Shown here in pieces: positions 1 through 64,000 of a stretch of 64,000 nt of DNA. A model generated the notes under the pieces. That model was not told the DNA's origin and did not search any database. It saw only the letters and a list, made by a program, of their open reading frames with translations. Both the position numbers and the translations under genes were made by a program. The stretch is from Prostheceraeus crozeri (taxonomy: Eukaryota > Platyhelminthes > Polycladida > Euryleptidae). The stretch covers positions 310,001 to 374,000 of the forward strand of contig CAJQUW010007075.1 in NCBI GenBank assembly GCA_907163375.1, in the 5' to 3' direction. Position 1 is the stretch's first letter, and the number at the start of each line of letters is the position of its first letter.

Positions 1-965
1 AGCTTGACAATACGGAAACTATAGAAATGAAATCCAATGAAATGATTGAGGTGAGGTGAATTCGACGACCTACCGCAGTAAAATCAGCATTAAAGAAAGT
101 ACAGAAAGAAAACAGATGTCATCTCGATCGTTTTTCGATGAAATATAGCGCTGCGGATAATACATTGAGTACAGGGTGTCTGCGGCAGTTTCGAAATCTT
201 TCAATGTCAATTATCTTCAAAATTTTGTGCTTCCAAGGGGAATTTCTTCAAAACTTCCACGTTTTTCGAGTCCATTGTTAAAAAAATTCTTTGTGATCCA
301 AATAAAAATTTTAAGAAATCGGGTTTTCAAACCTGATATGAAATATACTTCTTCCTTGACGAATATTCATTTTTTCAGAGAAGAACTCATTAGAAGAGGT
401 CGCTGCACGGCGAAGATATGGGGAATTTTTCTAATAACATCAAACCATCAAACAAGAAAAGCCGTTTTCGTGTACATGTAGACTTAGTTGTCATAGTGAG
501 ACATTATATAATCAAAAGGAATATCTAATTATGTTGGTGTCTCCGGTGCTCCTCATAGCTCGGGAAGTCATTGCATCTTTGTTCTAAATGATTCCATAAT
601 ATGTCAGGTGTCAGAGAATTGAAAATCTGACAGTCAGCTGAGATTCCTTTCCGGATCTGACGACTCAGGAAATTGTTCTTATTAGTAACTGAAAATCAAG
701 GTTAATTAAGATGAATTAAAAGAAGTCTTAATGAATTAAAGAAGTCTTTTCAATGTCACACTTGTAAAGAAATATTTTTTGGTCAAATTCATGATTTTTA
801 ATGCCAAACCTCCTAATCTTTTCTAGTTTTTCGAGTGAATTGTTCAATCGATTATTTCGAGTTTCAATATCAAATTCACAAAGGCCCCAAATTTCGAGAA
901 TGAAATTCCCGCTTTCAAGTGCTCTAATTTCTTGATTTTTGGATTCATAGAGTAAGAACTGTATA
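1..965. other. Non-coding, AT-rich; no gene seen
   Basis: Probably SARM1 intron. A weak plus-strand frame (176-481) has no start of its own and no recognisable domain. The sequence at 174 (CAGGGTGTCTGCGG) looks like a DNA-transposon end, similar to that at 3356, but I found no partner end. Confidence 0.4.
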
Positions 966-1704
966 TTAGGTAGAGTAGCAACTCAGTATTAGCTAAATCC
1001 CCGATGTGCATGCAGTTCCGATTTTATTGAATGAACTCGAGTTGAGACCCAGTACTGCATGTGAGATATGCAAACTTTTACACTTTTGGAGAAATTTACA
1101 CGGATTTGACTGTTAAGTGATCATGATAGCAATACAGCAGGAAGAACAGTATTTTACAAATCATCCGTGTCATCACAACCTTGCAGAGGTAATACGATGG
1201 GTGATTATTTTAATACTGAGCCATAGAAATAAGAGTATCTTCTTAAGCGTAATCTTATCGCAAATTACCTGGAGCTGAAAGAGCATAATCATCATATCAT
1301 CATCAAAGACAATGATCATAATTAACTCTAAAAGATGTAAATGGATCCGCAATATCATTCAGATTCAAGAAATGAAACATAAATTTAGTGAATCATAATA
1401 TCATGCCGATGAGAATTGAATTAAAAATTTAAAATTTCAGCCAACAAAAACAATAAGATCTCAACTGTTTCACGAAGACTTGCATTTTAATGCGGTTCAT
1501 GAAATTTCCTTGATAATCAGCTTAATTTCCGATTAATTGAGACACCTATTAGCAAATTTTCATTCATTTCAATATCCAGCAAGTTCCATACTACTTATAT
1601 AGAGGTGCCAAATCGCTAGTATTTAAACACAGGAATAATTTGCAAAAATTTAGTTTCTCAAAAAATGCATGCTGAGTGTTTTGAGTCGGCATTCTACCTA
1701 CTTT
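966..1704 (-). mobile_element. Dispersed TIR repeat, copy 1 (about 740 bp)
   Basis: The reverse complement of this stretch aligns almost end to end with 16776-17536. Shared blocks include AAATTTTTGCAAAT, ATGCAAGTCTTC, ATGATTCACTAAAT, TGCTATCATGATCA and CATATCTCACATG. Both copies end in a short inverted repeat of the type TAGGTAGAGTNNCNACTCA. No reading frame of length is kept, so this is a non-autonomous DNA transposon or similar repeat. The copies are clearly diverged, so insertion is old. I cannot assign a superfamily. Confidence 0.7.
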
Positions 1705-3349
1705 ATACCTATTCTACGGTTGGACCTCTCTACAGAAACATCCATTGTTTGACGAAAACCCGCTCCAGTGCATGAAAGCTCTAAATCGGCTAAAACCAGA
1801 TCGAAGTCTGTGGAGAACACCATATTCTTCCTTGGTAGATATCGTCCACGGTGCTTTTTTATCCCTATCCACGGACAGGGATGAAGCGTCGGAGCTGGCA
1901 TTTGGAGCTTTCCCAACTCTCTGCCCACCTGACCGTGCCAATGAAAATCCAATAGCTCAAATAAAAACAAATATTTCAACTTAATAATGCACACATGATT
2001 ATGATGCATCACACGTGGGCCCTTTTCATCTACAACCATTTGATTGCATGTGCCATACTTCATCAACATATAAAATCAAATCAATGAGTAGCTGCCAATG
2101 CATCTACACGAGTTATCATGATTATGGCGCATGGAAAGATAACTTTTGTCCATCATTTTAAGTTTGATGCCCAAAGTCAAGGTTATTCGAGAATTTTAAG
2201 GTTATCAAAGAGTGGACAATATTCATACACTTGTTGCTCTCACAGGATGGGCATAGTAAAATCTGATAAATGCGTTGACTCTAATCCTGTACCTCTTGTA
2301 CTAAGAGCGTGAGCTACTGAAAAAAACGTCAGTCCAACATGCTCTACAACAAAAGACAAACGATCTACAGGTGAGACAAACGTTAATCCTTTTTTCTTGG
2401 CTGTGTATTATGCAAAGTAGCGTTGCACCGGATTTGACACTTTTACCAAATCCGGCCGAAATGCTGGTATTTTACCCGCTGCCGTTACTTATCGTTCTTC
2501 TAAGGAGCTCTACAAGATATTTCATTTTCTTATTAATGATTTTTATTTGTTTCCAGTATGTAGTTTAAAGTACTAAATGCATTGTTACATCAATGTACAC
2601 TGTGCAATGGATATTATTTTTGCATGTAGGCTACATCTAATTTATCATTCATCAGGTGACCACAGTCCGTTTTTTTGCCGAATGGCATTAAGTTCTGGAA
2701 GGCCACTTGTACAAAGAAATTACTTAAACGCATGCTGCGCTACGTTGTGAAATGAATGTTAACAGAATGTCATTTCGGGGAAATTAATTGGATGAATTTT
2801 TATTACGTTTCATGTAATCCCTTCGAAATTTTTTTATTATCGACAGGCCTGCACCAAATGACGTGATAGCTAGGTAATATGTCCCTACTGAGAAATTTAA
2901 TGATAAAATAAGCTTCTTAATAAAATTAAGCCACCCAACCTACTCAGCCGGATTACGTCAACAGCATTAGAAATTAGCTTGTTCTGATGATGGTCGAAGA
3001 TTTAGATTATTCCGAATTAATGCATCTGAAAAGCAGCGCAGAAATAGACAGAAATCATTTATATTAGAAAAGTATCATACTTAAACAGCTTACCCCTGAT
3101 ACTAAATGGATGATTTCTTTATGTTGTTGATGACATTAAATTAATATGTCGTGATTTACGGTGATAAATGACAAAAGTGTTTTTGTAGGTCCTCTGCTTC
3201 CAATTCACTCTTATTTTTTTCCTCATGCATATTTTTCATTCACATCACTTAGTAAAATTGTAAGGATTCTTTGTTATAAATGCCTCAGCGAATGTAACGT
3301 ATTTACTGCATGATACTTTTGACCTTTTGAACTCTGACTTTTGGCTATC
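1705..3349. other. No recognised gene
   Basis: At 1745-2069 both strands are open for 80-120 codons in a locally GC-richer patch. Neither product shows a domain I know, so I do not call a gene. At 2992 the sequence CTGATGATGG, followed about 20 bases later by CCGAA, resembles the hammerhead-like motif noted at 19980-20020. The rest is AT-rich. Confidence 0.35.
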
Positions 3350-3760
3350 CTAACACAGGGTGTCCGCGCAAATTTGAATGAAAATTTCCAGGTGTTTTCC
3401 AGGATTTCCAGGGTAAAATTCATTTCCAGGTTTTCCAGAGAAATTTAGCAAAAAAGGGGGTCAAATTTGAACGAAAATTTCCAGACTTTCTGCAAGGAAA
3501 TTTTGCTCAAATGCACGCGTCAAATTTATAAGAAAAATTCCGGGAAAAATCTACCCTAAGTTCTGTGGCTAAGGAGCTTACACACCATAAAATTAATATT
3601 ATTGACGAAAACAATTTGAAAAGTGGCATGAAATTGGTTGAATTTGAAGGTGATTCTAAATAAAAAATACCAATATCAGACGGCAACATCAGACGGCTAC
3701 ATTATACTTTTAAAAAATAAAAATATAATCGATCGTAACAAATTTAAAGCTTGCGGATTG

Positions 3761-3922
3761 AGGAGAACAAAATAGAGAAAGAGTATAACAATAAATAGCG
3801 AAAAATACAAGACTTAACAATGAAATGTAACATTAACGGAATATCTGTAAAGTCACATTTCATTGTTAAGTCTTGTATTCTTCGTCATTTATTGTCATAC
3901 TCTTTCTCTATTTTGTTCTCCT
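3761..3922. repeat. Long palindrome (arms about 68 bp)
   Basis: The left arm 3761-3828 begins AGGAGAACAAAATAGAGAAA and the right arm 3855-3922 ends with its reverse complement. There are a few mismatches and a loop of about 26 bases. It lies within the 3356-4892 element and is either part of its structure or a nested foldback insertion. Confidence 0.85.
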
Positions 3923-4261
3923 ATTTGAACTGAAGCATTGTTAATCCGTGGAAGGTGGAAGACGAAGAGCCAGAAAGAGGAACATAATGCTTGATGTGCT
4001 ACATATGTATGAGAGCAATCACAATCAGTTTAAGAGAATGACACAGAGAAGAATTGACCGAGGAAAGCTCATTGGCACACGACGTGTCGGGAATAATATA
4101 TCTACATATTGAAAACCTACTTGAAATGTGTTTGAAAATATTCGATATTAGCCTAGGATCATTCAGAACAAGCTTGGTGCCTAAATAGTTTATATGTTCA
4201 GTACCATTTTGCGTCAGCAGATTCTTCCACACGGCAATCAAGTCTGTAATATCATTAATCC

Positions 4262-4590
4262 TAGATTACGGCTCCTAGTTCCCCATAACATACGACGTTA
4301 ATGAGGGAGTCTACAGCACATACGGACTCGTAGTCCACCATTCCACACGACGTTAATGAGGGAGTTTACAGCTCATAGTTCGCCATTCCGCACGACGTTA
4401 ATAAAGGAGTTTACGGCTCCTAATTCCCCATACCACACGACGTTAATAAGTTAATGAGGGAATTTACAACTTCTAGTTCACCATACCGCGCAGCGTTTGT
4501 GAGGGAATTCACAGCTACTAATTCATCATACTGTACAACGATTAGGAGTTCGACAACAGTTCATAGTTAACCATACAACGCAGTTCAGTC
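4262..4590. repeat. Degenerate tandem repeat, period about 55 bp
   Basis: About six diverged copies of a unit containing CACGACGTTAATGAGGGAG, then TTTACAGCTC and a CCATACC-like block. Divergence grows towards the right. It lies within the 3356-4892 element. Confidence 0.75.
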
Positions 4591-4957
4591 TCATTCATGT
4601 TGAATACGTTATAATAGGAGATCACAGTCACTGAAATATTCTAAATTGTATGCGAATGAAGGCTATAATTGTAGCAAATAAGGAGAGATATGAAGAGTAG
4701 AATCTGGAAAAATGGAAAATACTTCAACCATAGAGTATGACTTTAACAACTTTCAATTAGTCTTTTAATTAGTCTCAAAATTTCCAGGATTTGCAGGTTT
4801 TCCAGGGTAAAATTTCATTTTCCAGGAGTTTTCCAGGATAAAATTCATTTTCCAGGTGTTTTCCAGGTTTTCCAGGGGGCGCGGGTACCCTGCTAACACC
4901 TATGAACAGTAGGTGAACAGTAGGGCATTCCAATAATTGTTTGCTTATACACATGAT

Positions 4958-5075
4958 GATGATTTGATTTAACGTCACTGCTTCCCCCTAGCTTGGACGG
5001 TGCTGACACAGTCAGATTTTTCTGGAGCGTTGTGGTACTTTTAGTTCGGATGCCCATCCGGTCGACTTCCAATGA
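4958..5075 (-). mobile_element. SINE (main family), 3' half of a copy split by a retroelement
   Basis: Reverse-strand copy of the tRNA-derived SINE found throughout the window. This part holds the 3' half: body motif GGATGGGCATCCGAACT, then GCACCGTCCAAG and AGTGACGTTAAA. The 5' half resumes at 7789. The 14-base sequence TCGACTTCCAATGA is present on both sides of the interruption, so it is the target duplication of the inserted element. Confidence 0.85.
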
Positions 5076-5157
5076 TCCAAAATACCAGTCATCGAGTTAT
5101 AAATATGTCAAAAAAAGACGGAGAGTAATTCGAAGAGAACTCGAATATATTGACGTT

Positions 5158-5197
5158 ATTCACAAATTTTCGGCCGAAGCCTTCATCAGGTGAAATT
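5158..5197 (-). ncRNA. Hammerhead-ribozyme-like motif in the PLE 3' end
   Basis: Read on the minus strand: UUUCAC, then the core CUGAUGA, one extra A, a perfect stem GGC-UUCG-GCC, then GAA, AAUU, U and GUGAA. This is the hammerhead layout: stem I (UUCAC with GUGAA), CUGAUGA, stem II, GAA, stem III and the cleavage nucleotide U. Stem III would be the palindrome AAUU with no loop, which could only form between two molecules. Type I minimal hammerheads are known in Penelope-like elements. The extra A before stem II and the tiny stem III leave activity uncertain. Confidence 0.6.
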
Positions 5198-5526
5198 AAC
5201 AGTGAAATTGTGATGTAGATGGACGCAATGACAGTGGACACGTAGTGGTAATCACAAACGTCACATGATCTTGAAGCAAGTGCTTCAAGTGCTTTTCATA
5301 ACATTAAAACTGCAGCAAGAAGATGTGGAACATTAAATAAACCAAATCTAACAGCTAAAAACAGAAAATGAGATACAGTAACTGACCAAGAATAAAACAG
5401 CATATGTACAAACAGAATAATTACAGTATAAGAAAGAGAAACAGGTTACTACAACCAAACAGTAAGTAACACAATTTGATTATGACCAGAGTAATTTTCA
5501 AAATTAAAATAAAAAGAAGGGCTACT

Positions 5527-5778
5527 TTACACGTCTAATTCCCTACCTATGCATCCATTCATTAATAGTCGATGATTTCTTCTAATATTTAGAGCTTCCA
5601 TAGAGCGACGGACATTAGGATGCTTCACATTTCTATCCAGCAATTTCCATTTCAGGGGTAAATTACTAGACCTAGGGTTAACATCATGACTAGCTAGATG
5701 ACGAAAACTCGCAGAATTTATATCAAATAAATGTTCTTTGAAACGCGTAGCAAAAGTCCTACAAGTTTCACCGATATA
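5527..5778 (-). pseudogene. PLE GIY-YIG endonuclease, C-terminal half
   Basis: Continuation of the frame broken at 7503. It reads IGETCRTFATRFKEHL, then a conserved helix region containing RRSMEALNIRR, and ends RELDV with TAA at 5527-5529. The arginine after IGETCRT and the ...FKEHL block are typical of GIY-YIG nucleases. It has no frameshift of its own. If the mariner and one TA are left out, the two halves read through without a stop, so this part was intact when the mariner landed. Confidence 0.78.
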
Positions 5779-7502
5779 CAGGGTGGCGCACGTAAACCGC
5801 CGGATTTTAAACTTTTATTACTCCTCAAATATTCATCCGATCGTCATGAAATTTCGACTCATACTAGTTTGGAGTATAGGATTTATGATGATTATACCTG
5901 TTGTACTGAGAATTGTCAGAAAATTCTGATTCTATTGACCGAATGACATGTACTCATTTTGTTGACATCGAAAATCTAGATCAAGTTAATTAACTTACCA
6001 TGAATCGTATTCTGCACAACGAATTGTGCGCAGTCTTGAAGTGAATATTGTTCAGTTACTTCCATGTCTTATAGAATACCATTCGACGATTAAATCACTA
6101 TCTGAAAAGAATCGAACATAGAAGAATGGATGATTATTAGGTTGCAGAACAAGCAAAATGCGCGGCTTGGTACAAATGGCTCAAGAGTCCAGTGGAGGTA
6201 CAAATGCTTTATCATTCGGAGTATGGCAAGAACGCGAGAGCACCGGATGCCCGTACCATAAAGCGGTGGCACACAAACCTGTTGACCAGTGGTAGTGTGG
6301 TGACTGTCAAGCGGGACCGGTCATCTTCTGAACGAACGGAGCAGAATGTGGAACGAGTTGTGCAGCACTTCGAGGAGGACCAAAACACATCTACCCGTCG
6401 TGCATCTAATGCACTTCAAGTGAGTCGCCGCACTATCCAGCGCATCCTTCATGACTATGGATGGCATCCGTACAAGGTCCAGGTGGTGCAGCGATTACGC
6501 GAAGAAGATCTGGAAAACCGAATGAAGTTCGCAGAACAAGAGCTACAGCGCATCCAAGCCAACCCGAGCCATTTAGTGGAACTAACCTGGTCCGATGAAG
6601 CTCACTTCCATCTGGATGGTGGTATGAATCGCCACAATTGTCGTTATTGGGCCAACCAGAACCCTCACTGGATCAAGCAAGAGTCTATGCACTCTCCACG
6701 CACCACCGTCTGGGCGGCAATCATCCAATCAGGTATCTACGGACAAGGATCAACAAGGATCGGTATCTCAAGATGCTACAGGAGGAATTTTGGCCAGCGG
6801 TGCAGTCGGACAGAAGAGGCAGGAGCATCACATTCATGCAGGATGGTGCACCTCCACACTGGGGACTTCCTGTGCGTGAGTGGTTGAACAAGAAGATGCC
6901 TAACAGATGGATGGGACGTGGATCTCCTAACATGCCCTGGCCACCGCGTTCACCTGACCTGACGCCTTGCGATTTCTTCTTGTGGGGTTTTGTCAAGTCC
7001 AAGGTTTACCATACACGGCCAACATCCATGCAAGACCTGAAGGACCGCATCATACAAGCATTTCAAGAAGTGACAACTGAGATGTGTCGAGAAACTTCTC
7101 TGGCCTACCAAAAGCGACTCGAATCCGTTCTCGAAAATGGAGGAGGACACGTTGAAGTTCGATGACTACTAACACTTTTTTCTAATGCTTTTCATTTAAT
7201 AAATGTTTTCTATGACATTTACCTTAATTCGTTTTGGTCATTATTGATAAAGACGTGGGGGAAATAAAGGGAAAAGTTTATCATTAAATTTTACATGTTA
7301 TGATACATTGTTGGTATGTCAATTTTACTACATGTCATTCGGTCAATAGAATCAGAATTTTCTGACAATTCTCAGTACAACAGGTATAATCATCATAAAT
7401 CCTATACTCCAAACTAGTATGAGTCGAAATTTCATGACAATCGGATGAATTTTTGAGGAGTAATAAAAGTTTAAAATCCGGCGGTTTACGTGCGCCACCC
7501 TG
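5779..7502 (+). mobile_element. Tc1/mariner-like (IS630-type) transposon, nearly complete
   Basis: A 1724-bp element flanked by the TA target duplication (5777-5778 and 7503-7504). Its terminal inverted repeats are unusually long: 174 bp (5779-5952 and 7329-7502), starting CAGGGTGGCGCACGTAAACC. I count only about two differences between the arms, which points to a recent insertion. It carries one transposase gene with a stop and a frameshift. It sits inside the GIY-YIG motif of a Penelope-like element. Confidence 0.93.
6126..7165 (+). pseudogene. Mariner/IS630-type transposase, broken by one stop and one frameshift
   Basis: A transposase of about 345 residues. An ATG at 6126 is followed by TAG at 6138. 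The frame then continues KCAAWYKW into the helix-turn-helix region (YGKNARAPDARTIKRWH, then SNALQVSRRTIQRIL). The first catalytic motif is WSDEAHFHLDG. A frameshift near 6745-6760 moves the frame, which continues INKDRYLKMLQEEFWP, then FMQDGAPPHW (second Asp) and PRSPDLTPCDFFLWG (third Asp). There are 37 or 42 residues between the second and third Asp, depending on which Asp is catalytic. Stop at 7163-7165. The DDD residues are all present, but this copy should not make a working protein. Confidence 0.9.
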
Positions 7503-7750
7503 TACATCTGATCACAAATAGTACGAGTACAAGTAATTTCATAAACAATAAATTTAGTATAACAAATCGTTGGCTTGCTGGCATATGTACACGAAATACA
7601 ATCTGGAGAACATACACGATGTGCCCTTAATGGCTGCAAAGACTGAGACAAAGGTAAATTATTTCTAAAAACAATTTGCATGTTAGACTCAAGACCATTG
7701 TTAATTTCACCTGATGAAGGCTTCGACCGAAAATTTGTGAATAACGTCAA
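7503..7750 (-). pseudogene. PLE GIY-YIG endonuclease, N-terminal half, split by mariner
   Basis: Minus-strand frame with SPDCISCTYAS (Cys pair), then KFIVYEITCTRTICDQMY. This is the zinc-finger-like lead and the first half of a GIY-YIG endonuclease as found at the C terminus of Penelope-like elements. The frame is cut at the tyrosine of the second catalytic dipeptide by the mariner at 5779-7502. The other half continues in the same frame at 5778. Upstream of this piece the element runs straight into its terminal inverted repeat, so the reverse transcriptase is missing. Confidence 0.8.
7703..7742 (+). ncRNA. Second hammerhead-like motif, inverted copy
   Basis: Same motif as at 5158-5197 but on the plus strand, in the inverted terminal repeat at the other end of the PLE. 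Stem II here is GGC-UUCG-ACC, with one broken pair, so it looks weaker than the other copy. It is antisense to the PLE coding strand. Confidence 0.5.
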
Positions 7751-7788
7751 TATATTCGAGTTCTCTTCGCATTACTCTCCGTCTTTTT

Positions 7789-7876
7789 TCGACTTCCAAT
7801 GACACTTTCGGGGCTCGACCTCAGAACCGAAAGATCGATAGGCCAAGCACTTAACACTGTACCACGGAGACCACTC
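7789..7876 (-). mobile_element. SINE (main family), 5' half of the split copy
   Basis: Continues the SINE interrupted at 5075. It holds the tRNA-like 5' part: reverse strand GTGGTCTCCGTGGTACAGTG (A box), GGCCTATCGATCTTTCGGTT and the B-box-like GGTCGAGCCCC. Confidence 0.85.
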
Positions 7877-8143
7877 AGTGGAAACAATATCATTTCAAAT
7901 GGATACCAAAGTGTCAGAAAGCTCCGCCTGGTACTGATCATGTTGGAAATTTCTACTGATAAAACTTTTCAACTAACAGTTGCCAATATAATTCTAGGAC
8001 AAAACAGTCATCAATAATAATGCATTTGTAAATCAGCTCTATCCCATCAAACTCTTTCTGGTGAATCCTAAACTGTCACCGATAACAAATAATTAGAAAA
8101 AGAAACAATAAGATGATAAGAATAAGCAGTAATTATAACTTAC

Positions 8144-8362
8144 TTTTCCAGTCTTGAAAGCCGGCACCAGCTCATCAAAACCAACTTGCTCAAGCCAGAA
8201 TTGAACATCCTCTTCCGTCCATAAAGGAACTTGTGGACTAAGTTTGTAAGGGACCTTTTCACCGATGCTTTCTAGAGCACTTGCTGCCAATCGTGATGAT
8301 ATTGCATTTGGCAAGCTTGCAACGAATTTCAAAACTTCTAATGCTCCTATTTCGTCGAACAT
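8144..8362 (-). CDS. SARM1: SARM1-like gene, third visible exon (ARM end and start of SAM 1)
   Basis: Exon of 219 bases (73 codons), phase 0, with acceptor TTCTTGCAG and donor GTAAGT. The peptide starts MFDEIGALEVLKFVAS (last ARM helix, following KTA of the previous exon). It then has ASALESIGEKVP, the linker, and the SAM opening PLWTEEDVQFWLEQVGF followed by DELVPAFKTGK. SARM1 proteins carry an 'SWKEAEVQTWLQQIGF' type SAM 1 start here. The exon stops inside SAM 1, so at least the rest of SAM 1, SAM 2 and the catalytic TIR domain must follow at lower coordinates. I saw no convincing next exon between 1 and 8143, and with introns of about 20 kb it is probably outside the window. Confidence 0.88.
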
Positions 8363-8483
8363 CTGCAAGAATTCGGATGCAGTAAACATGAATTGCACAT
8401 GCATAAAAAATGTACCGGGAGCGTTCACTTTGACACTCATATATGAGTTAAGCAGAAAAGTAGAATCGCTTCATAGTAAGACT

Positions 8484-9263
8484 CAGGGATGGAACCGTCC
8501 CGGGCTGGGCCGACCGGCCCAGGCCCCCGCCATATATGTCAGCCGGCCGGCCAGACCGACCTGAGTCTGCACAGGGAATTAAAATAATTATCCTCAATAA
8601 AAATAAAACATTTAAGCCAGCAATTAAATTATCTAATAATGATTACGTAAAGATTTGCCTTCTGACGCGCTATGAAATCGGTCATGGAATTTTGATCATG
8701 GATGTCCATGTTTATTGATACACAATAACAAACTTTGAAAGTACTCATACCTAAATTTCTATGAATGATACATCGCGATCGTTTTGAAAATTCAAAATAT
8801 GCATCATCAATGAGACTTAGAAAAATGAATTCCCTATACCTTCAGCAATAGTAAGGTCTATATATGTAATTCAAGGTAGCAGCGGTGAGTCTGAACGACA
8901 TTTCAGTAGTGCCGGTCGGATAGTCAATGAAGTTTGTTCACGTCTAGATCCTGATTCCGAAGAATCTCTTGTTGTTCTCAGGGAGGCGTCCTTGAATCAT
9001 TTGTGGGGTTAAACTACATGACACTCAATGCGTTTTGAAGAAGTCCGTTTCCCTACGAATATTTTTTTTAACTACTGAAATGATATTCTGCCTGTCCTAT
9101 CAGAGTTTATAATATTACAGTACAAGAATATAGTATATACAATTATACATGCAATGGCATAATTGATTGCATAATGCTATCATATCTTTCATACAATTGT
9201 TTAAATTCAACTTAACTAGAAAACCGGCCCGGGCCCTAAAAATCTGTCCCGGTTCCATCCCTG
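8484..9263. mobile_element. Non-autonomous hAT-like element, 780 bp
   Basis: Terminal inverted repeats CAGGGATGGAACCG at both ends (8484 and, inverted, 9263), followed inward by GC-rich CCGGCCC-type blocks. The inside is AT-rich without a transposase. CAGGG ends are typical of hAT elements. The flanks share only GACT, so the 8-bp duplication is not clear. It lies about 120 bp upstream of the SARM1 ARM/SAM exon, inside the intron. Confidence 0.7.
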
Positions 9264-9589
9264 GACTACGACTGTCATTACATTCATAGAAAATATGGAT
9301 AACTGACTGGAAATCATATTTTCAAATGATGTGCAACATTGAAAATATATACAAATAAGTTTACATAATTATAGAATTTTAGGTAGTCCTTAAGAGGACT
9401 GATGATCGTTTCCACGGCAAACAATGCGAAGTCAAAATTTTCTATCATAACACACAAATTGAAAGAAAAGTATCTTAAAACAATGGGCGAACGAAAATTG
9501 CAATTGTTAAACACAAATCTCGACACCGGTGAGTCACATTTTAGGTTCGTCAGGAGCAAAACCAACCAGCTTTGCATTTCGGGCGATAA

Positions 9590-9870
9590 GAAGATGGACA
9601 GACGTGAAAGATGCAATACAAACAGCGAGAAATTTAAAGTAGAGTAGGCCGGTCACCTCTCAAGGAGAACTGACAATCGATGGACTGTGCGCGTAACGGA
9701 GAAAAAGAGGAAAACAAAAACGAAGGTGGAGAGACGAGCTGCCCAAGATCTTCTCGAGAATTGCGATGGACAGAAGTCTGTGTTCCAGAACGAGGAGGGA
9801 GGTCATTTTCCTGAACGGATGAAAACGGCTACAGTTAACAGTAAATAATTTCCTGTATGGAGGACCCCCG
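9590..9870 (+). pseudogene. LINE reverse-transcriptase C-terminal relic
   Basis: The frames give AGHLSRRTDNRWTVRV with the expected leading Trp replaced by a TAG stop, then, after a frame change, RRWRDELPKIFSRIAMDRSL. The pair 'WAGH..RR.D.RWT..V' and 'RWRD.L......A.DR..W' is the usual C-terminal signature of non-LTR retrotransposon polyproteins. Several frame changes show it is long dead. Confidence 0.6.
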
Positions 9871-11642
9871 TTGTAGAACAGCGGACCCTGTGACACCTAT
9901 TGCTATTACACACAACGATCGAAAAACTCTTTACCATGAAAAATTCCAAACTTTTGAAGCAAATTCATATGCTTACACCGAATATGTGTGGCACCACGAC
10001 GTAAATTTTTAGCAAAATATCCTCTCTGAAAAAGAATATTTGCAATATTTTGTTCCCTTCCAACTTGATAGTTATCCATTGATAGTTATATAGGTTGGAA
10101 ATCACGCGCATTTCGAAAGAATTACAAAATCCTCATGATATTTATCCATAAGATGACTTTGATGAATAAAATGCATAATTACCAACCATTTCGTGATACT
10201 TTCAAATCCATGATCCCGAGTGAGTAAGTGATCTTGAATGGTGAGTGATGATAGATAGCAAACGCAAATTGTTTGTAAGCATTCTAATATTGAGCGGTGC
10301 ACTGAAGTTTTGTGTAATGCATCTCAAAAAGCGATTAGGTTGATCTATCTCATTCAATTAGCACTTGCGAATCAGTAAAATGTGCATATAATAATGGTGG
10401 ATTCGGTTTACGAAAGCTCAAAATATGAATAACTTTCAACATTTATATATGCAGAGTATTCAAATGGCGAGTTTCTAACTTCATGATTCCGCTTACATGG
10501 CATAATATTGCAAAAAAGCAAAAGAACGTAAGCCGATGACCGATGATATTAGATTCTGACTGAGAGTAATAGCTGCAATTGCTCACAGAAAGTCAAGTAA
10601 ATAGGAATTTCTTGTATTGGGTTCACCCTTCCCTTAAGTTCATTTGGAGTTCTTAATGTGGCATTGTTTCATATTGGAAAGCAGGTGGGAAGGAAGAAAG
10701 AAATGAAATTGTCAAGCTATGTTTCCTTTTGCGCCCATTGATGCTGTTCTTCTGCTATCAGATGGCCGTCGAGACGGTCGTGGCTTCTTTGACGAGTCCA
10801 AACCATCCTATCGGCTGCAACACGTCTTGTTGCTGTCAGATTCATTCCGATGTTTGTCAGCGCATCTAGCAGCAAGGCTTAAATTCTATAATATAATCAT
10901 TGTTAATATATAATATTGTTATATGATATAATATATGATATATCATATATTATTGTTATATCATTGTAATATCATTGTTACTACTGTTTTGCAAAGCAAT
11001 TCAGATAAATAGTGCTCCTTTAACACTTCAATCTCATGATTCGTCGATTAAATTGCAGCTGCACATAGACTGAAACTTCCAAGAACACCAAAGACGCAAA
11101 TATAGCAATTCATTGTGCGAGCGCTTTCAAGTTGTTGCCCTCATATACAGGCTTCATTAAACGGTTAGAAGCAAGTATAAGTACAGATCAAGATGTAGTT
11201 TACAGGTACAGATAAATACAGTTTGCACTACGCTGATCACTGCGCAGCGATTTTTAAAAGCAAAGATGAAATCAGCGCATTCCTCAGACAATTGAATAGA
11301 ATAGACATACATATGCAATTCACCGTTGAGCATTCGATCAATGACTCTATTAGCTTAGAAATGATAATTAATCTTGGAAACAATAGTCTTGCTGAATATA
11401 GCTTATTAAGCCTACTAACATTAGCTTGTACATCCCGAGCAGATCGTATTGTCTCTCGCAGCATAAAACGAACACTATTATGAGTTTGAGAAATAGATCG
11501 GAGAGCTAATACAACTAATATTTGCGACCCAGGCCGGCCGTGTTTCTCTTTAGGACCGGACCCGGCTCCCACTCAGAGCAGGATGTCTTGAATTCTATTT
11601 ATGCTTTAACATTACTGGTGTGGTGTTATGTAACATTCAACG
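9871..11642. other. No recognised gene
   Basis: Intronic. A 90-bp AT palindromic stretch lies at 10890-10985 (TA-rich with ATATCATATAT). The open frame at 10719-10913 has no domain I know. The GC-rich island at 11530-11570 (GGCCGGCC, GGACCGGACCCGG) looks like a degraded transposon end. Confidence 0.35.
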
Positions 11643-11837
11643 AGGTGCCCGTGGCACAGTGGTTAAGTGCTTGACCTAGCGACCTTTTGGTCCAGAGGTC
11701 GAGCCCCGAAGGTGTCATTGAAAGTGGGCAGGAAGGGCAATCGGACTAAAAGTACTACAACGCTCCGTAAGTCTGACTATGTTAGTACCGTCCAAGCCCC
11801 AAGTATGGGGAGTAGTGACGTAAAAGCTTTTTTTTTA
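11643..11837 (+). mobile_element. SINE, main family
   Basis: tRNA-derived SINE. A box GTGGCACAGTGGTTAAGTGC, B box GGTCCAGAGGTCGAGCCCC, body motif GGGCAGGAAGGGCAATCGGAC, and 3' part CACCGTCCAAG-like, then CAGTATGGGG-like and AGTGACGTAAAAGC. It lies tail to tail with the next SINE. Confidence 0.9.
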
Positions 11838-12020
11838 TTCATTACTGCTGCCCCATACTGGGGACTTATACGGTGGGGGTTCCGACTTCTCTGGAGCGCT
11901 GTGGTACTTTAAGTCCGGATGCCTTTCCTGCCGACTTCCATTGTCAGTTTTGAGGCTCGACCCCTGGACCAAAAGATCGCTAGGCCAAATACTCAACCAC
12001 TGTGCCACAGAGGCCACTCT
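11838..12020 (-). mobile_element. SINE, main family, tail-to-tail with the preceding copy
   Basis: Reverse-strand copy with the A box (TGTGGCACAGTGGTTGAGT), B box (GGTCGAGCCTC) and the GGCATCCGGAC body. Its 3' end abuts the 3' end of the copy at 11643-11837. Confidence 0.88.
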
Positions 12021-13635
12021 TCACTGCTTCACAAATTAATTCACATAAATGACGCCCCTGCAACACTTCAATCCCATGATTCGCCGATTTAATTGTAGTT
12101 TCACCTAGAATGAAGCTTTCAACCTTCATTCGTGACAAGTCACGACGTTAAATCATCCCCTCTTTTTCCAAATCGCCGCAATGAAGTTTTTGCCTAGCAA
12201 ATCAAATCAATCCCGCTAGACTTGCTAGAGACAGTTTTGTCTATATTCTGATTGAGTCTCGAAACGTTTGCTTGATGACGAGTGCCTGGAAGCAAAATTA
12301 TTCCTGAATAGACGAAATGGTTTTGATATTGACAAAATTTCTATCTTTCGCACAATCTAGGAAAGTTGTTTATCCTAATACGGAAATTTAATCATCTACT
12401 CAGAAAGTCAATAATTTCAGAAGGAGAATGTTTCTGATTTATAATTACGCTCTGGATGTAACACCAAGATTATGAATCAATCTCAAGACATCTGCACAAT
12501 CTTTAGTTCTGGAGGTATAGCAAGTTAATCTCAGACACCCGTATTCTAGACGGTGTAGGGGAAGTGAAAATAACAAAATGAGCAGCACGGACCGAAATCT
12601 CCGTCTTAAATTCATTATGTAAACAATTCCATTTTCCCAATCCGTGATATGTGTATTGATAGGGAAGTGTAAATATTGTTAGATTTGTTAGTCGGTGCAA
12701 TGAGAACCCCTTCACTACTTCGATAATGCTAAAATGCTTTGTCTAAACGTGATTTAAATATCACGGTAAAAGAACAGTTGCGAATTTAATTTCAACCAAA
12801 CAGGAACTAATGATAGCATGGATTTCAATTCAAGATCTCAGTATAATCTATTATTCCATTTTGCATACACGCATTTCATGCGACATTCCAATAATTTCTC
12901 TAAACTACAGGTTTACGAAGGGTGTAATAAATTCATCCCCACCATATTCCTTTGAATTTCAAAGTCATCTGGCCTTGTTAATAGAAAGAGTAGAGTAGTT
13001 TGTATTACTGATGTGCGGTTATAACCGTTCCGTGCAGAAACTGGTTCTGGCTGCCGGACCAATACAATGAAAATTGAGCGCATTCAATACTCGTACATTG
13101 AAAGTCTCCCCGTAACCAAACGACAGATCCGCTCTTGCAAAGGCTAAAACACAAATGCTCTTATGCGAGAATTGCATGCGAAAATTTCCAAGTCCTAGAA
13201 CTAGAGATATCGCAATATAGGCCAAACAGATTGCCAACGAATGATAATTACCGCATGACTCAACAATAGTTAAGAGTGTTAAAGTGCATTCGAAAGGAAG
13301 TGTCCCTTTCTAGGCCTAAGTGTCGTCGAATTCTGACTTGAATAAATACTAATGAGGCAGTTGCTGAGGTCATCTCGGTTGATATCGATACAAGCCGCGT
13401 GACAGTTTGCAACATAATTTCAATTAACGCTATCAGGTTTCATTAAATGCATTAGATACTTACACAAGTTTCAAAGGGTAAAGTCGACAACAAATTGAGA
13501 TGTCGTAGTTTTCTTTTTTATTTATAACCGCTTGACACACGTGACAATAATAGACATCTGATCAACTGAACGAAAAGATTCATTCACAGGACAAAAAGAA
13601 TTTCGTGTAATTCGATTGCCGATACCAATATGATA
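12021..13635. other. No recognised gene
   Basis: Intronic AT-rich sequence. Short open frames on both strands show no domain or coding signature. Confidence 0.4.
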
Positions 13636-13637
13636 TA

Positions 13638-14170
13638 CAGGGTGACTCACAAGTCTTAATCGGGTTTCAAATTCAGATTTCTCAGCAAGCATTTACACTA
13701 TGAACGTAATTTTTCGTTTATGCTGTAGTTGAAGAACCAGAATTTCCAAGAAGACTTGCATTTCATATATGCTGGAAATGAGCTCTGTTCATTTCGGTAC
13801 AAAGAATGACCTGTTTTTTTTAAGTTTTCAAAAGTCTTAGTGACTGTGACCTGCGTCACGGATTGGACTGCTTCAGCAATTTTCATTCGCAGCTCTGTGT
13901 TGTTCGTTGGCCTATTCTTATGCACCATTTTCTTGATATGACCCCACAAAAAAATCAAGAGGCGTCAGATCTGTGATCCTAGTTGGCCAGTTGATCTAAT
14001 GGCCGGTGACCGTTTTGACCAATCCATCGATTAGGGAATTGGATGTTGAGAAATTCTCTGACTTTCAGACCCCAATGAGGAATGAGGCGGTGCGGCATCT
14101 TGTTGAAAAAAATCGTCGAAAATCGTCGTAATCTCTTTAGTTCCCGATAAAAAATAATCGTTCAACATCT
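13638..14170 (-). mobile_element. Degenerate second mariner-like element
   Basis: The left end is TA followed by CAGGGTGACTCACAAGTC. The minus-strand translation gives, in pieces and several frames, QDAAPPH, LKVREFLNIQFPNRWIGQ, TDLTPLDFF and WGHIKKMVHKNRPTNN. This is the catalytic C-terminal half of an IS630/mariner-type transposase of the same broad group as the one at 6126. The N-terminal half and right inverted repeat are not visible, so it is truncated and frameshifted. Confidence 0.72.
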
Positions 14171-16559
14171 CAAGTCTTTGGTCACTGTTCATTCAAAGGA
14201 GCAAGGTCCTATATTGATACCGATATCAAGATTAATAGGGCCTACTAGATGACATAGGACAATATACGACAAGGTCATTGACAGCCTGTTTTCTTGCTTG
14301 CTTCTGTGCTTCATCTGTATGCATCGATTATCGTCAAATTGCATCGTTGTAGCCTCAGTCCAGCGTTGCACCTGAAGGAGAGCTGGCCGAAACATGTTGT
14401 GCCAATTAAATTCAAAATCAAATGAGGCCTTTCATTTTATTTATAAAATTTGAAGGGATCAAGCTTTTTTCATGAAAACATTATACAGCGGCTTAATAAG
14501 TGAGATAAATTAAGGGTTTGCGTGCATACTTTTTCATTTTACGTCCATTATCCATTCCTAGTAGGGGAGGACAGTGTTCCCAATGGATTTTCTACAAAAA
14601 TCATTAATTAAATATTCTGTGAGGCCATCCATAAAGGAAGTCCGTACAATATTGGCATTTTTTGACTCCCCCCACCTCAGGACATCCTCATTTCACGAAA
14701 CTTTCCATTCATTTGCTGACTGCTATTTGTACAATAGAAACAAATAAACGAATATATATTGCATTATTATTATCAATTGCATGCTTGCTTAAGTTACCAA
14801 TGGGTATTCAGCAAATACAGAACAATTCATTGTAAAAAAAAAATAGACATTTTTAATTATTAGCAGGCCTATACAGCAATTATAGTTTCCTACAATTCTC
14901 AAATTCTAAGATCTAATTTTATTATCTGCTAATTTTTTATGCGTGAAAATTGTCACTTATCTAATAATTTAATAAATTAATTAAAAATAGCAAATTAATT
15001 TTTATAAATTAATCTAACTTTATATATGCAATTAACGTTTTTAATAAATATACGTGTGCATATAGTATACAACTACTCATCTGATCGTCTAAGTGAAAAT
15101 ATAGAAGGATAGCATAGATGAAATGTAGGATGGCAAAAGAATGGACAGATTCCTGATAATCTCATTGACACAGTTGTTTTATTCCAACAATGTATTTTTT
15201 GCCGTAGATCGAAGCTAACTCAGCAGCCTTCACTATTCTATCATAAATGTAAGCGCTTAAGTTTGCGGGAGCGTCCACATTTTCCTTGGCCATCCCTCCA
15301 TGCACGTCCGCAAATGTCTGCATTTATAAACGCTGCGGACGTCCCTTATGAATGGTCCCTACGTAAAGTTAGTGCATGCGCATCAACTTAATCGACGTAT
15401 AATCATAGCTCATAGATTTCCAAGCTCATAGCAAATTCAGCAAGCGATAATCAACAAAAAACGAGAGGGGAGCAAACAAAATTTTGCAGGTGGCCCCCTC
15501 CTCACACGGCACTACAAGTTTGATAATGAAACTTGTAGCTTCTAGGCAAATCATGATGACAATTTGCATAATCCTTGGAGACTTGACAAAGTTGGTTGAT
15601 TCAATTTGCTTTCTGTTTTGTACTTGTCTTTATCCTTTCTATTTGATCTACGTCCTAATGTGCATGCTTCGCTTCGAAAGATCAGATAAACTGATGACGT
15701 TTACATTAATCAGAGATTAATCGCAGCATTATTATCAACATAATTATTGTAAATTCTGAATATAAAAGCCATCAGTTGACCTGAATAAGAACTAGTGATA
15801 TACTTTCACTTTCCTCCAACTCAATTAGATATTATGAAGCAAATCAGTGCACAGTTGACCATTGTTGTACCGGATATACATGTACCTATCATACCCCTGA
15901 TTGCGTGGTCTAATGGATTGATGGCAATTCGTTTATTCCATTGGGATATTTATTGTGAATGGTTTAGGATTGGGAACCCAATGAAAATTCTCATTGGGAT
16001 TGGGAAAAATGCCATCCCAAGGGCAAGCGTTGTATCCAGTGGAACACTATTATCTAGAATGCTTATGTAACATTATTGAACATTTCTATATCTGCTCGCA
16101 GTCAGAGTAATCAAAAATTCATGATTTTCTATGTCAACTCATTGATTAAGATTTTTAACATTTAACGAAAAGAAACCATCTAACATTGTTATTTTCAAAA
16201 TCACCTTCAACTTAATATTCAATCAGAGCTAAATATTTGCATCATCCTAGCATTTGTACGGGCTACGGAGACGTACCACAGGGAATAGCGCATAAGACGA
16301 GGACAACAAGCTAACAATACATCAGCGGTCCTGGTCAGCGCAGAAGCAAAAGAAAATTTTTGACTTTCTTGTGTAATACCTCTTTGCTGACTAAAAATGT
16401 AGAATTCGCTCGTTCCACATTTTCAATGTCGTAAAGATATTTCAATATTGCTACATTGAATATGATGTGTAGAAACTAGAAACTACTCTCAAATTCGTTA
16501 AATAAAAAGAAACCTCGGAGATTATGCTGATGGTTCCGGAATGACGTCAACCATTGAGT
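14171..16559. other. No recognised gene
   Basis: Intronic and very AT-rich, especially 14830-15080. No domain was seen in the short open frames at 15484-15720 and 15795-16070. At 15960-16020 there are three nearby copies of a GGGATTGGGAA-like word. Confidence 0.4.
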
Positions 16560-16762
16560 GCCGTCCCCGTGGCACGATGGTTAAGTGCATAGCCTGGCGA
16601 TCTTTTGGTTCAGAGGTCGAGCCCCGAAGGTGTCATTAGAAGTCGACAGGATGGGCATCCGGACTAAATGTGTCACAACGCTCCCGAAAAATCTGACTAT
16701 ATCAGCACCGTCCAAGTCCCCAATCGGAGGGAGCAGTGACGTTAAAGCTTCATTTTAGTAAT
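16560..16762 (+). mobile_element. SINE, main family
   Basis: Complete-looking copy: CCGTGGCACGATGGTTAAGTG, GGTTCAGAGGTCGAGCCCCG, GGATGGGCATCCGGACTAAA, CAGCACCGTCCAAG and GTGACGTTAAAGC. It is followed directly by a GTAAGT-containing tail and then by the dispersed repeat at 16776. Confidence 0.9.
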
Positions 16763-16775
16763 TGAGTAAGTATGT

Positions 16776-17536
16776 AGTAGGTAGAGTGCCGACTCAAATA
16801 TTTGTCTGCATACAGTGAAAATCTTCATAACAAAAGATTCAGTTTTTTGAGGAGATTACGTTCCTGCGGTCTAAAAAATATTTGATCACTTTTCAAAAAG
16901 CTAAATTTTTGCAAATCATTCCTGTGTTATATACTAGAGAAGTGGACATACTATGTAAATAGCAGACCCACTTAATTAAGCGGAAATTGAGCTGATTATC
17001 ACGGAAACTTCATGAGCCACGTCATAATGCAAGTCTTCAGGGAAAAGTTGAGATCTAATTGTAGGGTAGTTCTAATCCTGACTGAAATTTCAAGTTTTTG
17101 ATTCAATTTTGATCGGCATAATTTTATGATTCACTAAATCTATGTCACATTTCTTGAATCTGAAGAGAAATATGGACCCATGTGCATATTTTGAAGTTAA
17201 TAATGATGATTGTCTTAGATTATGATATTTGTTCTTTCTTTCAGTGGTCTAGTCTGTGTTCTGATCGCGATTAAGAAAATACTTTGATTAGTAAGACTGA
17301 GCATTAAAATAGTAATCGCTAATCGCTAATTTAACGAACATTGCCTCTCAAAGGTTGTCATGATACGGAGGCATTGCTATCATGATCAGTCAATTCCGTG
17401 TACGTTTCTTTAAAAGTGTAGAACTTCGCATATCTCACATGTGGTGCTTGGTCTCAACTCGCGTTCATTTAAAAAAAATCGAAAGTGGATACACATTGAG
17501 GATTTAATTAATACTGAGTTGCCACTCTACCTAATA
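16776..17536 (+). mobile_element. Dispersed TIR repeat, copy 2 (about 760 bp)
   Basis: Counterpart of 966-1704 in the opposite orientation. The left end is TAGTAGGTAGAGTGCCGACT and the right end is ACTGAGTTGCCACTCTACCT. It starts just after the SINE tail at 16762. It carries no coding capacity. Confidence 0.72.
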
Positions 17537-19705
17537 TACTTACTCTATGACGTCTACTTTTCGGCCATTTTGGCCATCCCGTCATTACTTCCATTCAATT
17601 TGCACACACTGCCTTGTCACGCGCTCTAGTTTTGTTTTCTGATGAATATAAGAATCGATTGTGAAGGTTCTGAGTTGGATTCAGTGCTACAACTCTCGCC
17701 GTAGAAGTCACGCACATCGACCGCTTCAATGAATTTGCTTAACACTCTTCAAATTATCCCACTGGCGTCAATAGACAATCGGAACGTAATGTACTGTGCG
17801 TACTACGGCTGCAAAGATCTCCCTGATAATATTGCGATCAACGTTCCTATTCTATTGGCAAATCGCCAAAGTGTCTTTTACTCACTGCATAATGCAGACA
17901 ACAGTTCTCAAAAAGATAGTCAAGATGGAGAATGTCGGATGCGTGGTTAACTGACAGAGCTTTTGGATACGGTACTTGTGATTCTTGCAGTTGCATGCAG
18001 TGAGTCCCTTCAGCTTTATGAAAGGATGAATCAATCGTTAATTTAGTAAACAATAATAAAAAAGTTATTATTGTGTAGGAAAAAAGGAATTACAGGTACC
18101 GCAGAAATCTTGCACTAGGAACAAAATGATACAAGATTTTTTTCACATTTTTGTAGTTGTTCTAAAAGGAAATATTTTACAAAATGAAGTCAATCTGGCT
18201 GAGAAAAACTTGAACTCATTGAGTGAACATGATGAAAAAAATAAAAATGAATATAAAATAAAGTCTTATAGATATGCAACAATTGTAACAGACAATCAAT
18301 AAAAAATCAAGTCAGCAAAAAATCGAGCCGATAACAAAAAGTATTTGACGTCGCGATTCTCTTACTAAGTGCTTACTGTAAGCAGCTCTTTCTAGGTGTT
18401 TGATTTTAATTTTAATTTTGTCGCCTCGTGCAATGCGCTCACCGCTATTATAAACTATTATTATAATTCGGGTGAACTTCGGTTTTGAAATTTATTGTTC
18501 GCATACCAACGTCCGGACAAGGTAACCCATGTAAAACTTGCGATAATGGAATTGACTTCGCTCACCAGATAATTAAATTGAAATTAGTCTGGAAAATTTC
18601 ATTAAGCTTTAAAACTTTGCCTGCATTTCAAAATCTTGTAGATGAATCTATGAGATCATGATTTCATTCCCAAGCAATTCGTTAGTTCAGCATAAATCAC
18701 AATTAAAGTATGGCGTGATCGCTTTGCAATTCGGAATGAATACCAACTGAAATTTCTGATCGCTGACTTAATCTTTCAAATGTCGGGAAGTGATTATCTT
18801 TTCTCTTTCAACTTGGCCTCACACTGTATTCTATTTCATAATCGAAACCGCTGCAATGTGGTGATTAGCAGAAGGAGAGGTTCATCAAAATGAATTGTTG
18901 AGAACAGAGTTCGACTACGCGACCTCAAGAGGAAGATGCTGTTCAAGGACGGCATTTGAACTTGTTGTGGAAAGTGAGTACGTGAATAAAATTGCGAGCA
19001 TTGCACTGTTAAAAAATCACCTCCTCATAAGCTTCTCACTGAGTGGAATAGGGAAGATCCAGCAGCTCAGAGTTGAACCTCTTCGCATGAAGCATGAGAA
19101 AAAGCAGGAGGACCTTTTGTTTCTTGAAACTGCAATGTTCACAATGAAATGTTTCTGTGAGTTAGCATTGAGCCCCCGACCTTCGGATCGCTGGATTATG
19201 TTTATGCCATGGGACTACAAGCTAGCGCAAGATAGGTAATTAACATAGCACTGGCAATTAAAACAGGTCTAGTGGTTGAAAGATCAAATGGCGTAGAGAC
19301 ATTGATTGCTTAGCGTCCGGGAGACATGAGATCAACGCAACACTTATAAAAAAAGATATATTGTGCGTACTTTTGCCTAAGTGCTCAGCATCAGTGCGAC
19401 TCAATGGTTTCCTGGCTCAGAGGAAACATAACTGAGCGTCACTATATGCAGCGAGATTTGTGGGGACTTTTTTAGTCATGCAATAATTATCAATTAAGTC
19501 TAAGTAGTCTAAGTAGTAAAACGTACAAATATATTTTTAAGTATTCAAACAGCTGAATTCAAAAGTTTGTGATGGAATGACAGGATCACAAAAGAATTTG
19601 AAATTAACACATTTTTGCATTATCTAGTTATGATAAAAAGGATGACAAAAAACAAAAATTCAGTAGAACACAGCCCTCATGTAAATAATGCCCATTTCAG
19701 CACCT
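17537..19705. other. No recognised gene
   Basis: Intronic. A plus-strand frame at 18895-19239 (about 114 codons) contains a strong donor-like GTGAGT, but it has no known domain and no clear acceptor. I do not call it a gene. Confidence 0.35.
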
Positions 19706-19706
19706 T

Positions 19707-19786
<80 letters not shown>

Positions 19787-19790
19787 TGTG
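19706..19790. repeat. Compound microsatellite (TG)n(GA)n
   Basis: About 13 TG units followed by about 27 GA units with one interruption. A purine-rich strand of this kind can form non-B DNA. Confidence 0.97.
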
Positions 19791-19943
19791 AAATGAAAAG
19801 AGAGAGTAGAATAACAAATTAATAGTCTCTTTTACCAGCTAACTCGCCCTACAGCAAAACATTTCCATTAACAAGATGATTTTTGCAATCGATTGAAGAT
19901 GGCTTGGCAAGTCATTCATTTTTAAACAAGGTTGAGGATGAGT

Positions 19944-20092
19944 CAAGGTTTTGTTGTTGTGTTGATTTAATCAGAGACATAATAAATTTCGGCTACTACT
20001 CAGCGACCATCATCAGATAGCAGAATTAAAAAATGGCTATCTCGAGCTGTGTTAATGTCGTTAATCAAATTATTACAACAACAAAACCTCAA
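19944..20092. mobile_element. Small inverted-repeat unit with a hammerhead-like core
   Basis: The ends AGGTTTTGTTGTTGT (19947) and its reverse complement ACAACAACAAAACCT (ending 20090) enclose about 140 bp. On the minus strand the inside reads CTGATGA, a GG...CC stem-loop (GGUCGCU-GAGU-AGUAGCC) and then GAAA, the order of a hammerhead core. I could not find a good stem I or III, so this may be a decayed copy or chance. Confidence 0.45.
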
Positions 20093-20690
20093 CCACTTTT
20101 AAGAATTTTGGAATATTTGTCCTGATAGCATTCGTAAAGATTGCGGAGTGCCATTTCACCTGGATGCAGAATAGAAAGATGTCCTCTGATTTGAGTAAGT
20201 CAAGCGACATCCTTCTATCCTGATTGCATTAAATAGAGGCAGGCAGCTGCGTACCTTTTGAAATGATCGTTTTGGATGGTGTAACCTCTTGATCTCTCAA
20301 TCCTAACGAGATGCACCGTTCTTGTCAAGTTCGATTGAAAACAAGTCCATTTCTACACCTTTTGTCTAACCTCAAGTGAAAGTAAGGAAAGATGCACTTG
20401 AAGTTGAATCTTCCTCTATCGCAAAATTGTCAGCCCTCATTAGGGCATTTTATCATTATCTCTGCTAATGTCTGTGTTTATTTCGCACGGTGAAAGGTAT
20501 TCAAGATGCGAACACGAGATACATCGAAATGACGTTCGATTGCCATTGCAGAAATTGTACTTCACGCAACATCTCGGTATAATAAAATTCACTTACACCT
20601 TGTGAATTTAAAGTATGATTTTCAGAAGTAGCAAACTTTAAGTGCAAATGTGGTGTGTGAAAGGAATGCGTGTTGATGACCTGAGTATGA
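20093..20690. other. No recognised gene
   Basis: AT-rich intronic sequence between the inverted-repeat unit and the candidate gene at 20691. I see no promoter I can support. Confidence 0.35.
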
Positions 20691-21092
20691 AGAGAGGTTT
20701 TGGAAATTGATGGGAATGGATTCTTGCCTGAGAAAGCGGGTCGACGATTACAAATGATGAATGTAGACCGGGAGCAACGACAAAAGCTCTCATCCGACAG
20801 ACTGATCCAGAACGGAGATTCTAATGTAGACAGCAGAGATTGGATCAATGATTTCTGCGAGGCATGGAATATCGGCTACCGACGTCTCATCGGTTATTTC
20901 CACCCCTCGATGAATACCAGCATAAAATCGATCCAAAATGAAGAGACACTATCCCTAAGAGACTTTGTGAACAACGAGCGTGGAAATCTTCATACGAAGA
21001 AAGTGAAAAAATCAATATCTGACCTTCAAGAAAGACTTAGAAATCTGTGCGAGAAACATCAAGACGCTACAAAAAAACCCCCGAACTTTTGA
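20691..21092 (+). CDS. Hypothetical small protein or terminal exon, nested in a SARM1 intron
   Basis: Open for 133 codons after a stop at 20688, with no in-frame ATG near the start (the first Met in frame is MMNVDREQRQ, around codon 22). It may therefore be a terminal exon entered by splicing, or translation may begin at that ATG. The product is hydrophilic and charged: REVLEIDGNGFLPEK, DWINDFCEAWNIGYRRLIGY, and a lysine-rich, coiled-coil-like end SDLQERLRNLCEKHQD. Residue use looks coding rather than random. A polyadenylation signal AATAAA lies at 21132, 40 bases after the stop. I do not recognise the family. It could be an orphan gene, a retroposed fragment or chance. Confidence 0.4.
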   Translation, partial: REVLEIDGNGFLPEKAGRRLQMMNVDREQRQKLSSDRLIQNGDSNVDSRDWINDFCEAWNIGYRRLIGYFHPSMNTSIKSIQNEETLSLRDFVNNERGNLHTKKVKKSISDLQERLRNLCEKHQDATKKPPNF

Positions 21093-21131
21093 TTCAATAG
21101 GCAATTGCATTCGCCTGCATGTGATTTATCT

Positions 21132-21137
21132 AATAAA
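21132..21137 (+). promoter_or_regulatory. AATAAA polyadenylation signal after the candidate gene
   Basis: Canonical hexamer 40 bases past the stop at 21092. In AT-rich DNA this is common by chance, so support is modest. Confidence 0.35.
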
Positions 21138-21209
21138 ACTAAATTGTGAGTTAACTGAATCCTTGCAGTAAACTGGTGAATTCATTTTGCACATATAATA
21201 CGTTTGCGA

Positions 21210-21664
21210 CAGGGATTGTAGCGCTTAACCGCTTAATCGGTTAAACTATCCTTAACCGGTTAATTTACGTGAACCGATTAACCGCGGTTAAATAGAAATA
21301 TTCATCTTTTATGAAAATTCAACTTTGTTCTTGCTTCACTAACATTAAAATATTGTTTTAATCAAAAACTACATGTTCTTCGAATCCGATTTATAACTAT
21401 AAAAGAAAAGTACATGACGAATTTTCGCAAAATATTATTTTGATTAAAAAGTTTTCTAATGGATAAGCAGGCCTACGTACATGTAAATGGATGTTTGACG
21501 ATAATTCGCTCGATTAGTAAGTAAATACTTCTCACGCTCTAACGTGAAGCATAGTTAAGTTTTTTGACTGATTTTGGCATATTTGATCGATTAACCGGTT
21601 AATCTGTATTTTGTATTGTGACGGCTAACCGGTAAAGCGAAAATTTGAACCGCTGCAATCCCTG
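21210..21664. mobile_element. hAT-like MITE, 455 bp
   Basis: Ends CAGGGATTGTAGCGC and, inverted, CAGGGATTGCAGCGG. The flanking 8-mers are GTTTGCGA (21202-21209) and GTTTATGA (21665-21672), an 8-bp target duplication with two changes. The ends contain many TTAACCGGTTAA-type palindromes. It has no coding region. Confidence 0.82.
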
Positions 21665-21672
21665 GTTTATGA

Positions 21673-24600
21673 CATAAGGCATATATTGCAATACACATAC
21701 ATGTGCGCACTGATATGCATGTACTTATACAATTCACTTGCATACATATACGCCGGGTTGGTATCTCATTATATGATCATGCAGGATGACTTTGTTGGAG
21801 TGGTTTTTGTCGGGGAAGTGGGTTTTGTCGCACATCCGTAGAATGGGTTCCGGGGACTCAAAAAGGACTTTTTTAAGGAACTGCTACAACATTATTATCA
21901 AAAAGGGCAGTTATTCCAATTCCTCTATATTCCTAAAGGTTAATACATATATTATGAAATTTAGTCAATAACATGATTCATTAAAAGTATAACAGTTTTA
22001 CACACATTTGCAATTCTACTTAAATTATAGTTTTACACAACACATGGATCAGATCGGAAGAATTTCTCTGCAAATTCCTCTGATGAATATTTAGCATGAA
22101 TTGGCCCTCGGTAGACCTGTAATTCTGGAATTCAGCTCACTTAGGAGATCGCATTTATATGTCATATCCCCTGATGTAAGTCTCGGAGGCACCAAAATAA
22201 TGTCAGATCCGGATTACAAATTGATCGATTTTTCGAAATAGCATAAAAGCACTAATATATTGAGAGGATCGGAAGTGCGGTGTCGAAGACGTGGAACTAA
22301 ATGAGCTGATTTGATTTAGTAAAGCTATTATCCAAACGATGACTAAGGCACTTAAGCAGTTGGTGGCGTTGATTATGACACGATTTTAGTAAAAAGTCAA
22401 GAAAATTGGCCAAACCGTCTACGTTTCAATTCTCAACACATGTTTACATACTGGATTATTCCACTAAACAAGGAAGATAAATTAGAGGCGAGCACTGTAT
22501 TTTGCAATAAATGCGCGATGGATGAATTGGCCAAAATCTAATTCCACTGGCCAAAGGAAGCGAGTGCAGTAAAACATTGCACAAATTGCCAAAACCTAAT
22601 GAACAGCGGCTTCTTCTGGTCAGGGAATCCTTATTTCAACCACTCTTGATCTTCGACTACAAAATGACTAAATGACGCTGACAGCATGACGCCTGATGTA
22701 AAGATAAAAGGCAACATGACATAAAGTCATGCTGTCAATATGTAGAAAATTCACCATTGCTTGATCGAAATCAAAAATCCAATCTCTCCCTTTTTATGTC
22801 ACCAGGTTTTATTGAAAATAAAATAAAATGACCCGACTCGTTTCGTCTTAAAGACTGTCTCAATGGCACACTGACACGGCTACATGATGCGGGTTATATA
22901 CTCAGTTCTTGGGTTTGATTTCTCCTCACACTAGCTCATGACGTCTATTCATTAAATTAGGCATTTTCGACGCAATCCAGCGAGATTCAGCCATCTTAGT
23001 AGATATTGCCGATTTCTGTTTATCCAAAATACTGCAGTTGAAATAATTAAAAAAACCTCCCGTTCAGTCACCTAATGAAGATGGACTCTAATATCTAAAT
23101 ATACCTGTTTACGGCCTCTGAATTAAAGTACTCTTGTCCATAAATGAAGTGCGCAAAGCATATCATAATGTGTGATATAATAAGACCTCCGGAAGACCTC
23201 GGGAAGTCCTCCGGCATAAGAGCAGATTTACTTGATGATTTGTTCAGGGAAGAATTCACTACTTTCTCAACAATGGAAGTATTTCACTAAGAATGAGTTA
23301 ATAAATGAAAAACTAGAATGCTTTGGAGACTCGCAAAGTGCATATTCTACTCAGCTACGTAGCATGGAGGTCAGCACAGATATAATATTCTTGATGTGTA
23401 ACTTGATAAAATTTCTCCGTTAGGATGCAAAGATCCTACCTATGCTGAATCCATATAGCTTTTCATTAATTGTTGTTCCGAAAAAGATTAACAAATTCTG
23501 TGTAGCTTATGCATGACACCTACATTGAGAAATTGACCTTTAGAGCATAGGTCGCGGTTAGGACACGGACTTACGCAACTGCCCACCCACTGCATGTTTA
23601 AGTGATAAAATTGCATGCATCACTCAAATCAATTAAATCACTTTCAAAGAGCAAGCGCCATGATCGAGATATTTGATTAGGAGCTTGCAAGCACACTGAA
23701 CAGGGCAAATGTATTGATAAATGACGCTATGTGACATTGCACAATAAACATCTGATGGCCTCAAGCGGGTAATCCTTTCTAAAATTAAATTTCATCGCCT
23801 GAATACAAAGCTTTCATCAGCACGAAGCGAATGTTGAAGAGAAGGAGGTCAAGTGGTCAATTGAACAGTTGAATTGTAAATGTGTACATTAAACCACAAA
23901 ACGTACTTCTAAACGAAAAGTTCGATTACCCGAAGACCATGAGTTGGTTGACAATGACTGCAAAGTCAATCAATGTGACAGTTTATAAACTTTCACTAGA
24001 TGAAGCTGAGACTCCTAATTGAGCATCAGTCCATCCACACGGAGTTCTGAAGGGCACTCAGAATTGTCTGGGGTATTTATAAATGCTTGAATCCTTGCGA
24101 GTTAAGTGTTTTTGTTATCGCCCACGTAAATGGCAAGAATTCACAAAATACAGACACAGAATGTAAGATTCAGAACTTAAAACACTCACTGCACTCACTG
24201 TTAATGAAAATAAACTCACTGCAACTGTTAATGAAAATAAACTTTTAAAAATAAATTATTAATTACAATATTTGCTTAATAGTTTTATCAATATATATTT
24301 TATAGACTAACTATGAAAATTTCATCAATAGTATATGATTCATAATCTGTACCGCAATTAATATTCAACTGTGATACCTCAATAAATAGTAATTATAAGA
24401 ATATTAAAATGATAATCATTTTAGTTGTATCTTGTGTTTAGCTATTGCTACCTTTTCTTCTCGTGAACTAACGAAAGAATGCGAAATTCTTACGAATATG
24501 AACGATAAGCGAACATGAACTTAAAAAGCGATTGAACAAGCGAACCATCTGATTTTACATCGATGGAATGCGCTGGTTTAGATGTCTAAGTAATAGAGAA

Positions 24601-25554
24601 ACTGCTTATCTAGCATTCGCATATTGTTTGCATATTTTACTGTTGAAACTCAAGATAGAGTAAGACGAAGTCTTGCGTGTGCCCAACTCACTCAATTCAT
24701 GATTCGCATGTGCGATGATTTATTCAGGATCATCTATAAAATCTTATGTTCCAACAGGGGACAAACCCACAGACACAGACCCCTTATCCAATGGACTAAA
24801 AGTGACCCGCTAAGGCGCACACCTTTTGCAAGTAACTTTTCGTATTGAGATAGACAAAAAGGTAACTATCCTTTGTTTTATGGTCGAATTTCCATCAAAG
24901 CTAGTATACAAATGAAGACAAGTACTTCGGCGACCCGCGCCTTCAAAGGTCGATACAACTAGGTGAACTAGATTTGGTCCACCTAGTTCTATCAACATTT
25001 GAAGTTTCCCGTGATCAACTAAAGAAGTAACTTTTCATCACATCAACACACTCTAAGATTTATCCATGATTTGCGGCGATTCTGATGTGCCATAATGTCA
25101 GCCAGATGTCTGAGGCTGACTGCTCCCTCCACCCCATTTACTTCGCCGCCACATCACTATGTCATTTACTACAATCAAACTATTTGATAAGAAATATCGC
25201 ATTTCCATGTGATAACTATTTTCATCCAGTGCAAAGTTCAATGAATGACTCAGAGTTATTCGAAGTATGTGCGTGTACTGATTTGAATCAGGTCTACCAA
25301 GTAAGACTATCTCATTTGAGGTTATTTATGTATTCGTGAAACATCAGACACGTCAGCGATCCTATCATTTTGACAGTAATGCACTGCCACACTTAACTGC
25401 TGTCACCCAGAGAGTTGGCTTTCTAATTCTGCACTTGTACTTATGCCTTATGTAAGATGAAGACACGGTGGGCGAAATCTATATGATCAAGTAGAAAAGT
25501 TAAATTGATGTTACAGACAAAGTTTCAATCTCCAATATACACCATAGTCTCATG
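21673..25554. other. No recognised gene; one weak tRNA-like SINE candidate
   Basis: Intronic. At 22860-22945 an A-box-like CAATGGCACACTGAC and a B-box-like GGGTTTGATTTCTCC sit at tRNA spacing, which may be a diverged SINE head. Otherwise AT-rich with no domain seen. A patch at 23700-24120 is unremarkable. Confidence 0.35.
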
Positions 25555-26905
25555 TAGTGATCACAATCCCGGGATTGGGATCCGGGATCCCGGGATTGAT
25601 GCGGTGAAAAATTTTGTGATAATTATTGAACAATATGCACCGTCTTACCGTCTAGCTCGTAATACTAGAATAATACTATAAAACGTGGATACAGCACTAA
25701 TAGAGATAATCAAATTTATTTACATTTCAGATCAAAATTATGACTGTTCGCATTCGAGTTAACCATCAACCATGGACTTCTAAATAGTATAGTGTCTAGT
25801 ATGGAGCCATATACCAGCAGTATATTTAGAAGTCCATGCATCAATATATATACAGGACAAATAAGAAAACCCAGACTTGTGCATTATTTGACCATAAAAG
25901 TTGAATAAGTAAGTATAAGACCGAAAGCCGCTACTAATTTTTGCATCAATAATTCATCTTCCTTTTATCTAAGTCTGCATCAAGCACTTTAGTAATTCTT
26001 TTATCAAGTATTGTAAATAGTCTTTTAACGATTGTGCTATTTTAACATTTTTCTTTTTGTGCATATCATTATTCATTGGCGTATGATATATTGCATATCT
26101 TTACCTTTTCGATATTGTCCTCGTATATACATTCTGTAAGGTTCACAGAATCTGTAAAGCAGTGAACTAATAAAGCTATTCTATTCTATTCTCTTCTATT
26201 CAGCATATAATCATGGTCGGATGAGGCCTAATCATAATCTAAAGACAAGGTCATCGAATGTCTACAGTTGTTGAAGACTTCAAAACATGCATAAAAGTGT
26301 GAATAAATTGAGCTCAGGTACACTATCATCGAAGACACGTTCACAGCTACATTCGATGATATAATAATTTCTCTTGATAACACTTCATGTACGAGAAGAA
26401 AATATTTAAGTCTTATTAGCTTTAATGATACTGCCTGCCACTAACATTTTCAATTGATTCATTTAACTTGTTTTGTTGAAGATGTGCAAGCACATGTCCA
26501 TTGTACTATAAAGTATGTAATAATGTATATTAGCAATTAATTATCTCAGGCGACAACTTACGATCAATTTACCTTTACCTTCTGCGAGTCTCATATTTTC
26601 TGGATAGGCAATGCATTTAAATTACATCATTGCCACTTTTGGACTGTGAATTCATCCAATGTGAACAATTAAATTAGTTGTACTCAATTAATTGTTAGTA
26701 CAATGCAAAGGCAGCAAATATATCGACACAGTGAGCAAGTAATAAGTGCCTACACGCATACTGCATCCAGGACAGTGGTATGCATGACATGTGGTTTACA
26801 ATGCAATAATACACTGAACACCTAGAAATTTCGAGATCTCGGTATTGACCCCTAATTCAGGTCGGGATCCCGGGATCAGAAATAGTCCGGGATTTGTGAT
26901 CCCTA
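25555..26905. mobile_element. Non-autonomous hAT-like element, 1.35 kb
   Basis: Ends TAGTGATCACAATCCCGG and, inverted, TAGGGATCACAAATCCCGG, followed inward at both ends by GGGATCCCGGGAT-type palindromic blocks. The flanking 8-mers are GTCTCATG (25547-25554) and GTTACATG (26906-26913), six of eight identical, as expected for an old hAT duplication. No transposase is seen. A LINE-type 3' tail is nested inside. Confidence 0.78.
26120..26205 (+). mobile_element. LINE/SINE 3' tail nested in the hAT-like element
   Basis: AATAAAGCTATTCTATTCTATTC: a polyadenylation-like signal running into short CTATT repeats, the usual 3' end of some non-LTR retrotransposons. The 5' limit is unclear. Confidence 0.5.
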
Positions 26906-26913
26906 GTTACATG

Positions 26914-28018
26914 CTCTCTCGATAAGTTGACAAGTGATGTTGAGACCTTTTCGTTCTAGCCAGAGAATACGTCACAGTAATTTTTGCAAGACTGAGTTGA
27001 TATCCAACCACATAGCCAACACTAGCATTCTTTCAAATGCAACTGATAGGCAGAGAACGAAGGGACGTATTGTTTTAATTATCTACCATGTGTTTCCTTG
27101 TGCATACAGTGAAATAGCAGATGTTGTTAATGTCGCAGTCTATGTGAAACTCGACGAGAATTATCAAGTTCGATGAATTTTCTAACATCTAAATTGATTT
27201 TCTACACAAAATGGTGGTTCTATTACTTTTTTCAGACAGTTTACTTTTCGTCGGATGATATTTGTGAATGACGACATTCAATGGACGTACAAGATATATT
27301 ATGACTGGATTATGGTAGAAAGCTGTTGTGCCATGGTCTATGGGGGGGGGGCGGAGTTAGAATTCTCTGATACGACAGCCAAACCGACAACCCACTGCTT
27401 CGGTGTCAAGATATTTATGCTATCCGCTAGATTGTGGTATAACAGTATATTAATTCAATTGTTAATCGAAGAGTAAGTACCACTGTTAATGAAAAAAATT
27501 AATTAATTTAAATAATTGTCAAAAATTCAAATTATTGTGTTCGATAAAATGTCAGAATAGATCCACACTACCATTTAAAATCCATGATTGGTTGTCTATA
27601 AAATAGTCTGAAAGAAACTGGAACAGGAAAAAGGAATTTCCGTCATTTGCTAATTGATGCATTGGCCAAGGACTCTTTCTTCTTCTTGAGATAGGATCGG
27701 CAATAATTGTAAAGTCTCTCACTGACTAACTGCAGAAGTCACGAAACACATAAGGATGAGAAATAGGACGTCCTAATTTTAACAATTTTAAATTCTAAAA
27801 TGAAGACCGGATTGCAACGAACTCCTATTAGGGCCTACAGGCTACAATGCTGAAGGATGGAGTCGTCAGTAGGAAACTCGAGCACGGTTCACGCAAGTAG
27901 AGATTGAGAACGGGGTTTCGAAAGAAGAAATCAGACTCTCCGACCGAAAATTAACGTTGGATGACAATTGAAACATCAAAAGACGAGAATGCGAATTGTT
28001 CATTGACAATATACTTAC
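26914..28018. other. No recognised gene
   Basis: SARM1 intron. Short frames only, and a G8 run at 27344. The last stretch before 28018 is the start of intron 2, downstream of the exon donor. Confidence 0.4.
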
Positions 28019-28147
28019 CGCAGTTTTGCCTTGTTGTTTCTTGATAATCGCTTCCATGGCAAAATGAAAAGCCACCAAGGCTTGAACTTCTTCACGATCG
28101 GATTTGAGAGCAGGAACCAGTCGATGGAGCCATCCTTTGCTACGACC
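28019..28147 (-). CDS. SARM1: SARM1-like gene, second visible exon (end of ARM domain)
   Basis: Exon of 129 bases (43 codons), phase 0 at both ends, with acceptor TTTTTCAG and donor GTAAGT. It encodes [18 protein letters not shown] and then an ARM helix ending [12 protein letters not shown]. In SARM1 proteins the same place holds a 'LQRLVPLL...AEAAIKSLQGKT' type segment, so length and order match. It joins in frame to the ARM exon 24.3 kb upstream (52404) and the ARM/SAM exon 19.7 kb downstream (8362). Its size and symmetry would allow it to be skipped without a frameshift, although skipping would delete an ARM repeat. A minus-strand SINE lies 50 bases upstream in the intron. Confidence 0.87.
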
Positions 28148-28197
28148 CTGAAAAACAAGGAATTGCGTTTCTTATGTGAAATGATGACTTAACTCCA

Positions 28198-28374
28198 CTT
28201 CTCCCCCTTACTGGGGCTTGGACGGTGCTGACACACTCAGACTCTTGTCTGAAGTGTTGTGATCTTTTAGTCCGGATGCACTTCCTGACGACTTCCAATG
28301 ACACTCGGGGCTCGATCTCAGGACCGAAAGATCGCTAGGCCAAGCACTTAACCACTGTGCCACGGAGACCACCG
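28198..28374 (-). mobile_element. SINE, main family
   Basis: Reverse-strand copy: GTGGTCTCCGTGGCACAGTG, GGTCCTGAGATCGAGCCCC, body GTGCATCCGGACTAAAAG, and 3' part CAGCACCGTCCAAGCCCCAG. It lies 50 bp upstream of the second visible SARM1 exon. Confidence 0.92.
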
Positions 28375-29149
28375 AGACCAATTGTCAATTGTGTTTATGT
28401 GCTGCAAACTTCAACCAAATCGGTTTACAGTACTCCTAACCACCCTGTGAGTGGCTTACATTGCTTCTAATCAGCTGATGAGAGTCAAAATGTTCGTTGT
28501 TCACCCCTACCAAGACCAGTCTTCTTTGGCTTCATGGGGGATGGGGAGCCTCTTTATATGGTTTGTAAACTGTGGTCGCGATCAATAACTCAAAAATCCA
28601 CCCGAGTTTTCGCACTTTTCTAAGTCTTCCCCGGACTCCATAGCGCTTCCACCTTCCTTCACCTTTTTAATAATCTTTTCATGACTGTAATGTTTTCTAC
28701 ATGTTTTTTCATACCGCTACGTTTCGCTATCTTTCCCAAAATTACAATTTAAAGACTCAGACATTTCAAATAAAAAATATTTATGAAAGAAACGCCTACA
28801 CAATAACGAAATGCTTAATCTCTTACTCCCGATTTTCTGAATATCACTATTTTAACACATGTTCATAGAGCTGACAACGGATCACATGAGTGACCAGTGA
28901 GCCGGGTGACACGGACAGCCTATGACCCGTGACCCACATTTATAGATGTTGAATTTATATCTAATTCAATCATGAGTTAGTGTATGTTTAACAGCTCATC
29001 ATCAGTCTAGCATGCATGCATATCAAGAAAAAGATTAGAGTGAAAGAACCCTAAAAATAAATGCAATTGTTCATGAAAAGATGATGCAAGGTTTTACAAG
29101 AATGCAGAACAGAATCTGATAATAATACACGTAGCCTACAATTAACATG
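28375..29149. other. No recognised gene
   Basis: SARM1 intron sequence between the SINE and the minisatellite. No coding or repeat signal stands out. Confidence 0.4.
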
Positions 29150-31946
29150 AAGGTCGATCAGTCTCATGTTGAGAAGGACGATCAGTCTCATGCTGAGAAG
29201 GTCGATCATTCTCATGCTGAGAAGGCCGATCATTCTCATACTGAGAAGGCCGATCAGTCTCATGCTGAGAAGGCCGATCAGTCTCATGTAAAAAGGTCGA
29301 TCAGTCTCATGCTGAGACGGTCGATCAGTCTCATGTTGAGAAGGTCGATCAGTCTCATGCTGAGAAGGCCGATCAGTCTCATGCTGAGAAGGTCGATCAG
29401 TCTCATGCTGAGAAGGCCGATCAGTCTCATGCTGAGACGGTCGATCAGTCTCATGCTGAGAAGGCCGATCAGTCTCATGCTGAGAAGGTCGATCAGTCTC
29501 ATGCTGAGAAGGCCGATCAGTCTCATGCTGAGAAGGTCGATCAGTCTCATGCTGAGAAGGTCGATCAGTCTCATGCTGAGAAGGTCGATCAGTCTCATGC
29601 TGAGAAGGTCGATCAGTCTCATGCTGAGAAGGTCGATCAGTCTCATGCTGAGAAGGCCGATCAGTCTCATGCTGAGAAGGCCGATCAGTCTCATGTTGAG
29701 AAGGCCGATCAGTCTCATGCTGAGAAGGTCGATCAGTCTCATGCTGAGAAGGTCGATCAGTCTCATGCTGAGAAGGTCGATCAGTCTCATGCTGAGAAGG
29801 TCGATCAGTCTCATGCTGAGAAGGTCGATCAGTCTCATGCTGAGACGGTCGATCAGTCTCATGCTGAGAAGGGCCGATCAGTCTCATGCTGAGAAGGTCG
29901 ATCAGTCTCATGCTGACGATCAGTCTCATGCTGAGAAGGTCGATCAGTCTCATGTTGAGAAGGTCGATCAGTCTCATGCTGAGACGGTCGATCAGTCTCA
30001 TGCTGAGAAGGTCGATCAGTATCATACTGAGAAGGCCGATCAGTCTCATGCTGAGAAGGTGGATCAGTCTCATGCTGAGAAGGCCGATCAGTCTCATGCT
30101 GAGAAGGCCGATCAGTCTCATGCTGAGAAGGTCGATCAGTCTCATGCTGAGAAGGTCGATCAGTCTCATGTTGAGGTCGATCAGTCTCATGCTGAGACGG
30201 TCGATCAGTCTCATGCTGAGACGGTCGATCAGTCTCATGCTGAGAAGGTCGATCAGTCTCATGCTGAGAAGGTCGATCAGTCTCATGCTGAGAAGGTCGA
30301 TCAGTCTCATGCTGAGAAGGGCGATCAGTCTCATGATGAGAAGGTGAATCAGTCTCATGCTGAGAAGGCCGATCAGTCTCATGCTGAGAAGGTCGATCAG
30401 TCTCATGCTGATACCGGCGATCAGTCTCATGTAAAAAAGGTCGACTAGATGTTGAGAAGGTCGATCAGTCTCATGCTGAGACGGTCGATCAGTCTCATGT
30501 TGAGAAGGTCGATCAGTCTCATGCTGAGAAGGCCGATCAGTCTCATGCTGAGAAGGTCGATCAGTCTCATGCTGAGAAGGCCGATCAGTCTCATGTTGAG
30601 AAGGTGGATCAGTCTCATGTTGAGAAGGCCGATCAGTCTCATGCTGAGACGGTCGATCAGTCTCATGCTGAGACGGTCGATCAGTCTCATGCTGAGACGG
30701 TCGATCAGTATCATGCTGAGAAGGCCGATCAGTCTCATGCTGAGAAGGTCGATCAGTCTCATGCTGAGAAGGTCGATCAGTCTCATGCTGAGACGGTCGA
30801 TCAGTCTCATGCTTAGACGGTCGATCAGTCTCATGCTGAGAAGGCTGATCCGTCTCATGCTGAGAAGGTGGATCAGTCTCATGCTGAGAAGGCCGATCAG
30901 TCTCATGCTGAGAAGGCCGATCAGTCCCATGCTGAGAAGGTCGATCAGTCTCATGTTGAGAAGGTCGATCAGTCTCATGTTGAGAAGGTCGATCAGTCTC
31001 ATGCTGAGAAGGTCGATCAGTCTCATGTTGAGAAGGCCGATCAGTCTCATGATGAGAAGGTGGATCAGTCTCATGATGAGAAGGTCGATCAGTCTCATGC
31101 TGAGACGGTCGATCATTCTCATGCTGAGAAGGCCGATCATTCTCATGCTGAGAAGGCCGATCAGTCCCATGCTGAGAAGGTCGATCAGCCCCATGCTGAG
31201 ACGGTCGATCAGTCTCATGCTGAGACGGTCGATCAGTATCATGCTGAGAAGGTCGATCAGTCTCATGCTGAGAAGGTCGATCAGTCTCATGCTGAGACGG
31301 TCGATCAGTCTCATGCTGAGAAGGTCGATCAGTCTCATGTTGAGAAGGCCGATCAGTCTCATGCTGAGAAGGCCGATCATTCTCATGCTGAGAAGGTCGA
31401 TCAGTCTCATGTTGAGAAGGCCGATCAGTCTCATGCTGAGACGGTCGATCAGTCTCATGCTGAGACGGTCGATCAGCATCATGCTGAGAAGGCCGATCAG
31501 TCTCATGCTGAGACGGTCGATCAGTCTCATGCTGAGACGGTCGATCAGTCTCATGCTGAGATGGTCGATCAGTATCATGCTGAGAAGGGCCGAACAGTTC
31601 TCATGATGAGAAGGGATCAGTCTTCCTGCTGAGAAGGTCGATCAGTCCCATGCTGAGAAGGTCGATCAGTCTCATGCTGAGAAGGTCGATCAGTCTCATG
31701 CTGAGACGGTCGATCAGTCTCATGCTGAGAAGGTCGATCAGTCTCATGCTGAGAAGGTCGATCAGTCTCATGCTGAGACGGTCGATCAGTCTCATGCAGA
31801 GAAAGCCGATCCGTCTCATGCTGAGAAGGCCGATCAGTCTCATGCTGAGAAGGTCGATCAGTCTCATGCTGAGAAGGTCGATCAGTCTCATGTTGAGAAG
31901 GTGGATCAATCTCATGTTAAAAAGGTCGATCAGTCTAATATTGAGG
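29150..31946. repeat. 24-bp minisatellite, about 116 copies (2.8 kb)
   Basis: The monomer is GTCGATCAGTCTCATGCTGAGAAG with a few recurring variants: GTC/GCC/GTG before GAT, ATGCTGAG/ATGTTGAG, and AGAAGG/AGACGG. Each unit contains TCTCA-TGC-TGAGA, a 5-bp stem with a 3-base loop, and the palindrome GATC. Since 24 is divisible by three, stops are rare and long frames open on both strands (for example repeats of DQSHAEKV on plus and MRLIDLLS on minus). Length changes near 29874, 29915, 30172, 30440 and 31595-31630 break any one frame, so it is unlikely to be coding. It lies in the intron between the first two visible SARM1 exons, 1 kb from the nearer one. Confidence 0.97.
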
Positions 31947-32811
31947 ATACCTGATCCAAGACGGCGTCCGGTCAGAAAAAGTTCTGACAACAATTATATG
32001 ATAATTCTATCAGACGTGTGTTCCCCATGAAGTTCACGATATCCTTCATCAGTTCTTCCATTCCTAGAATCATATTTAGAAACAGAACATGCATTCTCAA
32101 TATTATTTATTATAATTTCAGATAGACATCATATCTGATGGAACATTGTGAAAGCTTTTAAATCTTATTCATGAAACATCATGATCGAATTGCTCTTAGA
32201 CAAACGCATTTTAAATCAACAGAAACGAGGACAAAAGTCGATAAGACAAAACCAAATATCAGACACAGCAGCATCAAACAGTCACATATTTTTCACATGC
32301 TCTGTCATGGACGCGTACGCGCATTTCCAAAATCAAAGTCAGTTTCTCATCTAATATTCATCTGTTAAGAGGTGAAACTATCTTCATGCTCTCCACACTC
32401 AAACGGTGAACATAGTTTACATTAAAATCGTGATATCCAGAATATTTAGAAAAAGAATTTCAAATTTCTCTTCAACATTTTGTAAAACCAATAAGATGAG
32501 CATTTCCGAAAGTTAGTGATAATTTAGCAAATATTCTCTCATCAAGCTGAGCGAGACCGCGAAGATTATACATTATCATAATCAAATAAATTGGACGATT
32601 CTCTCAGTGGCATCGGAGTGGGAACTTGGCCGGACCTGAATTTTGGGAAAACGATAGGGCCATCGATTTACTAGAACATTTTTCTTAATGCGCTCTTGAC
32701 CATAACAGTTCCCTTATACTTCTTTTGAAGCACAATCAAGCTTCATTTGCTCGCTCTGTAACCTTGACTATCATGACGTACGCTTGTATTAATAAACAAT
32801 GGTCTATAGCG
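31947..32811. other. No recognised gene
   Basis: Intronic AT-rich sequence after the minisatellite. Nothing supportable. Confidence 0.4.
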
Positions 32812-32992
32812 GTTGACCAAGCACAGTGGTTAAGTGCTTGGCCTAGCGATCTTTCGGTACAGAGAAGTGTTATTGGAAGTCGTCAGGAAGGGCATCGGGG
32901 CTAGACGATTAGAACTCTCCGAATAAAAGTCTGAATATGTCAGTACCGTCCAAGACTCCAGTATGGGAGGTAGTGACATTAAACCATCATTT
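32812..32992 (+). mobile_element. SINE, main family, with an internal deletion
   Basis: AAGCACAGTGGTTAAGTGC, GGCCTAGCGATCTTTCGGTA, then the B-box region is mostly missing before GTGTTATTGGAAGTCGTCAG, GGAAGGGCATCGGGGC, CAGTACCGTCCAAG and GTGACATTAAACC. Confidence 0.88.
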
Positions 32993-34540
32993 CTTTCCAT
33001 GTGATGGCTAGGATATGACCTTCTGTGACATGCACGTAAAATTATCCACAAAAGAATTATGTTATACAATTACTTAGTTGCTTCGTTATTTATTTATATT
33101 CCTTTATCATCCACACTCTTCTCTCTTTGATTATCTGCTTCTTTTCCTTTGATCATCTGCTGAAGCACACCTTTATTGTTTTGGCTCGTCCTCTTCCCTC
33201 AAGCTTTGATAGAAAAAAATGAATGATGAGTGACTGTATTAATGCCTTAAAGACCAGCGCGTTCATGAAAGACAGTTTCTGTGAGATATGACGTAATTTT
33301 CACAGTACATCTATACTCGATTGTGGGAATAAGCTATTGATAACATGAAATTTTCCTTTGCGGGCGTGAGTCATAATAGCCTTTTGAAAAGTAATCACGT
33401 ACTTGCATATTTCGGATAATGAACGAACACGTATGTGTACGAATATGAATACATGCGCTCACTTTATTAACTAAGAATTGCACTCAGTTGGTGGCTAAAT
33501 GTATACACGCAGGAGCTTATGAATGCGAGTGAAAATTGAACTGTTATCAATGAATATTCAAACAGCTATACAACAACTGTATTGAAGTGGTTAGCAACTT
33601 CAAATAAAACGATCCGAAGTCCGAAAAATAGTTACAGTTCTCACTCTGATGGTTGGCATACACTATTTTCAGTAGCACTGAAATCGACTTTTTACTTTTG
33701 TAAATAAAAGGAGGAATAGGAATGATTGCGCACAACTGAAGATAATGATCCTGCCACACAACTTCAACATCCACGTCTAGTAGCGGATGTTCCGTCTAGA
33801 CTTAACAAGTAAATATTGCTCAATGTCTATGATCACAATTTTCTCCAGTATCTACTAATCATTTAGAATTGATGATCAAGCAGATTCTTGCATGAGCCGC
33901 TCTGCAACTATAACTTCCACACATTCTCTATGGATTTCAAATCATTCAGAGGAAGTAATTCTTCAACTTGTGTTTTTAATAGAAATGGGAAGAAATCTAC
34001 AATATGTTATGATGAAGCGTTAGTTCGTTGAAGATCCAATTCAGTCACTAAATCAATCCCAACTCAAACTGACAACAAATCTGTTTGCATAGTTCCTGAA
34101 AAATTCATTTCATATCATTCGAATGTCGCGTAAAATGCGCAGCGGCTTCTCTTCATGCTTTCCATTGCTCCGGATTGCCAAGAGTGAATGAGGAAGAGAT
34201 ACGTATGTCTACACACTGAAATTATATCGACTGTGTCAGTGGCTAAGTATGAAAGCACTTAATATACACTGCAATCCACATCTTATTTACAGAGTGTCTC
34301 AAAATAGTGCAAATTTTCATTTGAGACAGAACAGACGTCCGAAGACTACATGCCGCGCATACATAAAATATATACAATATACATGTATTTTTACATTGAG
34401 AAAAAGAAGATAACATATTGAGATTTTAGTATGTACGATAACAAATTATCCTCTACCTTCGTTTACTATTACAGCATCATTGAATATCCGAAGAGACTGT
34501 CAACTGCTAAGTCAATAAAAGACATCAACACCCTTGATTC
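32993..34540. other. No recognised gene
   Basis: Intronic. Short open frames only, no domain seen. Confidence 0.4.
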
Positions 34541-34632
34541 CCCGAACGCACTCGCCTGACCCAGGAATCGAACCGAAATCCGCGGTGGCGACGAGCTTGT
34601 ACACTCTTCACTAGGCCACACCGGAGGCACAA
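34541..34632 (-). mobile_element. tRNA-like SINE head (different family)
   Basis: On the minus strand: an A-box-like TGTGGCCTAGTGAAGAG, then GGATTTCGGTTCGATTCCTGG, a near-consensus B box. No clean acceptor stem, so it is a SINE head or tRNA relic, not a tRNA gene. Confidence 0.6.
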
Positions 34633-37376
34633 AAGGAATTCGAGTAAAACAGAAGTCATCTTCAAGTGATATCGACAGCTTATTATCCTATTACTTATAA
34701 TTATTGAAAGAATGCTACCGGCACTCATTTTGTAGAGAGACAGCATGTCATTCGACAATGTCACAGTTGATTGACAGTGAAGGTCTGTCGTAGTGTATTG
34801 TTATTCTCTCTAGAAGCCAAAATACTACGTCAGACGTACATCAAATGCAATAACAACCGCATACTACGGAAAATGTTATAATTAAGATATGAAGCTGACC
34901 GTTTGGGCACAAATGATCCCTCAGACTCAGACATGTCACAAATGCTACGGCTTTGCGCTTGCTTCTAAATCACTACCAACAAGTTTTCTAATTCAGATTT
35001 ATGAATTATTTTCTCAGTTTTTCTTAGTTTCCTCAGTTTCTCAAGTTTTTCTAATTCAGTTTCATCTGATTACTATGTGCTTGGTGTCATTAAGATTCCG
35101 TCTGTTAGTCAGCAGGTGATTGCAAACTTTCTTCCGGCTGTAAGCAATTACAAGATGCTTTATGACATTGTGAAATAGAAGCTAAAAGCAACTAATCAGG
35201 GGATTTCTTATGAAATACAGGTCAATAAGCTGAAAAAAAAACCTGAAAATATAAGCAGATTTGTGATGTAAATTGACGCTTTTCTTAAACGTTTGAAATG
35301 AGGTGTTGTTACAAAATTTACGATTGGCGACTGACCTGTTGACATCGCAAGCATCAGCTCTGTCTATTCATACACCTGGAATAGAAGATAGGATCAAGAA
35401 GCAACAGTTAATCAGAATTGTTTTCTAACAAGCAGAATGAGATGACCGGGTCCAGAATGACCAACTTTAAACTTCAAATGAAGTAATTAAATTTAGGTTT
35501 CATTTCAGGAGAGAAAATAACCTGTTCATAGCAGCAACGAATCAGCACAAATGATTGGAGTATTATGAAGGAGATAAAAATACAAAAGATCACGAGGTAC
35601 TTTCCATCTCAACAACGGACAGCGACAAACTCTGCTTGTTCATAAAAAGTAGCGATAAGGATCTTGGAAACGTTTTGATGCAAGAGAACGAAAGAAGAAT
35701 CAGTGCAGCACCAATATGCTGTACGCTTCCCTATTTTATTCACTCTTAAGTTCAACCCGTCGTATATATGCAAAATCAACTTTCACAAATTAGCTTCTTT
35801 GTCTTCGTTTCCTCTCAAATGGGGTCGACGCTGCCGATGTGGCTTCAATCACTATCAGATTTCTACATCGTCCACATCAGCTCCAGCAGCTTCGATGTCT
35901 TGTTGTCTTTTTTGTTGCAAATATCTTGACGCGGACTCAGCTTATTGAGTGATGCTGATGATGTAAATGAATTAGATGCCCATCTGACAATACTTCTATT
36001 CCTTGTCAGTAGAATGGATGGAGGATAGTTGTTACTGTTGACACCATTGCTCTCCAAAGATAGGCTACGTGGGTTAACGGATTATCAACAATTGAATTTA
36101 TATTTATCAAACATTACTAACATTGTGTATTATTTGCATAATAAAAATAAGTAAGCTTCATGTAAAGGTAGCTACCGAGAACTTCGACAACACAAATTGA
36201 AAATATAGATTTCAGAAAGCTATTCTCTATCATTATTATATTATTATTATTATATTTCATTATCATCATTATATTTTGTTTGATAATTTCTGCAGAAGGC
36301 ATATTCGTGTGTACTATATATTCCATAGTTCTATAGGTTTGACCCGTCAACAGCGAGTTTTGTAATGTTACTTCAAGATTGATAATGCATTTCAAAGTGC
36401 AGCAGTCCAAAAGAGTCTGCATCACTGTCGTTTGAAGTGCATTTTTACCGGTTAGAATGCGTAAACTACTGTTCCTTATCAAATCAAGTGCAGCATAAAT
36501 GCTTCAAATGCATAATGAAAAATGAAAGTAAAAAATACGCAGTTTTTCCCTTATTCTTTGAACCTATTGAACCACAGTCATTAAAATTGCCTGTCAATAT
36601 TAACTGATTAATACTTGAACATCAAAACCTACATCGCTTTTCTTACTTTTTCCAAGTGATTGGTGCTTTACGAATGACTGCACGTTTTTGAATGTGCTGC
36701 ATTTTCAGCTTGGCAAATGGGAGAATGAAATCGGATGCTTAGCCGATTGATTGGATTCATGCAGCAGGACCTACAGAACTAGACTGGACACTAACACGGA
36801 CACAGCTGGTGTGGACGAATATTGAACTAAGATGCTGAAGTGAATGACTTAATGAGGAATATACATCCTCAGAATTAAACAGAGTAGAGCGTTGCGCAGA
36901 GCTAGTTTACCAATCATCATTTTCATCTGGCAATCAATTTATATTGCTAATTTTCTGCTCATCTACGTCTCTATAAGCTTACATTGCAGATAGATGTTAG
37001 TTGATATATTCAATGCTAGCTAATTGCTTTTTGTCTTGAAATCAACACTACAATCATAAAGTATAAATATACTCACTCTATAAATATATTTACTCTATGA
37101 CTCCAATAACATTAATTGAAGTTCTCATCAACAATAGATCCTAGAAAAACATTAAACATATCGATCATGTGATCCATAAATAAATGTGTAACGGCTCCTA
37201 ACCATGTAAGAACACATACCAAGACTTCTTGATTGCTTTCAAGAAGATATACATTTTAATGTTGCCCACGATAATTGTTGGTTGCTCTTTCTTGTAAGTT
37301 GTTATTTGCCTCTTTGTTTCATGTCTGCATCTGCAGATCGCCATTGATTTTGTTTTCATTATGCTGTTGATATTTG
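34633..37376. other. No clear gene; possible decayed coding relic
   Basis: At 35150-35640 several short pieces look like decayed coding sequence (for example GISYEIQVNKLKKKPENISRF in one plus frame, broken by stops), perhaps an old retroelement gag, but I cannot name it. At 36235-36290 there is a short ATT-rich run. Confidence 0.3.
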
Positions 37377-37577
37377 TGGTGTCCGTGGCACAGTGGTTGC
37401 GTACTTGGACTAGCGATCTCATGGTCCAGAGGTCGAACCCGGAAAGTGTCATTGGAAGTCGGCAGGAAGGGCATCCGGACTACAAAGCATCACACCGCTC
37501 CAAACAAAGTCTGACTTAAGTCAGCACCGTCCAAGGCCCCAGTAGGGGTAAAAAGTGACGTAAAATCCGTAAAAAAA
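37377..37577 (+). mobile_element. SINE, main family
   Basis: GTCCGTGGCACAGTGGTTG, GGTCCAGAGGTCGAACCCGG, GGCAGGAAGGGCATCCGGAC, CAGCACCGTCCAAGGCCCCA and GTGACGTAAAATCC, followed by an A-rich end. This is the copy nearest the body consensus. Confidence 0.93.
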
Positions 37578-37925
37578 AATATGGCAAATTGCACTTGAAA
37601 CGGGGACGCTTCACCTCATTTCGGTAAATCTATGAACTAGACGTGTTAATATGAAATTGCCAATTTCCAAGAGATATAGCCATCAATCAGGACATGAACA
37701 GTCCCCTGCGCAAACAATCATTACAGTAATTGAGAAATCTGGACACGCTCATTGATAATTTCAAGAGTATTTCACTATTTTTGCACACGCTCCTCCCCTA
37801 CTTGCGAGAAAAAATGAAATACGGATCACAACATCAATAACCTATAGATCTAGACATTCCCAATCCCAGATTATTCCATAATTTCAAGTTTAATTGAATA
37901 AAGAAAACTGCAATACGATTAGGCC

Positions 37926-37981
37926 ATCCGGTGGGGGGATGCATCCCGACATCATCCCCCCTCTGGATCCGCCACTGATCA
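37926..37981. mobile_element. hAT-like terminal fragment
   Basis: GGTGGGGGGATGCATCCCG and CCCCTCTGGATCCGCCACTG. The latter reads inverted as CAGTGGCGGATCCAGAGGGG, a common hAT end. No partner end was found. Confidence 0.5.
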
Positions 37982-39021
37982 CGTGTTATCCGTAGATATG
38001 TCGTGAGTGCCTCTAATTTCCTAGCTTCTGGAAAAACAATCTTGAAGTGGGAAGTTGCATGAATGTCATATTTTTTCAAAACACTATAATGATTCTTCCA
38101 AAATCAAGTTTATTGGTTCTTGGATAAAACACGAAACTGAAAAATATATAATGTGATGGAAACGCCGATGTGATGTCTGCCGACCTGCTATCAATCAAGT
38201 CTAAACGATTTTATTCTTGCTCGTCCCATTTTAATATTTCACTTAACCTTCTAGCGCTGGATTCGACTTTCAGATGAACTTTTTCTTACCGGTTGAAATT
38301 CTGACGCAGGCTGTTTGACACTGGGACATCTATTGCGTTGCAAACGCCTTAAGATGAGACGGGAGGTGGAAATGACTTCATTTTGTGTCACTAACCAGAT
38401 AAAGATGAATCTTACTAGGCGACAGTCATCTGGCAGGCGCTGTGTCAAACATAGATGACCAACATTGCCGTTCATCAACCATTAAAGTGACCTTTTGAAC
38501 GGAGACAAGTTTGGATAGTCATCCCACCACCATTGCACGATTATGTGTGTCAGGAGTACTTTATTTTATGTTTCTCTCAAATTCAAATTCATTCAGGAAA
38601 ACTGACATTTATTCATTGGGATAATTTAAACAATTCCGTCACGCACAATTTTATTGCACCAATTGTTCCTATATTATTTTATTAGCGTCGCCTTTTCACA
38701 TAATTATGGTCACGTTTTGCAGAAGTAACTGATTTGAAATAATAATAGATAATAATAAGGCTTATAAACAACAACAGTATTCTGGTGTAGCACTGTGTGA
38801 TATAATTTGATCACACTAATGGTAATAAGTACTCATAATAGTCGCACCACATCTGTCAACATCGGTACAGTCCATGTGGTGCCTGAGCTAAGAAAGGTTT
38901 AGATCGGAATTCGCCACGACTAACAATTATTTCAGAAACTTTATCCAAGGGATGTGCAGTGGGTCCGAAAGTTGGGCATTTGCTATCAGTCTAACTGTTC
39001 CAGTCTCATATTAAAGACCAT
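37982..39021. other. No recognised gene
   Basis: Intronic. A minus-strand frame at 38251-38478 has a plausible amino-acid mix but no known domain or splice context. Confidence 0.35.
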
Positions 39022-39091
39022 CTATAGTTCACTGATTCGAAGGCTATGATGGCTCAATGACAATCATAGCCTTCGGATCAGTAGACTATAG
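39022..39091. repeat. 70-nt near-perfect hairpin (29-bp arms)
   Basis: The left arm CTATAGTTCACTGATTCGAA... (39022-39050) and right arm (39063-39091) pair with three mismatches around a 12-base loop. The size is like a microRNA precursor or a very small foldback element. I cannot choose between these from sequence alone. Confidence 0.8.
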
Positions 39092-40734
39092 GTGTATTGC
39101 ATAGATGTTCTGTTATTGTATTGCTGTCTACCCCTCGACCTCAAGACGGCTATCAGCCGACAGCTTTGCTGTCGAACAATAGGTCGAATTTGATCTGAGG
39201 TTGTGAGAGGGAAAGGAATCATCAAGAAAGAATTTCGACGTCTGCTGAGTTAATCGTCAAATTGCTTAACAGGAAAATCAAACAGATAACAGGTTAGCAG
39301 GCTGATCAAATTGTTAGCATTTCAACAGATAGCGGTCAATTAAGACAACGGAGGACACAAGATAGTGTTACATAAAATAGTTAACATTAGTTAGAGTACA
39401 AACGATGTATGTACTACAATATTTTAAGAAAATTAGATGAGCATTCACCGAATACCATGCGTATTATTACCGACCGCCCCTGCTTGATTCCATGCATCAT
39501 TCGAGTATTTTGAGACCTTTCACTAGTCACTGGAACCGTTTGTAAATGTTACAAGTATTTCAAAATGGCCACCAAAAACGCTGAGGACATATATATATTT
39601 GTAAAAATCGATGGCAAAAAATTATATCATCAAAATACTGAGATGTGCTACGAGGATGCATTTTTGAAAGAATTTCTAGTGGTGGAACATTTTGACTGCC
39701 AATATTCTTGAAAATATTGACTTTTGCAGCTTCTTGAAAAAGCAGAGAGAAGAGGAAAATAAAAATCATACAATGTGAATCACTAACTATTTCTACACTT
39801 AGCTACGTTAATATTGTTGGTGTATGTGTATTATACATTGTACATTGTACAGTGCATGATAAATTATGTCGATGATAAGTATTAAAATTAAAGCATTAAA
39901 GTATGTATTTATCGAATACAAATATTACGTTTACGAAGAAAAAATGAGGGCCACTATCCTGCTGTCTCTATGTATTCTGTAATGTAATTAGCAATCGATG
40001 CTTTGCTACTACATTGTGAATGGATTACGACACGCAAAAAGTGCCAATATATATACAGGAACATGCAAATATCAATTTTGTTAATTAGTGCTTATGTGAA
40101 CGATCTACTACTTAAAGATGCGATGCGAAAACTCCTAGAGGAACTAAGCATTCAGGAGGGTGGACACTACACTCACAATGGGGGGTTGGATGGCAGCGGC
40201 GGCTGATGATTTTTAACTCAGGTGGGACACAAAAAAGCACATTCATTTTATTCTAATATTATTGCAAGCACACACACACGTCGACAAGACTGTCATAACA
40301 CAGTTTTACCTAAATTAAATTTTCTTATAACTTCTTGATTCGGATTGACTCAAACTTCAAGCGTATAATGTTTTATCTAGACTAAGCCAAATCCTGATCA
40401 TTCTCTGTCCTGTCTTACACAGCTTCAACTGCAGAATATTATTAATGACGTGAACCATCATCGGTTAATTATAAGATTTACGTGAGTGAGGCATGGAGAG
40501 ATATAGGCTGTGATATCATTTTTTTCAATAACCGAATAACTGAAGTTTCTTATTTGGCCTAATAATTTCAAGAATATTCACTCATGTGAGTTCAAGATTG
40601 TTATGTTAATAGGCTATGGAATTTTCAACATTTGCTAGATGAGGCAGTGCTCCAAATGTTATAATGGACGCGATCTTCCACTGCCAGACGCTGTTGATAT
40701 TCACAGACTTTAACAGACTTTACCTGGAGCATTG
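39092..40734. other. No recognised gene
   Basis: Intronic AT-rich DNA with short random frames. Confidence 0.4.
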
Positions 40735-40850
40735 TGATACGAATCTGAATGCCTTTCCTGTCGACTTCAAAATGACACACTTGGGGCTCGACCATACGAA
40801 CAAACGATCACAAAGACGAACACTTCGTCGCGCTTCCGGAGACTACCCTA
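40735..40850 (-). mobile_element. Degraded SINE fragment, main family
   Basis: The reverse strand keeps a GGTCGAGCCCC box, GTCATTTTGAAGTCGACAGG and AAAGGCATTCAGATTC. The A-box region is badly diverged and the 3' part is missing. Confidence 0.65.
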
Positions 40851-42439
40851 TATGAGAGTACGACTGCGAGTGCCTCTGGGAAACATGTCTATATTAGATA
40901 CAAATGCAACCTTTGATTTTTTCACAAAGAAGTGAAAATGGTATTTTCGCTTAACAATGGAGTTGATACATGTACTGCAATCTGCAAGTTTCAATCAGGT
41001 AAATTAGTGTTTAGTTTTCTCTTTCCTCACATTTCCCTTATTGATCGATATGTTTTCGTTGACAATAATTTTAGATATTCAATAGACACTCTTGCGTCTC
41101 GAGCAACATATTGTTTCACATCAAAATAGCTAGTTGAAGACAATCGGAAATGTTCGAAATGAAGGAATAAACCACGGGAACAATCGAAGAAAGTTTCTAA
41201 TCAGAACATCTACTATCTAATAGGCTTTCCTTCATCAAGTCACGAAACATTCCCTACAAGCACGTATTTGATCAACACCAAACTTCTGATACAGTTAGTT
41301 TATAAGAATCAGAACAATGTATATTCTCAAATGAAAATCTAAATTTACAATGCAATGAACAAGACATCAAGATAATAAATTGTAAGTCATAAATTAATAC
41401 CTAATAAATTAATTCCGTCTGCAATTATCATTGTAATACACAGTAGACAGTACAGAAAAGCAGCTACGATGTCTTTTTGTGAGTGAAAAAGGTGCACGCA
41501 GACGCCGTCCGTTTTGATAGTGGGGAACGACATAAAAAAGTAATTGTAGTGATCGATTTATAGTTGCCTTTCTTGTTACACTCTTCATGGGTCACACGCT
41601 GTAAGTCTATCATTCTTGATGAAGATGATGTGTTCATTGTATGAAGTTGACAGATATATGATGTGATAGTGATCAAAATAATATTAAAAATATCTAGATA
41701 GAATGCACATTTATGAATTTAAATTAGCGACTTTGAGACACGTGACAATCCCATAGATATACAAGTTGTACGGATTTAAAATTGAAAATACCTTAAACCA
41801 GAGCACTACAAAACTATTGCACAATTACTGTAGGTCTATGCTGAGAATTTTGACAATTACGGGTAGCTACCAAGTCGGTGTCATAATAGACGATCTAATG
41901 CATCAAATAAAAAGATATTTAAATAGAAATATTGACCTACTTCACTAGTCACATGCTACTTTACTTAGTGACAGGCTCTCTTTTAGGCAACTTGTGGCGA
42001 TAAGAAAATTTTGAGAAACGGCTCTGAATAATTTCGTTCATCAAAATTGGGTGTGCTCGTTTGTTTTACCGGTATACATATACTCGTAGTATCAGAATAC
42101 TTGTAATCAAAACCAAAGCAATCGACAAAAATCTACATTTCCGTCATAAGAATCGAAAAATTGAACTTCGGTGATGAGGTACGAAGCATGTAGAATTGTA
42201 GATATAGGAAAAAGGGCTGTCAATGTGTTAATGGACAGCTGTCGATAACAATTGCATGAATTTGATGCACTTCAGTTCATGAACGGCAAATTCAGTTCAG
42301 CTCAGTTCAATGACAGTTGCTAAAAACTCCCGTTCGCTTAGTTCATTCACTTAACAGTGAACACGTCAAAACCTCGTTCACTCACGGTTATGAGGAAATT
42401 GGCTTACATGTATTGTCTAACCTACTGGGTACATGGACG
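40851..42439. other. No recognised gene
   Basis: Intronic. A GTTCA-rich stretch at 42260-42360 (TTCAGTTCA repeats) precedes the LINE relic. Confidence 0.4.
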
Positions 42440-43165
42440 TTGTTCAGGGAAAAGAGATGTGTTGACAAGACAGCACAGGACTTCAAGTGCAAGACTTGTG
42501 GAGATGGAGGAAGGCAAGAACTAGAATGTTTCGATTGTTAGATGACAAGCTGGAATGTGTAAGCAAGCTTCTGTACTTGGGAGATCATTTTGAACGATGC
42601 TGGTGGTGTCGAATCGCGTAAATAAGATCAGCCTGGTTGAACTTCAGGAGCTAGAGTGTGTGTTGTGCACTATAGAGGCATCTGTATGAGATTGAAAGGC
42701 TTGATGCACGAGGTATGCGTTCGTAGTGTCCTGACGTACGGAGCAGAGACGTGGGCATTGAAGACCGAATATCATCAGTGATTAAAGGCCACAGAAAGAC
42801 GTATGATAAGATTGATATGCGGTGTAACCCAGAAGGATAGAGCATACAGCAACGAGATAGCAAGCAGACTGAAAGTGAATGACTTGGATGAACATCTGAG
42901 ACAAAAGATGGTAGAGTTACAGACAAGCTCTACATCGAGAGGAGAACGAGGAGGTGAACAAAGTGATGACAAGCACAATTGCAGGAAGTTCCGGAGAAGC
43001 CGACCAGCAAATAAGTGGATTGCTGTGATTGAAGAGGATAGGAAGAGCAAAAATGTTACCAAGGAGTTGGATACAGAGATGAATGGAGAAGAAAAGCAGT
43101 GAAAGGACTGGCCAACCTCCACTAGCGAGGAACTTATACCAGTATAATAAACCGGATTGATGATG
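42440..43165 (+). pseudogene. LINE 3' end, C-terminal reverse-transcriptase relic, copy A
   Basis: Pieces in order: CVDKTAQDFKCKTC (Cys motif), ECVSKLLYLGDHF, MRLKGLMHEVCVRSVLTYGAETWALK, RRMIRLICGVTQKDR and EIASRLKVNDLDEHLRQ. The 'YLGD', 'YGAETWALK' and 'RRM.R..CGV..KDR' motifs are the standard C-terminal run of one group of non-LTR retrotransposons. Frames shift and stops interrupt, so it is dead. The 3' end has AATAAACCGGATTGATGATG, a short-repeat LINE tail. Confidence 0.82.
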
Positions 43166-43354
43166 ATGTTTTATCTAATCTAGACTCAAAATAGTCAACC
43201 CTATCGTCATAGGACTCATAAGGATTAAACTGAACCAAAAATCTCTTCAAAATAAAAATCGAAATTTCTACGCATTGTCAAATGTAAATAATTATAGGTG
43301 GTAAGAAACTTTAATACTGAACATCCTATAACAAAATACAATAAGATGCATTCA

Positions 43355-44145
43355 ATGTGCTCTGTGGGTCCACCGTAAATGTAGTGGCATCAGCGGCAGT
43401 CTACGACTACAGCACATGAGTTCCACGTTTAAGTGTAAGCGATGCAGATGCCAAGTGATAGAACGTCCTCAGCCTGCACACCTGTTGGTCGACGGTGACG
43501 AGCTTGAGATAGTTTCACACTTCTCCTATCTTGGCGACGAACTAGAGGCAGGTGGTGGAGTAGATGCTGTCAATAGAAGAATTCGATGCGGCTGGGCAAT
43601 CTTCAAAGCGTTGATGCCGTTCGTCACCTCACGTGCTCCGTCCCTCCTCATGAAAGGAAGAGTATATGATGCCTGTGTCCGGAAGGGTATGATATACGGA
43701 AGCGAAACATGGGTTCTGAAAGTGGACAGTCAACAACGTCTGGAGAGGGTGTAGATGCGCATGGTAAGGTGGATGTGTGGCACGAAGCTAAGTGACAGAA
43801 AGAGAAGAGTGACGACTTGAGGCATATGCTTAACATCGAAGCAATATCCGATGTTATCGCACGAAACCGACTCAGATGGTTTGGCCACGTGATACGAAAA
43901 GGGCCCGAAGACTGCGTCCGCCAAGTTGTGACATGGAAAGTAGAGGAAAGAAGAAGAAAAGGTCGACCTCGGAAGACATGGAGTGACTCTGTTGCCGCTG
44001 ATCTCAAGCAGAATGGTCTCAAAACGGATGACGCCAACGATCGTCAACGCTGGCACTCTGCGATCCACAGCATTGGGAAGAATCGTCCAACCCTACGAAG
44101 TCGGAGAAAACGGACGTTAAACGCATAAGTAAGTAAGTATCCTCT
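43355..44145 (+). pseudogene. LINE 3' end, C-terminal reverse-transcriptase relic, copy B
   Basis: A better preserved copy of the same kind. It starts LWVHRKCSGISGSL and FKCKRC (PHD-like Cys/His finger), then HFSYLGDELEAGGG, KGRVYDACVRKGMIYGSETW and MRMVRWMCGTKLSDRKRR. A stop (TAG at 43752) and a frameshift near 43805-43815 follow, then LNIEAISDVIARNRLRWFGH and GRPRKTWSDSVAADLKQNG, ending KRTLNA with TAA. The tail is ATAAGTAAGTAAGT. The last bases (CGTCCAACCC ... GGACGTTAAACGC) resemble the 3' part of the main SINE family. Confidence 0.88.
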
Positions 44146-46167
44146 TCCAGACACAAAACATTTCCGATTTACAATATTTGGTAGGATTTTTATTACTATC
44201 ATTTTGCTGTCATATATTACATCACCATTTCAGACTGTGACATTCAACTTCATTTGTACATATTTTATCATCAATCCCATTATCTTGTCATTTTGTAACG
44301 TTATCCAGTTTTGGAAATAAAACGTTTTGAATTTTGGATTTGAACCTGAATCGACTGAAAGACAAAACTATGACAATCACCGCAATCCAGAAAGTTTCAT
44401 GACGAGTCTTTGAGATAAGAATGTAAAATAACAGCAGAATGACACTCAGTGTAGCGGATGTATTCCGATACATCACAATGCTATATAACAAGTGTACAAA
44501 GTAGCTCCCACTCCAGCCTACTCGTCCTGTAATGAGAGCTTCTCTTCCTCTTTGTAAATCAGAATCAGTCATAATAAGGATGAATTAGGATTCGACGAAC
44601 TGTGGCTAGCATCAAAACTCGAGAACTGGGGAAGAATAGTCAGACGAATACTGCCACTTGCTAACTTTAGCTCAGACAGAAATTCCAAACAACTATCCGG
44701 GATGTGGGGAAGGTTTGAGAATTTTCTGACGATAAATTCAATTCAGACGTCAGTAATGTATCGATTACGCATCGATCACTGATTTGCTAACCAGCTGCTG
44801 TGTTCACTTCTATGTCATATCTGAATCAGCATGAGATATCATAACACTTCAAGGTATAAATATTCATTTAAATTTGATAGAAAGCAAATATTGAAGTAGA
44901 CAATGAAATTTAATGAATGTAACAATTTCCGTCAACAAGCTATTAATGGGGATCGCTTTGGGAATCACCCCGAAATTTTTGATGACAGTGCCAGAGCGCT
45001 AACTGAATCATGCACAATTAGTCAGTGATGGTGCCAGCGAACGATAAGAACGGCAACAAATGAGCAAGTTACTCTTAAATAAATTATCTGAAAATTTCAA
45101 GACAGAATAGCATTTTTCTGGTAAATGCGCGTGCACATGCTAACTGCACTGGAGTGGAGACGGCCTATAGTATCAGAATTCGGGTTACAACGTGTAAATT
45201 GAAATAAAATTCGAGTGAAAGAATTCGAAGCCAAATTACAATGTCCATGCGCTAAATTAGAATGTGAAAAGCATGCATGTATTGTAGTGTGCACGTGTAT
45301 ACAAATGCATATGTCAGCGATACATGCACATGCACATGCATATCATGCTACAACCATCTGTAGCCGCCTGTCGCTGTCGTCGTCGTGCGACTTCTGAGTG
45401 GTACATACTTGTTGTGCTGTCGGGTTCGGGCTTGATAAAAAATTGCGATGTTTTGAGCAAATAAATGCAGCTAAATTATGAGTTTAGCTGTTATCTTACT
45501 TTGTTATCTTGCATTTTACATTCCCATATTGTAGATTCACCTTTTTCCACCTCACTTTCAGTGTTTCTGTTATTAACCCACTTAGGCATACAGTTATGAG
45601 TTGCATATCCTTTACCATACTGTTATGTAAACATAATTACTTCGCTATTTAGCTGAATTCCTTCATCATCTCCTCTCCTCTTCTTCTATTTTCTTCTTCT
45701 TTGCCTTTAATCTTCTGCTGAGAGACACTTTTGGTGAATAGACTCGTCTTCTTCCTTCAAGCTTCGATAAAAACTGAATAAAGTCAACAGTGCTCTTCGG
45801 ATCTTCAATTAAAGTTCACTTCATGACATTTGAGATTAGCTCCTCAAACACGACACAGAAATTTTAACCATCATTTCTCCTTTAATTAAAGATACCAATC
45901 AAGTATTCATTTAAAAAAATCTTTTATCTACCTAATGGGATTGGAACGGGTTACTTCAGCATCCATACTGAAATCATCGATAAAAATGATGATAAAAGTG
46001 ATTCAAGAAAGGGACGTCTGTGATTTATTAAAGCATGAAATTTCACTGTAATTCTTTTACTCATCCTTGCCTCAACCAATGCACGAACCCATGCTAGCAG
46101 CAAGCTTGAGCTGGGCCAACCTTCGCACACTCGCAACTCTCACCAGGTTAGGGTTAGTAACTTTTAA
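44146..46167. other. No recognised gene
   Basis: Intronic. A CATGCACATGCAT-rich patch lies at 45310-45345. Otherwise nothing supportable. Confidence 0.4.
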
Positions 46168-46264
46168 TGAGAGCGATGGTACCTCCCGAGGAGGACAGAC
46201 TCGAACCCTGGACCCTCTGCATCTCCGTACCAAAGCGCGACCCTTAATCAACTGAGCCATCCTA
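46168..46264 (-). mobile_element. tRNA-like SINE head or tRNA pseudogene
   Basis: On the minus strand: AGGATGGCTCAGTTGATTAAG (A box), then GGGTCCAGGGTTCGAGTCTG (B box). The stem structure is incomplete (5' AGGA can pair with 3' TCCT, but the D arm is poor), so I do not call a functional tRNA. It is a different family from the main SINE. Confidence 0.6.
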
Positions 46265-47859
46265 TCTAAATGAATAGAAGATATCGGTTCCTGCGTAAAT
46301 CGATTCTACCGAGTGATGAATCAGAGCGGCATTACTGTGTGATGAAGTGACTACTTAACATTGCCCCTGAAATTCTCTTATAGAATAAATGCGTAAGGTT
46401 CAATTACTATAATATATTTCGGGTTCCTCAGGACTTTTTAACTTATAAGGACCTAAGGACTAGTTTATACTTATAAGTGACTGCAAGGTGTCTGAAGCGA
46501 TTGCATACATCAATATCGAACTTCGAAAGTTTTCATAATAAGATGAATTCTTAACTCTTCGATTGAAACAATTTCCTACAAGCAAATGAAAACATTGATG
46601 TATTTATGTACAAGTTTGACCTATCTCACATGATGAACATTTCGGCCATGAACAAACACACGCATGTGGAAACATTCCTACTACAGTGAATGTGAGAGAT
46701 ATTAGACGGGTGTTGATGCCGGATCTTGTATAGACGAAAATGTTGAGCGTCTGGTTTGATCCATTTCAAAACCATTTGAACTTCGTGTGTCAGACGAAAG
46801 ATGAGTCATCGATGCCGATAAATCACGAGATCATTAACAGAAAAGGAAATTCGAGAACGTGATGGAAAGTCTTCAGATTCGGCAATTGAACTTTGATGAT
46901 AAGAGAACACCGGCGGAGTATTTTCGAGTTGAAGAAAAATAATCAATAGAATAGCTCTCTATTTGATCAGCAGTGGTGAAGGAGAAATTGTCAAATGGAG
47001 AGTGAATCAACGAAACTTGTCAAGCACTTGTCGGCATTCAAATTAGGAATTCAATTAACGTTATTCAACACGACAGCTTTTGACTCGTGCATCTCACTTA
47101 GGCAATAATCGACAGCACCAATTACCATTCATGAAGAAATGCGATGTATGTGAGAATGTGGTTCAATGTGGATAAGGTGGGTCATCACGTTGGTGCTTGC
47201 CGACAGTGGGAGGCTTGCCAAATCTAAATATGTGTAGATCCATAGATATATGCTCTTGAACATGATGACAAATGACCTGAAGACACTCCATGTCAAAAAT
47301 GATGGCTCTAGACTTGGTACTTTTTTCGGCCTCGTTCCCTGCATAAACTCTGAACTACTTAGAGACTCTGGACTGCCGGTCAGTGCCGGACTATCGGCAC
47401 TGACAATGAAGTCGTTAACATTAGACCTTATGCTATTTTACGAAAGTCCTCAAAAATTAGGTAGAAATTACTTTCATCCTCACAGTTTTCCCACTATTCT
47501 ACGAGCGTGGCGAAGTAGGCAGTTGCCCCAATCGAAAAAATTTTGATGACTATTAACATCGTGCCTCTTCATATCAGTAGGAGCCAGGCGCCCTTCTCAG
47601 TACGCTGCTACCAAAATATTATGAAATATTCATCTCATCTCGAAAAAATCAAGATATGTGATTGTTGAGATTGACAGCATGAAAGTTTGATGCAACAATT
47701 GAGTACCTAAAATCGGGAGGGGGATGCACCGGTCGACCACAGCTCGATAATTTTGTGCATCATGAGCAGGGATTGCAATGCTCCGGATTTTCTGCTTTCT
47801 TACAAAATTAGGATCACAAAATATTTCAAATTTATGTATTCAAGTTTCGGCTTTTTCCG
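46265..47859. other. No recognised gene
   Basis: Intronic. The region 47250-47546 is open but has no domain. It contains a short palindrome GTCAGTGCCG...CGGCACTGAC at 47379-47404, probably part of an old DNA element. Confidence 0.35.
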
Positions 47860-48180
47860 ACTTAACGGTTTTTTTGGTGAGACCTAATAGAGCTTCCTGA
47901 TTTTGAGTGTATTTTGAGCACCATTGTGCATATCGTGTTCCAGTGTCAGGGCGGGGTCGGCCTTGTTTTACCTTCCAAGTGCATCGGTAAGAAGCGTCTC
48001 TCTCTCTGTCAGTCCCACAGTCTTCATGCCATCCATCGCTCGTTTTCTCCACGTCCTTCTTAGTCTTCCCTTTCGGTGTATCCCGGAAACGCATACTCCG
48101 TATTCCTAAATCATGATACATGTATTTCGTTGCCTCGAGTTCGAAGTAAATCGACACCAATGCCACTGGATGTGCCATCG
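47860..48180 (-). pseudogene. LINE C-terminal relic, minus strand
   Basis: The minus-strand frame gives KGRLRRTWRKRAMDGMKTVG, then LTDALGR, a stop, NKADPALTLEHD. This is the 'GR...TW......D....G......DR..W....ADP' ending of non-LTR retrotransposon proteins, with several expected Trp/Arg lost and stops inside. Confidence 0.5.
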
Positions 48181-48716
48181 GATGGCTTTGTTTAAAGTCG
48201 ACGTCGATTGAAACGGCTCTGAGTCAAAATGTCTTTAAAATACAAGGACAACGTAACCCATAAAAAGGAAAGCTAGGAAATCGGGAAAGGTTAAAAATCA
48301 CTTACAACTTAATTACACTATTCAGTCGAGTGGGAAAATCCATCCAAATATAAGAGGATTTGTAAATAAAAAAATTGATCGCTATAGGCTGTCTCATCAC
48401 TTTTCCTCCTTTTTAGCACCCGATTTCCATCAGCGGATAGTCTTCGTCGTTAAACAACAGTTGTTGGCTTACAGTGGTACATGCATTCAGCATGGATGGT
48501 TCCATATCAAAACCTCAAAGTCAGGAGTCAAAAGGATGTAGTTGTTAGCTCTGGAGTGATGTGCGGTTAACGGCATCACGGATACGCTCCGTTACGGTAA
48601 AAGTTCTCACGGTAACGGTCGGTTAAGGTTAATGTGCTCAGCAATTGCGGATAATTACGGCTGAATTTTTGTGAGTAGCTTTCATTATGTAGCTTTAACG
48701 TGCTCCCTCTCTTAAC
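48181..48716. other. No gene; GGTTAACGG-rich patch
   Basis: At 48555-48665 there are repeated GGTTAACGG, CGTTACGG and GGTAACGG words, like the ends of the hAT-like MITE at 21210. Perhaps a related decayed element. Confidence 0.35.
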
Positions 48717-48900
48717 GTGGTCTGCGTGGCACAGTGGTTAAGTGCTTGGCCTACTGATGCCTTGGTCCAGAGGTCGAGACCCGTAAGTGTCATCGGAAGT
48801 CGGCAGAAAAATGTCAGTGGTTGAGAAAAAATAACTATGTCAGCATCCTCCAGGCCTACAAGATGGAGGAGTAGTGACGCTAAAGCTTAATCATGTGTAA
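48717..48900 (+). mobile_element. SINE, main family
   Basis: TGCGTGGCACAGTGGTTAAG, GGTCCAGAGGTCGAGACCCG, CATCGGAAGTCGGCAG, then a diverged body and AGTAGTGACGCTAAAGC, with a TAATTATTGTAAGTAGGT end. Confidence 0.88.
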
Positions 48901-50186
48901 TTATTGTAAGTAGGTAACATCGTGATCGAAGCGTTCTATCAAATGAAAGTAAGACATAGCAGATACAGGCTTTACCGCAAGTAAGCAGGAATATGAACTT
49001 AGTAGTGTAAAATGGGTCAAAAAGAGGACAATAGAAGTGCTTTTAAATTTTTTGTTTGTTTTTGACTATTTTCTTGAAGTTTTGTTGTTTTCTCTCCGTC
49101 ATGAAATAGAAATCAAATATTATTAAGATTTCTATATGTTTGAAAGAAGCAGTGTCTTCAGTATGTTTGAGATTTCTGGGATTCGATTAATGGCAATCGA
49201 ATTTCGGATTCTTCAATAGAAGACGGAGATAAACAACACCCAAATAGCATTTACGGTAGGGAGATGACAAGTTTCTACGATCAGATTAAGTTAGCAAAAA
49301 GTCCAGTTGGTGAATTTAGATGCCATAAACGTCATTGCAGAATCCTTAGGGATTAAATATGAGGATAAATCGGATACTACTGTTTCATTGACAACAATTG
49401 ATTTCGTGAGGCATCCACTTCGATTAGCGGTCAGAAAGTGTTAATTAGAACACATTTTCGTACAGGACTTAATATGAGACAAAAAATACAATAAAAACAT
49501 GCAATGTCAAATGAATTGCAACATCAATAATTGGCCATAAATTACGACTATTGTAATCAATTGATTGATAAAGTCGCCAAATGAAAGTAATTGATAAGTG
49601 ATATTAAAATAAATTTTTGTTCTTCCCATCAATTATTTCCAATACCTGCTAGGGACAGAGACAAGAGAATTCCGCAACACATAACAATAAATTCTAGCAT
49701 ATTTTCGACATCATTCCACTCAAAATTCAGGACCTTCTACGGTTTTTTTTGGAGATCAACTTTAGCCCGTCAAATGATTTAATTAAAACAAATATTTTTG
49801 GTTGAGGTCATAAAATCACAACTCTGTTTCGTCTAAATTTTCATTGAAAATTTATTATTTATTCAGACGACATACATTTCATGCAACAACAAATGACAAA
49901 ATACACTTATATACATGTACATTACAGAACGTTCAATAACTGTTGTTTTCTTCGGAAAGCTGATTCCATACAAGGGGAATATGCTCTTGATGACACAATG
50001 TTTATCCATGTCACGAATCTGACAAGTGAGTAAGTCAACTAGTGACATAACAGCAACAGAAAGCAAATCCTCTACTCGCACGACCACCAATCCATCCGTT
50101 TGAGACCAGAAATCTCATATAGAGTATTCTGGTGTACTCTCATATATAGTGTACTTTAGGGGAGCATTGAACTGCTACTGCCTAAG
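48901..50186. other. No recognised gene
   Basis: Intronic AT-rich DNA, no domain in either strand. Confidence 0.4.
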
Positions 50187-50300
50187 CCCCATCCTCAAAA
50201 GATGGCTCGGTGGCTTTGTGCTTGCATGTCTCATAGCTGCGATATATGGTTCGAATCTCCCAGAACTGATAAGAATCAGTCCAATAAGTCGGAATACCTT
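50187..50300 (+). mobile_element. tRNA-like SINE head (third family)
   Basis: GATGGCTCGGTGGCTTTGTG (A-box-like), then ATATGGTTCGAATCTCCC (B box) at tRNA spacing. The following sequence is not shared with the other families in the window. Confidence 0.55.
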
Positions 50301-50859
50301 TAATGTGGTCTACATCCGCTGAAATTGATCACTCACTCAACCCAAAAGCAGTTGAATCAAAAATCCATGAGGAGACATGACACATTTAATTGAATGATTG
50401 AACCCCATTAATGTGAGCGAAGACTAAGAAGCATCTTACAGTGTATCAGCAAGATTACGGAAAAAATGTTTACATGACAAGAGATTATCTCCTGTATTTC
50501 ATACGACAAAGATTGACAGCATCAATATCTGAAAATGCATATCCCTCTTTATAGTGGTTCGTCTTTCATTTAGGCTTAGAAATATCTTACTGTCCACGAA
50601 AATACAATACAGTGCGTACTTCAAATTCGAAATACTACTCGCAGAAACGAAAAGCAGAACTAAAGATGGAAAGAAAATTCCCGTTGATCCAACATATCTG
50701 AGTGAGTTGTTGAGAAAATCTACTGAGTGAACACTGATGCCGCACACAGCTTATTTTCGGATGCATCTGATCTGCAGGTACACTAAATGCATAGAAAAAG
50801 GAGTATCTTTCACTAAATACTGTAGCTATCATTATCCTTCATGATGGAAATCAGTGATT
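50301..50859. other. No recognised gene
   Basis: Intronic. No coding or repeat signal that I can support. Confidence 0.4.
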
Positions 50860-51228
50860 GAGGAAGGCTTCCCAAGCAGGGTAGTGGCGGGTTCCAGGGA
50901 CAATTGCGAAAGTCAACTCCGCACATACGACGCGGGACCCATGGTTTGAGGGCTATGTGTTTGTGTTTCTGTTTCCCAGAATTCGTCGACCGACCTTGGG
51001 AGGTCGATCTTTTATCGTTGCTGCAGTACGTGCCTGGAATGATCTTCCTTCTCATCTCAGGCAAATTGACAGTCTTTGTGAGTTCAAGAAACAGGTTAAG
51101 AATCACTTTTATGAACTTTCATTCTTTTAGTCTATGCTTTTATTATCATTCTAAAGTGGTCTTGCAGTCCTGTAGCTAAATGCCACTAAAATATAATTCT
51201 CTTGAAATTGAATTGAAATTGTGTATGC
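50860..51228 (+). pseudogene. LINE 3' end of another clade, with ATTGAA-type tail
   Basis: The plus frame reads RRPTLGGRSFIVAAVRAWND, then LPSHLRQIDSLCEFKKQVKN and HFYELSF with a stop at 51128. 'GxRSF...A...WN.LP..LR...SL..FK...K.HF' is the extreme C terminus of many non-LTR retrotransposon proteins. The 3' end is AATTCTCTTGAAATTGAATTG followed by AAATTG, a short-repeat tail. The frame over this last part is intact. Confidence 0.7.
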
Positions 51229-51475
51229 AAGAGAAGGGTAGTTTTGCGTTATGTGGTCGTGAAGGAGGCAAGGAGAAGAAGAGTGAACAGAAAAATTTTC
51301 TTATGCAAGCATCCTTCTAAGAAGAATGGTTTCCTGGTGCAGAGTTTTGCTAATGTGTTTTGCGTGTGCGTCTGTCGAGTGATTAATCCGTTTTGTGATC
51401 TCTGGAAGGGGGAGGATTTTGTAGTTTTGTCTGCTAGCGAGCCATAGAAATCCGACACTCTACAGTAATAAATGA

Positions 51476-52322
51476 CTACACCTTTTTCCATTCCAATTAA
51501 AAGTTGTTCCGTTCTATTTAAAACCTGTTCCATTCAATTTCAAACATTCAGTTAAGAACGAGCTCTATTATACTAAATGTAACTAAATACCATATTGCTA
51601 ATCGATTATTCGTTGCTTAGCGATGCCATCAGTTTTCTTATAGCTTCTTAGAGTACCTGGTTTAACACCACGATTTTCCATCATTTCACTCATGTCAGTG
51701 TCTGTGTCAGATGCACCGGAGCTTATTGACGTTGACATTGCATGGGAAGTCATGATTTCGTCTTCGTATACTTCGAGAAACTTTACCAAATGAAATAGAC
51801 TAACTAACTCAGCACTTGATATTATTTGCTGCTATTCATACCAAACATACGGAGCGAGCGGGTATCTTAGCATAAAAACGTGTGGATCACGCACTCAAAA
51901 AATGTGTGCATGTATGATGCATTGGATGATGGCGCGCTAAACCGATCTGAATATTCTTACTTTTGCTATTGTTCGATTTCTAAGAATGACTCATTTTATC
52001 CGATAATGTGATGATGTAGTTATCGAATGTGGCTGTCAACGCTCCGGTACGACAAGACTTGCATTACGGTGTTACATTGGTGAATTCATGAACACTTTTA
52101 AAATAAAATGTTTCATTGTTTAATGTTTTTTTATGATCCTCTTATTAGCAGGTATTATTATCCATATTATTTTATTCATCAGATTCCATGTTGTGCATAA
52201 GTATATCATGAAATATACCATTGTCCATATGTCATTTTGTTTTGTAGTAGAATAGAGCTCGTTCTTAACTGAATGTTTAAATTGAACGGAGCAACTTTTA
52301 ATTTGAATGGAAAGAGGTGTAG
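51476..52322. mobile_element. Foldback element beside the SARM1 exon
   Basis: Arms 51476-51574 and 52246-52322 are inverted repeats (CTACACC...TTCCATTC, AATTAAAAGTTG, CATTCAGTTAAGAACGAGCT), with a 15-20 bp gap in one arm. The centre of about 670 bp includes a minus-strand open frame (51598-51846). The right arm ends 81 bases from the SARM1 exon donor at 52403. An old transposon is the simplest reading. Confidence 0.75.
51598..51846 (-). CDS. Hypothetical C-terminal exon inside the foldback element
   Basis: Open for about 82 codons with no ATG near its upper end. The product is acidic and Ser/Thr-rich (VYEDEIMTSHAMSTS, SGASDTDTDMSEMMENRG), then basic (KPGTLRSYKKTDGIAKQR), ending IID with TAG. 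The mix looks like real coding sequence. It may be the last exon of a transposase or a host exon captured between the foldback arms. I do not recognise the family. It is not part of known SARM1 domain order. Confidence 0.35.
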
Positions 52323-52403
52323 AACGGACAAGACCATTGAAGTCACAGACATCCCTAAAGTATCTTGACCATCAAACCAGACTCTGTAGCTCGTACAACT
52401 TAC

Positions 52404-52748
52404 CTGAAGATGTGATCGTTCACAACTGGCAAACTGACGCGGTGTATGCTGTTGCACAAAAGGCAGCACCAACTTCAAGGTCCCTGACTGTTCCACAGCT
52501 TGAGATAGCTCTCTGTTGGTCGAGAGCACGACTATAGCCAAGCAGGCGTAATACTGAATGATGTCATCGCGAGAAAATGCCAGTGGAAAGAGCCAGTCAG
52601 CCACACGTTGATGAATCATTTCAGTCTGGTTCTCCGTACCACCGTATAAAGAAAGATTTGCCAGAGCGATCGCTGCATGACGAAGAGTTTCCTTGTCCAG
52701 GGATCGACAAGCAAAAATAACCGACTTCAGTCCTCCAAAGTAGATCAT
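52404..52748 (-). CDS. SARM1: SARM1-like gene, ARM-repeat exon (upstream-most exon seen)
   Basis: Exon of 345 bases (115 codons). The acceptor reads TTTTTCAG just above 52748 and the donor is GTAAGT below 52404. The peptide is helical ARM-repeat sequence. Segments such as LRHAAIALANLSLYGG, ADWLFPLAFS and EQSGTLKLVLPFV align in order with the ARM domain of SARM1, the NAD+ hydrolase that drives axon degeneration and also acts in innate immune signalling. The ARM domain is the autoinhibitory, NAD+/NMN-sensing part. The exon ends SHLQ in phase 0 and the next exon opens GRSKGW, matching the family order. The first codon is ATG, but the acceptor directly before it and the missing N-terminal ARM repeats show this is an internal exon, not the start. 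A foldback element begins about 80 bases into the downstream intron. Identity rests on recalled family similarity. Confidence 0.88.
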
Positions 52749-52926
52749 CTGAAAAAGGATTCACAATATAATCCAGCGATACAGCTGATGTCGAATTCTT
52801 TCTTACTATCAACTAATTTATCAGTGCATGTTCTTTACAATTTATGTAAACACTCTAGAGAAAAGCACAGTGAAACAATTCAAAGTTCTGAAAGGAACGT
52901 AAATGTGTATAGAAAATCTACCGAAT

Positions 52927-53128
52927 CACCATGGCACTGTGGTTAAGTGCTTGGTCTAGCAATCTTTCGGTCCAGGGGTCGAGCCCCGAGAGTGTCATTG
53001 GAAGTCTTCAGGTAGGCCATCCGGACTAAAAGACCATAACGTTCCATGTTAAAGTCTAACGATGTCAGCACCGTCCAAGCCCCCCCCCCCCCATTAAGGG
53101 TAAGTGGTGACGTTAAACCATCACAATA
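52927..53128 (+). mobile_element. SINE, main family, with C-run
   Basis: CCATGGCACTGTGGTTAAGT, GGTCCAGGGGTCGAGCCCCG, GGTAGGCCATCCGGAC, CAGCACCGTCCAAG, then a C14 run at about 53080-53092, and GTGACGTTAAACC. It lies just upstream of the first visible SARM1 exon. Confidence 0.92.
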
Positions 53129-53782
53129 TCCAGCGGATACATTTTCAAGACATGTGGCAGAAGCGGTAGAGATAAGCAAAACAAAACAGGGAAAAATGAA
53201 TTAACAGAAAGAAAGAATTCAGTATTGACAAACTTATAGGCTCATAAGCTCATTGAAGAGTGCTAGTATTATCTATGCATCTTAGGAGTAGCAGTCATAA
53301 ATTTGTAGATGCATGAACATCAAAACATTATTTTTCAATACAACATTTACGTCTGACTACAATCATTGCAACCACAGAATTAGATAGGTCGCCACAGGAA
53401 TCGTGGCGATCTGAGCACTTTGAAGGAATTCACAGCAATCCGCAAGCGACGCAAGACTATTTCTCCTATCTCTGTAAGGCATTGAAAATTTCTTTTTGCC
53501 CACTAAGTAAGTTCCTGCATGTGCAATCGTTTTGAATCAGTTTGCACTTCTAGCGACAGAAAAAGTGACAGACTTAAGCAATCTAATTCTGTGATTGCAA
53601 CTATTAGATTCTATGTTATAGCCATAGAAATTGACAACAATACAACCTCTAGAATGGAAGTTAAGTTTCATAGCAATACACAATAACGGCACATAAATCG
53701 CTCGCATTTTCACTTAGATACACCTGTCAACGTCTGTACCATTGGATTAGAATCAGTCACACGCGTTAATCTAAGTAGTACG
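53129..53782. other. No recognised gene
   Basis: AT-rich, probably SARM1 intron. No exon with ARM-like sequence was seen. Confidence 0.4.
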
Positions 53783-53938
53783 TATACCATGAACAAATGT
53801 GGTGTATGGAGATTTATTTTCATAGTTTCAAAACATGAGTATTCTGCATAGATCACGAGCTTTAGCGAGTGATCTATGCAGAATACGTGTGTTTTGGAGC
53901 TGTGAAAATCTCCATGCATCACATTTGTCTATGGTATA
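53783..53938. mobile_element. 156-bp palindromic MITE
   Basis: The whole unit is one hairpin. It starts TATACCATGAACAAATGTGG and ends with the inverse ...CACATTTGTCTATGGTATA. The centre is GTATTCTGCATAGATCACGAG, CTTTA, then the inverse. Arms are about 74 bp with several mismatches. Confidence 0.85.
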
Positions 53939-55084
53939 ACTATTTTGTACCATAGTTATCAGCACAAGGCAATGATAAATCATAGCCTAGTTCTATGATT
54001 TTGACCTTCTTATTCAAAAGTCAGTTACTTTCACAGTTTTTGATTCAGCTGCGGAAGCAGTTAGTTCAAGATACAATTCTGCCTTGTTCAATTTGATAAT
54101 TTTGACATTGACGCATGAATGACAGGTAACAAAGCCAAAGCACAATAAAATGCTAGGCTAATGAAGACTTAACCACACACCAGGGAGATTGTAAAGGAGG
54201 TCGAGGAAAGTTGTTGGGCGATGCGCCAGCACCAATTCAAATTTTGCATCTCAACATGTGCGATGAATAACGAAAGTTTAGAACAGTCGAAATTTCAATT
54301 AAGAAGACAGTATGAAAATCGTTTTCGAATTTACAGGAAACACGGATGAAGCAATTAATGACCTTCAAATATCATAATGGTAAACCAATGGAGCCATATT
54401 TAGCAATAAAACTGCCACAAATTTGTTTAATTGTTTTCTAAAATTGACTCTTGCAAACTTTGCTTATGTAGGGCATCCTTGTGGTTGATTTAATGGACAT
54501 TCCCAACAATTCAAAGAAATGTAATATGCTTCTCAAACGAACAGTCATTAGTAATAAGTTATCAAACATAACCAAAACAGCAACACAAATTAGCAAGCGA
54601 AGTTGAACTAGCCGGACAATTTCTTTGTTCAAATCCGAAAAGCCAGATTCTGGCTTCTTCTAATGCTAGACCGATGAAGAATGAAAAATAAGTGGTTAGT
54701 AAACAAATGAGAACCAAATCGAGCAAGGAAATGCATTCTATCGTGATATCAACGCTGCGTAATATTAACTATTCTAATATGGTATATATCACCATTTTTC
54801 AGTAAATGAATCCAACCAACAATGATATTGCTATAGAGCATGCTCTGTCATCAAGTGTGAAAATAACTGCACTATTCCTACAAATGATCATTTCAGTTAT
54901 TTTCACTGTTTTCAATTATTTTCACACTTTCATAGCAAAACTATGAAATTATGGAAATTTATTATTTTATGTCCTATGAAGGAATAACTCAGAACTATGG
55001 TACAAGAAGCTCTTAATTGGACATTCATGCCCCGCCTTAGTTCTCCCGGATGTGCCGCGACCTTAAATCAATTCCCATTCTACG
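53939..55084. other. No gene; short inverted words
   Basis: AT-rich. Around 54855-54960 the words GTGTGAAAATAA and TTATTTTCACAC occur inverted, perhaps another decayed foldback. Confidence 0.35.
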
Positions 55085-55642
55085 GCCTGTTGCAAAACTT
55101 GATGTTAACCTAACTGCGAGTTAGCTTTAACATTAACCATCAACTTAGGAGTGCAAACCGGATAGTTATCTAACTACCAGTTAAATTTAACTGACAGGTA
55201 GAAACTTGGCATTGTACAACTTAACCGCGTTTAATGAGGGTTAACTCATTTGCGCGAACACTTAATCACGTAGTGGACGCAACTGAAGTAATAGAGCTGA
55301 CCAACATTCTGTCAACAAACGCTGTTTCCCCAGAGCCACGAATATTTCGAGATTGGACGAATCCTTTGGAGTTTTTTTTAATGAACAATATTTTTTTTAA
55401 CATTTTCGCATGAAGAGCGGTTCTTTCATCACATTGTGCAACATAGTAATAGCTGATTTGGAAAAAAATACTTGGATAAAAGCTACTCATTGCAACCTCT
55501 TGCAACCTCTTCTTTTGGCTAACGCACAACCAATCAGTATGTTGTTATGGAAACAGTGACGTCAGAATGCGTCAAGCTGGCGTATAGTAAGGGAATTCCA
55601 AGTTAACTGCCCATTAACTTAACCACGAGTTCTGCAACAGGC
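55085..55642. mobile_element. MITE with GCCTGTTGCA ends, 558 bp
   Basis: The left end GCCTGTTGCAAAACTTG and inverted right end GCCTGTTGCAGAACTCG match, each followed by GTTAA-rich subterminal repeats (TTAACCT, GTTAACT, AGTTAAATTTAACT). The flanks share CTACG close to both ends, but I cannot fix the duplication length. It encodes nothing. Confidence 0.72.
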
Positions 55643-55694
55643 GGCTACGCTAGTCAGTTTCACATAAACAAACTATTTTTATGGTTATAGCTGA

Positions 55695-56023
55695 AGCCAT
55701 AGAAATCCGACATTGTATTGCAATAAAGGACATAAGCGGCCATGGACATCGAAAGCAATAGAAGGCCGTAGACATCCGTTGTCATGACAACGGCACCTAA
55801 ACAATGACGGCTTCCAGTGATTGGCAACGGGAAGATACCGGCTGCTTCAGTGTAATTTGTAAATATCCACGGCTACTATCATTTCTCACTATATAAAAAA
55901 ACATTTTGATAAAATAGCCTACAATGGATCACCTTGCGGCAAGAATCTACAACTGCTGCATGTTTCAGCACTTTGCATTGAAAATTTGCATTTATGTAAT
56001 TGAAAAGTCGGATTTCTATGGCT
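55695..56023. mobile_element. MITE with AGCCATAGAAATCCGAC ends, 329 bp
   Basis: 17-bp perfect terminal inverted repeats. The same terminal word occurs alone at 51441-51456, next to the foldback element there. The inside contains CCGTTGTCATGACAACGG, a palindrome. It has no coding frame. Confidence 0.75.
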
Positions 56024-57045
56024 GAAGCAGTCTGATCGATGAGATAATTATTCTATGATTGAAAATAAGCATATATTTGTTTATAAGCATTCAAGTGCGC
56101 GGGATTGATTATAACTCAAGAATTAAGTAATTAATAACATCATTATTTGATTCAAATGTTATCAAAATCCTTTCACTTTGAAAAAATTAAAAACTTTTCA
56201 TTAGTTTCAATTATGAACTCTACTTATGATTATGTTCAATAGTCATTCCTACGCGGGAAGATAGAAACCGAGATTGCACCTCTATGACGTTGTTCTCATC
56301 TACCATACATTCACCGTGGTTTTAGCAGGTGAAAGTTATGGTATCTAGCCATCTTGATATTTTGGACGTGACGCCAATTAACTCAAAGCATCCCTCGACT
56401 TTTCTAAAAAATGTCTCCACACTATTAGCATTTCCTAATCCCATACAGACACCAATTATGAGGGAAGAACTGCTTCTGAAAGGAAGCTTTTTACCATCAA
56501 TGAGTCTCCGGTGATTTAGAGTACGTTTGAGTAGCCTGATTGTTATTCCGGCTCTATGTGATCATAAGTCACATTGCAGTATTCCCTCTCTCTGTGGCAG
56601 CACGGTTAACGTAAACGGAGTGGCGATAAATCTCCAGAAACATTCTAATCATGTTAAGTACAAATCTTTAAAATCTGTTCAATCCACATTTCGCTAACTT
56701 TCCAACTATTCATCCGAAACTTCAATCGTTAAGCCATAATTTTATTCTCCATCTGTTAAGAATTCCTAGGTTCAAATATTATGTTGGTTATTGCAATATG
56801 CATAATTTTGGGGAAACACCCTAATGCAAATTGTACAACATGCTCATTGCTAATCTGCATTCTGCATCCTTTTTCTCATTGAATAAAACTTAGGAAGAGA
56901 AAACTTCAATTTATAATGACACGTTGTCATCATAGACTTACGATAACTTAAAGATAATTAACAGGTATAAATATTCATAAAAAGATGCTGTCTGTAAAAG
57001 CAGTGACAAAAGAACAAATACTGCAGAAGAGATTAAAGAGTTTAG
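56024..57045. other. No recognised gene
   Basis: AT-rich, no coding signal. The open frame at 56329-56514 has no domain. Confidence 0.4.
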
Positions 57046-57110
57046 ACCACAGAATTAAATATTTTGTTTATCTACTTCGAAGCGCGCGCAGATGAATCTA
57101 ATTCTGTGGT
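57046..57110. repeat. Short inverted repeat
   Basis: ACCACAGAATTA (57047) and its reverse complement TAATTCTGTGGT (about 57099-57110) enclose about 40 bases, including GCGCGCGC. A small hairpin, perhaps a remnant of a MITE. Confidence 0.6.
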
Positions 57111-57846
57111 TTAGACAGTGAAGGGATCATATTTGGAACTGGACTCGATAACCTCCCAGTAATTACTGGAGTTAAAACAAATAAAATAGTGAAAGCATAA
57201 AATGACATATAGTCAATTAATTAATGCCGATAGTCCAACATATCCTCAAACAGTTAAAAGTCATGCAAAGTGTAATAGAAGGGGTTTAATAGCTGATAAA
57301 CACAGAACAGTGGGACAATATACTGCGTTCTCCTTTTGCAAAGGGATTTTAAAGTAACAACAACCAACTGCAAACATTGAGTTATTTTTCACAATTTGAA
57401 GTTAGAACCATTTCTAGCAATATGAACTGAATTTGTAAAGAAAGATTTATACAACATTCTAATTAAAGAAAATTAAATTTATCTTTCGACGCACGGACAG
57501 TAATTTGTTTTTGCTTTTCTAGAATCTTTTAATTTGCAGCAATCTCATCTAACAAGGACTATGATTTCAAAATCAAATCTGGAAATGTCCTGTGCTGTAT
57601 TAAGAACATCATGGGTGAATTTTTACCATGGCAAAATACATCAAAACATACAACAGATATGGAAAAACGATCGCAATTCTCTGGTTATAATAAGACTTTC
57701 CGAGCAGAAGTCACAAATCTGCTTTACATGCTTACAACAACATTCTTGAAGATGTGAGGAAAAACGTGCCACCAATGTATCGACCAAAGTCATGGAAATA
57801 TAATAAACAGAGAGAAAATAAACAAAAGAGAAAGAAAGGGGAATCA

Positions 57847-58183
57847 TAATAGCGTTTTCAAAACAGCAACACCGAACTCAGTTCTCAAAAATGAATGTGA
57901 GAAGCAAGCTAAGGAAAGCGGCTGGAGAATAAAGGTCATCGAGAAGACTGGAACAACGTTGAAATCAAAATTGCAAAAATCACATCCATTCCAAAAATCA
58001 AAATGCCTAAGAGAATACTTATAGTGCAAATCAGGAGGAAAAGGAAATTGTGAAACAACAGGAATGACTTATGAGATAGAGTGTGACAACTGTAGAGCAA
58101 TATATGTTGTTGAAAACGTCGACAAATGCAAGAAAGAGGTAGTGAGCAAATCAAAGAATCATCGTACTGTGGAGACACTGTGA
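57847..58183 (+). pseudogene. GIY-YIG retroelement protein relic (Penelope-like, second family)
   Basis: One plus frame reads TPNSVLKNECEKQAKESGWR, IKVIEKTGTTLKSKLQKSHP, then KCLRE, a stop at about 58022, CKSGGKGNC, TYEIECDNCRAIYVVEN. The 'GT.LKS.LQ.S.P', 'C.SGGKGNC' and 'TYEI.C..C...YV.E' blocks are the linker, Cys finger and first half of the GIY-YIG domain found at the end of a widespread group of reverse-transcriptase elements. 'VVEN' stands where 'VGET' is expected. The frame ends at TGA 58181-58183. It is a different family from the PLE at 5076. Confidence 0.62.
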
Positions 58184-60269
58184 AAACCAGCATGAAGGAA
58201 TTGAACAGAACTTCAACATGAACGTTACAGGAGTACAAAACATGAAACTGATTCATAACAAAACATAACGGAAACAATCAAATTTAACAGCATTAACTCT
58301 GCAACATTAGGACGAATGTAGGTGTATTGTGGCCAGTTAACACAGAAATGTGCTATGTCGACTTCATTGTCTTTGACTACACTATCTTTCCCCCATTCAC
58401 CCATGACATTTCCAGATTTATTTTTAAAATCACAATCCTTGTTAGATGAGATCACTGCAAATTAAAAATCTGACTGAGAAGGGCGGCTCGCCGAAGTATA
58501 TTTTAGAAAAGAAAAACAAATTATTATCTGTGAGTCGAAAGATAAAATTAATTTTTTTAAATTAAAATGAAGAAATTAGACCCATTTAGAATATTCGCCA
58601 GGGGACCAGTGGGGTGCAAGCGTTGAAAGTTCTATTCTACGAAACATGAAGAAAGGCGACTCCTCCTGCCTACAGTTATATATTCAGGGATGAGAATTTC
58701 CATAGATCCGACGAAATCCGCGCGGCCTCATTATGTAGACTTAATTTATCCAAGATGAGCCTCAATTTGAGGCTGTCAAAATCTGAGCTTTCGGTTGGAG
58801 GCCTGTTAGCACCCTATTCTAATCCACGAATATAGTTTGATATAGTCATAATGAAAAGCTACACGGGAACTTCAAAAAATCTAGCACACGGTTTGATATC
58901 ATGCTAAGCGACTATATTTATCAGGTCTCTGTGTTTACATAAACAAATGGTTCCCAATTTTTCTTGAAGCCCTTTAAGAACAAATTTTTGAAAATACAGT
59001 ATTTCATGTACAGGCTGCATGCGATCCATTCAAGTTTCAAAAGATCTTAAACATAGCTACTTCTTAGGTCGTTCCAAGACCGACATTTCATGATCCAGAC
59101 TAGCAATATCACTTCCATGAAGTTTCAGCTGTGGAGATTTTTCTTGAAACCTTTTTGCCACAGTTATTTATCAATGCATTCGAACTCCTCCTATCCCAAA
59201 ACTTTGTACCAAATATTTATTACCCGAGTCTTAGTAAATTAATAGATGTCTATCCCGCGTACACTGTGCTATTCTTCATTTTTACTGAAATCTACATCTA
59301 TACATGTTGATGCAGCAAAAACATATTTCAACAACATATACCTAACTAATAGTGAGTTTATAAATTTAAGCATTCAATTCATTGATATGCAAACAGACTT
59401 AAATCAAATGCATGAAATTGAACAATGACTCATCAACATCTTCCTAAATTTCTGTTTCGTTATGAACGACCATAGAATTTGATATTTTATGCACTCATGC
59501 GCTCTTGCATGACGTTTATTGATACTTATAAATTCTTATTTTGTATAATAAGAACTAAAAATTTATCAACAATGGTTAAAAATGTACCTTAAAACATCAT
59601 AAAACAGTGACGGTTACATATAAGCGGTAAGGTTGGCTTACACATGTGGTTGTACAGATATAAAGGGTTATCTATATTTAGGTCTAACCTCTAACCATGA
59701 CCGTGGTCTAACAGAGCAATACTCCGCGGTGAATATCCGTTGCCAAATGACAATTCCAGTCCTCCTTGTAAAGCGTCATCTTAAAAAATCACTGGCGAGT
59801 AGCTAAAGTAGCTAAAAACCCACATAGAAGCACTGCACAGATGCAGCTCAAATTTGTGCAAGGGTTTCTTGATTTCAAATTTCGAATTTTATCTAAATAA
59901 TTTTAAAAGATCGCAGCTAGCTCATGTTTGTTCCAGTTGGCCATAATTAGCCACAATTTTTCTTTGAATGCTTGTGTGATGATAGAAATGGCTGTACAAA
60001 TTCATCCATTGAGTCAGAGTCGCTGGCTCAGTGAGAACTTCAGTGCAACACAAAGGGTGGGTTTCTGCGGCATCTGATTTTGCAGGTTAACGTTGTTTAA
60101 ATGCTAGAATGACGTGGTTGACTTCACATATGAGTTTCTACGTTTGTTTTACGGACGACAACGTGATCGAGATTTTCGTCAAAATTTAGACAAGGTCTCC
60201 CACCCTGTTTTAAGCTGTAGTTAGGGTTATTGACTTGATTGGTTGGCAACTTAGGAAAATTCTCGTCAT
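58184..60269. other. No recognised gene
   Basis: AT-rich sequence up to the Harbinger transposase. No terminal inverted repeat that clearly marks the Harbinger left end was found. Confidence 0.4.
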
Positions 60270-61097
60270 TTGTACTTCACTTTCACGTCTGCTGTCGCTG
60301 TGAATGTGATGGATTCATCCGATGATTACTACGAAACGTACGCCGAACAACTTGCAAGACAACACATTTTTCGAAGCTTGCGCGATCATTTAAATCCAGT
60401 CTCAAAATTCAGTGATCGAAATTTCCGTTTCCGATTCCGAATGGATAAAGAACAATTTCTTCAGTTGCGACAAATGCTTTCTTCTAGAAAAACTTTGACA
60501 AATCCCTTAACGGATTTATTAGTGGCCTTGGATTGTTACGCTACTGGGTCCTACCAAATGTGTGTCGGCGATCATTATGGACTTCATAAAAGTACGGTGT
60601 GTAGAATATTACAGGGAATAAGCCGAGATATTGCAAGCTTGCGATCACAATTTGTATTCTTTCCTAAAGACGACGAAAAAATGGCGATCAGCGAGGGATT
60701 CAGAAAGCTGTCTAAGATGAATAACATAATCGATGCGATCGACTGCACTCATGTTAAAATTCAATCACCGGGTGGCCGAAATGAAACTGCATTTGTAAAT
60801 CGCAAAGGATATTATTCATTAAATGTTCAGGTTGTTGGCGATACCGAATATCGCATTCGCAACATTGTTGCTCGCTGGCCAGGTGCGACACATGACTCTA
60901 AAATCTTCAATGAGTTGTCCTTAAAATCAAAACTGGAAAATGGATCTATCTCAGGAATTTTACTGGGAGGCGGAGGATATGCTGCCAAGACATATATGTT
61001 GACTCCTGTAACGAATCCATCCTCACACGAAGAAAAGCAGTACAATTTTTTTCACAGCGTAGCTAGAAATGTGATTGAACGGTTATTCGGTATTTGA
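60270..61097 (+). pseudogene. PIF/Harbinger (HARBI1-like) transposase, broken near the C terminus
   Basis: The open frame has 275 codons. The start may be ATG 60270 or the ATG at 60309 (MDSSDDYYETYAEQ). In order: FSDRNFRFRFRMDKEQFLQL, a helix-turn-helix-like CVGDHYGLHKSTVCRILQGI, IDAIDCTHVKIQSPGG (first Asp), GYYSLNVQVV, ARWPGATHDSKIF (Asp), LLGGGGYAAKTYMLTP and SVARNVIERLFG (Glu). In the family the GGGGY segment is normally GDSGY, so a conserved Asp is lost. The frame then hits TGA at 61095, where Trp is expected (FGIW), followed by a frameshift and a second-frame continuation VPSIMEPPQTPLREM. It cannot be a working transposase. Confidence 0.9.
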
Positions 61098-61210
61098 CAC
61101 AGATAGGGGTTCCTTCAATAATGGAACCGCCTCAAACACCACTGAGGGAAATGCATTTCGCAGGAGCATCATTATTTCTCATTTTAGAAGATGAATGCCT
61201 ATGTCATCCA
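61098..61210 (+). pseudogene. Out-of-frame tail of the Harbinger transposase
   Basis: After the stop and frameshift, another frame gives VPSIMEPPQTPLREM and then about 25 further codons to a stop. The first part fits the conserved C-terminal block after RNVIER-FGxWK, and the rest is not recognisable. Confidence 0.55.
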
Positions 61211-62859
61211 GTGCTATAAGAGTTTCACATACATGTACATTTCGTGTTTCTGCAGTTTATTTTCATATTAATGTTAATACGTGAAGTATGTATTAGTGCT
61301 CAATGAACACATTGTGAATGATTAGAAAAAGATTATATTCCATGAAACATGATTGTATTTTTCATTTTATGGCTCAAAATCCACAAATCCTAATCATAGG
61401 AAGAGTTCGCATGATTCAGATTATGAAGTGTTTTGACGATATCCATCTCACATGCATCAGAAGTTGTTGCCCTCATGGCTGACAGCATTTCATGCTCAAT
61501 GATGAAATCTTCGCTTCGTGTGCTCCACTAAGATGCACTTGTCCCTCAAACTTAGATTTCTTTTTCCGTCTGAAATAGAAAAAATATATGCTACAACTTA
61601 AAATTGGATATACTACATGTAGGGAAATACTATTCAATTGGAGGATTATTAAATCAACGGGTAAACTAATAATAACTGAACACTCAATATACTATATATA
61701 AATGGTATTTAGCCTACAATTCCTATGTCTCTTCGATTTGTGTTTTCCATCCAGAACCGTTCGTTTCCGTTCGTCTGACCCACCATGGATAACGAGTTCT
61801 TTAAAAATAATCTAAGATAATAATCGACGATCGTGATGAAGCTTGGCTACAAAGGAAAATGCTGACGTACCATCGTCTCCACGAGAAGGCTATAAGCATT
61901 CTTAGGATAGCATTCCAACCTATGATCGGCAATGATGTCATTTTATTTTTAAAATGATATATAAAATGATATCATTTTACATCATTATATTTCTTTTATA
62001 ATGAAGTTACACATTAGTGAAATATGCGTAGGCCTACACCGTATATAGATATAGTATTCATACGAATCTTTCGATTTACATTGATGCCATGCTACTTTTA
62101 CTGCTCTTTGCAATGAAATTAAAATTAGATTGCATGCAGCATCGATATATTAAAAAATGTATGACCGAAGAAAGCAGTTTAGTCATACAAAGCTTCTTGT
62201 AAAACAAAACTTAGGTAGGGCCTATGGCCTATGCACTAGACATCGTAAGTTCTGATTTTAAGCTTTATACACTCGAATAACAAATGTGCCTGCAACATGT
62301 AGTTGGTTAGGCCAACAGTATCTAAAGTACGAAAAAAGGCTAAAAATATGAAGATTACAGTCAAGACTTCAAAAACATCAAGACAGTTACTAATGAGTTC
62401 AATGTTCAATCATAGGCCTACTGGAAGTCTAAAGTAACCAGCAAAATATGAGATGTACACTGTACATGTAGAGCTATTCCCAGAAAACGGCGATCTTTAT
62501 TAACCAGAAACATAATTATCCAAGTCCGAAATGTTGAGCTTTGACCATACTCGTATTTCCAAGTTTCAAAGCCTCGCTTGCATATTTAATAATTTATTCA
62601 CAAGCTTATTTATATTCGTTTTATAGAAACCAAGACAAGTCAGCAAAAAATTCACACTAACGTCTCAGAACTGATGATATGATTCCTAATATGGCACACT
62701 CAAGAGCCATATTGCACCAAGTTTGTTATGATAAGTACGTAATTAGGTACATGCACCATAAATGCTCGCCTATAAGTTCCCCTAAAAACCGAGTCCATGT
62801 CCAAAATCATTGACTCGCGCATAAGCCGGCCCCCCCTAAACATCGAATCCAAACAGTAA
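61211..62859. other. No recognised gene
   Basis: AT-rich, with an ATTTTA-rich inverted stretch at 61935-61990 (AAAATGATAT repeats). Perhaps the interior of a Harbinger element if the Myb-like exon at 63607 belongs to the same unit. Confidence 0.35.
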
Positions 62860-62867
62860 CTTAACAC

Positions 62868-63293
62868 CAGTGGCGTCGCCAGGGGGGAGGCGAAGGTGCG
62901 GGCGCCCCCTTCGACATCACCAGTAAAAGATTTCCATGTGATGGAAATAATTTGCATGAGCCTTGTAAACTTAGACTTTTAACTTTGATGAGCTAAAAAG
63001 TCGCTGCATTCGTAATAATTCGATATACGAATATAACAAAACTTATTCAATAATATGGCAAACGTGAATAAGGCACCTTAGATATAAGTCACCTTCATGT
63101 AGTAAATGCAACACAGTGGCTTTTTAGTCACACAAAAATTACGTATAACTATGCAACTAAATTATGTTAATTGATGTGTCTCATAGATAAATGGATGTCC
63201 GAATAGATGGACAGATGATGGTCAAAAATTTGGCGGTCCGCCTAGGGTTTTCTAGACCGTCCCTGCCTTCGAAAAATCCTGGCGACGCCCCTG
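62868..63293. mobile_element. hAT MITE, 426 bp, perfect 8-bp target duplication
   Basis: Ends CAGTGGCGTCGCCAGG and, inverted, CAGGGGCGTCGCCAGG. The flanking CTTAACAC is identical on both sides (62860-62867 and 63294-63301). It has no coding frame. The exact duplication points to a younger insertion than the other hAT-like elements here. Confidence 0.92.
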
Positions 63294-63301
63294 CTTAACA
63301 C

Positions 63302-63606
63302 GGCTTTATTCGACATAAACGCAGCTGGATACACCTAGGACAAACGTACATAGAGTAGGTGTAGCATATGCCTAAGGGAATAGGCATGTAATCACGATAG
63401 GTTTTACAGCAAGATCACGCTGCTACTCAAGCTGCCTGTCGTAAGAGATCTAGGCGGCGTGCTAGTAATGACCCGCTTATAAGTCACTCCAGGTTTTTCT
63501 CTCGTTTTCGTCGTTGAATTTGAGACCTAGGCTATACGCGAGTGTGTGCGGTAAACATGTAAAAACATATTTATGTTCAAGTAAAAACATACAATGAATA
63601 ACTTAC
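63302..63606. other. Intron downstream of the Myb-like exon
   Basis: Begins (minus strand) with the donor GTAAGT at 63606-63601. No further exon is visible here. Confidence 0.5.
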
Positions 63607-64000
63607 TCTCAACCGATGAATCGTCAGCGTTAGAGGTCACAGCAGTCTTTGAATCCGCCGCCGTCTGTGAATCCAAGGCTTCAATAGGAACTACTTCACT
63701 GAATGAATCCATTGCCTTAGAAGGACTTGTTGTCATCGATGAATCGTCGTCAAACGGAATATGGAGTTCAAATGCTATGTTCGGGCACATTTCGATTAGA
63801 GCTTGAGACTGTGTTGATGGCTCAGGAGGTGGTGGTCCGCCTCCAGTGTTCTTTAATGACTTCTTGTGTATTGAGTGTTCTTTCTTTGCGTCAGCTTTCA
63901 GTCGACGGTATAAATTCCTGAGTTTGGTTGTATCAGATGGAGCTTTCATGGGAAAGTTGCCATTGAAATTGCATGCTATTTGTTTCCAGCACTTGTTCTT
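63607..64000 (-). CDS. Myb/SANT-like DNA-binding protein, partial exon at the window edge
   Basis: Minus-strand frame open from the right edge to a strong GTAAGT donor at 63606. It begins KNKCWKQIACNFNGNF, then DTTKLRNLYRRLKADAKKEH, the second and third helices of the Myb/SANT-like domain ('W..I...FN', 'L...Y..LK..AKKE'). A proline stretch (GGGPPPPEP) and an acidic Ser/Thr-rich region (FDDDSSMTTSPSKAMDSFSE) follow. Such proteins occur both as host genes (MSANTD/FSBP-like) and as the second protein of PIF/Harbinger transposons. It lies 2.5 kb from a Harbinger transposase and faces it. The N terminus is outside the window. Confidence 0.78.

Follow-up and report, generated by a model that had tools for sequence, protein, structure and literature searches.

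We found three mobile elements nested within one another at about positions 4968-7874 of a 64,000-nucleotide stretch of the genome of Prostheceraeus crozeri (called here the window): a SINE on the minus strand holds a Penelope-like element (PLE), whose endonuclease is also on the minus strand, and the PLE in turn holds a Tc1/mariner-superfamily transposon. The nest probably arose by three separate insertions, with the PLE layer laid down in a single event of target-primed reverse transcription at both target ends. The nest itself is ordinary genome history. The PLE layer consists of two arms arranged head to head, and a 31-nt tail was present at exactly one outer end in all 22 two-armed insertions of this family that we resolved, with none carrying two tails or no tail.

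Three nested insertions and their order

A preliminary description of this DNA had read the region as a three-level nest. The nest is real, and the window PLE additionally holds a 98-nt inverted second arm that the description lacked (Table 1). Its two target duplications were found as described, namely the 14-bp SINE sequence TCGACTTCCAATGA, identical on both sides of the PLE, and the dinucleotide TA on both sides of the transposon within the PLE. TCGACTTCCAATGA is the sole directly repeated 14-mer within positions 4901-8000, with a chance of about 8e-9 for one given pair. The outermost 5 bases of the tail-less PLE arm overlap this duplication.

Table 1. Positions of the nested elements and their parts in the window.
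Feature	Position	Strand	Remark
SINE, tail-side part, includes first copy of 14-bp target	4968..5075	-	aligned with 14 other copies; left boundary approximate
SINE, tRNA-like head part, includes second copy of 14-bp target	7789..7874	-	cross-target pattern in 12/14 loci
PLE target duplication, left copy	5062..5075	.	exact match to 7789-7802
PLE target duplication, right copy	7789..7802	.	exact match to 5062-5075
PLE tailed arm, 3' part: 3' half of GIY-YIG frame (5530-5776), 3' UTR, tail	5076..5776	-	
31-nt PLE tail, putatively the RNA between two reverse transcription start sites	5076..5106	-	
5' part of PLE tailed arm, with endonuclease frame (first half); truncated at 5' end and lacking reverse transcriptase	7503..7699	-	
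PLE tail-less second arm, opposite orientation	7696..7793	+	98 nt, 96% complementary to 5107-5204
Hammerhead-like motif of tailed arm (CTGATGA..GAAA)	5155..5200	-	
Hammerhead-like motif of tail-less arm	7700..7745	+	
Tc1/mariner-superfamily transposon, transposase frame broken by indel	5779..7502	+	1,724 bp
Left 174-bp terminal inverted repeat	5779..5952	+	
Right 174-bp terminal inverted repeat	7329..7502	-	2 mismatches vs left arm
TA target duplication, left	5777..5778	.	
TA target duplication, right	7503..7504	.	

The proposed order of events, SINE, then PLE, then transposon, was borne out by a separate duplication for each layer together with unfilled paralogous sites for the PLE and for the transposon. 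Elsewhere in this 2.05-Gb genome, SINE loci are intact across the PLE target, a 30-nt pattern being matched in 12 of 14 other loci, while the remaining two (L051 and L058) deviate at the target by single-base indels. At L057 the aligned SINE copy is deleted beside the target, and the pattern matches come from other copies in that locus. The transposon target is unfilled in PLE copies at 21 fetched loci, which correspond to 15 places once pieces that overlap, or arms belonging to a single insertion, are merged. At one SINE locus (L053) the pattern across the PLE target matched 13 times, as in a tandem array.

Of the four junctions, two were searched genome-wide, and neither recurred beside other flanks, as it would have if the nest had moved as a unit. 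At up to 3 mismatches, the 26-nt left junction of SINE and PLE matched once, at this locus, and the transposon/PLE right junction (25 nt) had one exact match and three further places with 2-3 mismatches. Two of these near matches were inspected and are chance-level PLE or transposon stretches of at most 32 nt; the third, on C13621, has 3 mismatches. Faults of assembly are possible, because the assembly holds uncollapsed duplicates, L003 and L006 being 99.1% alike across 4.75 kb. Set against the uniqueness of both junctions, the separate duplications of every layer and the empty sites among paralogues, however, a nest copied or moved as a unit, or created by the assembly, is scarcely credible. 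The L003 and L006 contigs share the same transposon insertion, and apparently are uncollapsed alleles or recent duplicates.

The SINE is short and repeated (3,246 first-look candidates in the genome), with a mean identity of 87% to 14 other copies; its divergence was about 13% both for the left part against 14 others and for the right part against 13. The left piece of the window PLE showed 3.4-5.0% substitutions against ten others, and the transposon a pairwise divergence of 2.8-3.5% from seven others, a set in which L002 and L005 were cut with extra flank and L003 and L006 represent one duplicated locus. These divergences agree with the nesting but alone do not separate the PLE from the transposon in age; the nesting is the better evidence. 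The SINE may be of the tRNA-derived kind, since it has what looks like a tRNA-like head, in which two stretches, recognised by eye only, are A- and B-box-like.

The transposon has the ends CAGGG...CCCTG, and we assigned it to the Tc1/mariner superfamily on its TA duplication, its terminal inverted repeats and a transposase with a helix-turn-helix (HTH) part and a D,D,D/E catalytic part. The HTH part matched DUF4817 (E=8.1e-8, above the cut-off) and HTH_Tnp_Tc3_2 (E=7.9e-7, just below it); the catalytic part had no Pfam match, and its aspartates were identified by eye. The indel that breaks the transposase frame in the window is absent from the seven other copies compared. The preliminary description had suggested estimating the age of the insertion from its two 174-bp arms. 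These cannot date it, because the arms differ at 0-6 sites across the seven copies measured (L004 gave no value, and L003 and L006 amount to a single duplicated locus).

The spacing between the second and third aspartates is 42 residues, if the third is taken as that of SPDLTPCD. The transposon was therefore not placed in mariner proper (DD34D), where 34 residues are expected, nor in the rosa family (DD41D), where a spacing of 41 residues and terminal repeats of about 30 bp are expected. It resembles the rosa DD41D and LTIR elements of aphids, as these are described in PMC5490172, in its termini (compared by eye, ..GGGTG....ACGCCGGATTTRAA), its TA target and its three aspartates with a long second spacing. 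It differs from them in the terminal repeats (174 bp, compared to about 27-32 bp in rosa and about 460 bp in LTIR) and in that spacing, which is 40-41 residues in rosa and LTIR (PMC5490172).

The interrupted PLE and its relatives

The preliminary description had placed the transposon exactly in the catalytic tyrosine codon of a GIY-YIG frame. We identified the split codon as the tyrosine of YIG, because other PLE copies show it uninterrupted, reading GATCAGATGTATATCGG (..DQMYIGET..). This tyrosine is catalytic in another PLE, as the Y17A mutant indicates (PMC11167929). The window PLE is itself 5'-truncated and lacks a reverse transcriptase domain, and therefore the transposon did not break a complete gene.

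In Pfam searches only the endonuclease was seen in the window PLE, the first half giving no match and the second half E=0.042. Domains were clearer in the relatives: RVT_1 in C10126 (E=1.7e-7, above the cut-off), GIY-YIG in C3127 (E=1.3e-4, at the cut-off) with RVT_1 in the same frame (E=0.0052), and GIY-YIG in C9159 (E=4.2e-4, below the cut-off). A search of PDB sequences with one PLE protein gave no match at E<=1. Because RVT_1 and GIY-YIG are both encoded among relatives of the window copy, we class the element as a PLE, a group described as a third class of eukaryotic retroelements (PMC11167929). PLEs are characterised by a reverse transcriptase followed by a GIY-YIG endonuclease, which the relatives have, and by an inverted pseudo-LTR bearing at one end a tail of some 30-40 nt, which is likewise present here as the 31-nt tail.

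Both arms of the window PLE carry a hammerhead-like motif, CTGATGA..GAAA with a possible flanking helix, and a loose pattern for it was matched by 28 arms. The motif gave no Rfam match at E<=5, and we take it to have one extra base after CTGATGA relative to the canonical core. In L039 (C3127), a 6-bp insertion, TA-CATG-TA, lies exactly at the TA targeted by the window transposon, in both arms. It is possibly an excision footprint that was copied by the PLE, and from its sequence a 6-bp tandem duplication would fit equally. Six additional bases in the window PLE at 7515-7540 (minus strand; TGTACTCGTACTATT vs TGTACTATT in the other listed copies) again form TA-4 bases-TA; L032 differs otherwise.

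Two-armed insertions and the single tail

The head-to-head build of the window PLE recurs across the genome, as pairs of plus and minus matches on one contig with both 3' ends outward, and the stretch common to both arms can be as short as about 26 nt or as long as 1,844 nt. The 22 resolved insertions comprise 15 from a first search and 7 from a second, the best 40 of 579-590 candidates being scored in each. Because the tail was part of the query in the second search, insertions lacking it altogether were at a disadvantage there. Three copies that share their flanks, C9159 and a pair on C5242, were entered as a single insertion, and the count leaves aside C2744, C41, C4661 and nine relatives that are more distant, at 73-76% identity.

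Tail scores were 17-31 at the tailed end and 5-11 at the other, with a threshold of 17 that C10126 reached exactly; when each left-end stretch was shuffled 100 times, the highest score was 14. In the raw alignments, one outer end begins at element position 1-15 (at 1-4 in 20 of 22) and the opposite end at 23-56 (at 27-37 in 18 of 22). The outlying second-end starts were accounted for by a match entering the duplication (23) and by ends cut back or decayed (49 and 56). Were the start chosen independently for each arm, a single tail in all 22 would have a probability of 2.4e-7 at equal use of the two starts, and of 5.8e-13 if the starts were used as often as they are in the single-armed copies.

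A direct target duplication flanks the arm pair in 20 of the 22 insertions. With one mismatch allowed, 14 of the first 15 have direct repeats of 11-17 bp, and C2632 has none. In a control of 200 shuffles for each of these 14 repeats, none scored as high for 10, one did for three, and nine did for C13885. Six of the later seven have repeats of 11-15 bp and C12689 has one of only 7 bp (no shuffle control).

We then compared the arms with each other. In all seven insertions with 369-648 positions common to both arms, the arms differ from each other by 0-1.9%, and the nearest other insertion compared differs by at least 1.1-2.8%; when six long-armed insertions were compared separately, the arm-arm difference was 0.4-1.6%. 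C3127 has a private 6-bp insertion that its two arms share and that the rest of the genome lacks. Because the two arms are nearest to each other in 7/7, the long-armed insertions carry a built-in clock. The 14 short-armed insertions (27-121 shared positions) had arms no closer mutually than to other insertions as a group, with a difference below the mean in 7 of 14; the arms of C130 differ by 16%, and those of the window copy at 3 of 93 positions, the mean to other insertions also being 3.2%. C10292 had too few shared positions and was excluded. A common template for both arms is thus shown in the long-armed insertions only, and the short-armed result either speaks against it or is without power.

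These comparisons bear on whether the two arms are independent PLE insertions, or one insertion altered by local inversion or recombination. PLE copies are numerous (590 first-look candidates), and the behaviour of the short-armed pairs would agree with such an origin. It is nevertheless very improbable, given the direct duplication around the pair in 20/22, the mutual closeness of the arms in the seven long-armed insertions and the tail at a single end throughout.

Twelve further copies appear single-armed, 10 tailed and 2 tail-less, several with a poorly defined far end or duplication. No partner arms were found in the stretches flanking six of them (L044-L049). Seemingly single-armed copies may hide tiny second arms. 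At L079 (C1441, outside the count of 22), CATTTTGGA stands between a tail-less arm and the duplication and resembles a tailed arm reduced to a 9-nt stub. Short arms repeatedly end at element positions 123-136, several at 124 (L066-L077, on C7920, C6886, C12689, C9027, C4846, C13518, C9949 and others; also window 7696-7793), as if running off an RNA 5' end just upstream of the hammerhead-like motif.

Arm lengths, self-priming and two-sided priming

Self-priming on an antisense template has been proposed for head-to-head Penelope elements of bdelloids (PMC3846280). One PLE strand would fold back and be copied, yielding head-to-head arms. The build itself agrees with this, as do arms of about equal reach (within 45 nt) in 8 of 22 insertions (C9159, C10766, C1300, C7920, C6886, C12689, C9129 and C13518), two of which, C1300 and C13518, have nearly palindromic centres. 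In the other 14, however, the element positions at which the arms meet lie over 45 nt from each other. The longer arm carries the tail in 5 of 22 (the window copy, C3127, C10126, C11642 and C3325), and the shorter arm does so in 9 of 22 (C130, C10292, C2632, C3709, C955, C5550, C13885, C8122 and C12302). A copied shorter arm cannot gain a tail absent from its longer template; in these nine, therefore, the shorter arm cannot be a copy of the longer, which argues against self-priming. Self-priming is thus contradicted as a general rule and is an unlikely origin of the arms overall, and a minority of cases could have arisen this way.

Priming from both target ends accommodates these features. An old SINE was in place first, followed by the Penelope-like retroelement and then by the cut-and-paste Tc1/mariner-superfamily transposon; for the PLE event we infer the biochemical steps, their order and the involvement of a single enzyme dimer as follows. 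The PLE endonuclease would cut both target strands a dozen or so bases apart, and both target ends would prime reverse transcription on PLE RNA. An outer start site on the RNA would give the arm with the 31-nt tail, and an inner one would give the tail-less arm. Truncation would end each cDNA at a point of its own, and the pair would then be joined head to head at a junction needing scarcely any homology or none; the target duplication would result from filling of the gaps, and one enzyme dimer could perform both sides. Among 15 inner junctions aligned (C2744 included), 7 showed an overlap of 0-3 bp and 7 had 4-32 nt matching neither arm; for the fifteenth, C10126, the reference copy used was too short.

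According to PMC11167929 (2024), the purified PLE of an anole cuts both strands, extends them and starts in vitro at two RNA sites that bound the tail, and that account leaves the later steps open. It saw no difference in start site between the strands in vitro, which counts against the model proposed here. We lean, with some reserve, towards Penelope integration as a paired reaction with a fixed division of labour, in which both ends prime and, within one insertion, each of the two RNA start sites, about 31 nt apart, is used once and neither is used twice. If this is true, the inverted pseudo-LTR with its single tail would be the footprint of coordinated two-sided target-primed reverse transcription and not of self-priming.

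The elements described here share much with Penelope/Poseidon-type PLEs, Pen2a of Adineta vaga (PMC3846280) and Poseidon of Anolis (PMC11167929), which by these accounts likewise have a reverse transcriptase with a C-terminal GIY-YIG domain, an inverted pseudo-LTR, a 31-bp tail at one inverted end, a short target duplication and possibly a hammerhead-like motif. They differ in the range of the inverted arms, about 26 nt to 1,844 nt here, and in that the one-tail rule was here counted (22/22). Since PMC3846280 describes the tail as an optional feature of one of the inverted pLTRs, the pattern itself was already known; the titles and abstract openings that came up in literature searches on the subject yielded no statement of a strict rule. 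The count bears on an open question, the route of PLE integration and the reason for head-to-head copies, and makes this published mechanistic question testable.

Four other features of the window were seen. A frame at 8093-8470 on the minus strand is SAM-domain-like, below the cut-off, and one at 52206-52760, also on the minus strand, appears armadillo-like by eye. Together they remind us of a SARM1-type gene, in or beside which the nest would presumably lie. A 280-aa open frame at 60255-61097 resembles, we assume, a Harbinger-type transposase. Positions 29051-31600 hold a long tandem array with several frames open on both strands (PSQHETDR-type repeat).
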